Of a stretch of 64,000 nt of DNA, positions 1 to 64,000 are shown in pieces. The position numbers and the translations under genes are program-made. Positions within the stretch are counted from its first letter, which is position 1, and every line of letters starts with the position of its first letter. Source of the stretch: Nocardioides sp. CER19 (lineage in GTDB: Bacteria > Actinomycetota > Actinomycetes > Propionibacteriales > Nocardioidaceae); NCBI RefSeq assembly GCF_029846275.1, contig NZ_JARVWS010000002.1, forward strand, positions 310,001 to 374,000. Direction: 5' to 3'. Below the pieces are notes generated by a model. That model was not told the DNA's origin. It saw nothing but the letters and a program-made list of their open reading frames with translations, and searched no databases.

Positions 1-1
1 A

Positions 2-100
2 CTCTTCGCCCTCTGGGAAGCGGCCGGCATCGCCCGCGGGCTCACCAAGTTCCTGCGTGGCAGCGACAGGTCGTTCACCGTGATCACCAAGTCGGGCTAG
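2..100 (+). CDS. 3' end of an unidentified protein (possibly glycosyltransferase)
   Basis: An open frame enters from the left edge and stops at TAG 98-100. Only 32 residues are visible, ending FTVITKSG. The tail, a Trp-containing helix followed by a short basic stretch and a beta-like F-x-V end, resembles the C-terminus of some membrane family-2 glycosyltransferases, but this is too little to assign a family. The TIR-propeller gene starts 11 bases downstream on the same strand, so the two may share a transcript. Confidence 0.45.
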   Translation, partial: LFALWEAAGIARGLTKFLRGSDRSFTVITKSG

Positions 101-111
101 CGGGGTCAAGA

Positions 112-1797
112 GTGTCCCGGCAGAGCGGCATCTTTCTCAGCTACCGGCGCGAGGAGGCCGGATATGCCGCTGGGCGACTGGCCGATCGGATCGCCACGCG
201 GTTCGACGACACGCGCGTGTTCATCGACGTCGACTCCGTTCCCGCGGGGGAGGACTTCGTCCGGGCGATCCAGCGAGCCGTCGCCGATTGTGACGTCCTC
301 CTCGCTGTCATCGGACGGCAGTGGACGACGATGACGGACAGCGAGGGCCGCCGACGCCTCGATGATCCGGAGGACTTCGTCGTGCTCGAGCTGAACGAGG
401 CGCTGGAGCGCGACATCCACATCGTCCCCGTGCTCCTGGACGGAGCCGCCATGCCACGACCTGACGAGCTGCCGTCGGCGCTCCGCCCACTGTCGCGTCG
501 CAATGCCGTCCGGGTGGACGCGGAGTCCTTCCGTCGAGACGCGGATGCCCTCCTCGAGCAGCTCACCCCGCTGCTGCCCGGCCGCCTCGAGACGCCGCTG
601 AAGGCATCGGGCTCCACCGGACAGGAAGCCGCCGCGGCGTCTCGTGAGCAACCAGCGGCTGGTCGACGTACGGCCCCGCGGGTGACCCGGCGATCGCTCG
701 TGCGGGCCGCGGTCGGGGTGGGTGGGCTCGCCGCCGTCGGAATCGGCGGCAGGGCAGGGTGGGCGCTCCTCGACCGCCCCTCACGCCCGAGGTGGGTCGT
801 CACCACAGGCGGTGAGGTCTTCTCCAGCCCCACGGTGGTCGACGGGACGGTCTACGTCGGCAGCCGTGACAACCATCTCTACGCGCTGGACGCACGCACG
901 GGGAACGAGCGGTGGCGGTATCGGACCGGGGGACCCGTGACCTCCTCGCCAGCCGTTGCCGGCGGTCGGGTCTACGTCGGGAGCAACGACACGCGAGTGC
1001 ATGCCGTCGACGCCGACTCCGGCCATGTCAGCTGGACGTTTGCGACCGGCGCCGCGATCCACTCCTCTCCCGCCGTGGCCGACGGGACCGTCTTCATCGG
1101 GAGCCGCGACAACTACGTCTACGCGCTCGACGCCACCAAGGGCGATGTGCGCTGGAAGTTCCCCGGCGGCCGGCAGGAGGGCCCTGTGATCGGGTTCAAC
1201 TCCTCGCCCCTCGTGGTCGACGGCGTCGTCTACGTCGGGTGCCGTGACCACAACGTCTATGCCATCGACGCCGAGGGCGGCTATCAACGGTGGCGGCGGA
1301 CGACCGGGAGCACCGTGGACTCCTCAGGCACCGTCACGTCGGGAGTGCTCCTGATCGGGAGCGACGACCACAGCCTCTGGGCTCTGAGCACGGCCGACGG
1401 CACCGTCATCTGGACCTTCGTGACGCAGGGCGGAGTCGTCTCGACGCCGTGGGTGGAAGGTGACGCGGTGTTCGTCGGGAGCGGCGACCAGAACCTCTAC
1501 TCGCTCGACGCGACGACCGGGCGGATCCGGTGGAAGCTGCGGACGGATGGTGCGATCAGGTCTTCGCCGACCGCGGGTTCGGGCCTGGTCTACGTCGGAA
1601 GTGGGGACTTCTCGCTGTACGCGGTGGACGCGACGACCGGCAGGAAGAGATGGTCCTTCGCGACCTACGGTCCGGTGGACGACTCGTCACCGGTTCTGGC
1701 CGACGACACGGTGTATGTCGGCAGCCTGGATCATCGCATCTATGCACTGGACGCTCGGGACGGCGCAGAGCAGAACCCACCTCTCGGACACGGGTGA
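112..1797 (+). CDS. TIR domain - Tat-like/TM segment - PQQ-type beta-propeller protein
   Basis: 561 aa from a GTG start. Residues 1-150 are a TIR domain of the bacterial TIR_2 type: FLSYRREEAGYAAGRLAD near the start, VFIDVDSVPAGEDF (37-49) and LLAVIGRQW (63-71). Glu93 in the VLEL segment sits where the NAD-cleaving Glu of active TIRs lies, so enzymatic activity is plausible. After a polar linker, TRRSLVR (192-198) precedes a Gly/Ala/Val-rich hydrophobic stretch (199-220), which reads as a Tat-like signal-anchor. Residues 225-550 hold eight repeats of the form VYVGSxDxxLYALDAxTGxxRW, typical of PQQ/WD-like propellers. The inferred topology is a cytoplasmic TIR with an external or membrane-tethered propeller sensor. 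TIR enzymes hydrolyse or cyclise NAD+ in immunity; the ligand here is unknown. It converges on zwf with a 14-base gap. Confidence 0.85.
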   Translation: MSRQSGIFLSYRREEAGYAAGRLADRIATRFDDTRVFIDVDSVPAGEDFVRAIQRAVADCDVLLAVIGRQWTTMTDSEGRRRLDDPEDFVVLELNEALERDIHIVPVLLDGAAMPRPDELPSALRPLSRRNAVRVDAESFRRDADALLEQLTPLLPGRLETPLKASGSTGQEAAAASREQPAAGRRTAPRVTRRSLVRAAVGVGGLAAVGIGGRAGWALLDRPSRPRWVVTTGGEVFSSPTVVDGTVYVGSRDNHLYALDARTGNERWRYRTGGPVTSSPAVAGGRVYVGSNDTRVHAVDADSGHVSWTFATGAAIHSSPAVADGTVFIGSRDNYVYALDATKGDVRWKFPGGRQEGPVIGFNSSPLVVDGVVYVGCRDHNVYAIDAEGGYQRWRRTTGSTVDSSGTVTSGVLLIGSDDHSLWALSTADGTVIWTFVTQGGVVSTPWVEGDAVFVGSGDQNLYSLDATTGRIRWKLRTDGAIRSSPTAGSGLVYVGSGDFSLYAVDATTGRKRWSFATYGPVDDSSPVLADDTVYVGSLDHRIYALDARDGAEQNPPLGHG

Positions 1798-1811
1798 GCC
1801 GGCGGTGACGA

Positions 1812-3347
1812 TCAGCTCGGATCCTTCTCGCGCCATGTCCGCTCGAACGGCAGCCGCCAGGAGTTCGGGGCGATCAGCTGGTGGATCGCGTTCGGGCCCC
1901 AGCTACCGGGGTCGTACGGCTTGACCTCCGGCGGGGCATCCAGCAGCAGGGCGGATCTCTCCCAGAGGCTCTCGATGCCGTCCGCCGACGTGAACAGCGT
2001 CTGGTCGCCGCGCATCGCATCGAGGATCAGCCGCTCGTACGCCTCCAGGACATCGCCGGCGTAGTCGGTCTGCCCCGTCGAGAACTGCATGCTCACCTTG
2101 TCGAGCTTCATCCCCGAGCCGGGTCGCTTGCCGTAGTAGGACAGCGAGACCTTGTGCTCGTCGGCGAGGTCGAACGTCAGGTGGTCCGGACCAGCCGATC
2201 CGACCCCGGAATCCGCCGAGAACATCGAACGTGGCGCCTCCTTGAACGCGACCGAGACGATCCGCATACCTTCCGCCATCCGCTTCCCGGTGCGGAGATA
2301 GAACGGCACCCCGGCCCAGCGCCAGTTGTCGAGCTCGCAGTGCAGGGCGATGAAGGTCTCGGTGTCGGAGTCGTGCGCGACTCCTTCCTCCTCGCGATAG
2401 CCCCGGTACTGACCGCGCACCACGTGCGAGGGTAGGACGGGCAGCAGGGAGTCGAAGACCTTGTTCTTCTCGTCGCTGATCGAGGTCGGCGCGAGCGCGG
2501 ACGGCGGCTCCATGGCCACGAACCCCATCAGCTGGAACAGGTGGGTGACGACCATGTCCTTGTAGGCGCCGGTGTTCTCGTAGAAGTTCGCCCTGCCGTC
2601 CAGCCCGAGACTCTCGGGGATGTCGATCTGCACGTGGTCGATGAAGTTCCGGTTCCAGATCGGCTCGAACAACCCGTTGGCGAAGCGCAGGGCGAGGATG
2701 TTCTGCGTCGCCTCCTTGCCGAGGAAGTGGTCGATGCGGAAGATCTGCGACTCGTCGAACGTACGGTGCACCTGCGCGTTGAGCTCGACCGCACTCTCCA
2801 GGTCGGTCCCGAACGGTTTCTCCATGATCACCCGGGCGTTCTCGACGAGCTCCGCCTCCCGCAGCATGTTGATGACGTCGAGCGCGGCGGCGGGGGGCAC
2901 GCTGAGGTAGTGCAGCCGAAGGCAGCCCTCGCCGAGCTGGTCCTGCGCTGCGGCGACCGCGTCCGCCAGCGCCTCCGGGCCCGCCGACCTCGGCACGTAG
3001 CTGAGGTTCGCGGCAAACTCCTCCCACTCATCCGAGGCGAGTGGCTCGCGGATCCGGCGCTCGAGTGCGACGGTCTCGAGGTGGCCGAACTCCGCCGCTG
3101 CGGCCTTGGCGAGAGACCGGAAGTCCTCGTCGCTCATCTCCTCCAGAGACGACCCGACCACCCGGATCGGCGGAGCGAGTCGCGAGGCGGCCAAGTGCGC
3201 GAAGCCGGGCAGCAGCTTGCGACGCGCGAGGTCGCCGGTCGCCCCGAAGAGGACGATCACGTGGGGCCGGACCGGCTCGGCCTCGGTGCGATATCGAGCC
3301 GACCTCAGCGCGGCATAGCTGGACGGTTCTCGAAAGATGTCCATCAT
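1812..3347 (-). CDS. zwf: glucose-6-phosphate 1-dehydrogenase (first copy)
   Basis: 511 aa, the usual length for G6PDH. The NADP-binding motif FGATGDLA lies at residues 34-41, EKPFG marks the central substrate region, and the active-site signature RIDHFLGKE is complete. It oxidises glucose-6-phosphate to 6-phosphogluconolactone with NADP+. The start is one of two adjacent ATGs, as a stop lies just upstream in frame. A second zwf lies at 46858-48411 in an Entner-Doudoroff operon. This copy stands alone between a TIR gene and a membrane-protein gene, without opcA, pgl or gnd, so its role is probably separate from the main catabolic flux. The family call is secure. Confidence 0.95.
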   Translation of the reverse strand: MMDIFREPSSYAALRSARYRTEAEPVRPHVIVLFGATGDLARRKLLPGFAHLAASRLAPPIRVVGSSLEEMSDEDFRSLAKAAAAEFGHLETVALERRIREPLASDEWEEFAANLSYVPRSAGPEALADAVAAAQDQLGEGCLRLHYLSVPPAAALDVINMLREAELVENARVIMEKPFGTDLESAVELNAQVHRTFDESQIFRIDHFLGKEATQNILALRFANGLFEPIWNRNFIDHVQIDIPESLGLDGRANFYENTGAYKDMVVTHLFQLMGFVAMEPPSALAPTSISDEKNKVFDSLLPVLPSHVVRGQYRGYREEEGVAHDSDTETFIALHCELDNWRWAGVPFYLRTGKRMAEGMRIVSVAFKEAPRSMFSADSGVGSAGPDHLTFDLADEHKVSLSYYGKRPGSGMKLDKVSMQFSTGQTDYAGDVLEAYERLILDAMRGDQTLFTSADGIESLWERSALLLDAPPEVKPYDPGSWGPNAIHQLIAPNSWRLPFERTWREKDPS

Positions 3348-3785
3348 CCATCATGGCATCGATGTAGCGGTCCGACCTACAGGAGTACACCCGCTCAAAA
3401 CCCACCCCTTGCGAATTCACCAGGATGCAATTTGCTTTGGGTCGTGGGACTATGGTATGTGCCGTTCGCGACGGGCGTGGATGTCGTAGCTCGAACGGGC
3501 CGAGTCGAAGCGCTGGGTTCGTTCGTCGTCGATGCCGGTCGGTCTGGCGATGCGAGTGCAGGTCGTGCTCGCGCCCGTGACGGGATCGCATGGCCCTCCA
3601 TCGATCCCCGTCCGCTGAGCGCGGCGACGATGCCGCACGACCGTCCGCCGCCTGCTCGCTCGACTGGTCCGGCGCGTCCGCCCGCCACCCGGCAGCATCA
3701 GCGCCGCCGCTAGCGGCGGCGCGAACGAGACGGCGCCGACCAGCCCGCCCTCGTTCAGTCCGAACCCTAGTGTTGGGAGATTGAG
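3348..3785. other. 438-bp intergenic region between divergent genes
   Basis: The gap separates the zwf copy (leftward) from the membrane protein (rightward), so it must hold both promoters. The half next to zwf (about 3350-3460) is visibly richer in A/T than the surroundings. I see no convincing gene, RNA or long inverted repeat. A ribosome-binding sequence (GGGAG, six bases before ATG 3786) marks the right end. Confidence 0.5.
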
Positions 3786-4478
3786 ATGGCGACCGAGCAG
3801 GTTGGATCCACGGCAAGCGGAGCTGCGCGCGCGACGTTCGGAGTCGTGCTCCTCACCATCTGGACGGTCATCACCGTTCTCTGGGTCTACGACGCCATCT
3901 ACAAACTCGCCCATGGTGAGGTCGCTCCCGCGATCTGGGCGGTGGTCGCGCTGGCGTTGATGTTCCTCCTCGCGTGCATGGAGGGCCTCGAGGTGGCCGT
4001 CATCGACCGTTGGAGCAATCTGTACCCCGATCGCGCGATGTCCGACCTGGCGGGGTGGCTCGCCGCACGTCAGCTGTTCGTCGCGTTGATCGTCACCGCG
4101 GCCACCATGCTCGCCGAGCGCCACTCGATCGCGATCCCGTTCACGTCGACACAGATCTCGTCACCAGCCGGGTTGAAGATCTTCAACCTCGTGTGGACCG
4201 GGCTGACGGTGCTGTGGTTCATGCAGATCTTCCCGAAGCACATGGCCGCGACGAATGCGGACCGCTACCTCGGCCTGACGCGTGGTCCACTGTTCCCGGT
4301 CGTCGAGTTCGTCCGCGTCATCGGGATCTCGTGGCCGGCTGAGAAGACCGCCAAGGCCGTCCAGAACCGGTTGAACTGGCATCCCGAGCCGACCCTCGAG
4401 ACCGCAGCCGCGCGGGGCGCAGTTCCCCTGGCCGTCGGCTGGGCAGCCCTGACGCCGGAGGACCGGGCGGGCGGCTAG
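3786..4478 (+). CDS. four-helix membrane protein of unknown function
   Basis: 230 aa, ATG preceded by GGGAG. Four hydrophobic helices are predicted at about residues 18-40, 46-66, 93-110 and 130-150. Charged motifs lie at the helix ends: EGLEVAVIDRW after helix 2 and QIFPKHMAATNADRYL after helix 4. The latter weakly recalls the IPK motif of CNNM/DUF21 membrane domains, but the resemblance is not enough to name a family. The last 60 residues are soluble. Its stop codon overlaps by three bases the stop of the convergent SLOG gene, and it lies in the TIR/SLOG/protease neighbourhood. It may be a membrane component of that putative system; this is inference only. Confidence 0.65.
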   Translation: MATEQVGSTASGAARATFGVVLLTIWTVITVLWVYDAIYKLAHGEVAPAIWAVVALALMFLLACMEGLEVAVIDRWSNLYPDRAMSDLAGWLAARQLFVALIVTAATMLAERHSIAIPFTSTQISSPAGLKIFNLVWTGLTVLWFMQIFPKHMAATNADRYLGLTRGPLFPVVEFVRVIGISWPAEKTAKAVQNRLNWHPEPTLETAAARGAVPLAVGWAALTPEDRAGG

Positions 4479-5197
4479 CGCCGGTCGAGGGCAGCCTCGA
4501 TGGCGGCGGCGGCTACGCCCGTCTCACCCACGTCCGCCACCGCGGTCAGAGGGGAATCGGCGATCTCGACGGCGCGGGCGTCGGCACGGTTGCCTGCTCG
4601 GGCCGCGGAGATGGCGTCGGCCGTGCGTCCGCTTCCGGCGAGCACCACCACCGGCCGACCGCTGCGGAGGCTTGCAGCGACATCGGTGTAGGCGATCTGC
4701 CCACCGTTCATCAGCACGGTGACCGACCGCCGGCGGCCCGCGACGACACCGGCGATGTCCATCATCCACGGCGCTTCGTCCCCCCATTGCGTCCCGGGTA
4801 CCAGGAGGAACAACGTGTGGTTCGGCTCCAGTCTGGCGGCGTCGCGCGACGGCGTACGGGCCCCCGGGACGAGGACCGTACCCTCGGCCGCCACGCCGAC
4901 GAGCGGGAATCGACCGCCCGACGCGGACCGTGCCCGCCCGATCAACCGCATGACTCCGGAGTCCGTGCCACCGTCGATCACCACTGCGTCCCGGCGCTCG
5001 GCGACGGGCACGACCACGTCCCGCAGCACCAAGGCGACGGTCTCCGACTCCTCCTCGGTCATGGTGCCCGCGCCGCCGACCAGCACGATGACCGCCCGGT
5101 CCAGTCGCAGCCCGGCGCCGCCGAGCGCGGCCGCGACCTCGTCGGCGCCGGCGATCCGGATGACGGGGGCCTGGATGTCGCCGGCCTGGTCGTTCAT
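4475..5197 (-). CDS. SLOG superfamily (LSDAT/TRPM-like) nucleotide-sensor protein
   Basis: 240 aa, ATG with AGGGAG upstream. It is one Rossmannoid domain with the marks of prokaryotic LSDAT/SLOG proteins: VLVGGAGTM (38-46), VIDGGTDSGVM (73-83), LVGVAAEG (99-106), LEPNHTLFLLV plus the WGDE turn (123-141), NGG (164-166) and VVVLAGSGRTAD (183-194). SLOG domains bind, and in some families process, nucleotides such as NAD- or ADP-ribose-derived ligands; LSDAT proteins resemble the ligand-binding N-terminus of TRPM channels. It is divergent from the TPR-S-like/trypsin gene with 27 bases between the two starts, implying shared control. Inference: it senses or generates a nucleotide signal for the protease partner. 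Family assignment comes from motif reading, not from a search. Confidence 0.75.
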   Translation of the reverse strand: MNDQAGDIQAPVIRIAGADEVAAALGGAGLRLDRAVIVLVGGAGTMTEEESETVALVLRDVVVPVAERRDAVVIDGGTDSGVMRLIGRARSASGGRFPLVGVAAEGTVLVPGARTPSRDAARLEPNHTLFLLVPGTQWGDEAPWMMDIAGVVAGRRRSVTVLMNGGQIAYTDVAASLRSGRPVVVLAGSGRTADAISAARAGNRADARAVEIADSPLTAVADVGETGVAAAAIEAALDRR

Positions 5198-5224
5198 CGG
5201 TGCTCCCTGTTGCCCGGAGTTCGC

Positions 5225-6820
5225 ATGACGTCTCGAAGCTGGCCCAAGCAGTTCCGAGCGGCGGCGGGGACGTTCGACCGTCCGGCGCTGGCGCGTCTCG
5301 CGGCCGAGTATGCCGCCCATCTCTACACCGTTCCAGAACTGCCCGACAGCGTCGGCCAGGTCCTCCTGGTCCTCCGACAGTCCCGGCGTTACGAGGAGCT
5401 CGAGCTCGTCGCCGACGCCGCGCTCGCGCACGGGCTCGACGCCCCCGCCGTCCGGCGGCACTACGCGCAGGCTCTCGTGGACAGCGGCAACCTGGCCATC
5501 GCGCTGCGCCTCTACACCGCGCTGGCCGACGACGAGGCGGCGCCGCGGGTCGACCGCATCGAGGCCCGAGGCGGCATGGGCCGCTGCTACAAGGAGATGT
5601 TCCTGGTGTGCACCGAGCCGGATCGACGTCGACGCTTCCTGAGTCGCTCCTTCGACGTCTACCTGGCCGCGTACCTGGAGGACCCGGGCTTCTACACCTG
5701 GCACGGGATCAATGCCGTGGCGCTCCTCGCGCGGGCCGCGCGCGACGGCATCCAGCTCTCGTCGGGATCGCCGAACGTCGCCGTACTGGCTGAGGACATC
5801 CTGCGGACCGTCGACTCGGCCCCGGTGCGGAGCACGTGGACCGAGGTGACGGCCTGTGAGGCCGCGATCGCTCTCGGCCGGTACGACGAGGCCGTCGAAC
5901 GGGGTGAGGCGTTCATCGAGACCAGGCCAGAGGGGTTCGAGGTCGCCGCGTTCCTCCGCCAGCTCCAGAAGGTCTGGCAGCTCGACACCGCCAGCCCGCT
6001 CGGTCACGATCTGCTGCCGATGCTCGGCTCCGCCCTGCTCACGGTCGACGGGGGCGGCGTCACGCTGGCGTCCCGAGACCTCCGCGCCGCTCCGCTCGCC
6101 GACGACGTCGCGACCGGACGGCTGGAGCGGATCCTCGGAGCCGACCGCTTCGTGTCGCTGACCTGGTACCGCACGGGTCTGAAGCGCTGTCGGGCGGTGG
6201 CCCGCATCCAGACTGCCGACGATCTCGCCGTCGGCACCGGGTTCCTCGTCGCGGGCCCCGACCTGCACCCGGACCTGCCCCCGCTGGTGGTCGTGACCAA
6301 CGGCCACGTCGTTCCCGAGGACCTCGATCCCGGCCAGGCGCACGTGGTGTTCCACGGGCTCGATGACGATCCCGGCCGCCAGGGCCGATTCCGGGTCGCC
6401 CGACAATGGTGGTACCAGCCCTCGGCGGGCACGGGACTCGACACCACGATCCTCGAGCTCGACGGCTATCCAGCGGACGTCGTCCCCACCCCGCTTGCGA
6501 AGGGGCTGCCGCCGAAGCCGCTCGGTCACCGGCGTGCGTACGTGATCGGTCATCCCGGCGGATCGGCGCAGCCCCAGTTTTCGCTCCAGGACAACATCCT
6601 GCTCGACTACGACAACCGCGTCCTGCACTATCGATCGCCGACCGAGGGCGGCAGTTCCGGCAGCCCGGTGTCCGACGACGAATGGCGCCTGATCGGCCTT
6701 CACCACGCAGGCGGCACCGGGATGCCGCAGCTCAATGGGGCCGGCGGCACCTATGCCGCGAACGAAGGCATCACGATCGATGCCATCCGCCGCGGTCTGG
6801 CGCACCGACCCCCGGAGTGA
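5225..6820 (+). CDS. TPR-S-like helical repeats fused to a trypsin-like serine protease
   Basis: 531 aa from ATG 5225 (GGAG five bases upstream). Residues 25-255 are all-helical with TPR-like hairpins, e.g. LRQSRRYEELELVADAAL and QALVDSGNLAIALRLYTAL, then GRCYKEMF (119-126) and YTWHGINAVALLAR (157-170). These last two are hallmarks of the TPR-S (TRAFs-binding/DUF4071-like) module. Residues 320-525 are a trypsin-like fold with a full triad: His361 in TNGHVV, Asp406 in GLDTTIL and Ser478 in GGSSGSPV. No signal peptide or TM segment is visible, so the protease should be cytoplasmic. The divergent SLOG gene and the nearby TIR protein suggest a nucleotide-triggered proteolytic effector; that role is inferred. 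Confidence 0.85.
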   Translation: MTSRSWPKQFRAAAGTFDRPALARLAAEYAAHLYTVPELPDSVGQVLLVLRQSRRYEELELVADAALAHGLDAPAVRRHYAQALVDSGNLAIALRLYTALADDEAAPRVDRIEARGGMGRCYKEMFLVCTEPDRRRRFLSRSFDVYLAAYLEDPGFYTWHGINAVALLARAARDGIQLSSGSPNVAVLAEDILRTVDSAPVRSTWTEVTACEAAIALGRYDEAVERGEAFIETRPEGFEVAAFLRQLQKVWQLDTASPLGHDLLPMLGSALLTVDGGGVTLASRDLRAAPLADDVATGRLERILGADRFVSLTWYRTGLKRCRAVARIQTADDLAVGTGFLVAGPDLHPDLPPLVVVTNGHVVPEDLDPGQAHVVFHGLDDDPGRQGRFRVARQWWYQPSAGTGLDTTILELDGYPADVVPTPLAKGLPPKPLGHRRAYVIGHPGGSAQPQFSLQDNILLDYDNRVLHYRSPTEGGSSGSPVSDDEWRLIGLHHAGGTGMPQLNGAGGTYAANEGITIDAIRRGLAHRPPE

Positions 6821-6977
6821 TCCCTGCCGCGATCACCGGGATCAAGAGCCGCCGTGGCCTGCTCGGGGAACTGCCTGTGGCCGTCGACGGCCGAAGCGTT
6901 TAACCTGAGCGAGCGCGCTCCATCGGCGGCAGATCGACCCGGCGCCTCCGCGGAACGCGGTTCTCTGGGGAGGCGTC

Positions 6978-9900
6978 GTGTTCGGACGGCGGTATGAGGG
7001 GAGTCGGGCACCGGGCCTGCGCCGCAAGGCGGCCCGGCGGGTCGGCGTGGCCCTGGCGGTGGTGATCGCGGCCCTGGTGATCCCGGCGGCGCCAGCTCTC
7101 GCTGCGCCTTGCACCGAGCCGCAGAACGACCCGGTGTCGCCGGCTCTCTGGGGCGGGTTCGAGATCGACGGCAACCTGTGCTCGAACACGACGGGCACGA
7201 CCGGCAGCCTCGAGTGGGACACGGTGGGCGGCCAGCCGGTCGCCACTGACCCGGTCGGCAGCACCGACATCTCGGCGTTCACCGGCGGGGCGGACGAGAG
7301 CAGCGGGCCGAACTGGACCGTGGCCCAGAGCACCAACGCCAGCGGCATACCGCCGGGGCAATCGCGAGATGACGTCGGGAACGTCTACGCGTCCACCCAG
7401 GTGACGGGCGGCGATGTGTTCGCCTACTTCGGCGTCGAGCTCGAAGGCGGTAGCGGCACGGCCAGCCTGCACCTGGAGCTGAACCAGAAGCCGAACGACG
7501 ACCCCTCCTGCCCTCGGGGCACCCGCGGAGTACCCAGCCCCTGCCGCACCGTCGGCGACCTGCTGCTCGCGTTCGACAAGAGCGGCGGCAGCCCGATCAC
7601 CCTCGCGCGCGTGTGGAGGTGGAGCGGCTCGGCGTGGGTCGAGCTGCCCGATCTCGCCGGGGTGGCGGCCGGGCGGGCCAACAACGCCAACGTCACGACA
7701 CTCGACAACCGGACGCTGACGGCGGGTCGGTTCGGAGAGGTTGCTGTCAACCTCACCAACCTCTTCGGTCCGGCCAGCTGCAGCGGGAACTACGGCACGC
7801 TGAACGTGCGCACGAGCGCCTCGACGTCGCTCACCTCCGGCCTGATCGACTGGGTCCGCCCGATCGATCTCAGCGTCCCCAGCACGTGCCCCACGGTCGT
7901 CCTGCAGAAGCGCTGGGTGAACGGGTCCCCGGACGACACCGCCCGGCTGTCCGTCGACGGCGCCACCACCACTCCGGGGGCCGTGACGTCGACGGTGACC
8001 GCCGACACCGGCGCCACGTTCACCGACACCGTCAACCAGGCGATCGCTCCCGTCGAGCCGGGCTCCGTCGTCGACGTCGCGGAGGCCCTCGGGACCGCGA
8101 ACACCGGCGCCTACGGCAGCACGATCGGCTGCGACAACGGACTCCTCGCGCCGCCTCAGCCCGGCCGGGCCGGCTCGTTCACGATGCCCGCCACCGCGGA
8201 CGCGGGAACCACCGTCACCTGTACGTTCGTCAACACCCGCGCCCAGACCACCCTGACCTTGACCAAGGTGTGGGCGAGCTCGACACCCGGCGACACGGCC
8301 GACCTGACCATCGGCGCGTCCGAGCATGCACTGACCGGCCCGACCACGTCGACCGCGCCGACGACCACCACGATCAGCACGCCCGTGTTCTCGGGGGAGG
8401 CGGTCACCGTGGCCGAGGCGCTGGGTGACGCGAACGCCTCGTCCTACGAGGCCGTGACGGCATGCACCAATGTCGACGCCTTCGACCCCGGCGACTACGG
8501 CGCGTCGTTCGTCGTCCCGGACACGCCGACAGCGATCAGCTGCACGATCACGAACACTGCGGTCCCCGCCCGGTTGGTGCTGTCGAAGGAATGGGTGAGG
8601 GGCGCTCCGGCCGACAGCGCCGAGCTGACGATCACCGGCCCCGACGCCAGCGACTCTGCCGTGTCGATCGTCCCGGCCAGCCTCACGGGGCGCTCGACGG
8701 CCTCAGCGAGCCTGCCCATCATCGCCGGGCAGACGGTGACCCTCGCCGAGGCGCTGCCCGCCACCGGCCGCACCAACACCGGCACCTACGTGCCCACGAC
8801 GCTGGAGTGCAACGGCCAGCCGGTCGCGTTCGACCCGACCGCGACCGGGGCGACCGCCCAGTTCACCGTCCCGTCCTCCGCCCCGGTGAGCTGCGTCTAC
8901 AGCAACACCCGCCAGCAGGCGACAGTGGTCCTGCAGAAGCGGTGGGTCAACGGCGCCCTCGGTGACGCCGCCAACCTCTTCATCGCCGGCGCGAGGCAGA
9001 CCCGCCTCATCACCACCTCGACGGTGACGGAGGCGACCGGGCCCACCTTCACCGACGAGGTGAACCAGGCCCGGCTCGTGGTGCTCACCGGCAACCGGGC
9101 CACGCTGAGCGAGAGCCTCCAGGACGACAACACCGGCGCCTACGACGCATCGTCCCCGACGTGCGACAACGGGGTCGTCCCGGATGCAGCCGGATCCTTC
9201 GTCGTCACCGGGCCCCTGGCCGACACGGTGGTCACCTGCACGATCACCAACAGCCGGACCGCGGGCACCGTGACCGTGCACAAGATCTGGCACAACGGGG
9301 TGGCGGGCGATGTCGCACGCCTGACGATCGGCGGCGCCGCGGCTCCTGCCGACAGCACGTCGACCGTGCCGAGCCCAGCGCCGCCGGTCCTCGACGACAC
9401 CGGCCACCCGGCGGCCGCCCCGACCCTCTCCGGTCAGATCGTCACCGTCGCCGAGGAGCTCGGGACCGACAACACCGGCACCTACGACTCGAGGGTGGTC
9501 TGCGACAACGGCGTGTCCGGGACGTCCTCGGTCACCTTCGCCGTGGGCGCCGTTCCGGGCAGTGTCGCCTGCACGGTCGTCAACACCGCCCGGCCGACCC
9601 CGCCGACGCCGAGCACGCCCGTTCTCCGCACGGTCACCTCGGCCCGCAGGGTCACACCCGGGAGGGCGTTCTCAGACCGGATCCACGTGAGCCGGCTCGC
9701 CGGCGCACGAGGCGCCCAGGCCGTCGCGCGGCTGTATGGGCCCTACGCGTCCCGCGCGGCAGCCACCTGCACCGCCGCGACGCTGGCCCGGACCAGCACG
9801 GTGCACGTCACCAACGGCTGGAACCGGACACCGTCGGTCCGCGTCACGGCGCCGGGCATCTACACGTGGAGGGTCACCGTCCTCCCGAACGCCGCCAACC

Positions 9901-10472
9901 GAGCGGTCACCCATCCCTGCGGGGAGGTGGCCGAGACGACAGTGGTGGCCAAGCGCGCCTACGACGCACCGGCGATCGTCGCCGGCTTCTCCGGCACCGT
10001 CGACCCGTCGGAGCTCGACCGCAGCGTGCCCGTGACGATCCGGATGCCCGCCGTCGGCCTGCGCGCCGCGGTCCACGCCGAACGCGTGGCCCACGGAGAG
10101 ATGACGCTGCCCGGCGACGTCGGCGACGTGGGCTGGCTGCGGAAGTCAGCGGGGTTCGCCGACAAGATCGGCACCACCGTCGTCGCCGGCCACGTCTCGG
10201 ACCGGCACGACCACCCCGGCGCGATGTTCCGCCTCAGCCGGGCCCATGCCGGGCAGCGGGTCACGGTCCGGCAGGGCGCGAACCGGGTCCGGTTCGAGGT
10301 GGTGGGCACGAAGGTCTTCGACCGGCGCCACCCGCTCCCGCAGCGCTACTTCGCCACCACCGGTGCGCACCGTCTGGTCCTGGTCAGCTGCACCGATCGG
10401 GTCGTCTTCCCCAACGGGCACTTCCACTACACGCGCTACGTCGTGGTCGTCGCCAAGCAGCTGCGCCGATAG
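6978..10472 (+). CDS. secreted multi-repeat (CnaB-like) surface protein with C-terminal sortase domain
   Basis: 1164 aa, GTG with GGGGAGG five bases upstream. Residues 1-42 form a signal peptide (Arg-rich start, hydrophobic core, ALA-APC end). Residues 45-300 form a beta-rich cap domain. Five repeats follow (about 305-870), each opening like VVLQKRWVNG and closing like CTFVNT. Each keeps the Lys (KRW/KVW/KEW/KIW), the Glu (VAEAL/LSESL) and the terminal Asn of CnaB-type intramolecular isopeptide bonds. After a Pro-rich linker and another beta domain, residues about 1005-1164 form a sortase fold with His1072 (VVAGHVS), Cys1138 (LVSCTD) and Arg1153 (HYTRY), the complete catalytic triad. It is probably a stiff surface stalk ending in a class E/F-like sortase. 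Whether it still catalyses transpeptidation is unknown. Confidence 0.85.
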   Translation: MFGRRYEGSRAPGLRRKAARRVGVALAVVIAALVIPAAPALAAPCTEPQNDPVSPALWGGFEIDGNLCSNTTGTTGSLEWDTVGGQPVATDPVGSTDISAFTGGADESSGPNWTVAQSTNASGIPPGQSRDDVGNVYASTQVTGGDVFAYFGVELEGGSGTASLHLELNQKPNDDPSCPRGTRGVPSPCRTVGDLLLAFDKSGGSPITLARVWRWSGSAWVELPDLAGVAAGRANNANVTTLDNRTLTAGRFGEVAVNLTNLFGPASCSGNYGTLNVRTSASTSLTSGLIDWVRPIDLSVPSTCPTVVLQKRWVNGSPDDTARLSVDGATTTPGAVTSTVTADTGATFTDTVNQAIAPVEPGSVVDVAEALGTANTGAYGSTIGCDNGLLAPPQPGRAGSFTMPATADAGTTVTCTFVNTRAQTTLTLTKVWASSTPGDTADLTIGASEHALTGPTTSTAPTTTTISTPVFSGEAVTVAEALGDANASSYEAVTACTNVDAFDPGDYGASFVVPDTPTAISCTITNTAVPARLVLSKEWVRGAPADSAELTITGPDASDSAVSIVPASLTGRSTASASLPIIAGQTVTLAEALPATGRTNTGTYVPTTLECNGQPVAFDPTATGATAQFTVPSSAPVSCVYSNTRQQATVVLQKRWVNGALGDAANLFIAGARQTRLITTSTVTEATGPTFTDEVNQARLVVLTGNRATLSESLQDDNTGAYDASSPTCDNGVVPDAAGSFVVTGPLADTVVTCTITNSRTAGTVTVHKIWHNGVAGDVARLTIGGAAAPADSTSTVPSPAPPVLDDTGHPAAAPTLSGQIVTVAEELGTDNTGTYDSRVVCDNGVSGTSSVTFAVGAVPGSVACTVVNTARPTPPTPSTPVLRTVTSARRVTPGRAFSDRIHVSRLAGARGAQAVARLYGPYASRAAATCTAATLARTSTVHVTNGWNRTPSVRVTAPGIYTWRVTVLPNAANRAVTHPCGEVAETTVVAKRAYDAPAIVAGFSGTVDPSELDRSVPVTIRMPAVGLRAAVHAERVAHGEMTLPGDVGDVGWLRKSAGFADKIGTTVVAGHVSDRHDHPGAMFRLSRAHAGQRVTVRQGANRVRFEVVGTKVFDRRHPLPQRYFATTGAHRLVLVSCTDRVVFPNGHFHYTRYVVVVAKQLRR

Positions 10473-10538
10473 CGGCGGCGCGGGACCGCCACCGTTGTGT
10501 GCGCGAGCGCTCGTGCTCCGACCGGCGAAGATGGCGCC

Positions 10539-11735
10539 ATGACCGTGGACCTCGACCGCATCCGCCGCGACTTCCCGGCTCTCGACCAGGAGATCGCCTA
10601 CTTCGACGGGCCTGGCGGCACCCAGGTCCCACGCCAGGTGGCCCAGGCGATGGCGGCGGCCATGACGTCAGGCATCTCCAACCGTGGACGGGTCACCGCC
10701 GCCGAGCGGCGTGCCGACGACGTCGTGACCGGCGCGCGCCAGGCCATCGCCGACCTGCTCGGATGCGCCCCGGGCGGGGTCGTGTTCGGGCGCTCGATGA
10801 CCCAGGCGACGTACGACGTCTCGCGGGCGCTCGCGAAGGAGTGGGTGCCGGGGGACGAGGTCGTGGTGACACGTCTCGACCACGACGCGAACGTGCGGCC
10901 GTGGGTGCAGAGCGCCGGCGCGGCGGGGGCGACGGTGCGCTGGGTGGGGTTCGACCGGGAGACCGGGGAGCTGACCGTCGACGACGTCCGCGCGGAGCTG
11001 TCCGACCGCACCAAGCTGGTCGCCGTCACCGGCGCGTCGAACGTGCTCGGCACCCGCCCCGACCTGCCGGCCATCGCCGACGTGGTGCACGAGGCCGGCG
11101 CCTACCTGTACGTCGACGGGGTCCACCTGACGCCGCACGTCCCGATCGACGTGGCGGCGACGGGCGCCGACTTCTACGCCTGCTCGCCCTACAAGTTCTT
11201 CGGGCCGCACCACGGCGTCGTCGTCGCCGCGCCCGAGCTCCTGGAGCGACTCCACCCGGACAAGCTGCTGCCCTCCGCCGACGCGGTGCCCGAGAGGTTC
11301 GAGCTGGGCACGCTGCCCTACGAGGCGCTCGCCGGCACGACCGCCGCGGTCGACTACCTCGCCGGGCTCGCCTCGGACGCCCCCGACCGCCGGACCCGGG
11401 TGCTCGAGTCGATGCGCGCGATCGAGGAGCACGAGGACCGGCTGTTCGACCTGCTGCTCGGCGGCCTCCGGCAGATCGGCGGCGTCACCGTGCACGGAGC
11501 ACCTCGGCGCCGTACCCCGACGGCGTTCTTCTCGGTCGCCGGCCATGAGGGTCGCGAGGTCTACGAGCACCTCGCGTCAGTGGGGGTCAACGCGCCAGCC
11601 AGCAACTTCTACGCGATCGAGGCGTCCCGCTGGCTCGGCCTCGGAGACAGCGGCGCGGTGCGCGCGGGCCTCGCGCCCTACAGCAGCGACGAGGACGTGG
11701 AGCGGCTCCTCGCAGGCGTCGCCGAGGTCTGCTGA
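10539..11735 (+). CDS. cysteine desulfurase-like PLP enzyme (TIGR01976-type)
   Basis: 398 aa from ATG 10539; an upstream in-frame start would add 14 unlikely residues. It is a fold-type I aminotransferase-class V protein with YFDGPGGTQVPRQV near the N-terminus, DHDANVRPW in the middle, and the PLP Lys219 in SPYKFFGPHHG. This matches the cysteine desulfurase-like subfamily whose substrate is not defined, rather than NifS/SufS partners of Fe-S assembly; no suf or isc genes are nearby. Isolated gene. Confidence 0.85.
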   Translation: MTVDLDRIRRDFPALDQEIAYFDGPGGTQVPRQVAQAMAAAMTSGISNRGRVTAAERRADDVVTGARQAIADLLGCAPGGVVFGRSMTQATYDVSRALAKEWVPGDEVVVTRLDHDANVRPWVQSAGAAGATVRWVGFDRETGELTVDDVRAELSDRTKLVAVTGASNVLGTRPDLPAIADVVHEAGAYLYVDGVHLTPHVPIDVAATGADFYACSPYKFFGPHHGVVVAAPELLERLHPDKLLPSADAVPERFELGTLPYEALAGTTAAVDYLAGLASDAPDRRTRVLESMRAIEEHEDRLFDLLLGGLRQIGGVTVHGAPRRRTPTAFFSVAGHEGREVYEHLASVGVNAPASNFYAIEASRWLGLGDSGAVRAGLAPYSSDEDVERLLAGVAEVC

Positions 11736-11878
11736 GCGACCGTCTGTCCAACCCTCGGAGGTCGACGAGCGGCGGGCACCTGCGCCGTCAGCCGGCGGGA
11801 TGTCGAACGGAGCGGGTCCTCTCCGTAGAGGAGGTGAGGGGCACGGACCGGTGCCTCGCGACCACGAGGAGGGCAACC

Positions 11879-12451
11879 ATGACCACGACCTACACCTTCG
11901 ACGTCTTCACCAGCCTCGACGGCTACGGCACCGCGACGGGCGGGTGGAGCGGCTACTGGGGCAAGCAGGGCCCCGAGCTGCTCGACCACCGGCTCGCGCA
12001 GTACTGCGCGCAGCAGCGCATGGTCTTCGGCGCCAACACCTACCGGACGTTCACCTCGCTGCTGGCTGCGAACACCGAGGAGACGCTGCACGACCCGTGG
12101 GTGACCCGGATGCTGAGCCTGCCGGCGACGTTCGTGTCGACCACGCTGGAGGAGCCCCTCGACTGGCCGGACGCGACGCTCGTGAAGGGCGACGCCGTCG
12201 ACGTCGTCGGCCGCCTCAAGGAGGAGTCCGACGTGCCGTTGCGCTCCCACGGCAGCCTGTCGATGAACCGGGCGCTGATGGCCGCGGGCCTCGTCGACCT
12301 CGTGCAGGTGACGGTGTTCCCCGTCGTCACCGGTCAGACGGGCGCGACGCCGGTCTTCGAGGGCGCCGCGGACTTCGACCTGGAGCTGGTCAGCACCCGC
12401 ACGCTCGACGGCCGGACGCAGGAGCTCGTCTACCGGCCGACGCTCCACTGA
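11879..12451 (+). CDS. dihydrofolate reductase family (RibD C-terminal-like) protein
   Basis: 190 aa, ATG preceded by GAGGAGGG. It shows the RibD_C/DHFR-like pattern: TFDVFTSLDGYG at the N-terminus, RMVFGANTYRTF (residues about 47-58), HGSLSMNRALMAAGLVD and a C-terminal VFPVVTGQTGATPVFEG. Members are NADPH-dependent reductases, mostly of unknown substrate; it is not the canonical folA. It stands alone, although the GAF-ANTAR gene follows on the same strand after 177 bases. Confidence 0.85.
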   Translation: MTTTYTFDVFTSLDGYGTATGGWSGYWGKQGPELLDHRLAQYCAQQRMVFGANTYRTFTSLLAANTEETLHDPWVTRMLSLPATFVSTTLEEPLDWPDATLVKGDAVDVVGRLKEESDVPLRSHGSLSMNRALMAAGLVDLVQVTVFPVVTGQTGATPVFEGAADFDLELVSTRTLDGRTQELVYRPTLH

Positions 12452-12628
12452 CGTCACGATGCGGCTACCTCGCAGGCGCCACCGGCCTCGGCGGCCGCCC
12501 GCGGACCAGCGGCTCGGGCAGCCGGACGACCACCGGCGTCAGCGAGGAACGACCGGCAGAAGCGGCGCGAACGCTCCGATGCGGGTTCGGGTACCGGCAC
12601 CTCCAACGACCGAAGGAGGAGACAGCCG

Positions 12629-13360
12629 GTGGCACCCATGGAGCCCATCCCGGAGACGCTCGAGGCCCTCACCGAGCTCGAGTCGACCGACGACGAAGGA
12701 GTGCGGCTCCGCCAGCTCATGAGCCTGGGCGCTCGGGCCAAGGACGTCGTCCCCGACCTGGTCGGGGTGAGCATCGCGCGCGTCGACCACGGGCTCACCT
12801 TCACGCTGGTCGCGAGCGCCCGCGAGATAGCGGTCCTCGACGCCATCCAGTACGCCGCCGGGGGACCGTGCGTCGACGGGGCGTTCGCCCAGAAGCCGCA
12901 CGCCTTCGACACTGCGGACGTCCTCGACGAGGAACGGTGGCGACTGTTCTCCGAGGCGACCGCTGCCCGCGCCGTGCGCAGCACGCTGACCCTGCCGGTC
13001 ACCGACGGCGACCACGTGATCGGCAGCGTCAACCTCTACGCCGCCTCCGGGCGTGCCTTCGGCGGTCACTATGACGAGCTGGCCCGGATCTTCGGGGCCT
13101 GGGCGATCGGGGCGGTCGCCAACGCCGACCTGTCGTTCAACACCCGACGCGAGGCCGAGGCGACCCCGAGCCGCCTCCGGGAGCGCCACGCCGTGGAGGA
13201 GGCGGCCACCATCATCGCCGGTGAGCGCGACGTCGACCTCGAGGCGGCGGAGGAGATCCTGCACGACTCGGCCACCCAGGCCGGCGTGGACATCGTCGAG
13301 CTGGCACGTCAGGTGCTCCGGGCCCGCGGGCAGCGCGAGGACAACGGCAACGGCGCGTGA
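12629..13360 (+). CDS. GAF-ANTAR RNA-binding antitermination regulator
   Basis: 243 aa. GTG 12629 is chosen because AAGGAGG lies nine bases upstream; the in-frame ATG nine bases later would sit too far from it. A GAF domain covers residues about 20-160 (IQYAAGGPCVDGAF, LTLPVTDGDHVIGSVNLYA). An ANTAR-type three-helix module covers about 180-235 (RERHAVEEAATIIAG, then ILHDSATQAGVDIVELARQVL). ANTAR domains bind paired hairpins in nascent RNA and prevent termination; GAF domains sense small ligands. In actinobacteria such proteins are common stress regulators. No target hairpin pair is obvious close by. Confidence 0.8.
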   Translation: MAPMEPIPETLEALTELESTDDEGVRLRQLMSLGARAKDVVPDLVGVSIARVDHGLTFTLVASAREIAVLDAIQYAAGGPCVDGAFAQKPHAFDTADVLDEERWRLFSEATAARAVRSTLTLPVTDGDHVIGSVNLYAASGRAFGGHYDELARIFGAWAIGAVANADLSFNTRREAEATPSRLRERHAVEEAATIIAGERDVDLEAAEEILHDSATQAGVDIVELARQVLRARGQREDNGNGA

Positions 13361-13441
13361 TCGGCGGGCGACGTACGACGACGCGCGTGCCTGACGTGGG
13401 CACCCGGTCGGTCCGGTCCGGCGGGCCGGGAGAATAGGCGC

Positions 13442-15064
13442 GTGGACGTCTCGACGGTGCTCGTGCTGGTGCTCGCGGCTGTCGCGGCGATCGTGGTCAC
13501 TCACCGGGTCGCGGAGCGCACGGGACTGCCGGCGCCGGCGGTGCTGACCGTCGTCGGCATCTGCTACGCACTGCTGCCCGGTCCCAACGCCGAGCTCGAC
13601 CCGCACGTGGTCCTCACCCTGGTCATCCCGCCGCTGCTCTACAGCGCGGCGCTGAACTCCAGCCTGCGCGGGATCCGCGACAACCTGCGCACCGTCATCA
13701 GCCTGTCGGTGCTGCTGGTCCTGGCGACGGCCCTGCTGGTGGGCGCGGGCTTCGCGCTCTTCGTCACCGGCGCGACCCTGGCCGCCGGCGTGGCGCTGGG
13801 CGCCGCGATCGCACCGCCCGACCCGGTCGCCGCTCTCGCCGTCGGCCGCAAGGTGGGTCTGCCGCCGCGGCTGCTCTCGCTCATCCAGGGCGAGGGCCTC
13901 CTCAACGACGCGACCGCGCTGACGGTGCTCACGGTCGCCGCCTCGGCGGCCACCGGCAGCGGGTTCTCGGCCTGGTCGGCACTGGGCCGGTTCATCGAGG
14001 CCGCTGCCGGCGGCGTCGCGGTCGGACTGCTCGTCGCGTACGCCGTCCGCTGGCTGCGCCGGTGGTCCCAGGAGCCGCTGGTCCTCAACGCGGTGTCGCT
14101 GGTGACGCCGTTCGTGGCCTACCTCCTCGGCGAGGAGATCCACGTGTCCGGCGTGCTCGCGGTCGTGATCGCCGGGCTCGCCATCGGCCACCAGGGGTCG
14201 CGCAGCGTCTCCGGCGCGAGCCGGCTCCAGGTCAACGCCGTGTGGCAGCTGATCGACTTCATCCTCGAGGGCATGGTCTTCCTGCTCATCGGCCAGCAGC
14301 TGCCCACGGTCGTCCGCGGTCTCGACCACTACGACGTCTCGACGGTCGTGATCGCCTCCGCGATCAGCGTCGGCGTCGTCCTGCTCCTGCGGCCGCTGTG
14401 GTTGCTCGTGACGCAGTTCATGCCGCGGCGGCTGCACGCGCGCCTCGGCGGCGAGGGCAGCGAGCGGCTCACGGCCCGCGAGGTGCTCGTGCTCAGCTGG
14501 GCCGGCACCCGCGGGGTGATCACGCTCGCGGCGATCTACACGCTCCCGCTGGTCACCGACTCGGGGGCGCCCTTCCCCGATCGCGACCTCCTGCTCTTCT
14601 GCGCGTTCCTGGTCGTGCTCGTCACCCTGGTCGGGCAGGGCACGACGTTCGCGCCGCTGGTCACCGCCGTCGGGCTGCGGGCCAACCCCGTCGACCAGGC
14701 GAGGCTGCGCAACGAGGCGCGCTCGGCGGCCGCGCGGGCGGGGCTCGACCGGCTCAACGAGCTGCAGGAGACCAAGCACGAGGCGGACGAGGACGAGGCC
14801 TTCGCCGCGCTGCGGGCGCAGATCGAGAACCGTCTCGACCGCTACCAGCGGCGGCTCGAGTCGCTGGAGGACGCCGACGACGTCATCCCCACGAACCCGG
14901 AGTACGAGGCCGCCTTGCGCCTCCACGCCGCGGTCATCGACGCGGAGCGCGAGGAGCTGCTGCGACTGCGGGAGATCGGGCAGCTGCCGGACTCGAGCCT
15001 GCGCGTGCTCGAGCACGAGCTCGACCACCGCGAGGTGCTGCTGCCGCAGCGCCACCCGCGCTGA
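13442..15064 (+). CDS. CPA1-family Na+/H+ (cation/proton) antiporter
   Basis: 540 aa from GTG. About 12 hydrophobic helices fill residues 1-410, followed by a charged cytoplasmic tail (about 420-540) rich in Glu/Arg with coiled-coil character. Family marks are IPPLLYSAAL, AIAPPDPVAALAV and GEGLLNDATALTVL, which carries the Asp of the NhaP/NHE ion-binding site (NDA), and SWAGTRGVITLA in a late helix. It exchanges cations for protons across the membrane. No partner gene is in the operon. Confidence 0.9.
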   Translation: MDVSTVLVLVLAAVAAIVVTHRVAERTGLPAPAVLTVVGICYALLPGPNAELDPHVVLTLVIPPLLYSAALNSSLRGIRDNLRTVISLSVLLVLATALLVGAGFALFVTGATLAAGVALGAAIAPPDPVAALAVGRKVGLPPRLLSLIQGEGLLNDATALTVLTVAASAATGSGFSAWSALGRFIEAAAGGVAVGLLVAYAVRWLRRWSQEPLVLNAVSLVTPFVAYLLGEEIHVSGVLAVVIAGLAIGHQGSRSVSGASRLQVNAVWQLIDFILEGMVFLLIGQQLPTVVRGLDHYDVSTVVIASAISVGVVLLLRPLWLLVTQFMPRRLHARLGGEGSERLTAREVLVLSWAGTRGVITLAAIYTLPLVTDSGAPFPDRDLLLFCAFLVVLVTLVGQGTTFAPLVTAVGLRANPVDQARLRNEARSAAARAGLDRLNELQETKHEADEDEAFAALRAQIENRLDRYQRRLESLEDADDVIPTNPEYEAALRLHAAVIDAEREELLRLREIGQLPDSSLRVLEHELDHREVLLPQRHPR

Positions 15065-15092
15065 GGCGTCGCCCGAACGTGGGGGAGGGCTG

Positions 15093-15647
15093 TCAGGGAC
15101 GGAGAGCGGCCAGCGCCAGGTTGGTGTAGCGCTCCCAGGTCGCCGGGTCGGTCACGCCGAGCTCGAGGAGCACGTGCGCGGTCCCCCCGACGAGGACCTG
15201 GAGGTCCATCATCGTGACGTCGTCGCGGAGGGTGCCCTGCTGCCGGCCGAGGTCGAGGATCCGCTCGGCGCTGCTGTCGGTCGCGCTGTCCGGCTCCCAG
15301 TCCTCCATCCGGGTGAGGACCTCGACCATGAGCCGGTCCTTGGCCAGCCGCGTGGTGATGGCGAGCACCGCCTCGGACAGGGCACGGTAGGCGTCGACCT
15401 CGGCCTCCTCGGCGGCGGCCGTGATGACCGACTGCAACCAGCCGAGGTGCAGCTGGGCGATCGCGTCGATGAGGTCGGCCTTGGCGGGATAGCTCCTGTA
15501 GACCGTGGCCTTGCCGACGCCGGCACGCGCGGCGATCTCCGGGACGGTGGCGTCGAGCCCCTGCTCGGTGAACACCTCGATGGCGGCGGCCAGCACGCGC
15601 TCGTGGTTGCGCCGGGCGTCGGCGCGGCGACCGGACCAGTCCTCCAC
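15093..15647 (-). CDS. TetR-family repressor of the MMPL transporter
   Basis: 184 aa from GTG 15647, with GGGAG upstream. The helix-turn-helix spans about residues 30-55 (VPEIAARAGVGKATVYRSYPAKADLIDAI). The C-terminal domain is a variable ligand-binding helix bundle. It is divergent from the MMPL gene. The 165-base gap holds two copies of a GGACC-N4-GGTCC palindrome, the likely binding sites for control of both genes. Confidence 0.9.
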   Translation of the reverse strand: MEDWSGRRADARRNHERVLAAAIEVFTEQGLDATVPEIAARAGVGKATVYRSYPAKADLIDAIAQLHLGWLQSVITAAAEEAEVDAYRALSEAVLAITTRLAKDRLMVEVLTRMEDWEPDSATDSSAERILDLGRQQGTLRDDVTMMDLQVLVGGTAHVLLELGVTDPATWERYTNLALAALRP

Positions 15648-15732
15648 CGTGGGGCTCCCTTCTCTCGGCCCGAAGTCTCGCAGGCGAGGTCGGGCACCGA
15701 CACATCGTGACCGGGTTCACCGGGCGACAACT

Positions 15733-15746
15733 GGACCGATGGGTCC
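15733..15746. promoter_or_regulatory. palindromic operator copy 1 (GGACCgatgGGTCC)
   Basis: A perfect inverted repeat inside the longer direct repeat AACTGGACCGATGGGTCCG. The second copy starts exactly 40 bases downstream. It lies between the divergent tetR and MMPL genes and is presumably bound by the TetR dimer. Confidence 0.75.
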
Positions 15747-15772
15747 GGTTAACCCTAGGCTGAGCGATAACT

Positions 15773-15786
15773 GGACCGATGGGTCC
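15773..15786. promoter_or_regulatory. palindromic operator copy 2 (GGACCgatgGGTCC)
   Basis: Identical core to the copy at 15733, with identical AACT and TCCG flanks, 27 bases before the MMPL start codon. The 40-base spacing is close to four helical turns, so two dimers could bind on one face of the DNA. Confidence 0.75.
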
Positions 15787-15812
15787 GATTCGTACGTTCT
15801 GGGAGAGCTCCG

Positions 15813-18074
15813 ATGGCGTTGCACCTGTTCCGGCTCGGCCGCTGGTCGTTCCTGCACCGCAAGGTGGTCGCGAGCGTCTGGGTGCTGCTGCTGATCGGCC
15901 TGGCCATCGGCTCGGCGACCCTGTCCGGCAAGACCAACGACAACTTCGAGCTGCGCGGCATCGAGTCCACCCAGGCCTTCGACCTCATCAAGGAGCGCAG
16001 CCCGCAGGCCTCCCCGGACGGCGCCACCGCCCGGGTCGTCTTCGAGGCACCGAAGGGCAGCGCGCTGACGGAGCCGGCGTACAAGACGGCCGTCGGCGAC
16101 GCCCTCGCCGCCGTCAAGACCGCCGACGTCGCGTCGATCGTCGACCCCTTCGCCGCCGGCACCGTGTCGCAGGACGGTCGGGTCGGCTACGCGACGGTCA
16201 CCTACACGAAGCAGTCGGTCGAGCTCACCCAGGCCGACAAGGACGCGCTGTCGGACGTCAAGCAGGCCGGGTCCGACGCCGGCCTCGGCGTCGCGATCGG
16301 CGGCGACGCGCTCCAGGCGGAGACCTCGCCGCCGACGGCCGAGGCGATCGGCATCGTCGTGGCGTTCGTCGTCCTGACGCTGACCTTCGGCTCCCTGGTG
16401 GCCGCCGGCATGCCCCTGGTGACAGCGATCGTGGGCGTCGGCATCGGCTTCCTCAGCATCAGCGTCCTGACCGGCTTCATCGAGCTCAGCTCCACGACAC
16501 CGGCCCTCGGCACGATGCTCGGCCTCGCCGTCGGCATCGACTACGCGCTGTTCATCATGTCGCGCTACCAGCACGAGGTGCGCCGCGGGCGCTCCCTCGA
16601 GGACGCCGCCGGCCGTGCCGTCGGTACGGCGGGCTCCGCCGTCGTCTTCGCCGGTCTGACCGTCATCATCGCGCTCGCCGGACTGTCGGTCTGCGGCATC
16701 GGCTTCCTCACCCAGACGGGTCTGGCCGCCGCGTTCATCGTCGCCCTCGCGGTGCTCATCGCCCTCACCCTGCTGCCCGCGATCCTCGGCTTCGCCGGCC
16801 ACCGGACCACGTCCGGCCGGCTGCGCTTCCTCCGGTCCCGTGACACGGAGGGCGACGACGCCGTCCGGACCAACGGCCGGCGGTGGGTCGGGCTCGTGAG
16901 CCGCGCGAAGTGGCCGGTCCTGGTCGCGGGCGTCGCCGTCGCCGCCATCGCGTCGATCCCGGTCGCGTCGATGCAGCTCGCCCTGCCGGACGACGCCAGC
17001 AAGCCCGCGGGCAGCGACGCCCGGGTCGCCTACGACCTCATCGCCGACAACTTCGGCGCAGGTGCCAACGGTCCGCTCGTCGTCGTGGTCGACACCAAGA
17101 ACGCCGACGACCCCGCGGGCGCCGTCGCCGCCGTCACCGCCGACCTGCAGCAGCTCGCCGGCCGGCCGGGGTCGGACATCGCGGCCGTCGTACCCGCACT
17201 GACCAGCGACACGCCTGAGGCCAAGCAGGCCTTCGCGCAGCAGCTCGACGCCGTCCAGCTCGCCACCATCACGGTGATCCCGAAGTCCGGTCCCTCGGAC
17301 GAGTCGACCAAGAACCTCGTCGCCGACATCCGCGACTCCGTCTCTGGCCTCGCGGACCAGACCGGCGCACGCGCCCTGGTCACCGGCCAGACCGCTGTCG
17401 GCGTCGACATCGCGGACAAGCTGACGGCCGTCTTCCCGGTCTACCTGCTCGTCGTCGTCGGCCTCGCGGTCTTCCTGCTGATCGCGGTCTTCCGGTCGAT
17501 CTGGGTGCCGATCAAGGCGGCCCTCGGGTTCCTGCTCTCCATCGGCGTCTCGCTGGGCGCGACGGTGGCGGTCTTCCAGTGGGGCTGGCTCAACGACCTC
17601 CTGGGTCTCGACACCACGTCGCCGGTGCTGTTCATCCTGCCGATCCTGCTGACCGGCATCCTGTTCGGTCTCGCGATGGACTACGAGGTCTTCCTCGTGA
17701 CGCGGATGCGTGAGGCGTACGTCCACGGGACCCCCGCCCGGCAGGCGGTGATCGACGGCTTCGCGCACAGCGCGCGGGTCGTGGTCGCGGCCGCCTTCAT
17801 CATGGTCGGCGTCTTCATCGGCTTCGCGCTGTCCGACGACGTCATCCTCAAGACGATCGGCTTCGCGCTGGCGGTGGGCGTCCTCGCCGACGCCTTCCTG
17901 GTCCGTATGACGATCGTGCCGGCGATCATGGCGATCGCCGGCGATCGGATCTGGTGGATGCCGCGCTGGCTGGGCCGGCTGGTCCCGGACCTCGACATCG
18001 AGGGCACCAAGGTCGACGCGCTCGACGAGGGTGGGCGGCACGCCGAGCCGGTGGGGGTCGAGCGGGCGCAGTAG
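15813..18074 (+). CDS. MMPL/RND-family transporter
   Basis: 753 aa, ATG with GGGAG upstream. One N-terminal helix (residues 19-41) is followed by an extracytoplasmic loop (about 42-175), then two clusters of membrane helices (about 180-340 and 520-720) split by a second external domain. Motifs include GLAVGIDYALFIMSRYQHEV and its second-half counterpart FGLAMDYEVFLVTRMREAY, with the charged intramembrane residues that couple proton flow in RND pumps. MMPL proteins export lipids, siderophores or drugs. Control by the adjacent TetR suggests an inducible efflux role; the substrate is unknown. Confidence 0.9.
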   Translation: MALHLFRLGRWSFLHRKVVASVWVLLLIGLAIGSATLSGKTNDNFELRGIESTQAFDLIKERSPQASPDGATARVVFEAPKGSALTEPAYKTAVGDALAAVKTADVASIVDPFAAGTVSQDGRVGYATVTYTKQSVELTQADKDALSDVKQAGSDAGLGVAIGGDALQAETSPPTAEAIGIVVAFVVLTLTFGSLVAAGMPLVTAIVGVGIGFLSISVLTGFIELSSTTPALGTMLGLAVGIDYALFIMSRYQHEVRRGRSLEDAAGRAVGTAGSAVVFAGLTVIIALAGLSVCGIGFLTQTGLAAAFIVALAVLIALTLLPAILGFAGHRTTSGRLRFLRSRDTEGDDAVRTNGRRWVGLVSRAKWPVLVAGVAVAAIASIPVASMQLALPDDASKPAGSDARVAYDLIADNFGAGANGPLVVVVDTKNADDPAGAVAAVTADLQQLAGRPGSDIAAVVPALTSDTPEAKQAFAQQLDAVQLATITVIPKSGPSDESTKNLVADIRDSVSGLADQTGARALVTGQTAVGVDIADKLTAVFPVYLLVVVGLAVFLLIAVFRSIWVPIKAALGFLLSIGVSLGATVAVFQWGWLNDLLGLDTTSPVLFILPILLTGILFGLAMDYEVFLVTRMREAYVHGTPARQAVIDGFAHSARVVVAAAFIMVGVFIGFALSDDVILKTIGFALAVGVLADAFLVRMTIVPAIMAIAGDRIWWMPRWLGRLVPDLDIEGTKVDALDEGGRHAEPVGVERAQ

Positions 18075-18087
18075 CCGGAGGACCGGC

Positions 18088-19131
18088 TCAGCGCCGGTGA
18101 CCGAGCCGGATCCGCCGGCCTCGCGCGATGTCCTCCTCGGCCTTGCGGGCGGCCTTGTCCGACTTGCGGGTGTCGCGGCGGGGGAGCTGGATGGTCTCCT
18201 CCGCCGCGATGCCGGCCTGCAGCTGGCGCGCTCGCTCGAGCTCGGCATCGAGCTCCGCGCCGAAGAGCAGCGCGAGGTTGGTGATCCACAGCCACAGCAG
18301 GAACACCGCGACGCCGGCCAGGGAGCCGTAGGTCCGGTCGTAGTGCGAGAAGTTCGCGACGTAGAAGCCGAACCCGAGGGAGACGACGATCCACGTGAGG
18401 ATGGCGACGACGGCGCCCACGCTGATCCAGCGGAACCGCGGCTGGTCGACGTTCGGCGTCACGTAGTAGAGCAGCGCCACGATGAGGATCACCACGGCGA
18501 GCATCACCGGCCACTTGGCGATGTTCCAGACGGTGACCGCGGTGTCGCCCAAGCCGATGATGTTGCCCACCGACTGCGCGGCCGGGCCGGTGAGGACCAG
18601 CGCCAGGCCGACGGCGGCGACGAGCACGACCAGCACGAGGGTGAGCAGGAGCATGACCGGCCGCAGCTTCCACATCGGCCGTCCCTCGCGCACCTCGTAG
18701 ATGCGGTTCATGCCCCGCCCGAACGCGCCGACGTAGCCGGAGGCCGACCAGAGCGCGGTCGCGAGACCGATGACGAGGGCGATCCCGCCGGACTGGCTGG
18801 TCGCGAGCCGCGTGAGCGTCGGCTGGAGCGTGTCAGCGGCGGAGGAGGCGCCGATGTCGGAGAGGATCTTCAGCAGGTTGTCCACGGTCTTGGACGGATC
18901 GCCGACGAGGCTGATCAGCGACAGCACCGCCACCAGCGCGGGGAACAGCGCCAGCACCGAGTAGTAGGTGAGCGCGGCGGCCAGGTCGGTGCACTCGTCC
19001 TTGCCGAACTCCCGCATCGTCTTGCGGGCGACGTAGAGCCACGAGGTCTTCTTCAGGTCGGTCGGCGACTCGGGCTTGCCGGGGGCGTCCGGGTCGGGGT
19101 AGTCGTCGGCCTGCTTGTCGGTCGTGTCCAC
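18088..19131 (-). CDS. YihY/BrkB-family inner-membrane protein
   Basis: 347 aa from GTG 19131, chosen because GGGAGG sits upstream; an ATG 42 bases earlier is possible. About six helices span residues 55-300. Family marks are DLAAALTYYSVLALFPALVAVLSL in helix 1-2, SGYVGAFGRGMNRIYEV in the centre, and a C-terminal VFLLWLWITNLALLFGAEL. A charged Lys/Arg-rich tail follows. The function of YihY proteins is unsettled, and early links to RNase BN are considered incorrect. The gene converges on MMPL with 13 bases between. Confidence 0.88.
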   Translation of the reverse strand: MDTTDKQADDYPDPDAPGKPESPTDLKKTSWLYVARKTMREFGKDECTDLAAALTYYSVLALFPALVAVLSLISLVGDPSKTVDNLLKILSDIGASSAADTLQPTLTRLATSQSGGIALVIGLATALWSASGYVGAFGRGMNRIYEVREGRPMWKLRPVMLLLTLVLVVLVAAVGLALVLTGPAAQSVGNIIGLGDTAVTVWNIAKWPVMLAVVILIVALLYYVTPNVDQPRFRWISVGAVVAILTWIVVSLGFGFYVANFSHYDRTYGSLAGVAVFLLWLWITNLALLFGAELDAELERARQLQAGIAAEETIQLPRRDTRKSDKAARKAEEDIARGRRIRLGHRR

Positions 19132-19234
19132 GGTGCCCTCCCGGTCGGCGCAGGGAGGGCCGAGCCCTCCCATCGGTACGCCGATCAGTGCCCGGGTCGG
19201 ACGGCGCCCATGCCCCGCCTGCGCGGGCGTGCGG

Positions 19235-20158
19235 TCACAGCTTCGCGGCGACGTCGAACGGCGAGTCCTTGCGCGACAGCAGCTCCCGGCGCTCCTCGGC
19301 CGAGAGGGCGAGCAGCTGGTCGGCGAGGTCGGCGCGGACGCTGTAGACCTCGGGCGACTCGCTCAGCGGCACCACCGTGTGCACGACGCGGTCGTCGTAG
19401 AGGTGGACCATGTTGATCGACGTACCACCGTCGACGGCGTGGATCAGGGCGCTGCGCGGCGCAGGGTCGAGGGTGTAGCAGCTCGCGGCGACGACGGAGA
19501 CCGGGATCCCGGCGAGCGTCGAGTACGTCGAGTAGTGCAGGTGCCCTGCGAGGATGCTGCGGACGTCGGTGCCGCGCAGCACGTCCGCGAGCGCCTCCTG
19601 CGCGTAGAGCTCGATGACCGCCTCGGCCGGCGCCATCGGCAGCGGCACCGGCGGGTGGTGCAGGGCGAGCAGCGTGCCGTGCGGCGCGGGGGTCGCGAGC
19701 ACCCCGGCGAGCCACTCCAGCTGCGCGGGCGAGACCTCGCCGTGGTGGTAGCCGGGCACCGTGCTGTCGAGGCTCACGATGCGCAGGCCGTCGACGTCGT
19801 AGACCGCGTCCTGCGGTTCGGCGCTGGCCCGGCCGAACAGCGCCGCCGAGTAGGCGAGCCGCTCGTCGTGGTTGCCCATCACCCAGACCACCTGGGCCCC
19901 CAACGCCGCGGCGGCCGGCTCCACCAGCTCCTTGAGCCGCGCGTAGGCCGCGGGCTCGGCGACGTCGGCGAGGTCGCCCGTGACCACGATCGCCTGGGGC
20001 GTCGGCACCATGCGCGCGAGCCGGTCGAGCGCGAGCCGCAGCCCCTGCTCCGGGTCGACGACGCCGTACTGCAGCTTCCCGTCCGCGAGCAGGTGGGTGT
20101 CGCTGAGATGGGCGATGGTGTGGGCGGGTTCGGGGTACTGGCCGAGCTGCACACGCAC
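19235..20158 (-). CDS. 3',5'-cyclic-nucleotide phosphodiesterase-like metallophosphoesterase
   Basis: About 307 aa; the start is either of two close GTG codons (20158 or 20152) with no clear Shine-Dalgarno. The metal-binding series is complete: LSDTHL, VTGDLAD, VMGNHDE, ALHHPP and LAGHLHY. This is the class III phosphodiesterase pattern of CpdA/Icc and GpdQ, which hydrolyse cAMP or glycerophosphodiesters with two metal ions. It is divergent from an SDR gene with about 106 bases between. cAMP hydrolysis is plausible but not shown by sequence. Confidence 0.85.
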   Translation of the reverse strand: MRVQLGQYPEPAHTIAHLSDTHLLADGKLQYGVVDPEQGLRLALDRLARMVPTPQAIVVTGDLADVAEPAAYARLKELVEPAAAALGAQVVWVMGNHDERLAYSAALFGRASAEPQDAVYDVDGLRIVSLDSTVPGYHHGEVSPAQLEWLAGVLATPAPHGTLLALHHPPVPLPMAPAEAVIELYAQEALADVLRGTDVRSILAGHLHYSTYSTLAGIPVSVVAASCYTLDPAPRSALIHAVDGGTSINMVHLYDDRVVHTVVPLSESPEVYSVRADLADQLLALSAEERRELLSRKDSPFDVAAKL

Positions 20159-20264
20159 AGGGTAGGGGGCGGCCCGCCGCCTGCGGCCTCGTATTCGCTT
20201 CGGCGGTCTGCTCGGCGGCGATATCGTGACGACGCCGGGCTCTTCCGACTCGAGGAGTGACCAC

Positions 20265-21047
20265 ATGCGCGTGGCGGGCTGCACGAGCCTCGTCACCGGC
20301 GCGTCCGGCGGCATCGGCGCCGCGACCGCGCGCCGGCTCGCGGCCGCGGGCAGTCGGGTCGTCGTGCACGGGCGGGACGCGGCTCGCACGGCCGCGGTCG
20401 CCGACGAGGTCGGGGGTACGCCGGTCATCGCCGACCTGCTGCTCGGGACGCACCTGCTCGACGTGCTGGCCGCCCGCGTCCCGACGCCGATCGACCTGCT
20501 CGTCGCCAACGCCGGACGCGGCTGGTCGGGCCCGTTCACCACGATGGAGCCGGACGAGATCGCCGAGCTGGTCGCGGTCGACCTCACCGCGGCGGTGCAG
20601 CTGACCCGGGCGCTCCTGCCCGGGATGGTCGAGCGCCGGCGCGGCCACGTCGTGTTCGTCTCCTCCATCGCAGGGCGCGCAGGTGTCGCCGGCGAGGCGG
20701 TCTACGCCGCCACCAAGGCCGGCCTGGACGCGTTCGCCGACAGCCTGCGGATGGAGCTGCGCGGCTCGGGTGTCGGGGTCGGCGTGGTGGTGCCGGCCGC
20801 CGTGGACACCGGCTTCTTCGCCGCCCGAGGACGCGGCTACGACCGGCGGCGGCCGCGCCCGGTGCCGGCCGACCTCGTGGCCCGCCGCATCGTCGAGGCG
20901 GTCGAGCACGACCGCGCGGAGACGTGGGTGCCCCGCTGGACGCGGGTGGTCCCGGTGGTGCGGGCGGTCGCTCCCGGCCCGTTCCGCGCGCTGTCGGCGA
21001 GGTTCGGCGAGCAGGTCGCGCCCGAGCGTACGGCGGGTTTGGGATGA
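20265..21047 (+). CDS. short-chain dehydrogenase/reductase
   Basis: 260 aa from ATG 20265 (GGAG upstream). Cofactor motif TGASGGIG at residues 11-18, NAG in the fourth strand region, a catalytic Ser in VSSIAG and YAATK (Tyr/Lys) later, so the active site is intact. The C-terminal 60 residues are Arg/Pro-rich and resemble SDRs that act on lipid or membrane substrates. The stop overlaps the start of the DMT gene (ATGA). With the PAP2::WS/DGAT gene next in line, a role in lipid metabolism is likely. Confidence 0.88.
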   Translation: MRVAGCTSLVTGASGGIGAATARRLAAAGSRVVVHGRDAARTAAVADEVGGTPVIADLLLGTHLLDVLAARVPTPIDLLVANAGRGWSGPFTTMEPDEIAELVAVDLTAAVQLTRALLPGMVERRRGHVVFVSSIAGRAGVAGEAVYAATKAGLDAFADSLRMELRGSGVGVGVVVPAAVDTGFFAARGRGYDRRRPRPVPADLVARRIVEAVEHDRAETWVPRWTRVVPVVRAVAPGPFRALSARFGEQVAPERTAGLG

Positions 21048-21976
21048 GCCGCGCCAACCTGGTCATCGTGCTGGCCCTCGTCGCCGCGCTCGCCTTCGCC
21101 GTGTCGGCTTTCCTGCAGCGCCGGGCCAGCGAGCACGAGTCCCGCGAGAGCATCTCCGGTGCCGCACAGCACGGGCTGCCCGGTGCGGTCGCACTGACGC
21201 TGCGACTGGTCCGGCGCCCGGTCTGGATGCTCGGCTGGGGGGTCAACCTGGCCGGGTTCGGGGTGCAGGCGCTCGCGCTCAGCCTCGGGTCGGTGGCCGC
21301 CGTACAGCCCGTGCTGACCGCGCAGCTGCTCTTCACGATGGTGCTGGCCTCGTGGGAGCGGCGACGCTGGCCGACCGTGGTCGACTGGCTCTCCGGCCTG
21401 GCCATCTGCGGCGGCATCGCGATCCTGCTGTCCGTCGACGGCGCGGCGCCCCTCGGCGGCGTCGCCGACCGCAGCCGGGTCCTCTGGGCGGTGGGCGCGG
21501 CGGTCGTCGCGGGCGCCCTGCTGGTGTCGACCGCCCGGATCCTCCCGAGCGTCGCCGTCTCGGCCGTGCTGCTGGCCTGCGCGGCGGGGCTGGCCTACGC
21601 GTTGAGCGCCGTCTTCATGAAGCTCACGGCCTCCTCCCTGGTCGACGACGGCGTCGGCGCGACGGCCCGCGACTGGGTCGGCTACTCGCTCGCGGTCTCC
21701 ACGCTCCTGGGACTCGTCCTCGGTCAGGCGGCGTACGCCGCCGGCCCCTTGCCGTGGGCGGTCGCGGCGATGAACATCGTCAACCCGGCGGCCAGCTTCG
21801 CGATCGGCGTCCTCGCGTTCGAGACCGACCTGCCCAGCTCGCCCGGCGACCTGGCCGCCCTGACCGGGACGGGCGCGCTGCTGCTGCTCGGCGTGATCGG
21901 GCTGGTGAGGTCGCCGTCGCGCGGGACGTGGACCGGGCACCAGCTGGACCAGGACGTGCGGGTGCTCCATGGCTGA
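21044..21976 (+). CDS. DMT-superfamily (EamA/NIPA-like) membrane transporter
   Basis: 310 aa with about nine or ten hydrophobic helices over residues 5-290. It has the tandem-repeat architecture of drug/metabolite transporters, e.g. LGSVAAVQPVLTAQLLFTMVLA in the first half and MNIVNPAASFAIGVLAFE in the second. Its ATG overlaps the SDR stop by four bases, and its own stop overlaps the next gene by eight, so the three genes are translationally coupled. The substrate is unknown; the context suggests lipid or lipid-precursor movement. Confidence 0.85.
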   Translation: MSRANLVIVLALVAALAFAVSAFLQRRASEHESRESISGAAQHGLPGAVALTLRLVRRPVWMLGWGVNLAGFGVQALALSLGSVAAVQPVLTAQLLFTMVLASWERRRWPTVVDWLSGLAICGGIAILLSVDGAAPLGGVADRSRVLWAVGAAVVAGALLVSTARILPSVAVSAVLLACAAGLAYALSAVFMKLTASSLVDDGVGATARDWVGYSLAVSTLLGLVLGQAAYAAGPLPWAVAAMNIVNPAASFAIGVLAFETDLPSSPGDLAALTGTGALLLLGVIGLVRSPSRGTWTGHQLDQDVRVLHG

Positions 21977-23987
21977 GCGGCGGCCGGTGGCCGGCGGCCC
22001 GCGGGTGGTGGTGTGGCGCCAGGTCGCCCTCGGACTGGCCCTCTTCGCCTGCTACCTGCTGGTCGACGCGCTCGCGTCCGACGCCCGCCGCCTCGCCGCT
22101 GACCGGCACGGTCGGGACGTGTGGCGGCTGGAGCGGTGGCTCCACCTCGACCTCGTCCGGCCGCTCAACGACTGGCTGGCCGGTCGCGGCTGGCTGCAGA
22201 CGGCGGCGAACTACGAGTACGCGTTCATGTACCTCGTCACCGCCCTCGGGACCATCGTGTGGCTGCTCTGGCGGCACCCGGAGGCGTGGCCCCGGGCGCG
22301 CACCAGCTTCGTGCTCGTCAACCTCGTCGGCATCGTCTGCTTCTGGCTCTACCCGGTCACCCCGCCGCGGCTGCTGCCGGGCTCGCCGGTCACCGACACC
22401 GTCACGACCGGCCAGACCTGGGGGTCCTGGGGCTCGAGCCTCGTCTCCGGGGCCAACCAGCTCGCCGCGATGCCGTCCCTGCACTTCGCGTGGGCGCTCT
22501 GGGTGAGCCTGGCGCTGGCGTCGGTGTCCGCATCGATGCGGCTGCAGGCCGTCAGCGCGCTGCACGTCGCCCTGACGCTCTTCGTCATCGTCGCGACCGC
22601 CAACCACTACGTGCTCGACGCCGTGGTGGCCGCCGTCCTCGTGGTGGTCGCAGACCTCGTCGCCCGCCGCGTCCACGATCCGGCGGTGGTCGGCTCGGCC
22701 GACGCGTTCTTCCTCCACGTCGAGGGCACCGGCGCGCCCCAGACGGTCGGTGGCCTGGTGCTGCTGGGCCGGATTCCCGGCGAGCCCGACGGCCCGACGC
22801 TCGCGGCCGTCCGCGACCTCGTCAGGGGCGAGCTGCCCGGGCTGCCGCGCTTCACCCAGCGGGTGACCACGTCCCGGTGGCGACGCCCCCGCTGGGTCGA
22901 CGCGCCCGACCTCGACTGGGACTGGCACGTCCCCGAGGTCACCGTTCCCGACCGGGCCGGCATGGACCGCCTGGTGGCCGACATCGCGGAGCAGCCCCTG
23001 CCGCGGGACCGGCCCCTGTGGCGCTTCCTGGTCGTCAGGTCGCCGGAGCGCTCCGGCGTGCTGCTGCTCATGCACCACGCCGTCGCCGACGGCATCGGCA
23101 CCGTGATCCAGGCGCTCAACCTGCTCCGCCCGCGGATCGCGCTCCCGGAGCCGCCGGCCGCGCCCTCGTCCCTCGCGATGGCGGCGGCGACGGTGGTCGG
23201 CGTCGGCCAGCTGGCGCTCGACGGCGGCGTGTCCGAGTCGCTCGGTCCCACAGGCGAGGCGCGGGACTTCGCGACCGACGGCATCCCGCTCGCCGAGCTC
23301 AAGGCGACCGGCCACCGGGTCACCGACGTCCTGCTGGCGGTGACGGCCGGTGCCCTCGCCGACATCGGCTCGCCGCCGGAGCGCCTGCGGATCGCCGTCC
23401 CGCTGATGGTGCGCGCACCGGGCGACGGGGCCGAGGGCAACGTCACCGCCGCGGTCATGGTCGACGTACGGTCCCGGGCGGCGCCGACCTCCGAGCTCCT
23501 CGCCGGGCTGAGCACGTCGCGGCTGCGCAGCCCGAGCCGGGCCCTCGCCAGCCGGTTCGTCATGGCCCGGCTGATCCGCGTCCTGCCCGAGCCGCTGATG
23601 GGCTGGTTCGCCCGCACCGTCTACGGGCGGCGCTTCTTCCACGCGATCGTGTCGAACATGCCCGGACCCGACGTCCCACTCACCGTGGCGGAGGCGCCGA
23701 TGGACGCGGTCTACCCCGTGCTGCCGCTGGCGCCCGGCGTACCGGTCGTGCTCGGCGGGCTGAGCTGGAACGGCGTGCTCGGGCTGGGCCTCGCCACCGC
23801 GCCCGAGTCGTACGACGCCCGGGCGGTCCTGGCCGCCATGCGCCGCCGCCTCGCGGAGCTGCGTGAGGACGCCGCCCCGGTCACCCGACCTGCGACCAGC
23901 CCAGCGCGAGGAGGAGCCGCAGCCGCTCCCGCGGCGAGTCGAGCCGATCGCCGAACAGCTCTCGAAGGCGGCCCAGACGGTAGCTGA
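21969..23987 (+). CDS. PAP2-like (AUR1-type) domain fused to WS/DGAT-type O-acyltransferase
   Basis: 672 aa. The first 240 residues hold about six helices and PAP2/inositol-phosphorylceramide-synthase-like marks: WLYPVTPPRLLPG, MPSLHFAWALW (catalytic His) and TANHYVLDAV (His/Asp). Residues 250-640 look like a wax-ester synthase/diacylglycerol acyltransferase: LMHHAVADGIG with the HHxxxDG site (His369, His370, Asp374, Gly375), VSNMPGP near the C-terminal third, and the usual closing GGLSWNGVLGLGL. One half could dephosphorylate or transfer a lipid headgroup and the other acylate the product. The last 107 bases overlap the convergent PucR gene, an unusually long overlap. Confidence 0.85.
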   Translation: MAERRPVAGGPRVVVWRQVALGLALFACYLLVDALASDARRLAADRHGRDVWRLERWLHLDLVRPLNDWLAGRGWLQTAANYEYAFMYLVTALGTIVWLLWRHPEAWPRARTSFVLVNLVGIVCFWLYPVTPPRLLPGSPVTDTVTTGQTWGSWGSSLVSGANQLAAMPSLHFAWALWVSLALASVSASMRLQAVSALHVALTLFVIVATANHYVLDAVVAAVLVVVADLVARRVHDPAVVGSADAFFLHVEGTGAPQTVGGLVLLGRIPGEPDGPTLAAVRDLVRGELPGLPRFTQRVTTSRWRRPRWVDAPDLDWDWHVPEVTVPDRAGMDRLVADIAEQPLPRDRPLWRFLVVRSPERSGVLLLMHHAVADGIGTVIQALNLLRPRIALPEPPAAPSSLAMAAATVVGVGQLALDGGVSESLGPTGEARDFATDGIPLAELKATGHRVTDVLLAVTAGALADIGSPPERLRIAVPLMVRAPGDGAEGNVTAAVMVDVRSRAAPTSELLAGLSTSRLRSPSRALASRFVMARLIRVLPEPLMGWFARTVYGRRFFHAIVSNMPGPDVPLTVAEAPMDAVYPVLPLAPGVPVVLGGLSWNGVLGLGLATAPESYDARAVLAAMRRRLAELREDAAPVTRPATSPARGGAAAAPAASRADRRTALEGGPDGS

Positions 23988-25059
23988 CCGTCTGCGGGTG
24001 CACCCCCAGCTGCTCGGCCATCGCCGCCCGGTCGCCCTGATGGACGAGCCACGCCGTCAGCGTCTGGGTCAGCCGCGCCCGGGCGCCGTCCGAGAGGCCG
24101 TCCAGCGGCGCGAGCACCCGCTCCCCGAGGAACGTGAGCATGCCGCCGTCGCGGTGCACGATGACGGTGTCGAGGTGGTCATCGACGAAGACGGGGTCGT
24201 CGGCGACCACGCCCGACGAGCGCAGGCGCAGGGTGATCCGCGCGCCGGTCAGCGTCCGCCCCAGCAGGCCGACCGGCACGTTGACGCCGACGACGGCGCC
24301 GGTCCCGGCGAGCTCCTGCGCGAGGAGCGCTCGGCGGGCACCGCCCGGGTCGGGCACGACCGCGCCGGTGAGGTCGACCTGGCGCACGGGCAGCGCGTAG
24401 GAGTCGAGCCGCGACATCAGCTCCGGCACGCCCGGCCCCGACCCGTCCACCAGCACGATCGCCGCGGTCGCCGGCAGCGGCCATTTCGCGCGGGCGGCCG
24501 CCGACCGGATCGCCTCCATGCTGGCGCGCTCGGACAGGAGCAACCCGACCAGCTCGTCGCGGTGCCGGTCACGGTCGCGCGAGTCCTCCTGCTGGGCGAG
24601 CACGAAGCCGCGGGCCGAGGCCTGGGAGAGCCGGCTGACGAAGTCGAAGACGGCCTCGGCCAGCGCGCCGACGACCTCGCGGGAGACGTCGACCTCGTCG
24701 GCGGTGGTCGCGACGTAGCGCCACGCGACGCGGGCGCCGAGCTGGTAGGCGGTGAGCAGCCGGGTGAGGTCGTGGCCGACCTCCCACTGTCGCCGCCCGA
24801 TCTGCTCGAACAGGGACTGCACGCCCGGCTCGCTCGCCTCCTGGTCGGACGCGCCGGGCGGCCGGGTCGCGAGCAGGAGCAACCGGTGCACGAAGAGGCC
24901 GGCGCCCTCCTGCACGCTGCCGGTGTCGCCGTCGAGGAACTCGGCGTAGTCGGGCCAGCCGTCGGCCAGCAGGTCGCGCACCTCGCCGAGCAGCTCGGGC
25001 AGCCGCTCCGTCAGGCGCCGCTCGAGCAGCTCCACGGAAGCCGCTTCCGAAATTGTCAC
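23881..25059 (-). CDS. PucR/CdaR-family transcriptional regulator
   Basis: 392 aa from a GTG without an obvious Shine-Dalgarno. Residues about 40-180 are helical, the middle (about 190-310) resembles the CdaR GGDEF-like domain, and the C-terminus is the PucR winged HTH: QLGVHPQTVSYRLGRLRELFG (about 345-365). It is divergent from the hopanoid operon with a 77-base gap that contains an inverted repeat, so it is a good candidate regulator of hopanoid synthesis. PucR-type proteins are usually activators responding to small metabolites; the ligand is unknown. Confidence 0.85.
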   Translation of the reverse strand: MTISEAASVELLERRLTERLPELLGEVRDLLADGWPDYAEFLDGDTGSVQEGAGLFVHRLLLLATRPPGASDQEASEPGVQSLFEQIGRRQWEVGHDLTRLLTAYQLGARVAWRYVATTADEVDVSREVVGALAEAVFDFVSRLSQASARGFVLAQQEDSRDRDRHRDELVGLLLSERASMEAIRSAAARAKWPLPATAAIVLVDGSGPGVPELMSRLDSYALPVRQVDLTGAVVPDPGGARRALLAQELAGTGAVVGVNVPVGLLGRTLTGARITLRLRSSGVVADDPVFVDDHLDTVIVHRDGGMLTFLGERVLAPLDGLSDGARARLTQTLTAWLVHQGDRAAMAEQLGVHPQTVSYRLGRLRELFGDRLDSPRERLRLLLALGWSQVG

Positions 25060-25088
25060 CTCGTGCTAAGTATCTCGATCCAATTGAT

Positions 25089-25119
25089 CAGCGCAAGGCA
25101 CAGAAATGATCCTGCGCTG
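25089..25119. promoter_or_regulatory. inverted repeat CAGCGCA-N17-TGCGCTG between pucR and hpnC
   Basis: Perfect 7-base arms at 25089-25095 and 25113-25119, centred in the 77-base divergent gap. The surrounding sequence is AT-richer than usual. It is a candidate operator for the PucR-type regulator and would govern both directions. Confidence 0.4.
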
Positions 25120-25136
25120 CGGTCGACGCTGGGGAC

Positions 25137-25988
25137 ATGGCCGCAGGCGGGGCGGTGGGAGACGTCGACGTACGCGCCGGGGAGGAGAACTTCCCGGTGG
25201 CGCTGCGCGTGCTGCCGGCCCGGCACCGGCGGCACCTCGTGGCGGTCTACGGCTACGCCCGGATGGTCGACGAGCTCGGGGACTCCTACGCCGGCGACCG
25301 GGTCGCGGCGCTCGAGCGGGTCCGCACCCAGGTGGACGACCTCTGGGCCGGTCGGACCGTGGACGACCCCGTGCTTCGGCGGCTGGCCGCCACGGTGGTC
25401 GAGTGCGGGCTGGGTCGCGAGCCGTTCGTCGACCTGATCGAGGCCAACCTCCTCGACCAGCGGGTCGTGGCCTACGCCAGCTTCGAGGACCTGCTCGGCT
25501 ACTGCCGGCTCTCGGCGAACCCGGTCGGGCGGATCGTGCTCGAGGTCTTCGGACAGTCGACGCCCGCCCGGGTCGCGCTCTCGGACGACGTGTGCACGGG
25601 CCTGCAGCTCCTCGAGCACTGGCAGGACGTCGGCGAGGACCGGCGAGCCGGTCGGGTCTACCTCCCCGAGCACGACATGGCGGCGTACGGCGTCTCGGCG
25701 GCCGACCTCGACGCGCCCGTCGCGTCGCCCGCCCTGCGCGAGCTGCTGCTCGTCGAGACCGAGCGCGCGGCCGCGCTGCTCGGCTCGGGCGACCCGCTGG
25801 TCCGGCAGCTGCGTGGGTGGGCCCGACTGGCCGTCGCCGGCTTCGTCGCGGGCGGCGAGGCGACCGCCGCCGCGCTGCGCCGCAGCGGCGGCGACGTCCT
25901 GAGCGTCACGCCGCGTCCGCGCAAGGCCGAGACCCTCGCCCGGCTGCTGCGCGGTGTCGTGTGGCAGCCGCCCGGGGGAGCGCGATGA
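25137..25988 (+). CDS. hpnC: hydroxysqualene synthase HpnC
   Basis: 283 aa. It belongs to the squalene/phytoene synthase fold: [13 protein letters not shown] (first Asp-rich region, residues about 37-49) and [20 protein letters not shown] (second). It is the first of two such genes, as in hpnC-hpnD clusters. HpnC converts presqualene diphosphate to hydroxysqualene. It is the first gene of the operon; its TGA overlaps the hpnD ATG. A good Shine-Dalgarno is not evident (only GGGG two bases before ATG). Confidence 0.92.
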
Positions 25989-26872
25989 GAGGGGAGTCGA
26001 TGACCGGAGCGCTCGGCGAGGCCTACGCCGCCTGCGAGCAGATCACCCGCACCGAGGCCGGGAACTTCTACTACGGCATCCGGCTGCTGCCGCCGGAGAA
26101 GCGCAGCGCCCTCTGCGCCGTCTACGCCCTCGCCCGGCGCATCGACGACATCGGGGACGGCGACCTGCCGCGCGCGGAGAAGGTGACCGAGCTGGACCGG
26201 GTGCGTGCCGACCTCGCCGCGCTCTCGGCCGGCCACCGCGGGAGCGACCCGGTCCTGGTCGCGCTCGCGGATGCGGCCGAGCGCTACCCGATCCCCCTCG
26301 ATGCGTTCGGCGAGCTCGTCGACGGCGTCGTCATGGACCTGGGCGACGTCAGGGTCAAGGACGTCGACGAGCTGATCGGCTACTGCCGCCATGTCGCCGG
26401 TTCGATCGGCCGGCTCTGCCTGTCGATCTTCGGCGCGCAACGGTCCGACCCCCGGCTGGAGCTCTTCGCCGACCAGCTCGGCATCGCCCTGCAGCAGACC
26501 AACATCCTGCGCGACGTCCGCGAGGACCTCGGCAACGGTCGCGTCTACCTGCCGGCCGACGAGCTCCAGCGCTTCGGCGTCGAGCTGCGGACCGACGCCG
26601 CCGGGGACCTCGACGACCCCGAGGGTCACCTCGCGGGCTACCTGCGGCACGCGGCCGCCCGGGCCGACGATTGGTACGCGCTCGGGCTGCGCCTGGTGCC
26701 GCACCTCGACCGCCGCAGCGCCGCGTGCTGCCGGGCGATGGCGGGCATCTACCGGCACCTCAACCGCGTCATCGGAGCCGACCCGGTCCAGGTCTACGAC
26801 AAGCGGCTGCGGCTCTCGACCGCACACAAGGCAGGCGTCGCGCTGGCGTCGCTGGCGGGGGTGCGCGGATGA
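25985..26872 (+). CDS. hpnD: presqualene diphosphate synthase HpnD
   Basis: 295 aa from ATG 25985; an ATG 15 bases later is also preceded by GGGGAG. Trans-prenyl synthase marks are complete: [24 protein letters not shown] (first Asp motif), [12 protein letters not shown] and [21 protein letters not shown] (second Asp motif). HpnD condenses two farnesyl diphosphates to presqualene diphosphate, which HpnC then uses. It overlaps both neighbours by four bases. Confidence 0.93.
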
Positions 26873-28209
26873 CGGCCGCGGGGGCGAGCCGGGAGCAGCC
26901 GCGGGTCGCCGTCGTCGGTGGTGGGCTGGCGGGGATCACGGCGGCGCTCCTGCTGGCGGACGCGGGGCACCGGGTCGTGCTGCACGAGGCACGCCCGCGG
27001 CTCGGCGGCCTCACCCACTCGTTCCGCCGCGACGGGCCCGGGGGAACGATGTGGGTCGACAACGGCCAGCACGTCTTCCTGCGCTGCTGCACGTCCTACC
27101 GTGCGCTCCTCGACCGGCTCGGCAGCACGGGCGGGACGATCCTGCAGCCGCGGCTCGACGTCGTCGTGCGCAGCGAGACGCGGCCCGCGGTCGGCCGGCT
27201 GCGGCGGACGGGCCTCCCGGCACCCTTGCACCTCGCCGCGACGCTGGCCCGCTACCGCTGGCTCACGCCCGGAGACCGCGCCCGGGTCGTCCCGGCCGCT
27301 CTCGCGCTCGGCAGGGTCGACCGTGAGGACCCGGCGACCGACGAGGTGTCCTTCGGGGACTGGCTCACCCGCCATGGCCAGTCCCCGAAGGCTGTGGAGG
27401 CGGTCTGGGACCTGATCGGCGTCGCCACGCTCAACGCACCCGCCGAGCGGGCCAGCCTCGCGCTGGCCGCGACCGTCTTCCAGCTCGGGCTGCTCGACCG
27501 GGCCGACGCCGCCGACATCGGCTGGGCCGACGTACCGCTCCAGCTGCTGCACGGCGACGCCGCCCAGCGTGCGCTCGCCGAGGTGGGGGTGGAGGTGCGG
27601 CTCGGTGCGCGGATCGCCGACCTCGACGGGCTCCACGCGGCCGCGGACCACGTCGTCCTCGCCGTCCCGCCGACCGAGGCGCAGCGGCTGGCCGGGGCCG
27701 CCGTGATCGCGCCCGACGACTGGGCCGCCGAGCTCGGCAGCAGTCCCATCGTCAACCTCCACCTCGTCGTGGACCGGCCGGTGCTGGAGCACGACTTCGT
27801 CGCGGCGGTCGACGGGCCGCTGCAGTGGGTCTTCGACCGGACCGCGCCCTCGGGGCTCGCGACGGGCCAGTACCTCGCCGTCTCGCTCTCGGCCGCCGAC
27901 GCCTTGATCGACGTCCCCGTGGCGGAGCTGAAGAGCCGGTTCTGGCCACACCTCGTCGGCCTGCTGCCCGGGCTCACCCGCGCCGAGGTCATCGACTTCT
28001 TCGTGACCCGCGAGCGGCACGCGACGTTCCGTCCCGCCCCGGGCAGCGCCCGGTTCCGGCCGGGCACCCGCACGCACCGGCCGGACCTGCACCTGGCCGG
28101 CGCCTACACCGCCACCGGCTGGCCGGCGACGATGGAGGGTGCGGTCCGCAGCGGCGAGGCCGCAGCCGGCGCGGTGCTCAGCCAGACCCCCAGGAGGGCT
28201 GCCGCATGA
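26869..28209 (+). CDS. hpnE: hydroxysqualene dehydroxylase HpnE
   Basis: 446 aa. FAD-binding N-terminus [19 protein letters not shown] (about residues 13-31) with the second Gly-rich segment RLGGLTHSF, and a C-terminal FAD motif [21 protein letters not shown]. It belongs to the phytoene-desaturase-like amine oxidase family, and its position after hpnC-hpnD identifies it as HpnE, which reduces hydroxysqualene to squalene. ATGA overlaps lie at both ends. Confidence 0.92.
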
Positions 28210-29219
28210 CCGTGACCGTGGAATCTCTGGGACGCTACCGGGAGCTGTTCGAGCCGGGCCTGCGCGCTGCCGTCGATCGGCTCGACCCGCTCACCCGCCG
28301 GGTGGTCGCCTACCACCTCGGGTGGTGCGACCCCGAGGGTCGGCCGGTCGACGCCAACCCCGGCAAGGCGGTACGGCCCACGTTGGCGCTGCTCGTCGCC
28401 GAGGCGCTGACCGGGGCGCCGGCCGCGGCGGCGCCGGGCGCCGTGGCGGTCGAGCTGGTCCACAACTTCTCGCTCGTCCACGACGACCTCATGGACCGCG
28501 ACGCCGAGCGTCGGCACCGTCCGACCGTCTGGGCGCTGTGGGGCGACTCCACCGCGGTGCTCGCCGGCGACGCGATGCTGTCGCTCGCGCACGAGGTGCT
28601 GACGGAGTCGGAGTCGCCGTACGCCGGTGCCGCCGGGCGCGCCCTGGCCGCGGCGACCCGCGAGCTCATCCGCGGCCAGGTGGAGGACCTCGCGTTCGAG
28701 GCCCGCGACGACGTGACGCTCGCGGAGTGCGAGGCGATGGCCGCCGGCAAGACCGGCGCGCTGCTCGGCGTGAGCGCCGCCATCGGCGCGATCCTCGCCG
28801 GTGCAGGCCCGAGCACCGTCGAGGCGTTCGACACCTTCGGCCGGGACGTCGGCCTGGCCTTCCAGCTCGTCGACGACCTGCTCGGCATCTGGGGCGCGCC
28901 CGAGCGGACCGGAAAACCCGTGCACTCCGACCTCGCGGCCCGCAAGAAGACGCTCCCCGTCGCCTGGTCCTTGACGCGCGGCGGCCGGGCGGGGGAGGAC
29001 CTCCGGGACTGGTTCGCGACCGCGGTCGAGCCGGGCGAGGCGTCGCTGCGCGAGGCGGCCGACCTCGTCGAGGCGGCGGGCGGGCGGGCCTGGGCGCAGC
29101 GCTGCGCCCAGGAGCGCGTGCGCCGCGCCCTGGCCGCTCTCGAGCCGCTCGACCTGCCCGCCGAGAACCACCAGACCCTCGCCGACCTGGCGCGCTTCGT
29201 GACGGAGAGGACGACATGA
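28206..29219 (+). CDS. polyprenyl (farnesyl) diphosphate synthase
   Basis: 337 aa. First Asp-rich motif HDDLMD at residues 92-97 (two residues between the Asp pairs) and second LVDDLLG at 221-227; Arg-containing KAVRPTLALL and GQVEDLAFE lie between. It is a trans-isoprenyl diphosphate synthase that probably makes the C15 farnesyl diphosphate for HpnD, judging from its place in the operon; product length cannot be fixed from sequence alone. Coupled to hpnE and shc by ATGA overlaps. Confidence 0.92.
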   Translation: MTVTVESLGRYRELFEPGLRAAVDRLDPLTRRVVAYHLGWCDPEGRPVDANPGKAVRPTLALLVAEALTGAPAAAAPGAVAVELVHNFSLVHDDLMDRDAERRHRPTVWALWGDSTAVLAGDAMLSLAHEVLTESESPYAGAAGRALAAATRELIRGQVEDLAFEARDDVTLAECEAMAAGKTGALLGVSAAIGAILAGAGPSTVEAFDTFGRDVGLAFQLVDDLLGIWGAPERTGKPVHSDLAARKKTLPVAWSLTRGGRAGEDLRDWFATAVEPGEASLREAADLVEAAGGRAWAQRCAQERVRRALAALEPLDLPAENHQTLADLARFVTERTT

Positions 29220-31195
29220 CCGCGAACCCGCACGCCCCCGAGCCGGTGCTCATCGCGAGCACGCTCCCGGTTCCTCCCCCCTCCGGCGCACCGGACACCG
29301 CCGCCGCCCGCGCCACGCTCGACGCGGCGGTCGTCCACCTCCGCTCGCTCCAGCACCCTGACGGCTGGTGGAAGGGCGACCTGGCCACCAACGTGACGAT
29401 GGACGCCGAGGACCTGATGCTGCGGACGTTCCTCCGCGTCGCCACGCCGGAGACCACCGAGCAGACGGCCCGCTGGATCCGCTCGCAACAACGGTCCGAC
29501 GGGACATGGGCGCTCTACCCCGGCGGACCGGGTGACCTCTCCACGACCGTCGAGGCGTGGGTGGCGCTCCGCATCGCCGGTGACCCCGCTGAGTCCGTCC
29601 ACCTGCAGAAGGCGGCCGCCTACATCCGCGACAGCGGCGGGCTCGAGAGCGCGCGCGTCTTCACCCACCTGTGGCTCGCGCTCTTCGGCCTGTGGCGCTG
29701 GGACGACTGCCCCACGCTGCCCCCGGAGCTGATCCTGCTGCCCAAGCGGGCGCCGCTCAACATCTACAACTGGGGGTGCTGGGCCAGGCAGACCATCGTG
29801 CCGCTCACCATCGTCAGCTCGCGGCGGCCGGTCCGGCAGGTCGGCATCCGCGTCGACGAGCTGCGAAGCGGCGCCGAACCGCCGCGGACCGACCCGCTGT
29901 GGACGCTCGCCGGAGGCTTCCAGCGACTCGACCGCGGGCTGCGCGCCTTCGGCAAGCTGCTGCCCAGCAGCCGCAACCCGGTGCGGAGGATCGCCGAGCG
30001 GCAGGCGGCCGAGTGGATCCTGGCCCGGCAGGAGGCAGACGGCGGCTGGGGCGGCATCCAGCCACCGTGGGTCTACTCCCTGTTGGCCCTCCACGTGCTG
30101 GGCTACCCGGTCGACCACCCCGCCATGGCGGCCGGGATCCGGGGTCTCGACGGCTTCACCGTGCACGCCGAGACCGACGAGGGCCCGGTCCGCTGGCTCG
30201 AGGCCTGCCAGTCTCCGGTGTGGGACACGGGACTGGCCGTGACCGCGCTGCTCGAGGCGGGCGTCCCCGGCGACGACCCCGCCGTGCTCACCGCAGCCGG
30301 CTGGCTCCTCGACGAGCAGATCACCGCGGGCGGGGACTGGCAGGTCCGCCGCCCCGAGCTCCCCTCCGGCGGTTGGGCGTTCGAGTTCGCCAACGACGCC
30401 TATCCCGACACCGACGACACGGCCGAGATCGTGATGGCGCTGCGACGCGTCCGCCACCCCGACTGCGAGCGACTCAACAAGGCGGTCGACCGGGCCATCG
30501 CCTGGACGGTGGGCATGCAGTCCGCCGACGGCGGCTGGGGCGCCTTCGACGCGGACAACACGCACGAGCTGCCGCTCGCCCTGCCGTTCTGCGACTTCGG
30601 CGCCGTCATCGACCCGCCGTCCGCCGACGTCACCGCGCACGTCGTCGAGATGATGGCCACCGCCGGGCTGGTCGATCGGCCCGAGTGCCGCCGCGGCGTC
30701 GCGTGGCTGCTCGACGCCCAGGAGCCCGACGGCTCCTGGTTCGGCCGCTGGGGCGCCCACCACGTCTACGGCACCGGAGCCGTCGTACCCGCACTGGTGG
30801 CCGCGGGCATCCCCGCGCACGACCCCCACGTCCGCTGGGCCACCGAGTGGCTGCGCCGGCACCAGAACGACGACGGCGGCTGGGGCGAGGACCTCCGGTC
30901 CTACGACGACCCCGACTGGGTCGGCCGCGGGGAGTCGACCCCGTCGCAGACCGCGTGGGCGCTGCTCGCCCTGCTGGCGGCCGGCGACTCACCCGACGCG
31001 GTCGAGCGCGGCATCCGGTACCTGGTCAGCACCCAGCTGCCCGACGGGTCGTGGGCGGAGGAGCTCTACACCGGGACCGGCTTCCCGGGTGACTTCTACA
31101 TCGGCTACGGGCTCTACCGGCAGGTCTTCCCGCTCTGGGCGCTGGGCCGCTACCTCGCCGGTCGCGCCGACTCCGGTGGAGGCGAGCGCCCGTGA
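29216..31195 (+). CDS. shc: squalene-hopene cyclase
   Basis: 659 aa, typical for SHC. The catalytic DTDDTAE motif starts at Asp398. Several QW repeats are visible, such as QEADGGWGG, QSADGGWGAFD, QEPDGSWFGRW and QNDDGGWGED, which staple the alpha/alpha barrels together. C-terminal TGFPGDFYIGYGLYRQVFPLWALGRY is also diagnostic. The enzyme cyclises squalene to hopene/hopanol at the membrane. Its TGA overlaps the next GTG. Confidence 0.96.
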   Translation: MTANPHAPEPVLIASTLPVPPPSGAPDTAAARATLDAAVVHLRSLQHPDGWWKGDLATNVTMDAEDLMLRTFLRVATPETTEQTARWIRSQQRSDGTWALYPGGPGDLSTTVEAWVALRIAGDPAESVHLQKAAAYIRDSGGLESARVFTHLWLALFGLWRWDDCPTLPPELILLPKRAPLNIYNWGCWARQTIVPLTIVSSRRPVRQVGIRVDELRSGAEPPRTDPLWTLAGGFQRLDRGLRAFGKLLPSSRNPVRRIAERQAAEWILARQEADGGWGGIQPPWVYSLLALHVLGYPVDHPAMAAGIRGLDGFTVHAETDEGPVRWLEACQSPVWDTGLAVTALLEAGVPGDDPAVLTAAGWLLDEQITAGGDWQVRRPELPSGGWAFEFANDAYPDTDDTAEIVMALRRVRHPDCERLNKAVDRAIAWTVGMQSADGGWGAFDADNTHELPLALPFCDFGAVIDPPSADVTAHVVEMMATAGLVDRPECRRGVAWLLDAQEPDGSWFGRWGAHHVYGTGAVVPALVAAGIPAHDPHVRWATEWLRRHQNDDGGWGEDLRSYDDPDWVGRGESTPSQTAWALLALLAAGDSPDAVERGIRYLVSTQLPDGSWAEELYTGTGFPGDFYIGYGLYRQVFPLWALGRYLAGRADSGGGERP

Positions 31196-32658
31196 GCTCC
31201 GGTCGCGTGCTCACCCCGCTGCGCAGCGAGTGGCTGGCGGTGTCCCGGCTGCTGTCCCAGCCGGCGATCAGGTCGGGGCGGTCGCGGGGCGCCAGCTCCG
31301 ACGGCCCGGTGCTGGTCGCGGGCGTGGCGGGCGCGCTGGCGCCGGAGCTGCGCGCGGGCGACTTCGTCGTCGCGTCGGCCGTGCTCACGCCATCGGGGGA
31401 GCGCACCGACCTCCCCGTCGCCCCGCTCCTCGCCGGGGCGCTGCGCCGGGCCGGCCTCGACGCCCACATCGGGCCGGTCGTCACGACCGAGCGCATCGTC
31501 GACGACCCGGCCGGGCGCGCCCTGCTCGCCGAGAGCGGTGCGGTGGCGGTCGACACCGAGTCTGCCCTGCTGGTCGCGGGTGCCCCGACCGGCCAGGCGG
31601 CCGTCGTACGCGCCATCGTGGACACGCCCGAGGCGCGGCTGCTCCGCCCCGGCATGCTCGTGCGCGGTGTCGGGGCACTGGCCGCGCTGCGCCGAGCGGC
31701 GCCGGTGCTCGACGCCTGGCAGCGCGCCACCGGCCCGCGGGAGGTCGTGCTCGCCTCGCCGCGATCGTTCTGCGCGGGGGTCGAGCGCGCGATCGAGATC
31801 GTCGACCGCTCGCTCGAGCGGTTCGGCAGCCCGGTCTACGTCCGTCGCCAGATCGTGCACAACCGCCACGTGGTGGCGGCGCTGGAGGGCAAGGGCGCGG
31901 TCTTCGTCGACGAGGTCGAGGAGGTCCCCGAGGGCGCGACGGTGGTCCTCGCCGCGCACGGCGTCGCACCGACCGTCCGCCGCGACGCGGTCGACCGGGG
32001 GCTCCAGGTGGTGGACGCGACCTGCCCGCTGGTGAGCAAGGTGCACACCGAGGTGCGGCGCTTCGCCGGCCAGGGCTACACGGTCTTCCTCATCGGGCAC
32101 GCCGACCACGAGGAGGTCGTCGGGACGCTGGGCGAGTCGCCGGAGCACGTCGTGGTCGTCAGCGACGCGGAGGCGGCGCGGACGGTCCGCGCCGCCGACC
32201 CCGACAAGGTCTCCTACGTCATGCAGACGACGCTGGCCGTCGAGGACGCCGAGCGGACGGCGGCCGTCCTCCGCGAGCGCTTCCCCGCTCTGCGCGCGCC
32301 GCGCAGGGACGACATCTGCTACGCCACGAGCAACCGCCAGGACGCCGTACGCGAGGTCGCCCGCGGCGCCGACGTGGTCATCGTGCTCGGTTCGACGAAC
32401 TCGTCGAACTCCCAGCGGCTCGTCGAGGTCGCGGCGGCCGAGGGTACGCCGGCCCACCTGGTCGACGACCTCGCCGAGGTCGAGCTCTCCTGGCTGGCCG
32501 GCACCCGCCGCGTCGGCCTCACCGCCGGGGCCTCCGCGCCGCCGCGGCTGGTCGACGAGGTCGTCGCCGGGCTCTCCGGCCTGGGCCACGTCGAGGTCAG
32601 GGAGGCGCACGTCGCCTCCGAGAACGTGCGTTTCACGCTGCCCCGCGAGGTGGGCTGA
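31192..32658 (+). CDS. ispH: fusion of HpnG-like nucleosidase and IspH (HMBPP reductase)
   Basis: 488 aa from GTG 31192. Residues 38-175 are a shortened nucleoside phosphorylase/MTA-SAH nucleosidase-like domain (VLVAGVAGAL, GDFVVASAVLT, VAVDTESALLV with the Asp/Glu pair 121/123, RAIVDTPEARLL), as in HpnG, which releases adenine from adenosylhopane. Residues 183-485 are a full IspH: Fe-S cysteines Cys194 (SFCAGVERA), Cys278 (ATCPLV) and Cys376 (DICYATSNRQ), plus His224, His256, GHADHEEVVG with the proton-donor Glu region, and STNSSNSQRL. IspH makes IPP and DMAPP, the first precursors of this pathway. One polypeptide thus carries an early and a late step. Confidence 0.9.
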   Translation: MSSGRVLTPLRSEWLAVSRLLSQPAIRSGRSRGASSDGPVLVAGVAGALAPELRAGDFVVASAVLTPSGERTDLPVAPLLAGALRRAGLDAHIGPVVTTERIVDDPAGRALLAESGAVAVDTESALLVAGAPTGQAAVVRAIVDTPEARLLRPGMLVRGVGALAALRRAAPVLDAWQRATGPREVVLASPRSFCAGVERAIEIVDRSLERFGSPVYVRRQIVHNRHVVAALEGKGAVFVDEVEEVPEGATVVLAAHGVAPTVRRDAVDRGLQVVDATCPLVSKVHTEVRRFAGQGYTVFLIGHADHEEVVGTLGESPEHVVVVSDAEAARTVRAADPDKVSYVMQTTLAVEDAERTAAVLRERFPALRAPRRDDICYATSNRQDAVREVARGADVVIVLGSTNSSNSQRLVEVAAAEGTPAHLVDDLAEVELSWLAGTRRVGLTAGASAPPRLVDEVVAGLSGLGHVEVREAHVASENVRFTLPREVG

Positions 32659-32673
32659 GGGAAAGGATCTTCC

Positions 32674-33678
32674 ATGTCGATGCCGTTGCGACAGTCGCTG
32701 CAGGTCGGTGCCTACCTGGCCAAGCAGAAGCTCCAGGGGAAGGAGAAGTTCCCGATCCTCGTCGAGCTCGAGCCGCTGTTCGCCTGCAACCTCAAGTGCG
32801 CGGGGTGCGGGAAGATCCAGCACCCGGCGTCGGTCCTCAAGCAGCGGATGCCGGTGGAGCAGGCGGTCGGGGCCGTCGTGGAGTCGGGGGCGCCGATGGT
32901 CTCCATCGCGGGCGGCGAGCCGCTCATGCACCCGCAGGTCGACGAGATCGTCCGGCAGCTGCTCGACCTCGGGAAGGTGGTGTTCCTGTGCACCAACGCG
33001 GTGCTGATGCCCAAGCACCTGCACCGCTTCCAGCCGCACCGGAACTTCTCGTGGATGGTCCACATCGACGGGCTGCGCGAGCGCCACGACGCCTCGGTCA
33101 GCAAGGACGGCGTCTTCGACCAGGCCGTGGCGGCCATCAAGCTGGCCCAGTCGCAGGGCTTCCGGGTGATGACCAACACGACGTTCTTCGACGTCGACAC
33201 GCCCCAGGACGTCATCGAGGTGCTCGACTACCTCAACGACCAGCTGAAGGTCGACAACATGCAGATCTCGCCGGGCTTCGCCTACGAGAAGGCGCCCGAC
33301 CAGGAGCACTGGCTGGGCCCCGAGGACACCCGGGCGCTGTTCGCCACGGCGTTCGCCGACGGTCGTCGGAAGAAGTGGCGGCTCAACCACTCGCCGCTGT
33401 TCCTCGACTTCCTCGAGGGCAAGGTCGACTTCGAGTGCACCGCGTGGGCCATCCCGTCGTACTCGCTCAAGGGGTGGCAGAGGCCGTGCTACCTCATGGA
33501 GGACGGCTACGCGTCGAGCTACCAGGAGCTGCTCGACGAGACCGACTGGGACAAGTACGGCCGCGGCAAGGACCCGCGCTGCGCCAACTGCATGGCGCAC
33601 TGCGGCTACGAGCCGACCGCCGTCGTCGCCACCATGAGCTCGCTGCGGGAGACGATGCGCGCCGCAGTCGCTTCCTGA
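32674..33678 (+). CDS. hpnH: adenosyl-hopene transferase HpnH (radical SAM)
   Basis: 334 aa, with AAAGGA upstream of ATG. The radical-SAM cysteines are Cys38, Cys42 and Cys45 (CNLKCAGC, CxxxCxxC), followed by SIAGGEPLMHP for SAM binding. A C-terminal cysteine cluster (RCANCMAHCGYEP) lies at about 305-320, as in HpnH proteins. It joins the 5'-deoxyadenosyl group to hopene, giving adenosylhopane, the substrate of the HpnG-like domain encoded just upstream. It is the last gene of the operon, ahead of a strong hairpin. Confidence 0.94.
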   Translation: MSMPLRQSLQVGAYLAKQKLQGKEKFPILVELEPLFACNLKCAGCGKIQHPASVLKQRMPVEQAVGAVVESGAPMVSIAGGEPLMHPQVDEIVRQLLDLGKVVFLCTNAVLMPKHLHRFQPHRNFSWMVHIDGLRERHDASVSKDGVFDQAVAAIKLAQSQGFRVMTNTTFFDVDTPQDVIEVLDYLNDQLKVDNMQISPGFAYEKAPDQEHWLGPEDTRALFATAFADGRRKKWRLNHSPLFLDFLEGKVDFECTAWAIPSYSLKGWQRPCYLMEDGYASSYQELLDETDWDKYGRGKDPRCANCMAHCGYEPTAVVATMSSLRETMRAAVAS

Positions 33679-33692
33679 GCTCCGCGAAATGG

Positions 33693-33728
33693 CCGCTGCC
33701 CGGCACCGCGAGCGGTGCCGGGCAGCGG
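33693..33728. terminator. perfect 17-bp hairpin between convergent hpnH and a membrane gene
   Basis: Arms 33693-33709 and 33712-33728 (CCGCTGCCCGGCACCGC and its exact complement) flank a 2-base centre. It lies between the hpnH stop and the 3' end of the opposite gene, so it should stop transcription from both sides. There is no U-tract, as is common in actinobacteria. Confidence 0.8.
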
Positions 33729-33741
33729 TCGATCCTTCGGC

Positions 33742-34626
33742 TCAGGGAGCCACCGGCTGGCCGGTGAGCTTCTTGAACGTGTAGGCCGTACCGATCGTCG
33801 CGACTGGGAAGGTCACGAGCAGGCCGACGAAGCAGAAGCAGACGCCGACGATGGTGACGACGAACGCGACGATCGCCCACACCAGCGCCGTCCCGAGGTT
33901 GCGGCGGACGAGGTCCACGCTGGCCTTCATCGAGTCGACCGGGGAGAGGTTCCTGTCGAGCAGGAAGTAGGTCGCGAAGTAGAGGAAGAGCAGTGCGACC
34001 AGCCCGGGGATGATGCAGAGCAGGAAGCCGACGGCCTCGATGATCGCGGTCAGGATGGCGAGGATGAGGACCGGCCCGAAGGGGATCCGGCGGAAGATCG
34101 GTCCGACCTCGATCGTGCGGCCCTCGGTGAGGTCGAGCGCGGCACGTACGACGGCCGCGCCCAGGATCGCCTGGACGAAGGCGCTCAGCAGGCTCGAGAT
34201 CGCGCTGCTCGTCTGCTGGGCCCAGAGGCCGCCGCCGTCGCTGATCGACCGGTCGATGATCGCGCCGATGACGCCGAACACGGCGATGCCGAGCCAGACG
34301 ATGAGCGCGAGCACCAGGATCGGCCCGAGGTTCTGCGTGAACTTCCGCCAGCCGTAGCCGAGCGCGCCGCCGATGCTCCACTCATCGCCGGCGAGCCCGT
34401 AGCCGCCTCCGGGCGGGGGCGGCGGGGCGCCGTACGGGCCTCCCGGCGGAGGCGTGCCGTAGCCGCCCGGCGGCGGGGGCGGCGTGCCGTAGCCGTAGTC
34501 CGGCCCGGACGGCGGGGGCGTTCCGTAGTCGGGCCCCGACGGCGGCGGGTTGCCGTAGTCGGGCCCCGAGGGCGGCGGGTTCGAGCCGGGGGTACCGGTC
34601 GGCTCGTCCGGCGGTGTGGTGGACAT
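33742..34626 (-). CDS. Pro/Gly/Tyr-rich N-terminus plus multi-helix membrane protein
   Basis: 294 aa. Residues 1-78 are low-complexity, with PPPSGPDYG repeated three times and further PPPGG units. Residues 85-285 contain about five hydrophobic helices with the pattern of the DUF975/YciC-like membrane family (GYGWRKFTQNLGPILVLAL, LVRRNLGTALVWAI). The function is unknown. Such Pro/Tyr-rich heads are common on actinobacterial membrane proteins and may scaffold other proteins. The gene is monocistronic. Confidence 0.8.
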   Translation of the reverse strand: MSTTPPDEPTGTPGSNPPPSGPDYGNPPPSGPDYGTPPPSGPDYGYGTPPPPPGGYGTPPPGGPYGAPPPPPGGGYGLAGDEWSIGGALGYGWRKFTQNLGPILVLALIVWLGIAVFGVIGAIIDRSISDGGGLWAQQTSSAISSLLSAFVQAILGAAVVRAALDLTEGRTIEVGPIFRRIPFGPVLILAILTAIIEAVGFLLCIIPGLVALLFLYFATYFLLDRNLSPVDSMKASVDLVRRNLGTALVWAIVAFVVTIVGVCFCFVGLLVTFPVATIGTAYTFKKLTGQPVAP

Positions 34627-34763
34627 CGTGTGGCCTTCCCTGTCGTGGGGCGGCCCCGAACTGCCGCGCCCGCGGTGATGGCGAGCAACGTATCGTTCCC
34701 GGCCGCCGTCGAACAGGTTCGAGGGGTTGTCGCCGGCTCGTGTCGCCGGGCGACAATGACCGG

Positions 34764-35786
34764 GTGACCAACCTGGAGACGCGGCCCGCGGAGATCACCT
34801 GCGAGGACCGGGAGCACGGTCGGCTCGAGGTCATCGAGCCGCGCGACGTACCGCTCGGCGGCCCGCGGGCGATGAACGTACGACGCACGCTGCCGTCCCG
34901 CGAGCGGTCCCTGATCGGCGCCTGGTGCTTCCTCGACCACTACGGGCCCGACGACGTCTCGGTCACCGGCGGGATGAAGGTGCCGCCGCACCCGCACACC
35001 GGCCTGCAGACGGTGTCGTGGCTGTTCACCGGCGAGATCGAGCACCGTGACTCCGCCGGCAACCACGCGATGGTCGTGCCCGGCGAGGTCAACCTGATGA
35101 CCGGCGGTCACGGGATCAGCCACTCCGAGATCTCCACCGACGCGGTCCCGATCCTGCACGGCGCGCAGCTGTGGGTGGCGCTTCCGGAGGAGCACCGCGA
35201 CACCGCGCCAGGCTTCGTCCACCACGTCCCGACGCCGGTCACCGGACCCGGCTGGACGGTCCGGGTGTTTCTCGGCTCGCTGCTCGGCGACACGTCGCCG
35301 GTGCCGACCTACACCCCGCTGCTCGGCGCCGAGATCCTGCTCGAGCCCGGGACGTCCCTGACCGTGCCGGTCGACGCGTCCTTCGAGCACGGCGTGCTCG
35401 TCGACGCCGGCGGGGTCGCGCTGGCCGGTGACGGTCCGACGGGGGAGGTGTCGACGCTCGTCGCGACGGACCACCTCGTGTATGCCCCGCCCGGCTCGAC
35501 GTCGATGACCCTCGAGGCGGGCGGTACGTGGACGCGGCTGCTGCTGCTCGGCGGGCCGCCGTTCGGCGAGGCGATCGTCATGTGGTGGAACTTCATCGGC
35601 CGCAGCCACGAGGACGTCGTCGGCTACCGCGACGCGTGGCAGCGGGCGATCACCGACGGCTCCGGCGCCGTGGTCACCGACTCGCAGCTGGTCTCGGAGT
35701 CACGCTTCGGCGTCGTGGTCGGCGACCACCTGCCGCCGATCCCCGCCCCGCCGCTGCCGGGGGTGCGGCTGCGGTCGCGGCAGTAG
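34764..35786 (+). CDS. pirin family protein (bicupin)
   Basis: 340 aa from GTG 34764. An N-terminal cupin carries the metal-binding pattern PPHPHTGLQTVSWLF (about residues 75-90) and GGHGISHSE (about 114-122), and a C-terminal pirin domain ends the protein (LLLLGGPPFGEAIVMWWNF). Pirins are iron proteins; some are quercetinases, others redox cofactors of transcription. No adjacent partner explains this one. Confidence 0.9.
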   Translation: MTNLETRPAEITCEDREHGRLEVIEPRDVPLGGPRAMNVRRTLPSRERSLIGAWCFLDHYGPDDVSVTGGMKVPPHPHTGLQTVSWLFTGEIEHRDSAGNHAMVVPGEVNLMTGGHGISHSEISTDAVPILHGAQLWVALPEEHRDTAPGFVHHVPTPVTGPGWTVRVFLGSLLGDTSPVPTYTPLLGAEILLEPGTSLTVPVDASFEHGVLVDAGGVALAGDGPTGEVSTLVATDHLVYAPPGSTSMTLEAGGTWTRLLLLGGPPFGEAIVMWWNFIGRSHEDVVGYRDAWQRAITDGSGAVVTDSQLVSESRFGVVVGDHLPPIPAPPLPGVRLRSRQ

Positions 35787-35813
35787 CTGTCACGGTCACA
35801 TGCGCCGGCCGGT

Positions 35814-35829
35814 TGTGACGGCGATCACT
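35814..35829. promoter_or_regulatory. CRP/GlxR-like site TGTGA-N6-TCACT
   Basis: TGTGACGGCGATCACT matches the TGTGA-N6-TCACA consensus at nine of ten positions. It lies 88 bases before the aceB start, in the only gap ahead of the aceB-glcDEF genes. In corynebacteria the CRP-type regulator GlxR controls glyoxylate genes including aceB, which makes a cAMP-responsive site here plausible. Confidence 0.55.
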
Positions 35830-35916
35830 CCGACCCGTTGCATTCAGCGCCTCGTCTTCTTACTGTTCCAGTGACCAGAAGATCGATTCCACGATGCGAA
35901 AACTCGGGGTGGAGCG

Positions 35917-37512
35917 ATGCACGTTCCCAAGGGCGTCGAGATCAGGGGACCGCTGGGCGAGCGCTTCGACGAGGTGCTGACTCCCCAGGCCCTGGAGCTG
36001 GTGGCGCTGCTGCACCGACAGCTCGAGGGTCGCCGCGAGCACCTGCTGGCGCGACGCGGGGAGCGGGTACGCGAGTTCGCGGAGGGCGGCACCCTCGACT
36101 TCCTGCCGGACACCCGGGTGATCCGCGAGGACGACTCGTGGCGGGTCGCGTCGCCGGCGCCCGGCCTGGTCGACCGGCGGGTGGAGATCACCGGGCCGAC
36201 CGAGCGGAAGATGACGATCAACGCGCTCAACAGCGGCGCGAAGGTCTGGCTGGCCGACCACGAGGACGCCAACACCCCGCTGTGGGAGAACGTCGTCCAG
36301 GGCCAGCTCAACCTCCTGGACGCGGTCCGGGGCACGATCACCCACACGGACCCGGGGAGCGGCAAGCACTACGCGGTCACGGCCGCCGACCAGCCGACGA
36401 TCGTCGTACGGCCTCGAGGCTGGCACCTCCCGGAGAAGCACCTGCTCGTGGACGGTACGCGGACCAGCGGCGGCCTCGTCGACTACGCGCTCTACCTCGT
36501 GACGTGCGGGCGGCTGCAGCTCGACCGGGGCAGCGGGCCCTACTTCTACCTGCCCAAGATGGAGTCCCACCTCGAGGCGAGGCTGTGGAACGACGCCTTC
36601 AACATCGGCCAGGACTTCCTCGGCATCCCGCGCGGCACGATCCGCGCCACCGTCCTCATCGAGACCTACCCTGCGGCGTTCGAGATGGAGGAGATCCTCT
36701 ACGAGCTGCGGGACCACTCGGCGGGCCTCAACGCCGGGCGGTGGGACTACATGTTCAGCGTCATCAAGTCCTTCCGCACCCGCGGGCGCGAGTTCATGCT
36801 GCCGGACCGCAACAGCGTGACGATGACCGTGCCGTTCATGCGGGCCTACACCGAGCTGCTCGTGCGGACCTGCCACCGGCGCGGCGCCCACGCGATCGGC
36901 GGGATGGCCGCGTTCATCCCGAGCAAGGACCCCGCGGTCAACGAGAACGCCTTCACGAAGCTGAAGGAGGACAAGACCCGCGAGGCGGGCGACGGGTTCG
37001 ACGGGTCGTGGGTCGCCCACCCGGGCATGGTCGAGGCGTGCCGGGAGGTCTTCGACAAGGTCCTCGGCAAGAAGCCCAACCAGCTCGACCGGCTCCGTGG
37101 CGACGTCCACGTCACCGCCGACCAGCTGCTCGACGTGAGGTCGACGCCCGGTGAGATCACCGAGCAGGGGCTGCGCAGCAACATCAGCGTGGGGATCCAG
37201 TACATCGAGTCCTGGCTGCGCGGCATGGGCGCCGTCGGCATCAACAACCTCATGGAGGACGCCGCGACCGCCGAGATCTCCCGCAGCCAGGTCTGGCAGT
37301 GGCTCCACAACGGCGTCGTCCTCTCCAACGGCCACCAGGTGACCCGAGACCTGGTCGAGCGCCTCATCCAGGAGGAGATGGGCCGCATCGCCGAGCGGAC
37401 CGACATCACGCAGGGCCGCTGGGCCGACGCCCGCGCCATGTTCACCGAGATCTCGCTGGCCGACGACTACGCCGAGTTCCTCACCCTTCCCGCCTACGAG
37501 CGCATGCCATGA
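35917..37512 (+). CDS. aceB: malate synthase A
   Basis: 531 aa, normal for the A isoform. The signature RDHSAGLNAGRWDYMFSVIK is present around residue 268, and LADHEDANTPLWENVVQGQ supplies acidic metal ligands. It condenses glyoxylate with acetyl-CoA to malate. GGGGTGGAG stands before ATG. It overlaps glcD by four bases, so here malate synthase consumes glyoxylate produced from glycolate by GlcDEF; no isocitrate lyase is in the window. Confidence 0.96.
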   Translation: MHVPKGVEIRGPLGERFDEVLTPQALELVALLHRQLEGRREHLLARRGERVREFAEGGTLDFLPDTRVIREDDSWRVASPAPGLVDRRVEITGPTERKMTINALNSGAKVWLADHEDANTPLWENVVQGQLNLLDAVRGTITHTDPGSGKHYAVTAADQPTIVVRPRGWHLPEKHLLVDGTRTSGGLVDYALYLVTCGRLQLDRGSGPYFYLPKMESHLEARLWNDAFNIGQDFLGIPRGTIRATVLIETYPAAFEMEEILYELRDHSAGLNAGRWDYMFSVIKSFRTRGREFMLPDRNSVTMTVPFMRAYTELLVRTCHRRGAHAIGGMAAFIPSKDPAVNENAFTKLKEDKTREAGDGFDGSWVAHPGMVEACREVFDKVLGKKPNQLDRLRGDVHVTADQLLDVRSTPGEITEQGLRSNISVGIQYIESWLRGMGAVGINNLMEDAATAEISRSQVWQWLHNGVVLSNGHQVTRDLVERLIQEEMGRIAERTDITQGRWADARAMFTEISLADDYAEFLTLPAYERMP

Positions 37513-38978
37513 CACCCCTGGAGCAGCTCACCGCGTCGGCGCGTGACCTCCTGCCACCCGAAGCGGTCATCACCGACGCGGCCCGGCTGCGCACCTACGA
37601 GTGCGACGGGCTGGCGCACTACCGCGTCACGCCGGGGCTGGTGGTCATCCCGCGGGACAAGCACCAGCTGGCCGCGATCGTCCGGTGCTGTGCCGAGCTC
37701 GGGGTCCCGTACGTCGCCCGCGGCGCCGGCACCGGGCTCTCGGGTGGTGCCCTGCCCCATGCGGAGGGCGTCCTCGTGGTGACGTCGAAGATGCGGACGA
37801 TCCGCGAGGTCAGGCCCGAGGACCAGCGCGCCGTCGTCGAGCCCGGCGTCATCAACCTCGACGTGACCCGGGCGGCGACGCCGTACGGCTACTACTACGC
37901 GCCCGACCCGTCCTCCCAGCTGGTCTGCTCGATCGGGGGCAACGTCGCGGAGAACTCCGGCGGGGCGCACTGCCTCAAGTACGGCTTCACCACCAACCAC
38001 GTCACCGGCGTCGAGATGGTCACGCCCGACGGCGACCTGGTGCGGCTCGGCGGCGACGCGCCCGACACGCCCGGCTACGACCTGCTCGGCGCGGTGGTCG
38101 GCTCGGAGGGCACCCTCGGCGTCGTCACCGAGGTGACCGTCCGGCTCACCCGGCTTCCGGAGCACGTGGTCACGGTGCTGGCCGGCTTCGACTCCACCGA
38201 CCGCGCGGGCGGCGCGGTCTCGGCGATCATCGCGGCCGGGATCGTGCCCGCCGCGATCGAGATGATGGACGCGCTGGCGATCGAGGCCGCCGAGGCGGCG
38301 GTGCAGTGCCACTACCCGCCGGGCGCCGGAGCGGTGCTGGTCATCGAGCTCGACGGGTCGCGGGCCGAGGTCGAGGCCGAGTACGACGACGTCGTACGGC
38401 TCTGCCGCGGCAACGATGCCTTCGAGGTCCGCACGGCGACCGACGCCGCCGAGCGGGCCCTGATCTGGAAGGGCCGCAAGTCGGCGTTCGCGGCCGTCGG
38501 CCGGATCAGCCCTGACTACATCGTCCAGGACGGGGTCATCCCGCGCACGGCGCTGCCGGAGGTGCTGCGGCGCATCGCCGAGCTGGCGGAGAGCTCCGGC
38601 GAGTCGGGAGTACGCGTCGCCAACGTCTTCCACGCCGGCGACGGCAACCTGCACCCGCTCGTGCTCTTCGACGACACCGTCCACGGCGCCGGTGAGGCGG
38701 CCGAGGAGGTGAGCCGGGCGATCCTCGACCTCTGCATCGAGCATGGCGGCTCGATCACCGGCGAGCACGGTGTCGGCGCCGACAAGGCGGCCCACATGCC
38801 GAAGATGTTCGGTCCCGACGACCTCGACACCATGCAGCTGGTCCGCTGCGCCTTCGACCCGGCCCACGTCTCCAACCCCGGCAAGGTCTTCCCGACCCCG
38901 CGGCTGTGCGGCGAGGCGCCGGGCCGACGCAAGGGCGCTCACCCGCTGCAGGAGGCCGGCCTGGCGGAGGTGTTCTGA
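37509..38978 (+). CDS. glcD: glycolate oxidase FAD subunit GlcD
   Basis: 489 aa. It is a VAO/FAD_binding_4 protein: VVIPRDKHQLAAIVR and GAGTGLSGGALP (residues about 74-85) bind FAD, and HAGDGNLHPLVLFD and GSITGEHGVGADKA in the C-terminal half are typical of GlcD and D-lactate dehydrogenases. It oxidises glycolate (or D-lactate) to glyoxylate (pyruvate). It is coupled to aceB by an ATGA overlap, and the next gene starts immediately after the stop. Confidence 0.93.
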   Translation: MTPLEQLTASARDLLPPEAVITDAARLRTYECDGLAHYRVTPGLVVIPRDKHQLAAIVRCCAELGVPYVARGAGTGLSGGALPHAEGVLVVTSKMRTIREVRPEDQRAVVEPGVINLDVTRAATPYGYYYAPDPSSQLVCSIGGNVAENSGGAHCLKYGFTTNHVTGVEMVTPDGDLVRLGGDAPDTPGYDLLGAVVGSEGTLGVVTEVTVRLTRLPEHVVTVLAGFDSTDRAGGAVSAIIAAGIVPAAIEMMDALAIEAAEAAVQCHYPPGAGAVLVIELDGSRAEVEAEYDDVVRLCRGNDAFEVRTATDAAERALIWKGRKSAFAAVGRISPDYIVQDGVIPRTALPEVLRRIAELAESSGESGVRVANVFHAGDGNLHPLVLFDDTVHGAGEAAEEVSRAILDLCIEHGGSITGEHGVGADKAAHMPKMFGPDDLDTMQLVRCAFDPAHVSNPGKVFPTPRLCGEAPGRRKGAHPLQEAGLAEVF

Positions 38979-40202
38979 GTGGTGCCGGACAGCGTCGATG
39001 GTCGAGTGGCGAGCGCCAGCGAGCGTATCGGGACCACCGCCTCGATCGACGGCGTCGCCGCCGGGACCGTCGTCGCACCGACCAGCACCGACGAGGTCGC
39101 CGCCGTGCTCCGGGAGGCGGCGGCCGAGCAGCAGACCGTCGTCGTCCAGGGCGCCGGCACGAAGCTGACCTGGGGGCTACCGCCGCGCTCCGCCGACGTG
39201 CTGCTCGACCTGTCCGGCCTCGACCAGGTGGTGGAGCACGCCGCCGGCGACCTCATCGCGACCGCTCAGGCCGGGACGCCGCTCACGGTGCTCCAGGCGC
39301 ACGTCGGCGGTGCCGGCCAGCGCCTGCTGCTCGACGAGACCGTCCCGGGCACGACGGTCGGTGGCGCGCTGGCCACCAACGCCAGCGGGCCGCGGCGCCT
39401 GGTCGCCGGCACCGTGCGGGACCTGCTCATCGGCGTCACGTTCGTCCGGGCCGACGGCGTCGTCGCGCGGGCAGGCGGCAAGGTCGTCAAGAACGTCGCC
39501 GGCTACGACGTCGGCAAGCTGCTCGTCGGCTCCTTCGGCACCCTCGCCGTGGTGACCGAGGCGACGTTCCGGCTGCACCCCGTGCCCCCGGCCACCCGGT
39601 GGCTGACCGCCCACGTCGCGTCGCCGGCCGACGCCCAGCGGCTGGTGCAGTCGATCCTCGGCGCCCAGGTCGTGCCGGCCGCGATCGGCGTCGCGTTCTC
39701 GCCGGCCGGCGCGTCGCTCAGCCTCCTCCTCGAGGGCCGGGCCGACGGCGTGGACGCCCGCGTCGAGGCGGCCCGCGAGCTGCTCCCCGGCTCCGCGGTC
39801 TCCGACACCGGACCGGACGGCTGGGGCACCTACCCGTGGGACCTCTCCGCCACCGGCGACGACCGGGCGGTCGCCCTCAAGCTCACGTTCCGGCTCTCCG
39901 GCCTGGCCGACGTACTCGCGGCGACCGACGGGTTCCGGGTCACCGGATCCGCCGGTGCGGGCGTGCTCTACGCCGCGGTGCCCGGCGAGGACCCGGCCTG
40001 GGTGGCCGCCACGGTCGCCCGGCTGCGGGCCGTCTGCGCCGGCCACGGCGGCAGCGTCGTCGTCGTGGACGCCCCGGCCGCCGTCAAGCAGGCCGTCGAC
40101 GTCTGGGGACCCGTGCCGGGCCTGGACCTGATGCGCCGTGTCAAGGACGAGTTCGACCCCGACCACCGGCTCGCACCCGGACGATTCGTGGGAGGCATCT
40201 GA
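38979..40202 (+). CDS. glcE: glycolate oxidase FAD-binding subunit GlcE
   Basis: 407 aa from GTG directly after the glcD stop. FAD domain features are PTSTDEVAAVLREAA, VVQGAGTKLTWG and GGKVVKNVAGYDVGKLLVGSFGTLAV. It is shorter than GlcD and, as usual for GlcE, ends with a conserved DEFDPDHRLAPGRFVGGI. It forms the oxidase with GlcD and GlcF. A 156-base gap with small hairpins separates it from glcF, unlike the other junctions of this operon. Confidence 0.9.
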   Translation: MVPDSVDGRVASASERIGTTASIDGVAAGTVVAPTSTDEVAAVLREAAAEQQTVVVQGAGTKLTWGLPPRSADVLLDLSGLDQVVEHAAGDLIATAQAGTPLTVLQAHVGGAGQRLLLDETVPGTTVGGALATNASGPRRLVAGTVRDLLIGVTFVRADGVVARAGGKVVKNVAGYDVGKLLVGSFGTLAVVTEATFRLHPVPPATRWLTAHVASPADAQRLVQSILGAQVVPAAIGVAFSPAGASLSLLLEGRADGVDARVEAARELLPGSAVSDTGPDGWGTYPWDLSATGDDRAVALKLTFRLSGLADVLAATDGFRVTGSAGAGVLYAAVPGEDPAWVAATVARLRAVCAGHGGSVVVVDAPAAVKQAVDVWGPVPGLDLMRRVKDEFDPDHRLAPGRFVGGI

Positions 40203-40269
40203 CGTGTCTCGTCACCTCTCGCCTACTGCGCGGCGTCCAGCACGCACGCTGGCCGCGTTGTCGTCGGTC

Positions 40270-40320
40270 GCCGTGGCTCCGCCACGGCTCCCTCCACCGC
40301 CTCGCCAGCGCACGCGCTGG
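40270..40320. repeat. two short hairpins in the glcE-glcF gap
   Basis: GCCGTGGC/GCCACGGC (40270-40277 with 40281-40288) and CCAGCG/CGCTGG (40305-40310 with 40315-40320) form adjacent stem-loops inside the 156-base spacer. A weak 51-codon frame from GTG 40204 crosses the region and ends at the glcF start, but its codon use does not look coding. The hairpins could shield the upstream mRNA or be a remnant of an inserted repeat. Confidence 0.45.
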
Positions 40321-40358
40321 ACGCCGCTCGCGACGGCGACAAGCAAGGAGACACGCTG

Positions 40359-41741
40359 ATGGCTCAGCTCGGCGAGACCGGATCGATCACCGCGCAGTCG
40401 TCCTACGGCCCGGGCGCGTTCGACGCCCACCGTCCGCCCGACGAGGCGCTGCTCGGCGACTGCGTGCACTGCGGGTTCTGCCTGCCGACCTGCCCGACCT
40501 ACGTGCTGTGGGGCGAGGAGATGGACAGCCCGCGCGGGCGGCTCTACCTCATGAAGGAGGGGCTCGAAGGCGCCTCGATGAGCGACTCGATGGTCGAGCA
40601 CTGGGACAACTGCCTCGGCTGCATGTCCTGCGTGACCGCCTGCCCGTCCGGCGTCCGCTACGACACGCTCATCGAGCAGACCCGCGCCCAGGTCGAGCGG
40701 AACCACCGTCGCTCCCGCTCCGAGAAGGCGCTCCGCGGGCTGATCTTCGCGCTGTTCCCGCACCCGGAGCGGCTCCGGCTGCTGCGCGGCCCGCTGCGCA
40801 CGCTCCAGCGCACCGGCCTCGACCGCGCCCTGCGGCGTACCGGCCTGCTCGAGCGGATGGCGCCGCACCTGGCAGCGATGGAGCGTCTCACGCCGCCGCT
40901 GTCGAAGGCCGAGCGACTGCCGCTGCGCATCCCGGCGGCCGGCACCCGTCGCGCGACCGTCGGCCTCATCACCGGCTGCGTCCAGGGTGCCTTCTTCCCC
41001 GAGGTCAACGCCGCCACGGCCCGCGTCCTCGCGGCCGAGGGGTGCGACGTCGTGATCCCGCCCGGGCAGTCGTGCTGCGGCGCGCTGTCGGTCCACAACG
41101 GCCGCGAGGCGGAGGCGCAGCGACTCGCCCGGCGCACCATCGACACGTTCGAGGAGGCCGAGGTCGACGTCGTGGTCATCAACGCCGCCGGCTGCGGCTC
41201 GACGCTGAAGGACTACGCCCGGCTGCTCGCCGACGACACCGGCCCGCACGGGTACGCCGACCGGGCCCGCCGCTTCCAGGAGAAGGTCCGCGACATCGCC
41301 GAGCTGCTCGCCGAGCTCGGGTCGGTCGCCGAGCGGCACCCGCTGCCGGTCACGGTGGCCTACCACGACGCCTGCCACCTCGCGCACGCCCAGGGGATCC
41401 GCGAGCAGCCGCGCCGGCTGTTGGCCGGCGTCCCGGAGCTGGAGGTGCGCGAGATCGCCGAGGCCGAGCTGTGCTGCGGCTCGGCCGGCATCTACAACAT
41501 CCTGCGCCCCGAGGCCTCCCGTGAGCTCGGGGAGCGGAAGGCGGCGAACATCGTCGCCACCGGCGCCGAGGTCCTGGTCACCGCCAACCCCGGCTGCCTG
41601 CTGCAGGTCACGTCCGCGCTCTCCCGGCCAGGGGCGGAGCCCGGTCACCCGATGGGCATGGCCCACCTCGTCGAGGTGCTCGACGCCTCGATCCGGGGCC
41701 TCGCTCCCGACCGGCTCACGCAGGCCAGGTCGACCACCTAG
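40359..41741 (+). CDS. glcF: glycolate oxidase iron-sulfur subunit GlcF
   Basis: 460 aa, with AAGGAG ten bases upstream. Two 4Fe-4S clusters are encoded by CVHCGFCLPTCP (about residues 35-46) and CLGCMSCVTACP (about 88-99). Two cysteine-rich CCG motifs follow (QSCCGALSVHNG and ELCCGSAGIYN). GlcF carries electrons from the flavin subunits to the respiratory chain. Confidence 0.94.
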   Translation: MAQLGETGSITAQSSYGPGAFDAHRPPDEALLGDCVHCGFCLPTCPTYVLWGEEMDSPRGRLYLMKEGLEGASMSDSMVEHWDNCLGCMSCVTACPSGVRYDTLIEQTRAQVERNHRRSRSEKALRGLIFALFPHPERLRLLRGPLRTLQRTGLDRALRRTGLLERMAPHLAAMERLTPPLSKAERLPLRIPAAGTRRATVGLITGCVQGAFFPEVNAATARVLAAEGCDVVIPPGQSCCGALSVHNGREAEAQRLARRTIDTFEEAEVDVVVINAAGCGSTLKDYARLLADDTGPHGYADRARRFQEKVRDIAELLAELGSVAERHPLPVTVAYHDACHLAHAQGIREQPRRLLAGVPELEVREIAEAELCCGSAGIYNILRPEASRELGERKAANIVATGAEVLVTANPGCLLQVTSALSRPGAEPGHPMGMAHLVEVLDASIRGLAPDRLTQARSTT

Positions 41742-41770
41742 AACCCCCGCACCAGCTCGGGAGTGACGCC

Positions 41771-43513
41771 ATGTTCCAGCAAGTACTCGACCCCGTCGGT
41801 GGCTCTCTTGCCCTCAGCGCCCTCTGCGGCGCGCTACCCCTCCTCGCCCTGTTCCTGCTGCTCGGCGGGCTGCGCATGAAGGCGTGGCAGGCCGGGCTGC
41901 TGTCCCTGCTGGTGGCGCTCGTGGTCGCCGTGTGGGCCTTCGACATGCCGGTGGACCAGGCCCTGCTCGCCGGGACCGAGGGCGCCGCGTTCGGCTTCTT
42001 CCCGATCCTCTGGATCGTGCTCAACGCCATCTGGGTCTACAACCTCACGGTCGCCACCGGTCACTTCGACGTGCTGCGCCGGTCGTTCGCGACGGTCAGC
42101 CCCGACCAGCGGATCCAGGCGATCATCATCGCCTTCTGCTTCGGTGCGCTGCTCGAGGCGCTGGCCGGGTTCGGGACACCGGTGGCGATCACCGTCGTCA
42201 TGCTGATGGCGCTCGGGTTCCAGCCCCTGAAGGCGGCCGCGGTCGCCCTCATCGCCAACACCGCGCCGGTCGCGTTCGGTGCGCTCGCCACACCCATCAC
42301 CACGCTCGCCACCGTGTCCTCGGGCGCGAGCAACGACCCCCGCCTCGACGTCGACACGATCGGCGCGATGGTGGGCCGCCAGACGCCGATCCTGTCGCTG
42401 GTGGTGCCGCTCATCCTCGTCGCGGTGGTCGACGGGCACCGCGGCGTACGCCAGACCTGGCTGCCCGCCGTGGTCTGCGGCGTCGCGTTCGGACTGGCCC
42501 AGTTCGTCGGCGCCAACTACATCTCGGTGCAGCTGGCCGACATCCTCGCGTCGCTCTTCTCGGCGCTCGCCGTCGTCGTGCTGCTGCGCGGCTGGCAGCC
42601 GCAGGAGACGATCACCGCTGACACCACCGCGGACGGCGGCCCGGCGGCCGACGTCGAGGACGCGGGCGGCGCGACCGGCGGCACGACGCCGGCGACCACG
42701 CCCTCCGCCGGCGGCACCCGGACGAGGGTGACCCCCGGGACCGGCACCAGCATGCCGCCCCTCGACACCCGCGCTGACGTCGTCCGCGCCTACGCGCCCT
42801 ACGTCGTCATCATCGTGCTCTTCTCGATCGCCAACATCACCGCCGTCAAGGACAGGCTGGCTGAGAAGCCGTGGACCACGACCTTCCACTGGCCGAGCCT
42901 CGACGTCCTCAACACCCACGGCGAGCCGGTGTCGACGACGACGTTCAACCTCAACTGGCTGCCCGCCGCCGGCACCCTCATGATCATCGCCGGCATCATC
43001 ACCGCCGTGATCCTGCGGGTGTCGCCGGCCGTCGCGGCCAAGGCCTACGTCAAGACGTACGTCGACCTGCGTCTCGCGATCGTCACCGTGATGGCCGTCC
43101 TGGCGCTGGCCTACGTGATGAACCTGTCCGGCCAGACCGCGTCCCTCGGCGCCTGGCTCGCCGGCGCCGGAGGCGCCTTCGCGATCATCTCCCCGCTGCT
43201 GGGCTGGATCGGCGTCGCCGTCACCGGCTCCGACACGTCGTCGAACGCGCTCTTCGGGGGACTCCAGGTGCAGACGGCGGCCAAGGCCGGACTCGACCCG
43301 CTGCTCATGGCGGCCGCGAACTCCTCCGGCGGTGTGCTCGGCAAGATGATCAGCCCGCAGAACCTCGCGATCGCCGCCGCCGCCGTCGGCCTGGCGGGCC
43401 GCGAGGGCGACATCTTCAGGAAGGTGTTCGGCTGGAGCATCGTCATGGTGGCGTTCATGTGCGTGCTCGTCGCGCTGCAGGCGACGGCCGTGCTCGACTG
43501 GATGGTCCCCTAG
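41771..43513 (+). CDS. L-lactate/glycolate permease (LctP/GlcA family)
   Basis: 580 aa with at least twelve hydrophobic helices. Family signatures are GALLEALAGFGTPVAI (about residues 120-135), ANTAPVAFGALATPI and, near the end, GVAVTGSDTSSNALFGGLQ and SSGGVLGKMISPQNLAIA. A low-complexity Ala/Gly/Thr loop covers about 280-325. The context (glcDEF, aceB upstream, IclR directly after) argues for glycolate and/or lactate import rather than lactate alone. Confidence 0.92.
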   Translation: MFQQVLDPVGGSLALSALCGALPLLALFLLLGGLRMKAWQAGLLSLLVALVVAVWAFDMPVDQALLAGTEGAAFGFFPILWIVLNAIWVYNLTVATGHFDVLRRSFATVSPDQRIQAIIIAFCFGALLEALAGFGTPVAITVVMLMALGFQPLKAAAVALIANTAPVAFGALATPITTLATVSSGASNDPRLDVDTIGAMVGRQTPILSLVVPLILVAVVDGHRGVRQTWLPAVVCGVAFGLAQFVGANYISVQLADILASLFSALAVVVLLRGWQPQETITADTTADGGPAADVEDAGGATGGTTPATTPSAGGTRTRVTPGTGTSMPPLDTRADVVRAYAPYVVIIVLFSIANITAVKDRLAEKPWTTTFHWPSLDVLNTHGEPVSTTTFNLNWLPAAGTLMIIAGIITAVILRVSPAVAAKAYVKTYVDLRLAIVTVMAVLALAYVMNLSGQTASLGAWLAGAGGAFAIISPLLGWIGVAVTGSDTSSNALFGGLQVQTAAKAGLDPLLMAAANSSGGVLGKMISPQNLAIAAAAVGLAGREGDIFRKVFGWSIVMVAFMCVLVALQATAVLDWMVP

Positions 43514-44257
43514 GTGCCGAGCGTCCCGGGCGGGGTGCAGTCGGTCGACCGGTCGCTCGACCTGCTCGACGCGCTCGTCGCGGCCGACCGCCCGCTCGGG
43601 ATCGCCGAGCTGGTCGACCTCTGCGCGCTGCCGCAGGGCACGGTCCACCGGCTCCTCCAGGCGCTCCAGAGGCGCGGCTACGTGCGTCGTACCCCCGCCC
43701 GCAAGTACGCCCTCGGCACCGGCTCGCTCCGGCTGGCCGACGCCGCCCAGCGTGCGCTCGTGCGGTCGGCGCGGCCGGTCCTCACCGAACTGGTCAGGAT
43801 GTCGGGAGAGACCGCCAACCTCGCGGTGCTCGAGGGCGACGAGGTCGTCTACGTCGCCCAGGTCGCCTCGCCCCACACGCTCCGCATGTTCGCCGAGGTC
43901 GGCCGGCACGTACCCCCGCACTCGACCGCCGTGGGCAAGGTCCTGCTCGCCGCGATGCCGCCCGACCGGGCGGCGGGCGTGGTCCGACGCTCGGGTCTCG
44001 CCCGGCGTACGCCGACGACGATCACCGAACGGGCGGCGTTCCTCGCCGAGCTCGACCGGGTCCGCGCTCAGGGCTACGCCGTCGACGAGCAGGAGCACGA
44101 GACCGGCGTCCGCTGCGTCGCCGTCCCCGTCGGTCCCGGAGACCGCGTCGTCGCTGCCGTGTCCGTCTCAGGTCCCGCCGACCGCTTCGCCGGCGCCGCG
44201 ACCGAGGGGTTGGTCGAGGCGATGTGCCGGGCGGGTGAGGAGCTCGGGGCGGGGTGA
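43514..44257 (+). CDS. IclR-family regulator of the glycolate genes
   Basis: 247 aa from a GTG abutting the permease stop. The N-terminal winged HTH is LGIAELVDLCALPQGTVHRLLQALQRRGYVRR (about 28-60). The C-terminal IclR effector domain has PPHSTAVGKVLLAAMP and GYAVDEQEHETGVRCVAVPV. IclR proteins bind small organic acids; glyoxylate is an effector of E. coli IclR. Its position at the end of aceB-glcDEF-permease suggests that it controls this set. Confidence 0.88.
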   Translation: MPSVPGGVQSVDRSLDLLDALVAADRPLGIAELVDLCALPQGTVHRLLQALQRRGYVRRTPARKYALGTGSLRLADAAQRALVRSARPVLTELVRMSGETANLAVLEGDEVVYVAQVASPHTLRMFAEVGRHVPPHSTAVGKVLLAAMPPDRAAGVVRRSGLARRTPTTITERAAFLAELDRVRAQGYAVDEQEHETGVRCVAVPVGPGDRVVAAVSVSGPADRFAGAATEGLVEAMCRAGEELGAG

Positions 44258-44272
44258 CGGGTCCTCGCGCGT

Positions 44273-44358
44273 GTTCGTCGAGGTATGCAGGGAAATGCGC
44301 ACTGCCCGTGCGGAACTCCGCACGGGCAGTGACGATTCGGCTGCATACCTCGATGAAC
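44273..44358. terminator. 86-base nested palindrome between convergent iclR and eda
   Basis: Outer arms 44273-44290 and 44341-44358 match at 17 of 18 positions. Inside, a perfect 15-bp stem (44300-44314 with 44317-44331) carries a 2-base loop. The inner and outer stems are separated by 9-base unpaired stretches on each side. It sits between two stop codons and can act as a bidirectional terminator; its size and regularity also suit a mobile palindromic element. Confidence 0.7.
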
Positions 44359-44373
44359 AGCCAGCGGGCGCGC

Positions 44374-44980
44374 TCACCCCAGCGCCGCAGCCTCCGCGGC
44401 CAGCCGGGTGACGGCGTCCCAGTCACCGGCGTCGAGCGCGGCCTTGGGCGTGAGCCAGCTGCCGCCGACGCAACCGACGTTGGGCAGCGCGAGGTAGTCG
44501 GGCGCGGACGCGGCACGGATGCCGCCGGTGGGGCAGAACCGAGCGGACGGGACGACGGTCGGCAGCGAGCCGAGGTACGCCGTCCCGCCGGATGGCTCGG
44601 CAGGGAAGAACTTCATCTGCGTGACGCCGTACTCCAGCACCGCGATGACCTCGGACACGGTGGCCGTGCCGGGCAGGAACGGCAGCTCGGTGTCGAGCAT
44701 GGCGTCCATCAGCCGCGGCGTGGCGCCGGGGGAGACGAGGAAGGTCGCGCCGGCGTCCTTGGCCGCCTTGGCCAGGTCGGGCGTGGTGACGGTGCCGGCG
44801 CCGACGGCGATCTCCGGGACCTCGGCCGCGATGGCGCGGATCGCGTCGAGCGCGACCGGGGTGCGCAGGGTGAGCTCGATGACCGGCAGCCCGCCGGCGA
44901 CGAGCGCCCGGGCGACCGGGACGGCCTGGTCGACGGACTCGACGACGACGACCGGGACGACGGGGGCGAGCGACAGCAGG

Positions 44981-44994
<14 letters not shown>
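44374..44994 (-). CDS. eda: KDPG/KHG aldolase
   Basis: 206 aa, the usual length, if translation starts at TTG 44994. GAGGAG lies seven bases upstream, and an adjacent CTG is the alternative. The start lies within the 3' end of edd, in another frame. Active-site features are IELTLRTP (Glu), [17 protein letters not shown] (Schiff-base Lys) and PTGGI. It splits 2-keto-3-deoxy-6-phosphogluconate into pyruvate and glyceraldehyde-3-phosphate. Last gene of zwf-edd-eda. Confidence 0.92.
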
Positions 44995-46857
<1,863 letters not shown>

Positions 46858-46861
<4 letters not shown>

Positions 46862-48411
46862 AGGTGGTCCTCCTGCCAGGAGCGGCCGTCCCGCTCGATG
46901 AGGGTGATCGCGGTGGTGGGGCCGGCGGAGCCCGCGGCGTACCGCTTGGGCGGCAGCCCGGTCTCCGCCCAGTGCTCGATGATCGGGGCGCACCACGCCC
47001 ACGCGGCCTCGACCTCGTCGCGGCGCATGAACAGGGTCGGGTTGCCCTTGACGACGTCCATGAGCAGCCGCTCGTAGGCGTCGGGGGAGCGCTGGCTGAA
47101 GGCCGACGCGAAGTTGAGGTCGAGGGAGACCGGCTTGAGGCGGTAGCCGCCCGGGCCCGGCTCCTTGGCGGTCAGGTGCAGGCGCATGCCCTCGTCGGGC
47201 TGGACCTGGATGTGCAGCCGGTTGGGCGCGGTGACGCCGGTGCGGTGCGGGAACACGTCGTGCGGCGGCTCCTTGAAGACGATCACGATCTCCGAGGAGC
47301 GCCGGTCCATCCGCTTGCCCGTGCGCAGGTAGAACGGGACGCCCGCCCAGCGCCAGTTCTGCACCTCGACCTTGAGCGCGACGAACGTCTCGGTCAGGCT
47401 GACCTCGCTGGTCGAGTAGCCCTCGTGAGGAGCGAGCGAGGGCGTCTCGAGACCCACCTCCTCGTCGTACGACGACACCTGCCGCCCCTCGACGAGGCCG
47501 CTGCCGTAGCGACCCCGGACCGTGTCCCGGTCGATCTCGGCAGGAGTCATCGGCTTGAGGGCTTGGAGCACCTTGAGCTTCTCGTCGCGGACGTCCTCGC
47601 GGCCGACCTCGATCGGCGGCTCCATGGCGACCAGGCAGAGCAGCTGGAGCAGGTGGTTCTGCACCATGTCGCGCAGCGCGCCGGCCTGCTCGTAGTAGCC
47701 GACCCGCTCGCCGACGCCGACCGTCTCGGCGACGGTGATCTGGACATGGTCGATCCAGTGGCTGTTCCACAGCGGCTCGAGCAGCGTGTTGGCGAACCGC
47801 GTGACCAGCAGGTTCTGCACGCTCTCCTTGCCGAGGTAGTGGTCGATGCGGAAGATCTGCGCCTCGTCGAAGACCTCGCCGACGACGGCGTTGATCGCGC
47901 GCGCCGAGGCGAGGTCGTGGCCGATCGGCTTCTCGAGCACGACGCGGGCGGGCGCGGCGGTCATGCCGCCCTCGTCCAAGCCGCGGCAGATCGGGCCGAA
48001 CAGGGTCGGCGCGACCGCCAGGTAGTAGACGCGCACCGTGGCGTCGACGTGCGGACGGTCCTTGAGCACGCCGTAGAGCCGGTGCCAGTCGGATCCGTCC
48101 TGGATGTCGAGCCGCACGTGGTGCAGGCGGCCGAGCAGGCGCTCGGCGGTGTCGTCGTCGAGGTCGCCGACGTGCTCGAGGAGCGCGTCGTGGACGGTCG
48201 CCCGGTAGGCGTCGTCGTCCAGGTCCGCGAGGGAGACGCCGATGATGCGGGTGTCGTCGGGCAGGTGCCCCTCGAGGTCGGACTGGTAGAGCGCGGGCAG
48301 CAGCTTGCCGAGCGCGAGGTTGCCGGTGCCACCGAAGACGGTGAAGTCACACCGCTCGGGCATCACGGGCACGCCGGGCTGGGCCGCGCCGGCGGCGGAA
48401 GCATGGGGCAT
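46858..48411 (-). CDS. zwf: glucose-6-phosphate 1-dehydrogenase (Entner-Doudoroff operon copy)
   Basis: 517 aa from ATG 48411; an ATG at 48363 is also possible, and neither has a Shine-Dalgarno. NADP motif [14 protein letters not shown], where Asn replaces the Asp of the copy at 1812; EKPIGHD; and active site RIDHYLGKE. No 6-phosphogluconolactonase is adjacent, so hydrolysis may be encoded elsewhere. Transcribed as zwf-edd-eda and divergent from a ROK regulator. Confidence 0.95.
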
Positions 48412-48446
48412 GTGAGAACGGTGACAGGTATTTTGGATCGATACAA

Positions 48447-48481
48447 GCAGAACTTAGGTATTGGCGCGGCAAAAGTTCTGC
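48447..48481. promoter_or_regulatory. inverted repeat GCAGAACTT-N17-AAGTTCTGC, candidate ROK operator
   Basis: Perfect 9-base arms at 48447-48455 and 48473-48481 in the divergent zwf/ROK gap. The right arm lies between the -35 and -10 boxes proposed for the ROK gene. Binding of the repressor would block its own promoter and probably the opposing zwf promoter. Confidence 0.65.
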
Positions 48482-48489
48482 CTTAGCAT
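48461..48489 (+). promoter_or_regulatory. promoter of the ROK gene, TTGGCG-N17-TAGCAT
   Basis: The -35-like TTGGCG (48461-48466) and -10-like TAGCAT (48484-48489) are 17 bases apart and end eight bases before ATG 48498. Transcription would begin at or next to the start codon, giving a nearly leaderless mRNA. It overlaps the candidate operator. Confidence 0.55.
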
Positions 48490-48497
48490 CCTCTGTC

Positions 48498-49700
48498 ATG
48501 TCCGAGCTCGCCGCCCCGTCCGGCTCCACGCTCCCCACCGCCGGCGACCTCCTCGACCTGGTCCGCAGCGGCCGAGCCGTCACCCGCAGCGACCTGCAAC
48601 GGCTCACCGGCCTCTCCCGCACCGCCGTCGCCGCCCGCGTCGCGGCGCTCGCCGACGCCGGCTTCGTCGTGCACGGCGATGAGTCGGTGTCCACCGGCGG
48701 GCGCCCGCCCGGAACGCTGCAGTTCAACGCCGACGCGGGCGTGGTGCTCGCCGTCGCCATCGGCCGTTCGCGCAGCCAGCTCGCCGTCTTCGACCTCGAG
48801 GGCCGTGAGCTCGCCGGCGACACCAGCGACCACGAGGTCGGCGCCGGAGCGCCCACCCTGATGCCCCAGATGATCGACCGGCTGCACGCCATGCTCGAGG
48901 GGCTGCCGACGCCGCCGATCATCGGCGTGGGCGTGAGCCTGCCCGGAGTCGTCGACCCGGTGCGCCTGGTCAGCGTCGACTCCCCGGTCATGGGCCGCTG
49001 GGACGGCGTCGAGCTGGCGCCGTACTTCCGGGAGATCACCGACGCCCCCGTCTTCCTCGCCAACGACGCCGACGTACTCGCGCGCGCCGAGATGTTCGGC
49101 GGCAGCCCGCACCGCGACCTGCTCGTGGTCAAGGCCTCCACCGGCCTCGGCCTCGGCGTCGTCGCCGACGGCCGGGTGCTGACCGGCCACCTCGGCGCGG
49201 CCGGCGAGATCGGGCACACCCGTACCGAGGCCAACGACCTGCCCTGCCGCTGTGGCGGCAGCGGCTGCCTCGAGACCATCGCCGGCGGCTGGGCGCTGGT
49301 GAACACGTTCAACGACTCCGGTCGCCAGGCCGGCCACATCCGCGACCTCGTCGCCTTCGCCCTCGCCGGCGACGCCGTCGCCCGCAAGCTGCTGCGCGAG
49401 TCGGGGCGCCGGCTCGGCGAGGTGCTCGCCGTGGCCATCAACCTGCTCAACCCCGAGGCCGTCGTGATCGGCGGCGACATGGGCCAGGCGTTCGAGGTGT
49501 ACGCCGCCGGCGTACGCGAGTCCGTCTACGCCCGCTCCACCGCGCTGGCCACCCGCGACCTGCAGTTCCTGCCCTCGGCGCAGGGCGACTCCGCCGGCCT
49601 GGTGGGCTGTGCGGCGCTCGCGATCGACCACGTCCTGGCCCCCACCGCCGTCGACGCGCGCCTCGCCGACGCCGCCGACGACCGGCACGTCCCCGCCTGA
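48498..49700 (+). CDS. ROK-family transcriptional repressor
   Basis: 400 aa. A winged HTH (residues about 15-70: VTRSDLQRLTGLSRTAVAARVAALADAGFV) is followed by a ROK sugar-kinase-like domain with VGVSLPGVVD, the zinc-site sequence GEIGHTRTEANDLPCRCGGSGCLET (His and Cys ligands) and NLLNPEAVVIGGDM. ROK repressors sense sugars or sugar phosphates. Divergent orientation from zwf-edd-eda indicates control of the Entner-Doudoroff route. Confidence 0.9.
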   Translation: MSELAAPSGSTLPTAGDLLDLVRSGRAVTRSDLQRLTGLSRTAVAARVAALADAGFVVHGDESVSTGGRPPGTLQFNADAGVVLAVAIGRSRSQLAVFDLEGRELAGDTSDHEVGAGAPTLMPQMIDRLHAMLEGLPTPPIIGVGVSLPGVVDPVRLVSVDSPVMGRWDGVELAPYFREITDAPVFLANDADVLARAEMFGGSPHRDLLVVKASTGLGLGVVADGRVLTGHLGAAGEIGHTRTEANDLPCRCGGSGCLETIAGGWALVNTFNDSGRQAGHIRDLVAFALAGDAVARKLLRESGRRLGEVLAVAINLLNPEAVVIGGDMGQAFEVYAAGVRESVYARSTALATRDLQFLPSAQGDSAGLVGCAALAIDHVLAPTAVDARLADAADDRHVPA

Positions 49701-49720
49701 CCCCCACATCCGGGTTCTTG

Positions 49721-49998
49721 CCCGTCGAGATTGGGGGTCTTGCCCGTCGAGATCCGGCTTGTTGCCCGTCGACATCCGGCTTGTTGCCCGACGAGATCGT
49801 GGTTCCCGTCCATCGAGCCAGCGAGGTAGCGCCTGAGGGCGACAACCCCAATCTCGAGGGGCAAGAACGCCAATCTCGAGGGGGCAGGAACCCCGATCTC
49901 GAGGGGCAAGAACGCCAATCTCGAGGGGGCAGGAACCCCGATCTCGACGGGCAAGAACCCCGATCTCGAGGGGCGGCAACCCGGGATTCGACCGGCAT
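49721..49998. repeat. two-sided array of 22-23-bp repeats
   Basis: This fills almost all of the 339-base gap between the ROK gene and the amidase. On the left, four units begin at 49721, 49743, 49765 and 49787 (CCCGTCGAGAT and variants, 22-base period). On the right, six units in opposite orientation have their ATCTCGAG/ATCTCGAC cores at 49851, 49873, 49896, 49918, 49941 and 49963 (period alternating 22 and 23), followed by one decayed unit. A core unit reads CCCCGATCTCGAGGGGCAAG. A centre of about 50 bases joins the halves, so the whole can fold into a large imperfect hairpin. There are no unique spacers, so it is not a CRISPR array. Confidence 0.8.
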
Positions 49999-50039
49999 GC
50001 GCCGTCATGTAGGGAGGACGGCCGCTACGGTGACCTGTC

Positions 50040-51428
50040 ATGGTGGACGCCTTCGCCGACGACGCACTGGGACATGACGATGCGGTCGGGCTCGCCCGCC
50101 GCCTGGCCGACCGTGAGGTCAGCGCAGACGAGCTGGTCGAGGCCGCCATCGCGCGCATCGAGAAGGTGGACGGCGAGCTCAACGCGATCGCAGTCCGGGA
50201 CTACGACCGTGCCCGGCGAACGAGGGGCGCGGGCGGCTTCTTCCACGGCATCCCGACGCTCATCAAGGACAACGTCGACGTCGGCGGGCTGCCGACCCAG
50301 CAGGGTTGCGACGCGTACGTCGGCCGCCCGGCCGCGCACGACGGCGACATCGCCCGGCTGTTCAAGTCGATGGGCGTCGTGGCGCTGGGCAAGACCCAGC
50401 TCTCGGAGTTCGGGTTCTCGGCAGTGGCGGAGCACCCCCGGATCGGCCCGGTCCGCAACCCGCGTGACACCACCCGCTCGGCCGGCGCCTCCTCGTCCGG
50501 GACCGCCGCGCTCGTGGCGACCGGCGCGGTGCCGTTCGCGCACGGCAACGACGGCGGCGGGTCGATCCGGATCCCCGCAGCCGTGAACGGCCTGGTCGGC
50601 CTGAAGCCGTCGCGCGGCCGGCTGCCGCTGGATGCGATGAACCGCCAGATGCCTCTGCGGATCGTCGTCGACGGCGTCCTGACCCGGTCCGTGCGCGACA
50701 CGGCCGCCTTCTTCCGGGAGGCGGAGCGTCGACACCGGGCGCCCGGCCTCGCCCCGATCGGGGACGTCACCGACCCCTTGACCGACAGGCTGAGGATCGC
50801 CTACTTCACCGAGGCCGCTGGCCGCTCGGCATCCCCGGAGGTCGACGCGCTGACCCGGCGTACCGCCGAGCTGTTGGAGTCCCTCGGCCACAAGGTCGAG
50901 GAGGTCGACGCCCCCGTCACACCCGCGTTCGCCGACGACTTCGTCCTCTACTGGGGCTTCCTCGCGCTGCTCATCGTGCGCACCGGCCGCCTCGTTGCCG
51001 GCCGCAGCTGGGACACCCGCAAGCTCGACAACCTCACCCGCGGGCTCGCCACGCACACAGGACGCCGGCTGCACCGACTGCCCGCGGTGCTGCGCCGGCT
51101 CCGACGGTCGATCTCGACCTCGACCGACTTCCACGCGACGTACGACGTGGTGCTGACGCCGACCCTCGCCCACGAGACGCCGCTCATCGGGCACCTGGAC
51201 CCGATGCAGGACTTCGACACGATCATGACGAGGCTGCGCGACTGGGTGGCCTTCACCCCGTGGCAGAACATCAGCGGCGACCCGGCCATCTCGCTGCCGC
51301 TGGCGACCACCGCGAACGGGCTTCCGCAGGGCATGATGCTGGGCGCAGGACTGGGTCAGGAGGGGCTGCTCCTGAGGCTCGCCTACGAGCTCGAGGAAGC
51401 GGTCGGATTCCCCACCCTGGGGTCCTGA
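50040..51428 (+). CDS. amidase (amidase-signature family)
   Basis: 462 aa. The Ser-cisSer-Lys triad is intact: Lys76 in TLIKDN, the Ser-rich SAGASSSG (147-154) in place of the usual GGSSGG, and nucleophile Ser175 in DGGGSIRIPAAVNG. The rest fits 6-aminohexanoate-cyclic-dimer hydrolase-like and GatA-like amidases. It acts in the cytosol on an unknown carboxamide. It stands alone, not next to gatB or gatC. Confidence 0.9.
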   Translation: MVDAFADDALGHDDAVGLARRLADREVSADELVEAAIARIEKVDGELNAIAVRDYDRARRTRGAGGFFHGIPTLIKDNVDVGGLPTQQGCDAYVGRPAAHDGDIARLFKSMGVVALGKTQLSEFGFSAVAEHPRIGPVRNPRDTTRSAGASSSGTAALVATGAVPFAHGNDGGGSIRIPAAVNGLVGLKPSRGRLPLDAMNRQMPLRIVVDGVLTRSVRDTAAFFREAERRHRAPGLAPIGDVTDPLTDRLRIAYFTEAAGRSASPEVDALTRRTAELLESLGHKVEEVDAPVTPAFADDFVLYWGFLALLIVRTGRLVAGRSWDTRKLDNLTRGLATHTGRRLHRLPAVLRRLRRSISTSTDFHATYDVVLTPTLAHETPLIGHLDPMQDFDTIMTRLRDWVAFTPWQNISGDPAISLPLATTANGLPQGMMLGAGLGQEGLLLRLAYELEEAVGFPTLGS

Positions 51429-51484
51429 ACGGCGCCGGAGAAGCGGGAAGCGACGCCGATTTCGCGAACCGGGGACTCCCTCTG

Positions 51485-51490
51485 TAATGT
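51485..51490 (+). promoter_or_regulatory. -10 element upstream of tRNA-Thr
   Basis: TAATGT lies 11 bases before the tRNA-Thr 5' end, consistent with a start a few bases ahead of the tRNA. The matching -35 (TTCGCG at 51461, 18 bases away) is weak. Confidence 0.4.
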
Positions 51491-51501
51491 TCTCGCTCGT
51501 T

Positions 51502-51574
51502 GCCCCCTTAGCTCAGTCGGCAGAGCGACTCCATGGTAAGGAGTAGGTCTACGGTTCGATTCCGTAAGGGGGCT
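51502..51574 (+). tRNA. tRNA-Thr (GGT)
   Basis: 73 nt. Acceptor GCCCCCT pairs with AGGGGGC, the anticodon stem ACTCC/GGAGT encloses ATGGTAA with anticodon GGT, and the T-arm TACGG-TTCGATT-CCGTA is perfect. CCA is not encoded. Confidence 0.95.
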
Positions 51575-51611
51575 CTGAGGCAGGCTCGCAACGTGCGATG
51601 CTTGCCGATGT

Positions 51612-51688
51612 GGCGGGGTAGCTCAGGCGGTTAGAGCGCACGACTCATAATCGTGAGGTCGCGGGTTCGATCCCCGCCCCCGCTACCA
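51612..51688 (+). tRNA. tRNA-Met (CAT), elongator type
   Basis: Acceptor GGCGGGG pairs with CCCCGCT (one G-U), the anticodon stem CACGA/TCGTG holds CTCATAA, and the T-arm is GCGGG-TTCGATC-CCCGC. CCA is encoded at 51686-51688. The anticodon stem lacks the three G-C pairs of the initiator, so this is the elongator; a lysidine-modified tRNA-Ile is less likely. Confidence 0.92.
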
Positions 51689-51725
51689 CAGCACAGCACC
51701 ACCATTCTTCGACGAAGGACTTCTG

Positions 51726-51896
51726 ATGGCCTCCAAGAGCAGCGACGTTCGCCCCAAGATCACTCTGGCGTGCACCGAGTGCAAGGAGCGCAACTACATC
51801 ACCAAGAAGAACCGGCGCAACGACCCCGACCGGCTCGAGATGAAGAAGTTCTGCCCGCGCGACCGCAAGCACACGGTCCACCGCGAGACCCGCTGA
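51726..51896 (+). CDS. rpmG: 50S ribosomal protein L33
   Basis: 56 aa: [20 protein letters not shown] at the N-terminal half and a C-terminal KHTVHRETR. Zinc-type L33 proteins have two CxxC pairs. Here the first is intact (CTEC, Cys16/Cys19) but the second reads CPRD, with Asp46 where the fourth Cys is expected. It lies between tRNA-Met and the MaoC genes, the standard actinobacterial position. Confidence 0.95.
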
Positions 51897-51913
51897 TCTC
51901 AGCAGATCTTCCG

Positions 51914-51947
51914 CGAGACCCGTCCGGCGCACGCCGGGCGGGTCTCG
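51914..51947 (+). terminator. hairpin after rpmG
   Basis: CGAGACCCG (51914-51922) pairs with CGGGTCTCG (51939-51947) and continues inward through TCCGGC/GCCGGG, giving a stem of about 15 bp with a 4-base loop. It separates the tRNA-rpmG transcript from the next gene, which has its own promoter. Confidence 0.7.
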
Positions 51948-51966
51948 TCGTTCCTGGTCGCCCCTC

Positions 51967-51972
51967 TAGGGT
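51967..51972 (+). promoter_or_regulatory. leaderless-type -10 element (TAGGGT) for the first MaoC gene
   Basis: TAGGGT ends seven bases before GTG 51980, the spacing expected when transcription starts at the start codon. No Shine-Dalgarno is present, which supports a leaderless mRNA. Confidence 0.55.
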
Positions 51973-51979
51973 GGTCGCC

Positions 51980-52369
51980 GTGGACAGCTCGATCGTCGGC
52001 CGGCAGTTCCCGCCCGTCGGCCCCTACCTCGTGTCGGCGGAGAAGGTTCGCGAGTTCGCGACCGCGATCGGGTGGGAGTACGACAGCGTCCCTCCGACCT
52101 TCCCGATCGTCCTGGCCGGTGCCTCGATGAACGCCTTCCTCGACGAGCTCGGCCTCGAGCTCTCGCTGATCGTCCACGGCGAGCAGCGGTTCGCCTACGA
52201 GCGGCCGCTCGCGGACGGCGACGAGCTCACCTCCACCCTGACGGTCGCGAGCCTGCGGCAGATCGGCGGCAACGACATCATCGGCACGAGCACCACGTTC
52301 ACCGACGCGTCGGGCGACCTGGTCTGCACGGCCACCGCCACCCTGGTCCACCGCGGAGCGGCCGCATGA
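51980..52369 (+). CDS. MaoC-like (R)-hydroxyacyl dehydratase subunit, HadA type
   Basis: 129 aa from GTG 51980. It is the hot-dog fold N-terminal MaoC type without its own hydratase motif: GPYLVSAEKVREFATAIGW at the start, FAYERPLADGDELTSTLTV in the middle. In mycobacteria the same position after rpmG holds hadA, whose product pairs with HadB to dehydrate acyl-ACP or acyl-CoA. In a non-mycolate organism the acyl substrate is unknown. Confidence 0.85.
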   Translation: MDSSIVGRQFPPVGPYLVSAEKVREFATAIGWEYDSVPPTFPIVLAGASMNAFLDELGLELSLIVHGEQRFAYERPLADGDELTSTLTVASLRQIGGNDIIGTSTTFTDASGDLVCTATATLVHRGAAA

Positions 52370-52770
52370 CGCTCGACCTGGCCGCCGGCGACGCCCTCGA
52401 GCCGCAGAGCTATGCGGTCACCCGCGCCGACCTGGTCCGCTACGCCGGTGCCTCCGGTGACTTCAACCCGATCCACTGGTCCGACCGGACCGCCACGGCC
52501 GTCGGCCTGCCCGGGGTGATCGCCCACGGCATGTTCACCATGGCGCTGGCCGGCCGCGCGGTGGCCGCGTGGACCGGCGGCGCGCCGGTCGTCGACTTCG
52601 GCGGCAAGTTCACCAACATGGTCGTCGTACCCGACACGGACGAGGGCACGACCGTCACGGTCGCCGGCACGGTGAAGTCGGTCGCCGACGGGCTGGTCAC
52701 CCTCGCGCTCGAGGTCACCTGCGACGGTCAGAAGGTGCTCGGCAACCCGAAGGCAGTCGTCCGTGCCTGA
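52366..52770 (+). CDS. MaoC-like (R)-hydroxyacyl dehydratase catalytic subunit, HadB type
   Basis: 134 aa. The hydratase-2 motif YAGASGDFNPIHWSD (residues about 26-40) supplies the catalytic Asp and His, followed by GVIAHGMFTMALAG. ATGA overlap with the preceding subunit implies a heterodimer made in equal amounts. Its 3' end overlaps the murB start by eight bases. Confidence 0.88.
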   Translation: MTLDLAAGDALEPQSYAVTRADLVRYAGASGDFNPIHWSDRTATAVGLPGVIAHGMFTMALAGRAVAAWTGGAPVVDFGGKFTNMVVVPDTDEGTTVTVAGTVKSVADGLVTLALEVTCDGQKVLGNPKAVVRA

Positions 52771-53794
52771 GGTCCTGGCCGACCACACCACGCTCCGGCT
52801 CGGCGGTCCCGCGTCGTCGTACGTCGTCGCGCGGACGGTCGACGAGCTGACCGAGGCCGTCACGACCGCCGACGCGGCAGGCGAGGACCTGCTGGTCCTC
52901 GGCGGCGGCAGCAACCTGGTGGTCGCCGACGACGGCTTCCCCGGCACCGTCGTCGAGGTCGCCACGAGCGGTGTGAGCTCTGACCTCGACGACGCCGGGC
53001 CTGCCTGCGGTGGCGCCCTGGTCACCGTCGCGGCCGGCGAGAGCTGGGACGACCTGGTCGCGACCGCCGTCGACCGCGGGTGGGCCGGTGTTGAGGCGCT
53101 CGCCGGGATCCCCGGTCGGGTCGGCGCGACGCCGATCCAGAACGTCGGCGCCTACGGCCAGGACGTCTCCCAGACCATCGCCCAGGTGCGGGTGTGGGAC
53201 CGGCTGCTCAAGGGCTTCCGTACCTTCGCGAACGCCGACTGCCGCTTCGGCTACCGCACCTCCCGCTTCAAGGCCGACCCCGGCCGCCACGTCGTCGTCG
53301 ACGTGACCTTCCAGCTCCGCGTCGGCACGTTGTCCGAGCCGGTCGGCTACAGCGAGCTGGCGCGCACGCTGGGCGTCGAGATCGGTCAGCGGGCGCCTGC
53401 GGCCGACGTCCGGCAGGCGGTGCTGGAGCTGCGCCGCGGCAAGGGCATGGTCCTCGACGCCGACGACCAGGACACGTGGAGCGCCGGCTCGTTCTTCACC
53501 AACCCCGTCGTCGAGCCGGACCGGGTGCCCGAGGGCGCGCCGGCGTACCCCCAGCCCGACGGCAGCGTGAAGACCTCGGCCGCCTGGCTCATCGACCACG
53601 CCGGCTTCTCGCGCGGCTACCCGGGCCACGGCCCGGTGACCCTCTCGACCAAGCACACCCTCGCGCTCACCAACCGCGGCGGCGCGACGACCAAGGACCT
53701 GCTCGCCCTCGCCCGGGAGGTCCGCGACGGCGTCGAGTCACGCTTCGGGATCCGGCTCGTCAACGAGCCGGTGCTGCTGGGCGTCGAGCTGTAG
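52763..53794 (+). CDS. murB: UDP-N-acetylenolpyruvoylglucosamine reductase
   Basis: 343 aa from GTG. FAD-binding VLGGGSNLVVADDGF, GIPGRVGATPIQNVGAYGQD, FGYRTSRFK and the catalytic Ser in SAGSFFTNPV identify type I MurB. It reduces UDP-GlcNAc-enolpyruvate to UDP-MurNAc with NADPH in peptidoglycan synthesis. Coupled to the MaoC gene; a large palindrome follows its stop. Confidence 0.95.
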   Translation: MPEVLADHTTLRLGGPASSYVVARTVDELTEAVTTADAAGEDLLVLGGGSNLVVADDGFPGTVVEVATSGVSSDLDDAGPACGGALVTVAAGESWDDLVATAVDRGWAGVEALAGIPGRVGATPIQNVGAYGQDVSQTIAQVRVWDRLLKGFRTFANADCRFGYRTSRFKADPGRHVVVDVTFQLRVGTLSEPVGYSELARTLGVEIGQRAPAADVRQAVLELRRGKGMVLDADDQDTWSAGSFFTNPVVEPDRVPEGAPAYPQPDGSVKTSAAWLIDHAGFSRGYPGHGPVTLSTKHTLALTNRGGATTKDLLALAREVRDGVESRFGIRLVNEPVLLGVEL

Positions 53795-53804
53795 CTCGCC
53801 CTGT

Positions 53805-53894
53805 CGGAGTACCCGGTCAACCGGGAACTCCGGAACTTCCGGGGGTTCATGACACCCCGGGAGTTCCGTTCTCCCCGGTTGACCGGGTACTCCG
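53805..53894. terminator. 90-base nested palindrome between convergent murB and rlmC
   Basis: The outer arms 53805-53825 and 53874-53894 are perfect over 21 bp. Inside, an imperfect stem (about 53831-53847 with 53852-53868) is built on CGGAACTTCCGGGGG and CCCCGGGAGTTCCG. It reaches exactly to the rlmC stop codon. The architecture is the same as at 44273-44358. Confidence 0.75.
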
Positions 53895-55001
53895 TCACCC
53901 CCGCGACAGCAGCACCAGCACCTCGTGGTGGTCAGTGTGCGGGAACATGTCGAGCAGCTGCGCGGAGACCGGGCGCAGCGACGTCATCGAGGTGAGGTCC
54001 CGGGCGAGGGTGTCGACGTTGCACGAGGAGTAGACGACGTGCCGCACCGACGACGCCTCGAGCCACGTCGCCAGGTCGCGGCCGATGCCGCGCCGGGGCG
54101 GGTTGACGATCACCAGCTCCGGGACCTCCGCGGAGGCCAGGGCGTACGCCGTCGCGTCGCCGGCCAGGAACGTCGCCGCGAGGCCGAGGTCGGCGGCCGT
54201 CAGCGTCGCGGACTCGATGGCCTGCTCGCTGGACTCGACCCCGACGACGGTGCGGCCGGGAGCCGCGACGTGGAGCCCGAAGCCGCCCACGCCGCAGTAG
54301 AGGTCCCAGACCGACGCGGGGCCGACCGAGGCGACGAGCCCGGTCGCCTCGTGGTAGAGCCGCGCCGCCACGGCGGTGTTGGTCTGGAAGAACGACTGGG
54401 GGCGCAGGTGCAGGTCGAGGTCGTTGACCCGCATCGTCAGGGTGTCGCCGTGCAGCGCGATCTCCTCAGGTCCCTCCAGCACCGCCTTGTGGGCCGGCTG
54501 CAGGTTGACCGAGACGACCGCGACCGGGAGCGAGGCGAGCAGCCCCGGCAGGTGCTTGCGCAGGCGCGGGACCGCCTCCGTCGAGCGAAGCACGAACCGC
54601 ACCATGAGCTCTCCGCTCGGCGCGACCGTGACGAGCACGTGCTTGAGCTCGCCGCGCCGGTCGGGGACCGAGTACGGCGTCAGGCGGGCCGCCCTGACCA
54701 GCTCGGCCAGCACCGGCAGGGCCGCACGCAGGCGCGGGTCGTGCAGCCCGCACTCCCGCAGGTCGACGCCCCGGCCGCGCGGGTCGAGGATGCCGAGGGT
54801 CGGCTCGTCGACCGTGCCGCCGACGACCATCTTGGCCTTGTTGCGGAAGCCCTCCTCAGGGCTGGCGACCGGGTCGCGCCACGGCATCGGCGGCAGGGCC
54901 GACAGGACCCGCGCCTGCTTGGCGGCCAGCTGGTCGGCGTACGGCAGCTCGATCCAGCGGCAGGAGCGGCAGACGTGGGCGTCGTAGTAGGAGCAGTGCA
55001 C
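53895..55001 (-). CDS. rlmC: 23S rRNA m5U methyltransferase, RlmC (RumB) type
   Basis: 368 aa from GTG. Cys3, Cys11 and Cys14 plus RECGLHD give the Fe-S ligands. The SAM site is SVWDLYCGVGGFGLHVA, then VNPPRRGIG and the catalytic Cys in VYSSCN. It lacks the N-terminal TRAM domain of RlmD. Resemblance to E. coli RlmC runs along the entire chain (FRNKAKMVVGG, RGELKHVL, LRPQSFFQTN), so methylation of a 23S uridine is the likely activity. Stand-alone gene on the minus strand. Confidence 0.88.
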   Translation of the reverse strand: MHCSYYDAHVCRSCRWIELPYADQLAAKQARVLSALPPMPWRDPVASPEEGFRNKAKMVVGGTVDEPTLGILDPRGRGVDLRECGLHDPRLRAALPVLAELVRAARLTPYSVPDRRGELKHVLVTVAPSGELMVRFVLRSTEAVPRLRKHLPGLLASLPVAVVSVNLQPAHKAVLEGPEEIALHGDTLTMRVNDLDLHLRPQSFFQTNTAVAARLYHEATGLVASVGPASVWDLYCGVGGFGLHVAAPGRTVVGVESSEQAIESATLTAADLGLAATFLAGDATAYALASAEVPELVIVNPPRRGIGRDLATWLEASSVRHVVYSSCNVDTLARDLTSMTSLRPVSAQLLDMFPHTDHHEVLVLLSRG

Positions 55002-55008
55002 GGGACGG

Positions 55009-55638
55009 TCAGGCCGCGGTCCCGGAGGACCCGCCGTCGTAGGTGTCCCAGTCGATCGCGAGGCCGACGACCACGATCACCGTGATCACGGCGAGGATCA
55101 GCAGGACGAGCAGCACCGTGCCGATGATGCCCAGGACGAAGCCGGCCTGCGCGTTGGGGCGCCCGACGAGCTGCCCGCCGGACGCGTCGATGCGCCGCTT
55201 CGCCTGGTGGCCGAGGTACCACGCCACGGGCGAGCCCAGGAAGCCGATCCCGCACCCGAGGAGCCCGAGCCCCAGGGCGACGATCCCGACGATCATCGCG
55301 GTCTGGGCACCGCCGTCCGGCGGCCGCCGGTAGGTCGGGTAGGCGGGATAGCCCTGGTAGCCCTGGTAGCCCTGATAGGTCGGCGCCGGCGGATAACCCT
55401 GCTGCCCGTAGGGCTGGCCGGGCTGGCCGTACGGCTGGCCCGGCTGGCCCGGCTGGCCGTACGGGGGCGGGGGAGTGCCCTGGCTCCACGGCTGGTCGGC
55501 GGGCTGGCCGTAGGGCTGGGCGTAGGGCGCGGTCGGCGGCGGGCCATACGGGCCCTGCGCGCCCGGCGGCTGCCCGAAGGGGTCGTCGGCCCGACCCGGC
55601 TGCTCGCCGGACGGGTTCTCGTTGCTGCCGTCGCTCAT
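55009..55638 (-). CDS. DUF4190-type membrane protein with Pro/Gln/Tyr-rich head
   Basis: 209 aa from ATG 55638, which overlaps the add stop (ATGA). Residues 10-110 are low complexity with repeats of YGQPGQP and YQG. Two hydrophobic helices (about 115-145 and 165-195) flank a short linker, with the Gly-rich pattern IVGIVALGLGLLGCGIG. The function is unknown. Confidence 0.75.
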   Translation of the reverse strand: MSDGSNENPSGEQPGRADDPFGQPPGAQGPYGPPPTAPYAQPYGQPADQPWSQGTPPPPYGQPGQPGQPYGQPGQPYGQQGYPPAPTYQGYQGYQGYPAYPTYRRPPDGGAQTAMIVGIVALGLGLLGCGIGFLGSPVAWYLGHQAKRRIDASGGQLVGRPNAQAGFVLGIIGTVLLVLLILAVITVIVVVGLAIDWDTYDGGSSGTAA

Positions 55639-56666
55639 GCCGACATTGTCGCCCCAGGAGCGGCGAGCCACGCGTCGACGTCGGCCAGCAGCTCCTGCTT
55701 GACCGAGTCCGGCGCAGCCGAGGCACGTACGGACATCCGGGCGAGCTCGGCCAGCGTGTCGTCGGTGAGGTCGTGGGCGGCGCGTACGGCGGCGTACTGA
55801 CCGAGCAGCCGCGACCCGAAGAGGAGCGGGTCGTCGGCGCCGAGGGCGACTCTCGCACCGGCGGCGAGGAGCGCCGGCACCGGCACCTCCGTGAGGGAGG
55901 AGTAGACGCCCAACGAGACGTTCGACGTCGGGCAGACCTCCAGCGCGATGCCCGCCGAGACGATCCGGTCCAGCAGCGCCGGGTCCTCGCCGGACCGTAC
56001 GCCGTGCCCCAGCCGCTGCGGGTGGAGCGCCTCCATGACCACGGAGATGTGCTCGGGCCCGCGCAGCTCGCCGCCGTGCGGCACCAGCATCAGCCCGGCG
56101 CGCTCGGCGATCGCGAACGCCGGCGCGAAGTCGGGCGTCGACCCGCGTCGCTCGTCGTTGGAGAGGCCGAAGCCGACGACGCCGCGGCCGGCGTACTGTC
56201 CGGCCAGCCGGGCGAGCGTGCGGGCGTCGAGCGGGTGGCGGGTCCGGTTCGAGGCGATGATGACCGCCATCCCGAGCCCGGTCTCACGCGACGTGGCGTC
56301 GACGGCGTCGAGGACCAGGTCCGTGAACGCGGTGATCCCGCCGAACCGGGCGGCATAGCCGGACGGGTCGACCTGGATCTCCAGCCACCGACCGCCGTCG
56401 GCCACGTCGTCCTCCGCCGCCTCACGGATGAGCCGGCGTACGTCGCCCTCTGTCCGGAGCACCGAACGGGCGACGTCGTAGAGCCGCTGGAACCGGAACC
56501 AGCCCTTCTCGTCGGCGGCGCTCAGCTGCGGCGGCCAGTCCCTGACCAGCTGGTCGGGCAGCCGGATGCCGTCGCGCTCGGCGAGCTCGAGCAGCGTGGA
56601 GTGGCGCATCGACCCCGTGAAGTGCAGGTGCAGATGCGCCTTGGGCAGCGCGCGGAGGTCGCGCAC
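55635..56666 (-). CDS. add: adenosine deaminase (or related adenine deaminase)
   Basis: 343 aa from GTG. Metal and catalytic motifs are KAHLHLHFTGS (His13, His15), LVPHGGE (His/Glu), RLGHGVR and LGADDPLL (metal Asp pair). The first motif reads AHLHLH where most adenosine deaminases have ELHVHL, so a related amidohydrolase specificity is possible. It abuts aspC (TGAGTG) and overlaps the next gene. Confidence 0.88.
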   Translation of the reverse strand: MRDLRALPKAHLHLHFTGSMRHSTLLELAERDGIRLPDQLVRDWPPQLSAADEKGWFRFQRLYDVARSVLRTEGDVRRLIREAAEDDVADGGRWLEIQVDPSGYAARFGGITAFTDLVLDAVDATSRETGLGMAVIIASNRTRHPLDARTLARLAGQYAGRGVVGFGLSNDERRGSTPDFAPAFAIAERAGLMLVPHGGELRGPEHISVVMEALHPQRLGHGVRSGEDPALLDRIVSAGIALEVCPTSNVSLGVYSSLTEVPVPALLAAGARVALGADDPLLFGSRLLGQYAAVRAAHDLTDDTLAELARMSVRASAAPDSVKQELLADVDAWLAAPGATMSA

Positions 56667-57875
56667 TCAGGCGAAGAGCTTCTGGAGGCGGGTGATGCCC
56701 TCGACCAGGTCGTCGTCGCCGAGCGCGTAGGAGAGCCGCAGGTAGCCCGGAGCGCCGAACGCCTCGCCCGGGACGACGGCGACCTCGGCCTTGTCGAGGA
56801 TGTACTCCGCCAGGTCGGCGGAGGTGTCGATGACCCGCCCGTCGTGCTCCTTGCCGAGCAGCCCCTTCACCGAGGGGAACGCGTAGAACGCGCCCTGCGG
56901 GGTCGGGCAGACGACGCCGTCGATGTCGTTGAGCATCGAGACGATCGTCTTGCGCCGCCGGTCGAAGGCCGTACGCATCTCGTCGACGGCGGAGAGGTCG
57001 CCCTCGAGCGCCGCGATCGCCGCGCGCTGGGACACGTTCGCGACGTTGGAGGTCGCGTGCGACTGCAGGTTGGTCGCGGCCTTGACGATGTCGGCCGGCC
57101 CGATCATCCAGCCGACCCGCCAGCCGGTCATGGCGTAGGTCTTCGCGACGCCGTTGAGGACGACGGTGTAGTCGGCGATCTCGGGGCACAGGGTCGCGAT
57201 CGAGCCCGTCTCGACGCCGTCGTAGAGCAGGTGTTCGTAGATCTCGTCGGTCACGACCCACAGCCCGTGCTCGGCGGCCCAGGCGCCGATCGCCCGGATC
57301 TCGTCGGAGGTGTAGACGGCACCGGTCGGGTTCGACGGCGAGACGAACAGCAGCACCTTGCTGCGCTCGGTCCGGGCGGCCTCGAGCTGGTCGACGGTGA
57401 CCTTGTAGTCCTGCGTCTCGTCGGCGAACACCTCGACCGCGACGCCGCCGGCGAGCTGGATGCACTCCGGGTACGTCGTCCAGTACGGCGCCGGGAGCAG
57501 CACCTCGTCGCCCGGGTCGAGCATGGCGGCGAACGACTCGTAGACCGCCTGCTTGCCGCCGTTGGTCACCAGCACCTGAGCCGGGGTGACCTCGAGGCCG
57601 GAGTCGCGCTTGGTCTTCGCGACGATCGCGGCCTTGAGCTCGGGCAGGCCGCCGGCCGGCGTGTAGCGGTGGTTCTTCGGGTCACGGGCCGCGTCGACCG
57701 CGGCGTCGACGATGTAGCCGGGCGTCGGGAAGTCGGGCTCGCCGGCACCGAACCCGATCACGGGGCGACCTTCGGCCTTGAGCGCCTTCGCCTTCGCATC
57801 GACCTTCAGCGTCGCCGACTCGGCGATGGCGCCGATCCGCTGGGAGACACGTCGTTCGCGCGGGGAGGAGGTCAT
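56667..57875 (-). CDS. aspC: aspartate-type aminotransferase (PLP, fold type I)
   Basis: 402 aa. [22 protein letters not shown] Lys in [16 protein letters not shown] and a late LRLSYALG give class I aminotransferase. Position next to secE/nusG is standard in actinobacteria, where this gene is annotated aspartate aminotransferase. Confidence 0.92.
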
Positions 57876-57928
57876 GGGCCAACTCTATCGGCCGCGCCGA
57901 TCCGACCCTGGACCGATTTGCGCCTCGG

Positions 57929-58072
57929 TCAGCCCTGCCCGGCGTTCTCGTCGCCCATGGCGCCGACCGGGCCGGGTGCCTGCCCGTTGCCGTGGCTGTC
58001 GAGGATGTCCATGACGAGCATGGCCGCCGGCGTCGACTCGCCGCGGTCGCCGGACCACGTGATCGCCGTCAT
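57929..58072 (-). CDS. possible small protein of 47 aa
   Basis: An open frame from ATG 58072 (sequence begins MTAITWSGDRGESTPAAM and ends MGDENAGQG). All but one sense codon end in G or C, as expected for a real gene here, while the in-frame stretch upstream of the ATG has clearly weaker bias. There is no signal peptide or known motif, and no Shine-Dalgarno, so it would be leaderless or misread. It lies 53 bases upstream of aspC on the same strand. Confidence 0.4.
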   Translation of the reverse strand: MTAITWSGDRGESTPAAMLVMDILDSHGNGQAPGPVGAMGDENAGQG

Positions 58073-58302
58073 ACGGGGTACCGAGCGGGAGCTCGGTCCG
58101 GATCGGGTGACCGAGGTGTGCCAGAGGACATCTCGCATCCGGGCCGAGCGCGCAGAGCCGGCTCCCTCCTCCGGCTCTCCGTCCCGGCCGCGAGCACCCG
58201 ATTGGTGCTCCTGACGGCCGACCCGTAGACTCCACGACTGGTGGAATTCCCACATGCTGGTGCGCGCCTCCAACCGGGCTCGACACCGCGGGACTTCATC
58301 GG
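58073..58302. other. upstream region of the tRNA-Trp-secE-nusG transcript
   Basis: With the flanks of the small frame it forms a 427-base gap between aspC and tRNA-Trp. It carries one good promoter (58202-58231) and no other gene or long palindrome that I can support. Confidence 0.5.
58202..58231 (+). promoter_or_regulatory. promoter TTGGTG-N18-TAGACT upstream of tRNA-Trp
   Basis: TTGGTG (58202-58207) and TAGACT (58226-58231) have 18 bases between them and fit the actinobacterial housekeeping consensus. The tRNA starts about 70 bases later. Confidence 0.6.
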
Positions 58303-58375
58303 AGGGCACTAGCTCAACTGGCAGAGCATCGGTCTCCAAAACCGAAGGTTGGGGGTTCAAGTCCCTCGTGCCCTG
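58303..58375 (+). tRNA. tRNA-Trp (CCA)
   Basis: 73 nt. Acceptor AGGGCAC pairs with GTGCCCT, and the anticodon stem TCGGT/ACCGA encloses CTCCAAA with anticodon CCA. It sits 24 bases before secE, the usual actinobacterial arrangement. Confidence 0.95.
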
Positions 58376-58399
58376 CAGGACGGAACAACGAGGAGAGGC

Positions 58400-58645
58400 A
58401 TGTCCGAGAGCACCACGGCTCCGGCCCCCAAGAAGCGGGACCGGTCCGAGAAGCGCACAGGCCCCTTCCTGTTCTACCGACAGGTGGTCGCAGAGCTGCG
58501 CAAGGTCGTCTGGCCCACGCAGCAGCAGCTCACCACCTACTTCATCGTCGTTCTCGTTTTCGTGCTGGTCATGATGGCGATCGTCTCGCTCCTGGACCTC
58601 GGTCTGGGCAAGGCGTTCTTCGAGATCTTCGGCGGCCGGAACTGA
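58400..58645 (+). CDS. secE: preprotein translocase subunit SecE
   Basis: 81 aa, with AGGAGAG upstream of ATG. The conserved amphipathic segment FYRQVVAELRKVVWPTQQQL precedes a single TM helix (about residues 46-70). SecE clamps SecY in the translocon. Followed by nusG after 33 bases. Confidence 0.95.
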   Translation: MSESTTAPAPKKRDRSEKRTGPFLFYRQVVAELRKVVWPTQQQLTTYFIVVLVFVLVMMAIVSLLDLGLGKAFFEIFGGRN

Positions 58646-58678
58646 CGAGCCTGAATCACATGGAGTTTGGAGCGAAGC

Positions 58679-59440
58679 GTGTCTGAGCAGGACTTCGAGG
58701 CGGAAGCCACCGAAGCCGCCGAGGTCGACGAGACCACGGCCGACGAGGCGACCCCTGAGACCGCCGCCGAGACGCCCGCTGAGGACGTCGCGGCCGAGCC
58801 CGCCGAGGAGGACGACCCGCTCGAGGCGTTCCGCCGCGAGCTCTGGGCCAAGCCCGGCGACTGGTACGTCGTGCACACCTACTCCGGCATGGAGAACCGG
58901 GTGAAGTCCAACCTGGAGCAGCGCAAGGTCGCGCTCAACATGGAGGACTACATCCACGAGATCGTCGTACCGACCGAAGAGGTCGCCGAGATCAAGAACG
59001 GCCAGCGCAAGCTCGTCAAGCGCACCGTCCTCCCCGGCTACGTCCTCGTCCGGATGGACCTCACCGACGAGTCCTGGGCGGCCGTGCGCCACACCCCGAG
59101 CGTCACCGGCTTCGTCGGCCACCAGCACCAGCCGGTGCCGCTGTCGATGACCGAGGTCGAGAACATGCTCGCGCCCGCCGTCGTCGCCGCAGCGGAGGCC
59201 GAGGCCGCCGCCGCCGGTACGCCGACCGCCGGCTCGCCCACCACGCCGGCCAAGAAGCCGATCGAGGTCGCCGACTTCAGCGAGGGCGACTCGGTCATGG
59301 TCGTCGACGGGCCGTTCGCGACCCTGCACGCGACGATCACCGAGCTCAACGCCGAGTCGCAGCGCGTCAAGGCGCTCGTCGAGATCTTCGGCCGCGAGAC
59401 GCCGGTCGAGCTCAGCTTCTCGCAGATCCAGCGGGTCTGA
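58679..59440 (+). CDS. nusG: transcription termination/antitermination factor NusG
   Basis: 253 aa from GTG 58679 (GGAG six bases before). An acidic Ala/Glu-rich head (1-55) is followed by the NGN domain ([18 protein letters not shown] ... [16 protein letters not shown]). An Ala/Thr/Pro-rich linker and the C-terminal KOW domain ([17 protein letters not shown] ... QIQRV) follow. Longer than the E. coli protein because of the head and linker, as is normal in actinobacteria. Confidence 0.95.
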
Positions 59441-59454
59441 GCTCTGCAGATTTG

Positions 59455-59485
59455 GCCCAGTGTCACCCCAGCGGTGACACTGGGC
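59455..59485 (+). terminator. hairpin between nusG and rplK
   Basis: GCCCAGTGTCACC (59455-59467) and GGTGACACTGGGC (59473-59485) pair perfectly around a 5-base loop. It lies in the 144-base nusG-rplK gap and could terminate or attenuate transcription into the ribosomal genes. No rplK promoter is obvious after it. Confidence 0.7.
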
Positions 59486-59584
59486 TTCTGCTGTGTGTGG
59501 TCCCGGTCCGCCGGAAGACGCACGCCGCAAGTGGCAGAGGCCGTCAGGCCCTCGTCATGACCACGAGAAGAAAGAGATAGAGGA

Positions 59585-60013
59585 ATGCCTCCCAAGAAGA
59601 AGATCGCCGCGCTGGTCAAGGTCCAGCTCCAGGCCGGCTCCGCGACCCCGGCTCCGCCGGTCGGTACCGCGCTCGGTCCGCACGGCGTCAACATCATGGA
59701 CTTCTGCAAGGCCTACAACGCCCAGACCGAGTCCATGCGCGGCAACGTCATCCCCGTCGAGATCACCATCTACGAGGACCGGACGTTCACCTTCATCACG
59801 AAGACCCCGCCGGCCGCCGAGCTCATCAAGAAGGCCGCCGGTCTCGCCAAGGGCTCCTCGGTCCCGCACAAGGACAAGGTCGGCAAGCTGACCAAGGACC
59901 AGGTGCGCGAGATCGCGACCACCAAGCTTCCCGACCTCAACGCCAACGACATCGAGGCCGCGATGAAGATCGTCGAGGGCACCGCCCGCTCCATGGGCGT
60001 CACCACCGACTGA
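59585..60013 (+). CDS. rplK: 50S ribosomal protein L11
   Basis: 142 aa. KLQL-like opening ([20 protein letters not shown]), PLGPHGVN-type loop ([16 protein letters not shown]) and the C-terminal rRNA-binding [12 protein letters not shown] are canonical. AGAGGA precedes ATG. L11 forms the GTPase-associated centre and the thiostrepton site. Confidence 0.97.
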
Positions 60014-60074
60014 AACCGTGGGAGAGCCGCGCTGGCTCGCTAACCACATCTCCTGACAGATAAAGAGGAACATC

Positions 60075-60788
60075 ATGCAGCGCAGCAAGACCTACCGCGC
60101 GGCGGCCGAGTCGTTCGACAAGAACGAGCTCTACGCCCCGCTCGCCGCGATCAAGATCGCGAAGGACAACTCCAAGAAGAAGTTCGACGAGACCGTCGAC
60201 GTCGTCATGCGCCTGGGCGTCGACCCGCGCAAGGCCGACCAGATGGTCCGCGGCACCGTCAACCTGCCGCACGGCACCGGCAAGACCGCCCGCGTGCTCG
60301 TCTTCGCGCAGGCCGACAAGGCCGACGCCGCCCGTGAGGCCGGCGCCGACTTCGTCGGTGCCGACGACCTCATCGAGAAGGTCGCCGGCGGCTGGCTCGA
60401 CTTCGACGCCGTCGTCGCGACCCCGGACATGATGGGCAAGGTCGGTCGTCTCGGCCGCGTCCTCGGTCCGCGTTCGCTCATGCCGAACCCGAAGACCGGC
60501 ACCGTGACGCCGGACGTGGCCAAGGCCGTGTCCGACATCAAGGGCGGCAAGATCGAGTTCCGCGTCGACCGTCACGCGAACCTCCACTTCATCATCGGCA
60601 AGGCCTCCTTCTCCGAGGTCCAGCTCGCGGAGAACTACGCCGCGGCGCTGGAGGAGGTCCTCCGTCTGAAGCCGGCCAGCTCCAAGGGCCGCTACGTCAA
60701 GAAGGTCACCGTCTCCACGACGATGGGCCCGGGCGTCCAGGTCGACCCCAACCGCACGCGCAACGTCGCGGTCGAGGACGAGGCCTGA
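60075..60788 (+). CDS. rplA: 50S ribosomal protein L1
   Basis: 237 aa. [42 protein letters not shown] and [15 protein letters not shown] are diagnostic. AAGAGGA lies before ATG. L1 binds the 23S L1 stalk and usually represses the L11-L1 mRNA; a clear mimic of its rRNA site is not visible in the leader. Confidence 0.97.
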
Positions 60789-60802
60789 GCCTCAGCTGAC
60801 AC

Positions 60803-60842
60803 CAGAACCGGCCGTCACCCCTCGGGGTGGCGGCCGGTTCTG
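60803..60842. terminator. 19-bp hairpin after rplA
   Basis: Arms 60803-60821 and 60824-60842 pair along 19 positions with one G-U, around a 2-base loop. It lies between rplA and the 3' end of the opposite gene, so it can serve both strands. Confidence 0.8.
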
Positions 60843-60854
60843 CATCTGCGGGCG

Positions 60855-61376
60855 TCAGGCCACGTCGGGGCCCTGCCGGCGTACCTCCTGCACGTGTGCG
60901 AGCGACTCCTTCAGGTCGCTCAGCCACTCGTCGCTGTTGCGGCGCACCAGCCGGACGCACCAGCCGAGCGCCTCGCTGCGGCTGCGGGCGACCCCGCCGT
61001 CGATGAGCAGGTCGAGCACCTGCCGCTCCGGCTGCCGCAGACGGGTCATCACCGGCGCTGCCACGTTGGTGTAGAGGAACTGCCTGCCCTCGCACTGGAC
61101 GCCCCACGAGACCTTCCGCTCGAAGCGGTGCTCGGCCTCACGGGCGACCGCCATCCGGTCGCCGCGGGTCCGCTCGCGGAACTCACTCACCTTGCCCTCG
61201 ACGGCGGCGGCCCGCTCGGCCTCCGACGTCTCGGACGTGACCGCCGGCCCGGGGATCCGTCCGATGACGGTGATCTCCTCGCGGTCGACGGCGACCTCGA
61301 CCAGCTCCTCGAAGAGACCTTCGGGGAGGCGTCCGGAGAACCAGCCCCGGACGGCTTCGAGCTCGGATGTAATCAT
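60855..61376 (-). CDS. uncharacterised 173-aa protein
   Basis: Not recognised. The first part (1-110) is alpha/beta and charged (ELVEVAVDREEITVIGRIPGP, then RERTRGDRMAVAREAEHRFERKVSWGV). The last 60 residues (QVLDLLIDGGVARSRSEALGWCVRLVRRN) look like a ribbon-helix-helix or similar DNA-binding unit. It is transcribed toward rplA, 108 bases downstream of the DnaB-like ATPase gene on the same strand. Confidence 0.65.
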   Translation of the reverse strand: MITSELEAVRGWFSGRLPEGLFEELVEVAVDREEITVIGRIPGPAVTSETSEAERAAAVEGKVSEFRERTRGDRMAVAREAEHRFERKVSWGVQCEGRQFLYTNVAAPVMTRLRQPERQVLDLLIDGGVARSRSEALGWCVRLVRRNSDEWLSDLKESLAHVQEVRRQGPDVA

Positions 61377-61414
61377 GTAATCAAACGTACGCCGGCAGAC
61401 TGAGGGCGTCGAGC

Positions 61415-61475
61415 GGTCTCGATACGCTCGCTGGCGCTCGCTACTCGACCAGCGAGAAAGCCCTCGACCAGCGAG
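61415..61475. repeat. dispersed actinobacterial-type palindromic repeat
   Basis: GGTCTCGATACGCTCGCTGG begins the element. CTCGCTGG (61427-61434) pairs with CCAGCGAG (61449-61456), and CTCGACCAGCGAG occurs twice (61444-61456 and 61463-61475). Closely similar GGTCTCGATACGCTCGC palindromes are scattered between genes in many high-GC actinobacteria. It occupies the gap between the DnaB-like and the 173-aa genes. Confidence 0.6.
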
Positions 61476-61484
61476 GGGCGCGGC

Positions 61485-62474
61485 CTACTCCAGGACGAGG
61501 CGCTCGTCGACGAGCTGCTCGCGGACCAGGCCGCCGTGGGTGTCGAAGCGGTTCTGCTCGAAGTGCTTGCGGAACTCCAGCTCGAGGCCGGAGCGGCCGT
61601 TGCGGTTCTTCTCCACGCTGAGCACGACCCACTGCCGGAACGTGTCGGCGTTGGCCGCGAAGGTCAGGTGCTGGCGGGAGACGATGTCGTACTTGCTGTT
61701 GAGGATGAGCAGGACGTCGCACTCGTAGGCGAGGGCCGTCGAGCCGCGCAGGTGGTGGGCGCGCATCCGCTTGCCCGCCTGCAGGCCCGCCTTGTCCGAG
61801 GCGCTGATCGCCAGGACGGGGATCTGGTGCATGATCGCCAGGTCCTTGAGGTCCTCGACCACCTCGGCGGCGCGCTCCGACTCGGACGCCGACTCGGCCT
61901 TCACCTTCTGCAGGTAGTCGACGACGACGAGCGGGGACTGGCCGGTCGCGGCACGGACCTGCTCGACCGCCTCGGCGATCACCTTGATGTTCGTCGTGCT
62001 GCCCGTCGAGCGGTGGACGTGGAACAGGTCCTGGTAGCGCAGCACCGCCTGCACGGCCTCGGTCGCCGTCGGCAGCGTCTGCAGCCGACCGACGAGACCG
62101 TCGGGCGTCGGGACCGGGTCCTCGAAGAGGTGGCGGAAGCGGTCCTGGTGCGGCGCGTGCGACTCGTAGCGGAGCCCGGCCTCGAGCGAGACCAGCCGCC
62201 CGAGCATCACCTCGGGGTCGTGCTCGTAGCAGAAGTAGAGGACGGCCTGGCCGGCGCTGGCCACGTTGCGCGCGACCTGCAGCGCCATCGTCGTCTTGCC
62301 CTGGCCCTGGGGGCCGGCGAGCAGGATCAGGTTGCCGCCGCGCAGCCCTCCGTCCAGGAGGTCGTCGAGCATCCCGAAGCCCGTGGGCCACAGGAACGGG
62401 GTGTCCGCGCCGAGTCGCGCACGCTCGTCGATGCGCTCGAGCACGCCGGCGAGGGAGTGCAGCTCCGGGTCCAT
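61485..62474 (-). CDS. DnaB C-terminal-like RecA-fold ATPase
   Basis: 329 aa from ATG 62474. Walker A is GPQGQGKTT (about residues 54-62), Walker B LVVVDYLQKV, and a DnaB-like arginine/glutamine region is near AISASDKAGLQAGKRMRAHHLRGSTALAYECDVLLILNSK. The N-terminal DnaB primase-interacting domain is missing; only about 35 residues precede the ATPase. It is probably not the replicative helicase. The role is unknown, possibly DNA repair or KaiC/RadA-like. Confidence 0.8.
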   Translation of the reverse strand: MDPELHSLAGVLERIDERARLGADTPFLWPTGFGMLDDLLDGGLRGGNLILLAGPQGQGKTTMALQVARNVASAGQAVLYFCYEHDPEVMLGRLVSLEAGLRYESHAPHQDRFRHLFEDPVPTPDGLVGRLQTLPTATEAVQAVLRYQDLFHVHRSTGSTTNIKVIAEAVEQVRAATGQSPLVVVDYLQKVKAESASESERAAEVVEDLKDLAIMHQIPVLAISASDKAGLQAGKRMRAHHLRGSTALAYECDVLLILNSKYDIVSRQHLTFAANADTFRQWVVLSVEKNRNGRSGLELEFRKHFEQNRFDTHGGLVREQLVDERLVLE

Positions 62475-62605
62475 AGCGCCATCAGAGCAACGTTCACGTC
62501 TGCGGGCCGGCGTTTCGCCGAGCTTGGCCACACCGGACGGGGCTGGAACGTCAATCAGGACGGTCCTGGGACCGCTCGATTGGGCCATCGGGTCCCGGTT
62601 CCCCG

Positions 62606-62611
62606 TAGGGT
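62606..62611 (+). promoter_or_regulatory. leaderless-type -10 element (TAGGGT) for the binding-protein gene
   Basis: TAGGGT ends six bases before ATG 62618, exactly the -12 to -7 position for an mRNA that begins at the A of the start codon. No Shine-Dalgarno precedes the ATG. Confidence 0.6.
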
Positions 62612-62617
62612 GCACGC

Positions 62618-63409
62618 ATGAAGTCTCGGGTCATCACCGCCCTCCTGTCCGTGACCGTCCTCGCGCTCGGCGTCGCCGGATGCGCCAAGGACGACAGCTC
62701 TACGACGACCAGCTCCGGGATCAAGGTGGTCAAGAACGGCACGCTGACGATCTGCACGCACCTGCCGTACGCGCCCTTCGAGTCGACGCAGAACGGTCAG
62801 GTCGTCGGCTTCGACATCGACGTCCTCAAGATCGCGGCTGACGCGGAGAAGCTGAAGACCAAGGTCGTCGACACCCCGTGGGACACCATCGTGTCGGGCG
62901 AGGCGCTCAACACCGGCAAGTGCGACGTCGCCGCCGGTGCCATGACGATCAAGCCCGAGCGCGAGAAGGTCATGGACTTCACCGACCCCTACTTCGACGC
63001 GAGCCAGGCGCTGCTCGTCAAGAAGGGCGCCAACATCACGTCCCTCGACCAGCTGGCCGGCAAGACGATCGCCGTCCAGGAGGGCACCACCGGTGAGGAC
63101 TACGTCAAGCAGCACACGCCGAAGGGCGCGAAGGTCGTCTCCTTCGAGGACTCGGTGCTGACGATGCAGGCGGTCAAGACCGGCAAGGCCGACGCCGGCG
63201 TCAACGACAACGGCCTGCTCTACAACTTCGTCAAGCAGAACCCGGACACCGAGGTGTCCACTGAGTTCCAGACCGGCGAGAAGTACGGCTTCTCCGTGAA
63301 GAAGAACGGCAACGACAAGCTGCTCGCCGCCGTCAACAAGGCGATCGCCGACAAGGCCGCCTACGGGCAGGCCTACAGCAAGTGGTTCGGCGAGGCCGCG
63401 CCGCAGTGA
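62618..63409 (+). CDS. amino-acid ABC transporter substrate-binding lipoprotein
   Basis: 263 aa. A lipoprotein signal peptide ends with lipobox LGVAGC (Cys22). The family 3 solute-binding fold is clear: LPYAPFESTQNGQVVGFDIDV, DVAAGAMTIKPEREKVMDFTDPYF, LAGKTIAVQEGTTGEDYV. It binds a polar amino acid outside the membrane and hands it to the permease encoded 43 bases downstream. Confidence 0.93.
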   Translation: MKSRVITALLSVTVLALGVAGCAKDDSSTTTSSGIKVVKNGTLTICTHLPYAPFESTQNGQVVGFDIDVLKIAADAEKLKTKVVDTPWDTIVSGEALNTGKCDVAAGAMTIKPEREKVMDFTDPYFDASQALLVKKGANITSLDQLAGKTIAVQEGTTGEDYVKQHTPKGAKVVSFEDSVLTMQAVKTGKADAGVNDNGLLYNFVKQNPDTEVSTEFQTGEKYGFSVKKNGNDKLLAAVNKAIADKAAYGQAYSKWFGEAAPQ

Positions 63410-63452
63410 GCGGCCATCCGGTGAGCGGCGCCGGCCGGGCGGGGGTACGGTC

Positions 63453-64000
63453 ATGGCGCTGAGTCCGCGCAAGCGCGCCGCGCGCAACCGCTACATCCAG
63501 TACGCCGTCCTGGCGGTGATCGTCCTGGTCATCGCGTTCGGCGCCAACTGGGGCGAGCTGCACCGCGCGTTCTGGGACTGGGACATCGTCAAGGCGCAGT
63601 TCCCCGACGTCATCACCACCGCGCTCAAGTGGACGATCATCTACACCGCGTGCGGGTTCGTCTTCGGACTCGCGCTCGGTCTGGTGCTGGCGCTCATGCG
63701 GCTCTCCAGCGTCGGCCCCTACCGGTGGATCGCCACCGGGATCGTGGAGCTCTTCCGAGGGCTGCCCGCCCTCGTGGTGTTCCTCTTCCTCGGCGTCGGC
63801 TTCCCGCTGGCGTTCCCGGGACGCGAGATCCCGGGCGGCAACGTCGGGACGGTGACCCTCGCGCTCGGGCTGGTCGGTGGCGCCTACATGGCGGAGACGA
63901 TCCGCGCAGGCATCCAGGCCGTCCCGAAGGGCCAGCTCGAGGCGGCCCGGTCGCTGGGCATGTCCCACACCCGGGCGATGCGCTCGGTCGTGCTGCCGCA
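63453..64000 (+). CDS. amino-acid ABC transporter permease (5' part)
   Basis: The frame starts at ATG 63453 and is open to the window edge (182 codons). Helices lie at about residues 15-35, 55-80 and 95-115. The region around 155-182 carries the EAA loop (QLEAARSLGMSHTRAMRSVVLP) that contacts the ATPase. HisM/GlnP type. The rest of the gene and an ATPase gene are expected beyond 64000. Confidence 0.92.
   Translation, partial: MALSPRKRAARNRYIQYAVLAVIVLVIAFGANWGELHRAFWDWDIVKAQFPDVITTALKWTIIYTACGFVFGLALGLVLALMRLSSVGPYRWIATGIVELFRGLPALVVFLFLGVGFPLAFPGREIPGGNVGTVTLALGLVGGAYMAETIRAGIQAVPKGQLEAARSLGMSHTRAMRSVVLP

Follow-up and report, generated by a model that had tools for sequence, protein, structure and literature searches.

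An HpnG-like nucleosidase fused to IspH within a hopanoid operon of Nocardioides

Why would a hopanoid operon hold a nucleosidase and an IspH in a single gene, and do both halves work? The window, a stretch of 64,000 nucleotides from Nocardioides sp. CER19, carries such a gene on the forward strand (31192..32658). Pfam and NCBIfam matches and alignments identify an HpnG-like nucleosidase joined to IspH in one open frame of 488 amino acids. The gene starts with GTG and overlaps the stop codon of the preceding shc by 4 bp. The operon, entirely on the forward strand, has the gene order hpnC-D-E-pps-shc-[fusion]-hpnH. It consists of hpnC (25137..25988; TIGR03464, 285 bits), hpnD (25985..26872; TIGR03465, 301.6 bits), hpnE (26869..28209; TIGR03467, 386 bits), a polyprenyl diphosphate synthase gene (28206..29219; PF00348, 182 bits; NF041169, 427.9 bits, just below the cut-off of 450), the squalene-hopene cyclase gene shc (29216..31195; TIGR01507, 754.5 bits), the fusion, and hpnH for the radical-SAM adenosylhopane synthase (32674..33678; TIGR03470, 498 bits). 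The fusion adjoins hpnH, as expected of an hpnG. In the locus L097 a stand-alone hpnG sits between shc and hpnH (shc-hpnG-hpnH), which is the operon position of the fusion. The open frame, the domain matches and the operon context confirm the original prediction of an HpnG-like/IspH fusion in a hopanoid operon.

The fusion of nucleosidase and IspH is genuine. Among 24 fusion-like loci (L009-L032), 20 were aligned with the window, and the junction from W176 to C194 is free of indels in all 21 sequences. The four omitted loci have a chimeric 5' end (L022), a broken frame (L029) or a degenerate domain (L031 and L032). Of 394 genomes sampled from the class, 47 carry the fusion according to a profile of the junction (E <= 1e-90), and all 47 belong to the 90 genomes with shc. 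The proposed survey of its distribution hence shows that the fusion is not unique to the window. The identical joint in the aligned sequences and the profile matches across the class indicate that the fusion did not arise by chance. An annotation or assembly artefact, in which a frameshift or missed stop merged two genes, finds no support in the window, even though L029 and L022 do have frames that look broken or chimeric. The joint recurs in the aligned fusions, in the 47 genomes recovered by the profile and in three congeneric relatives, and we therefore rejected this extremely improbable explanation. A separate internal start for IspH was likewise rejected. No conserved start was found: in eight of the 21 fusions the 30 codons that precede the first cysteine include no start codon, and a Shine-Dalgarno-like motif precedes the IspH part in only two of the 21.

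The N-terminal domain spans residues 1-180 (31192..31731) and is predicted to adopt a complete fold of the MTA/SAH nucleosidase (MTAN) type. The original prediction had placed its limits at residues 38-175 and considered it shortened and perhaps regulatory. Residues 1-37 contain the first strand and an invariant glutamate (Glu13), and the model covers a whole MTA/SAH nucleosidase, which required the limits to be redrawn. The predicted model of the domain alone reached a pLDDT of 94.5, and its residues 1-180 align with MTANs over the whole length (VIA-align, Z about 20; Foldseek, E 9e-11). A nucleosidase domain lacking its fold, which would have counted against the original prediction, is not what the model shows. 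Membership of the PNP/UDP phosphorylase-nucleosidase superfamily is indicated by this fold and by a match of PNP_UDP_1 (PF01048) to residues 40-130, with 30.6 bits against a cut-off of 25.1. The NCBIfam model of HpnG (TIGR03468) matches residues 43-147 with 55.5 bits, under its cut-off of 187.1, and we therefore speak of an HpnG-like domain. The three stand-alone HpnGs compared also score below this cut-off, at 77.5 (Streptomyces-type), 124.9 and 166.2 bits. The N-domain of the window is among the shortest, and the loop or helix that follows residue 28 is reduced to SGRSR, where most relatives read TGMGP... instead. This loop has the lowest pLDDT in the domain (75 in the whole model, 79 in the domain alone) and is also trimmed in Kribbella L015.

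Catalytic-type residues are widely kept in the N-domain. Glu13 (31228..31230) is the presumed counterpart of MTAN Glu12, based on its near-N-terminal position in the structural alignment, where residue 1 of the model corresponds to about residue 0 of MTAN. The MTAN numbering follows the PDB titles of mutants. Alignments to MTANs match Asp121-Thr122-Glu123 (31552..31560) to Glu-Met-Glu174 and Arg140...Asp144 (31609..31623) to Arg...Asp197. Glu13 is invariant in the alignment of 21 fusions and in an HpnG alignment of 11 sequences, and occurs in 56 of 60 distinct N-domains; D121, E123, R140 and D144 are each kept in 57 of these. The count includes L022, L029, L031 and L032, and gaps in the latter two are columns beyond the local alignment, where the sequences were read directly. 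The four exceptions are two paralogues outside hopanoid operons, one truncated chimera and one degenerate domain. Hopanoid-operon fusions and stand-alone HpnGs keep Glu13, Glu123 and Asp144, with two exceptions, one truncated and the other degenerate. The 11 sequences of the HpnG alignment (eight fusion domains, including that of the window, and three stand-alone HpnGs) share 14 invariant columns, including E13, D121, E123, R140 and D144. The active-site residues common to stand-alone HpnGs are present in the N-domain, as is expected of an HpnG, and the stand-alone HpnG of L097 aligns along its length with 34% identity. Across 12 pairs, dN/dS was 0.10-0.35 for the N-domain and 0.09-0.32 for IspH, so the N-domain is under purifying selection much like that on IspH.

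The IspH (LytB) domain covers residues 183-488 (31738..32655) and resembles E. coli IspH with Z 37 and 47% identity. LYTB (PF02401) matches residues 185-461 with 310.5 bits (E 1e-92, cut-off 24.5), and TIGR00216 scores 308.4 bits, above its cut-off of 187.85. Among narrower IspH submodels, NF002190 passed (394.9 bits, cut-off 389), and NF002189 (416.7 of 444) and NF002188 (397.8 of 420) fell short. With residues mapped through alignments to E. coli IspH, the Fe-S ligands are Cys194 (31771..31773; E. coli Cys12), Cys278 (32023..32025; Cys96) and Cys376 (32317..32319; Cys197). All three are invariant in the 21 aligned fusions, as are H223, H256, H306, E308, T346, S404, S405, N406 and S448, and these 12 positions are presumably the Fe-S and HMBPP-site residues of E. 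coli IspH. The domain is a complete IspH with all three cysteines, as had been predicted.

Trees of IspH with 105 and 42 rows, chosen from 143 distinct rows and the window after removal of identical rows, place the fused copy as a paralogue in its own clade. On the IspH tree the fusion arose once, the IspH clade that bears it having a single origin. Copies of the same clade outside hopanoid operons have no nucleosidase domain or only relics of it. The relatives in terpene and some encapsulin operons lost the domain, two of them keeping relics. The lineage thus shows a route by which IspH reached encapsulin and terpene operons and shed the nucleosidase, which provides a natural control for the function of the domain.

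We consider it likely that the protein is a bifunctional enzyme, an HpnG-type adenosylhopane nucleosidase and an operon-dedicated IspH paralogue in one polypeptide. Judged by their conserved residues, both halves appear active. The N-domain would be the HpnG of the operon, cutting the N-glycosidic bond of adenosylhopane, the product of HpnH, to release adenine and ribosylhopane. Catalysis would proceed through Glu13, Glu123 and Asp144 in the manner of MTA/SAH nucleosidases, and the domain is probably a dimer carrying the attached IspH units. The C-terminal domain would act as a second IspH dedicated to the operon, converting HMBPP to IPP/DMAPP and thereby raising the supply of C5 units along with hopanoid synthesis. 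The link between supply and use proposed in the original prediction makes sense as one-to-one co-expression, possibly with co-localisation. HMBPP reduction and adenine removal are non-consecutive steps of the pathway, which makes substrate channelling unlikely.

The protein resembles known systems in each of its parts. It shares with HpnG (TIGR03468; orf14 of S. coelicolor) the place in the operon, the 14 invariant residues and the presumed reaction, but its nucleosidase is fused to IspH, measures about 180 amino acids against 213-228 in the three compared and scores under the family cut-off. MTANs (e.g., PDB 3bl6 and 1jys) have the fold predicted here and the same catalytic positions, whereas identity is 13-24% in the structural comparison, about 50 loop residues are missing from the window's domain and the presumed substrate differs. 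Compared with IspH/LytB HMBPP reductases (TIGR00216), the domain is complete in Fe-S cysteines and substrate-site residues, but represents a paralogue with an N-terminal enzyme domain. Pathway fusions are known from IspDF, which joins non-consecutive MEP steps (PMC13001223), from HpnCD in the hopanoid pathway (PMC5462960) and from IspH with ribosomal protein S1 (NCBIfam NF000907). None of these unites an enzyme of the MEP pathway with one that tailors hopanoids. No description of a nucleosidase-IspH fusion was found in the open-access literature searched; for Frankia FRAAL1433, a candidate fusion, the literature gives only adjacent locus tags and co-abundance. The gene suggests an IspH paralogue dedicated to hopanoids, one that databases are likely to name plain IspH, and allows first-stage (C5 supply) and late-stage (side chain) hopanoid enzymes to be tested together.

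Alternatives to a bifunctional enzyme concern the role of either half. The nucleosidase alone might matter for hopanoids, with IspH a redundant passenger fixed by a merger of neighboring genes. The genome does encode a second, stand-alone ispH, as the original prediction had suggested checking, with 53% identity to the fused copy. Each of the 24 genomes with fusion-like loci holds at least one further ispH, and the fused IspH therefore need not be essential. Streptomyces-type hopanoid operons manage without ispH at this position, and ispH already adjoins hpnH in four other loci (L050, L052, L069 and L081). A passenger is nevertheless quite unlikely given the invariant IspH active site, dN/dS values as low as those of the N-domain and the terpene operons that kept IspH and lost the nucleosidase. 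The only other ispH found in one draft genome (G298) is of the terpene-operon type. Highly unlikely is a single Fe-S complex of HpnG-IspH and HpnH building the C35 side chain, with the IspH cluster joining the reduction of ribosylhopane to bacteriohopanetetrol. The recurrence of ispH near hpnH or hpnG in unrelated bacteria would be a trace of such a complex.

The N-domain might instead be a relic without catalytic function, regulatory or scaffolding in role, that detects adenosylhopane or adenine, or tunes IspH, with another enzyme removing adenine. The trimmed loop in the window and in Kribbella, and the low HpnG score, would fit a relic. So would L032, where the domain is degenerate with changed catalytic positions inside an intact hopanoid operon; its genome (G319) encodes a separate HpnG-like protein at another place. 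Residue conservation and strong selection led us to reject a regulatory N-domain as unlikely. The window's own genome yielded no better candidate for HpnG. Its other nucleosidase-family genes that pass the Pfam threshold encode a purine-nucleoside phosphorylase and a PRK05634 nucleosidase, each over its family cut-off. Among the 24 fusion-like genomes, 23 have a match to the HpnG model, and the fusion frame is the best match in 21. The two others are G319, with its separate gene, and G312, where the competing match resembles uridine/purine phosphorylase. G318, with a decayed N-domain, has no match. A fifth PF01048 match in the genome of the window (C1:932105-932269, E 0.023) is weak and lies below the cut-off.

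The fusion is a single open reading frame (31192-32658, +, 488 aa) that starts with a GTG codon within a 4-bp overlap with the stop of the squalene-hopene cyclase gene shc (29216-31195, +). Pfam places PNP_UDP_1 at residues 40-130 and LYTB at residues 185-461. Upstream of shc lie hpnC (25137-25988, +), hpnD (25985-26872, +), hpnE (26869-28209, +) and a polyprenyl synthase gene (28206-29219, +), and hpnH, encoding the radical-SAM adenosylhopane synthase, follows the fusion (32674-33678, +). All hpn genes and shc pass an NCBIfam model; the polyprenyl synthase is recognized by Pfam only and passed no listed NCBIfam model. Its top model is a family 2 encapsulin cargo polyprenyl transferase, at 427.9 bits against a cut-off of 450. 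A gene divergent from hpnC (23881-25059, -) is a candidate hopanoid regulator, with a C-terminus resembling by eye a PucR/CdaR-type helix-turn-helix. Its relatives (59-60%) flank the same operon in two same-genus genomes too.

The N-terminal nucleosidase domain (residues 1-180) extends further than originally predicted. The proposed limits of residues 38-175 omit the first strand and the invariant Glu13. AlphaFold models the whole protein with a pLDDT of 89.9 and the isolated N-domain with one of 94.5. Structural comparison of the full-length model aligns residues 183-479 with E. coli IspH (Z 37.2, 47% identity). MTA/SAH nucleosidases (MTANs) align along the full length of residues 1-180 (Z 18.7-20.7, with 13-24% identity among the matches shown). 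The N-domain model alone also finds MTANs with Foldseek (E 9e-11). Given these structural matches, the fold of the N-domain appears complete, its loops being about 50 residues shorter in total than those of MTAN. One such reduction is visible after residue 28, in a loop that reads TGMGP plus further residues in most relatives and SGRSR in the window fusion. Kribbella locus L015 has a similar TGRSR, and the same-genus loci L213-L215 have TGRSR or TGRAG. This fold is viable at about 180 aa, as the PRK05634-type nucleosidase of the source genome has a match spanning only 176 residues to a model of 185 positions.

Among 21 aligned fusions, E13, D121, E123, R140 and D144 are invariant in the N-domain, as are 12 Fe-S/HMBPP-site residues of IspH. 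The same N-domain residues are among 14 columns invariant in 11 sequences including three stand-alone HpnGs (L097, L122, L089). HMMER aligns D121-x-E123 with the MTAN AVEME motif and R140...D144 with the RAISD motif. Of 60 distinct N-domains, 56 retain E13 and 57 retain each of the other four residues, the exceptions being L022 (E13 only), L031, L172 and L032. In L022 (6683-8242, Amycolatopsis rhizosphaerae), the nucleosidase domain has the frame of another gene in place of its first 80 residues, and no shc match was found within the locus; the chimeric 5' end reflects either a deletion or an assembly error. Over 12 pairs, dN/dS ranged from 0.10 to 0.35 in the N-domain and from 0.09 to 0.32 in IspH. 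The suggestion that the N-domain is a regulatory rather than catalytic piece is not supported, and the conserved catalytic-type residues together with low dN/dS make it less likely that the domain is decaying or plays only a passive part.

The joint between W176 and C194 contains no insertions or deletions across the 21 aligned fusions. No conserved internal start for IspH was detected, with 8 of the 21 lacking any start in the 30 codons that precede the first cysteine. A Shine-Dalgarno-like motif occurs in this span in two.

Relatives outside hopanoid operons provide a natural control. Six such IspHs (L031, L033, L034, L154 in L218, L172 in L217 and L178 in L219) neighbor polyprenyl synthase, dxs and/or ispG genes. 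The N-domain is recognizable but degenerate in L031 and L172, with catalytic residues gone, and gave no match in L033, L034, L154 and L178. Hence, the N-domain persists alongside hopanoid genes and has been lost from these other operons. Three of the loci, L031, L217 and L219, carry family 2B encapsulin shell genes, the last also encoding a geranyl-diphosphate methyltransferase and a terpene cyclase. Fusion-clade IspH paralogues with polyprenyl synthase, Dxs and/or IspG resemble a C5-supply module devoted to encapsulin terpene systems; the text of an encapsulin survey (PMC8346489) contains no match for IspH or "methylbut".

The fusion was found in 47 of 394 class-sample genomes, covering 15 of 137 genera (junction profile, E <= 1e-90), and in 5 of 396 phylum-sample genomes including the source (E <= 1e-85). 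Squalene-hopene cyclase occurs in 90 of the 394 genomes (E <= 1e-60), and these include all 47 fusion genomes when the lists are compared by handle. The 43 cyclase genomes without the fusion comprise 36 of one genus (g4, taken to be Streptomyces) and seven others, so that outside g4 the fusion accompanies the cyclase in 47 of 54 genomes. Eight g4 loci (L097-L103, L107) show the order shc-hpnG-hpnH without ispH. Within the window's genus, shc is present in 4 of 147 genomes, source included, reflecting either loss across much of the genus or a gain confined to one subclade. The three same-genus relatives all have the fusion; two share the entire operon and flanking genes and the third is a 3.8-kb contig.

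A second ispH, anticipated as worth a search in the original prediction, is present in the source genome (C2:831545-832378) and passes IspH models (573 bits). At least two ispH matches occur in each of the 24 genomes holding fusion-like loci (L009-L032). Besides the fusion, the nucleosidase-family genes that exceed the Pfam cut-off in the source genome encode a purine-nucleoside phosphorylase and the PRK05634 nucleosidase, which leaves the fusion as the sole HpnG-like candidate found. HpnG-model matches occur in 23 of the 24 genomes, and the fusion frame is the best match in 21. A better match in G312 resembles uridine/purine phosphorylase. The fusion L032 (7001-8476) of genome G319 lies in a hopanoid operon, yet the catalytic positions of its nucleosidase domain are altered (D-T/M-E to D-R-D, Asp144 lost), and it looked like a counter-example to retention with hopanoid genes. 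However, G319 has a separate putative HpnG-like gene on another contig (L126:1459-2736; best NCBIfam model HpnG, 83 bits) with DxE and RxxxD motifs kept, which possibly replaced the function of the fused nucleosidase. No hopanoid genes were noted beside it.

The N-domain would perform the HpnG step and the IspH domain would make IPP/DMAPP, with the fusion enforcing equal amounts of both. Channelling between the domains is unlikely because many steps separate the two reactions. The nucleosidase of S. coelicolor is encoded by orf14. This gene appears in a citing passage of PMC10301674. According to a passage of PMC12583986, HpnH adds an adenosyl group to diploptene and HpnG removes adenine, with no enzyme assigned for ribosylhopane to BHT. 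In Frankia alni, FRAAL1432 (squalene-hopene cyclase) and FRAAL1433 (IspH by annotation) have adjacent tags and were 4.23 and 5.12 fold more abundant, respectively, in propionate-fed than in fumarate-fed nitrogen-fixing cells, according to a passage in PMC10252897. This lends indirect support to co-expression. No mention of an HpnG-IspH fusion was found in the open-access literature searched. Known fusions within these pathways include IspDF, HpnCD and IspH-S1.

A careful 42-row IspH tree groups 26 fusion rows and the six non-hopanoid IspHs in one clade (support 100/99). The six form their own group (97/88) nested among fusions, with support of 98/94 at the 28-row fork and a weaker 94/81 at the 30-row fork. 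A quick tree of 105 rows recovered the same nesting (SH-aLRT 80-95). The simplest reading of these trees is a single fusion event followed by a single loss of the N-domain. A passage in PMC5462960 describes clustered hpnH, shc and ispH in acidobacteria, the same text writing ispA for that cluster elsewhere. In L050, L052, L069 and L081 (by record title two Pseudomonadota, one uncultured bacterium and one Marinimicrobia), ispH adjoins hpnH, and an unfused hpnG lies just past hpnH on the opposite strand.
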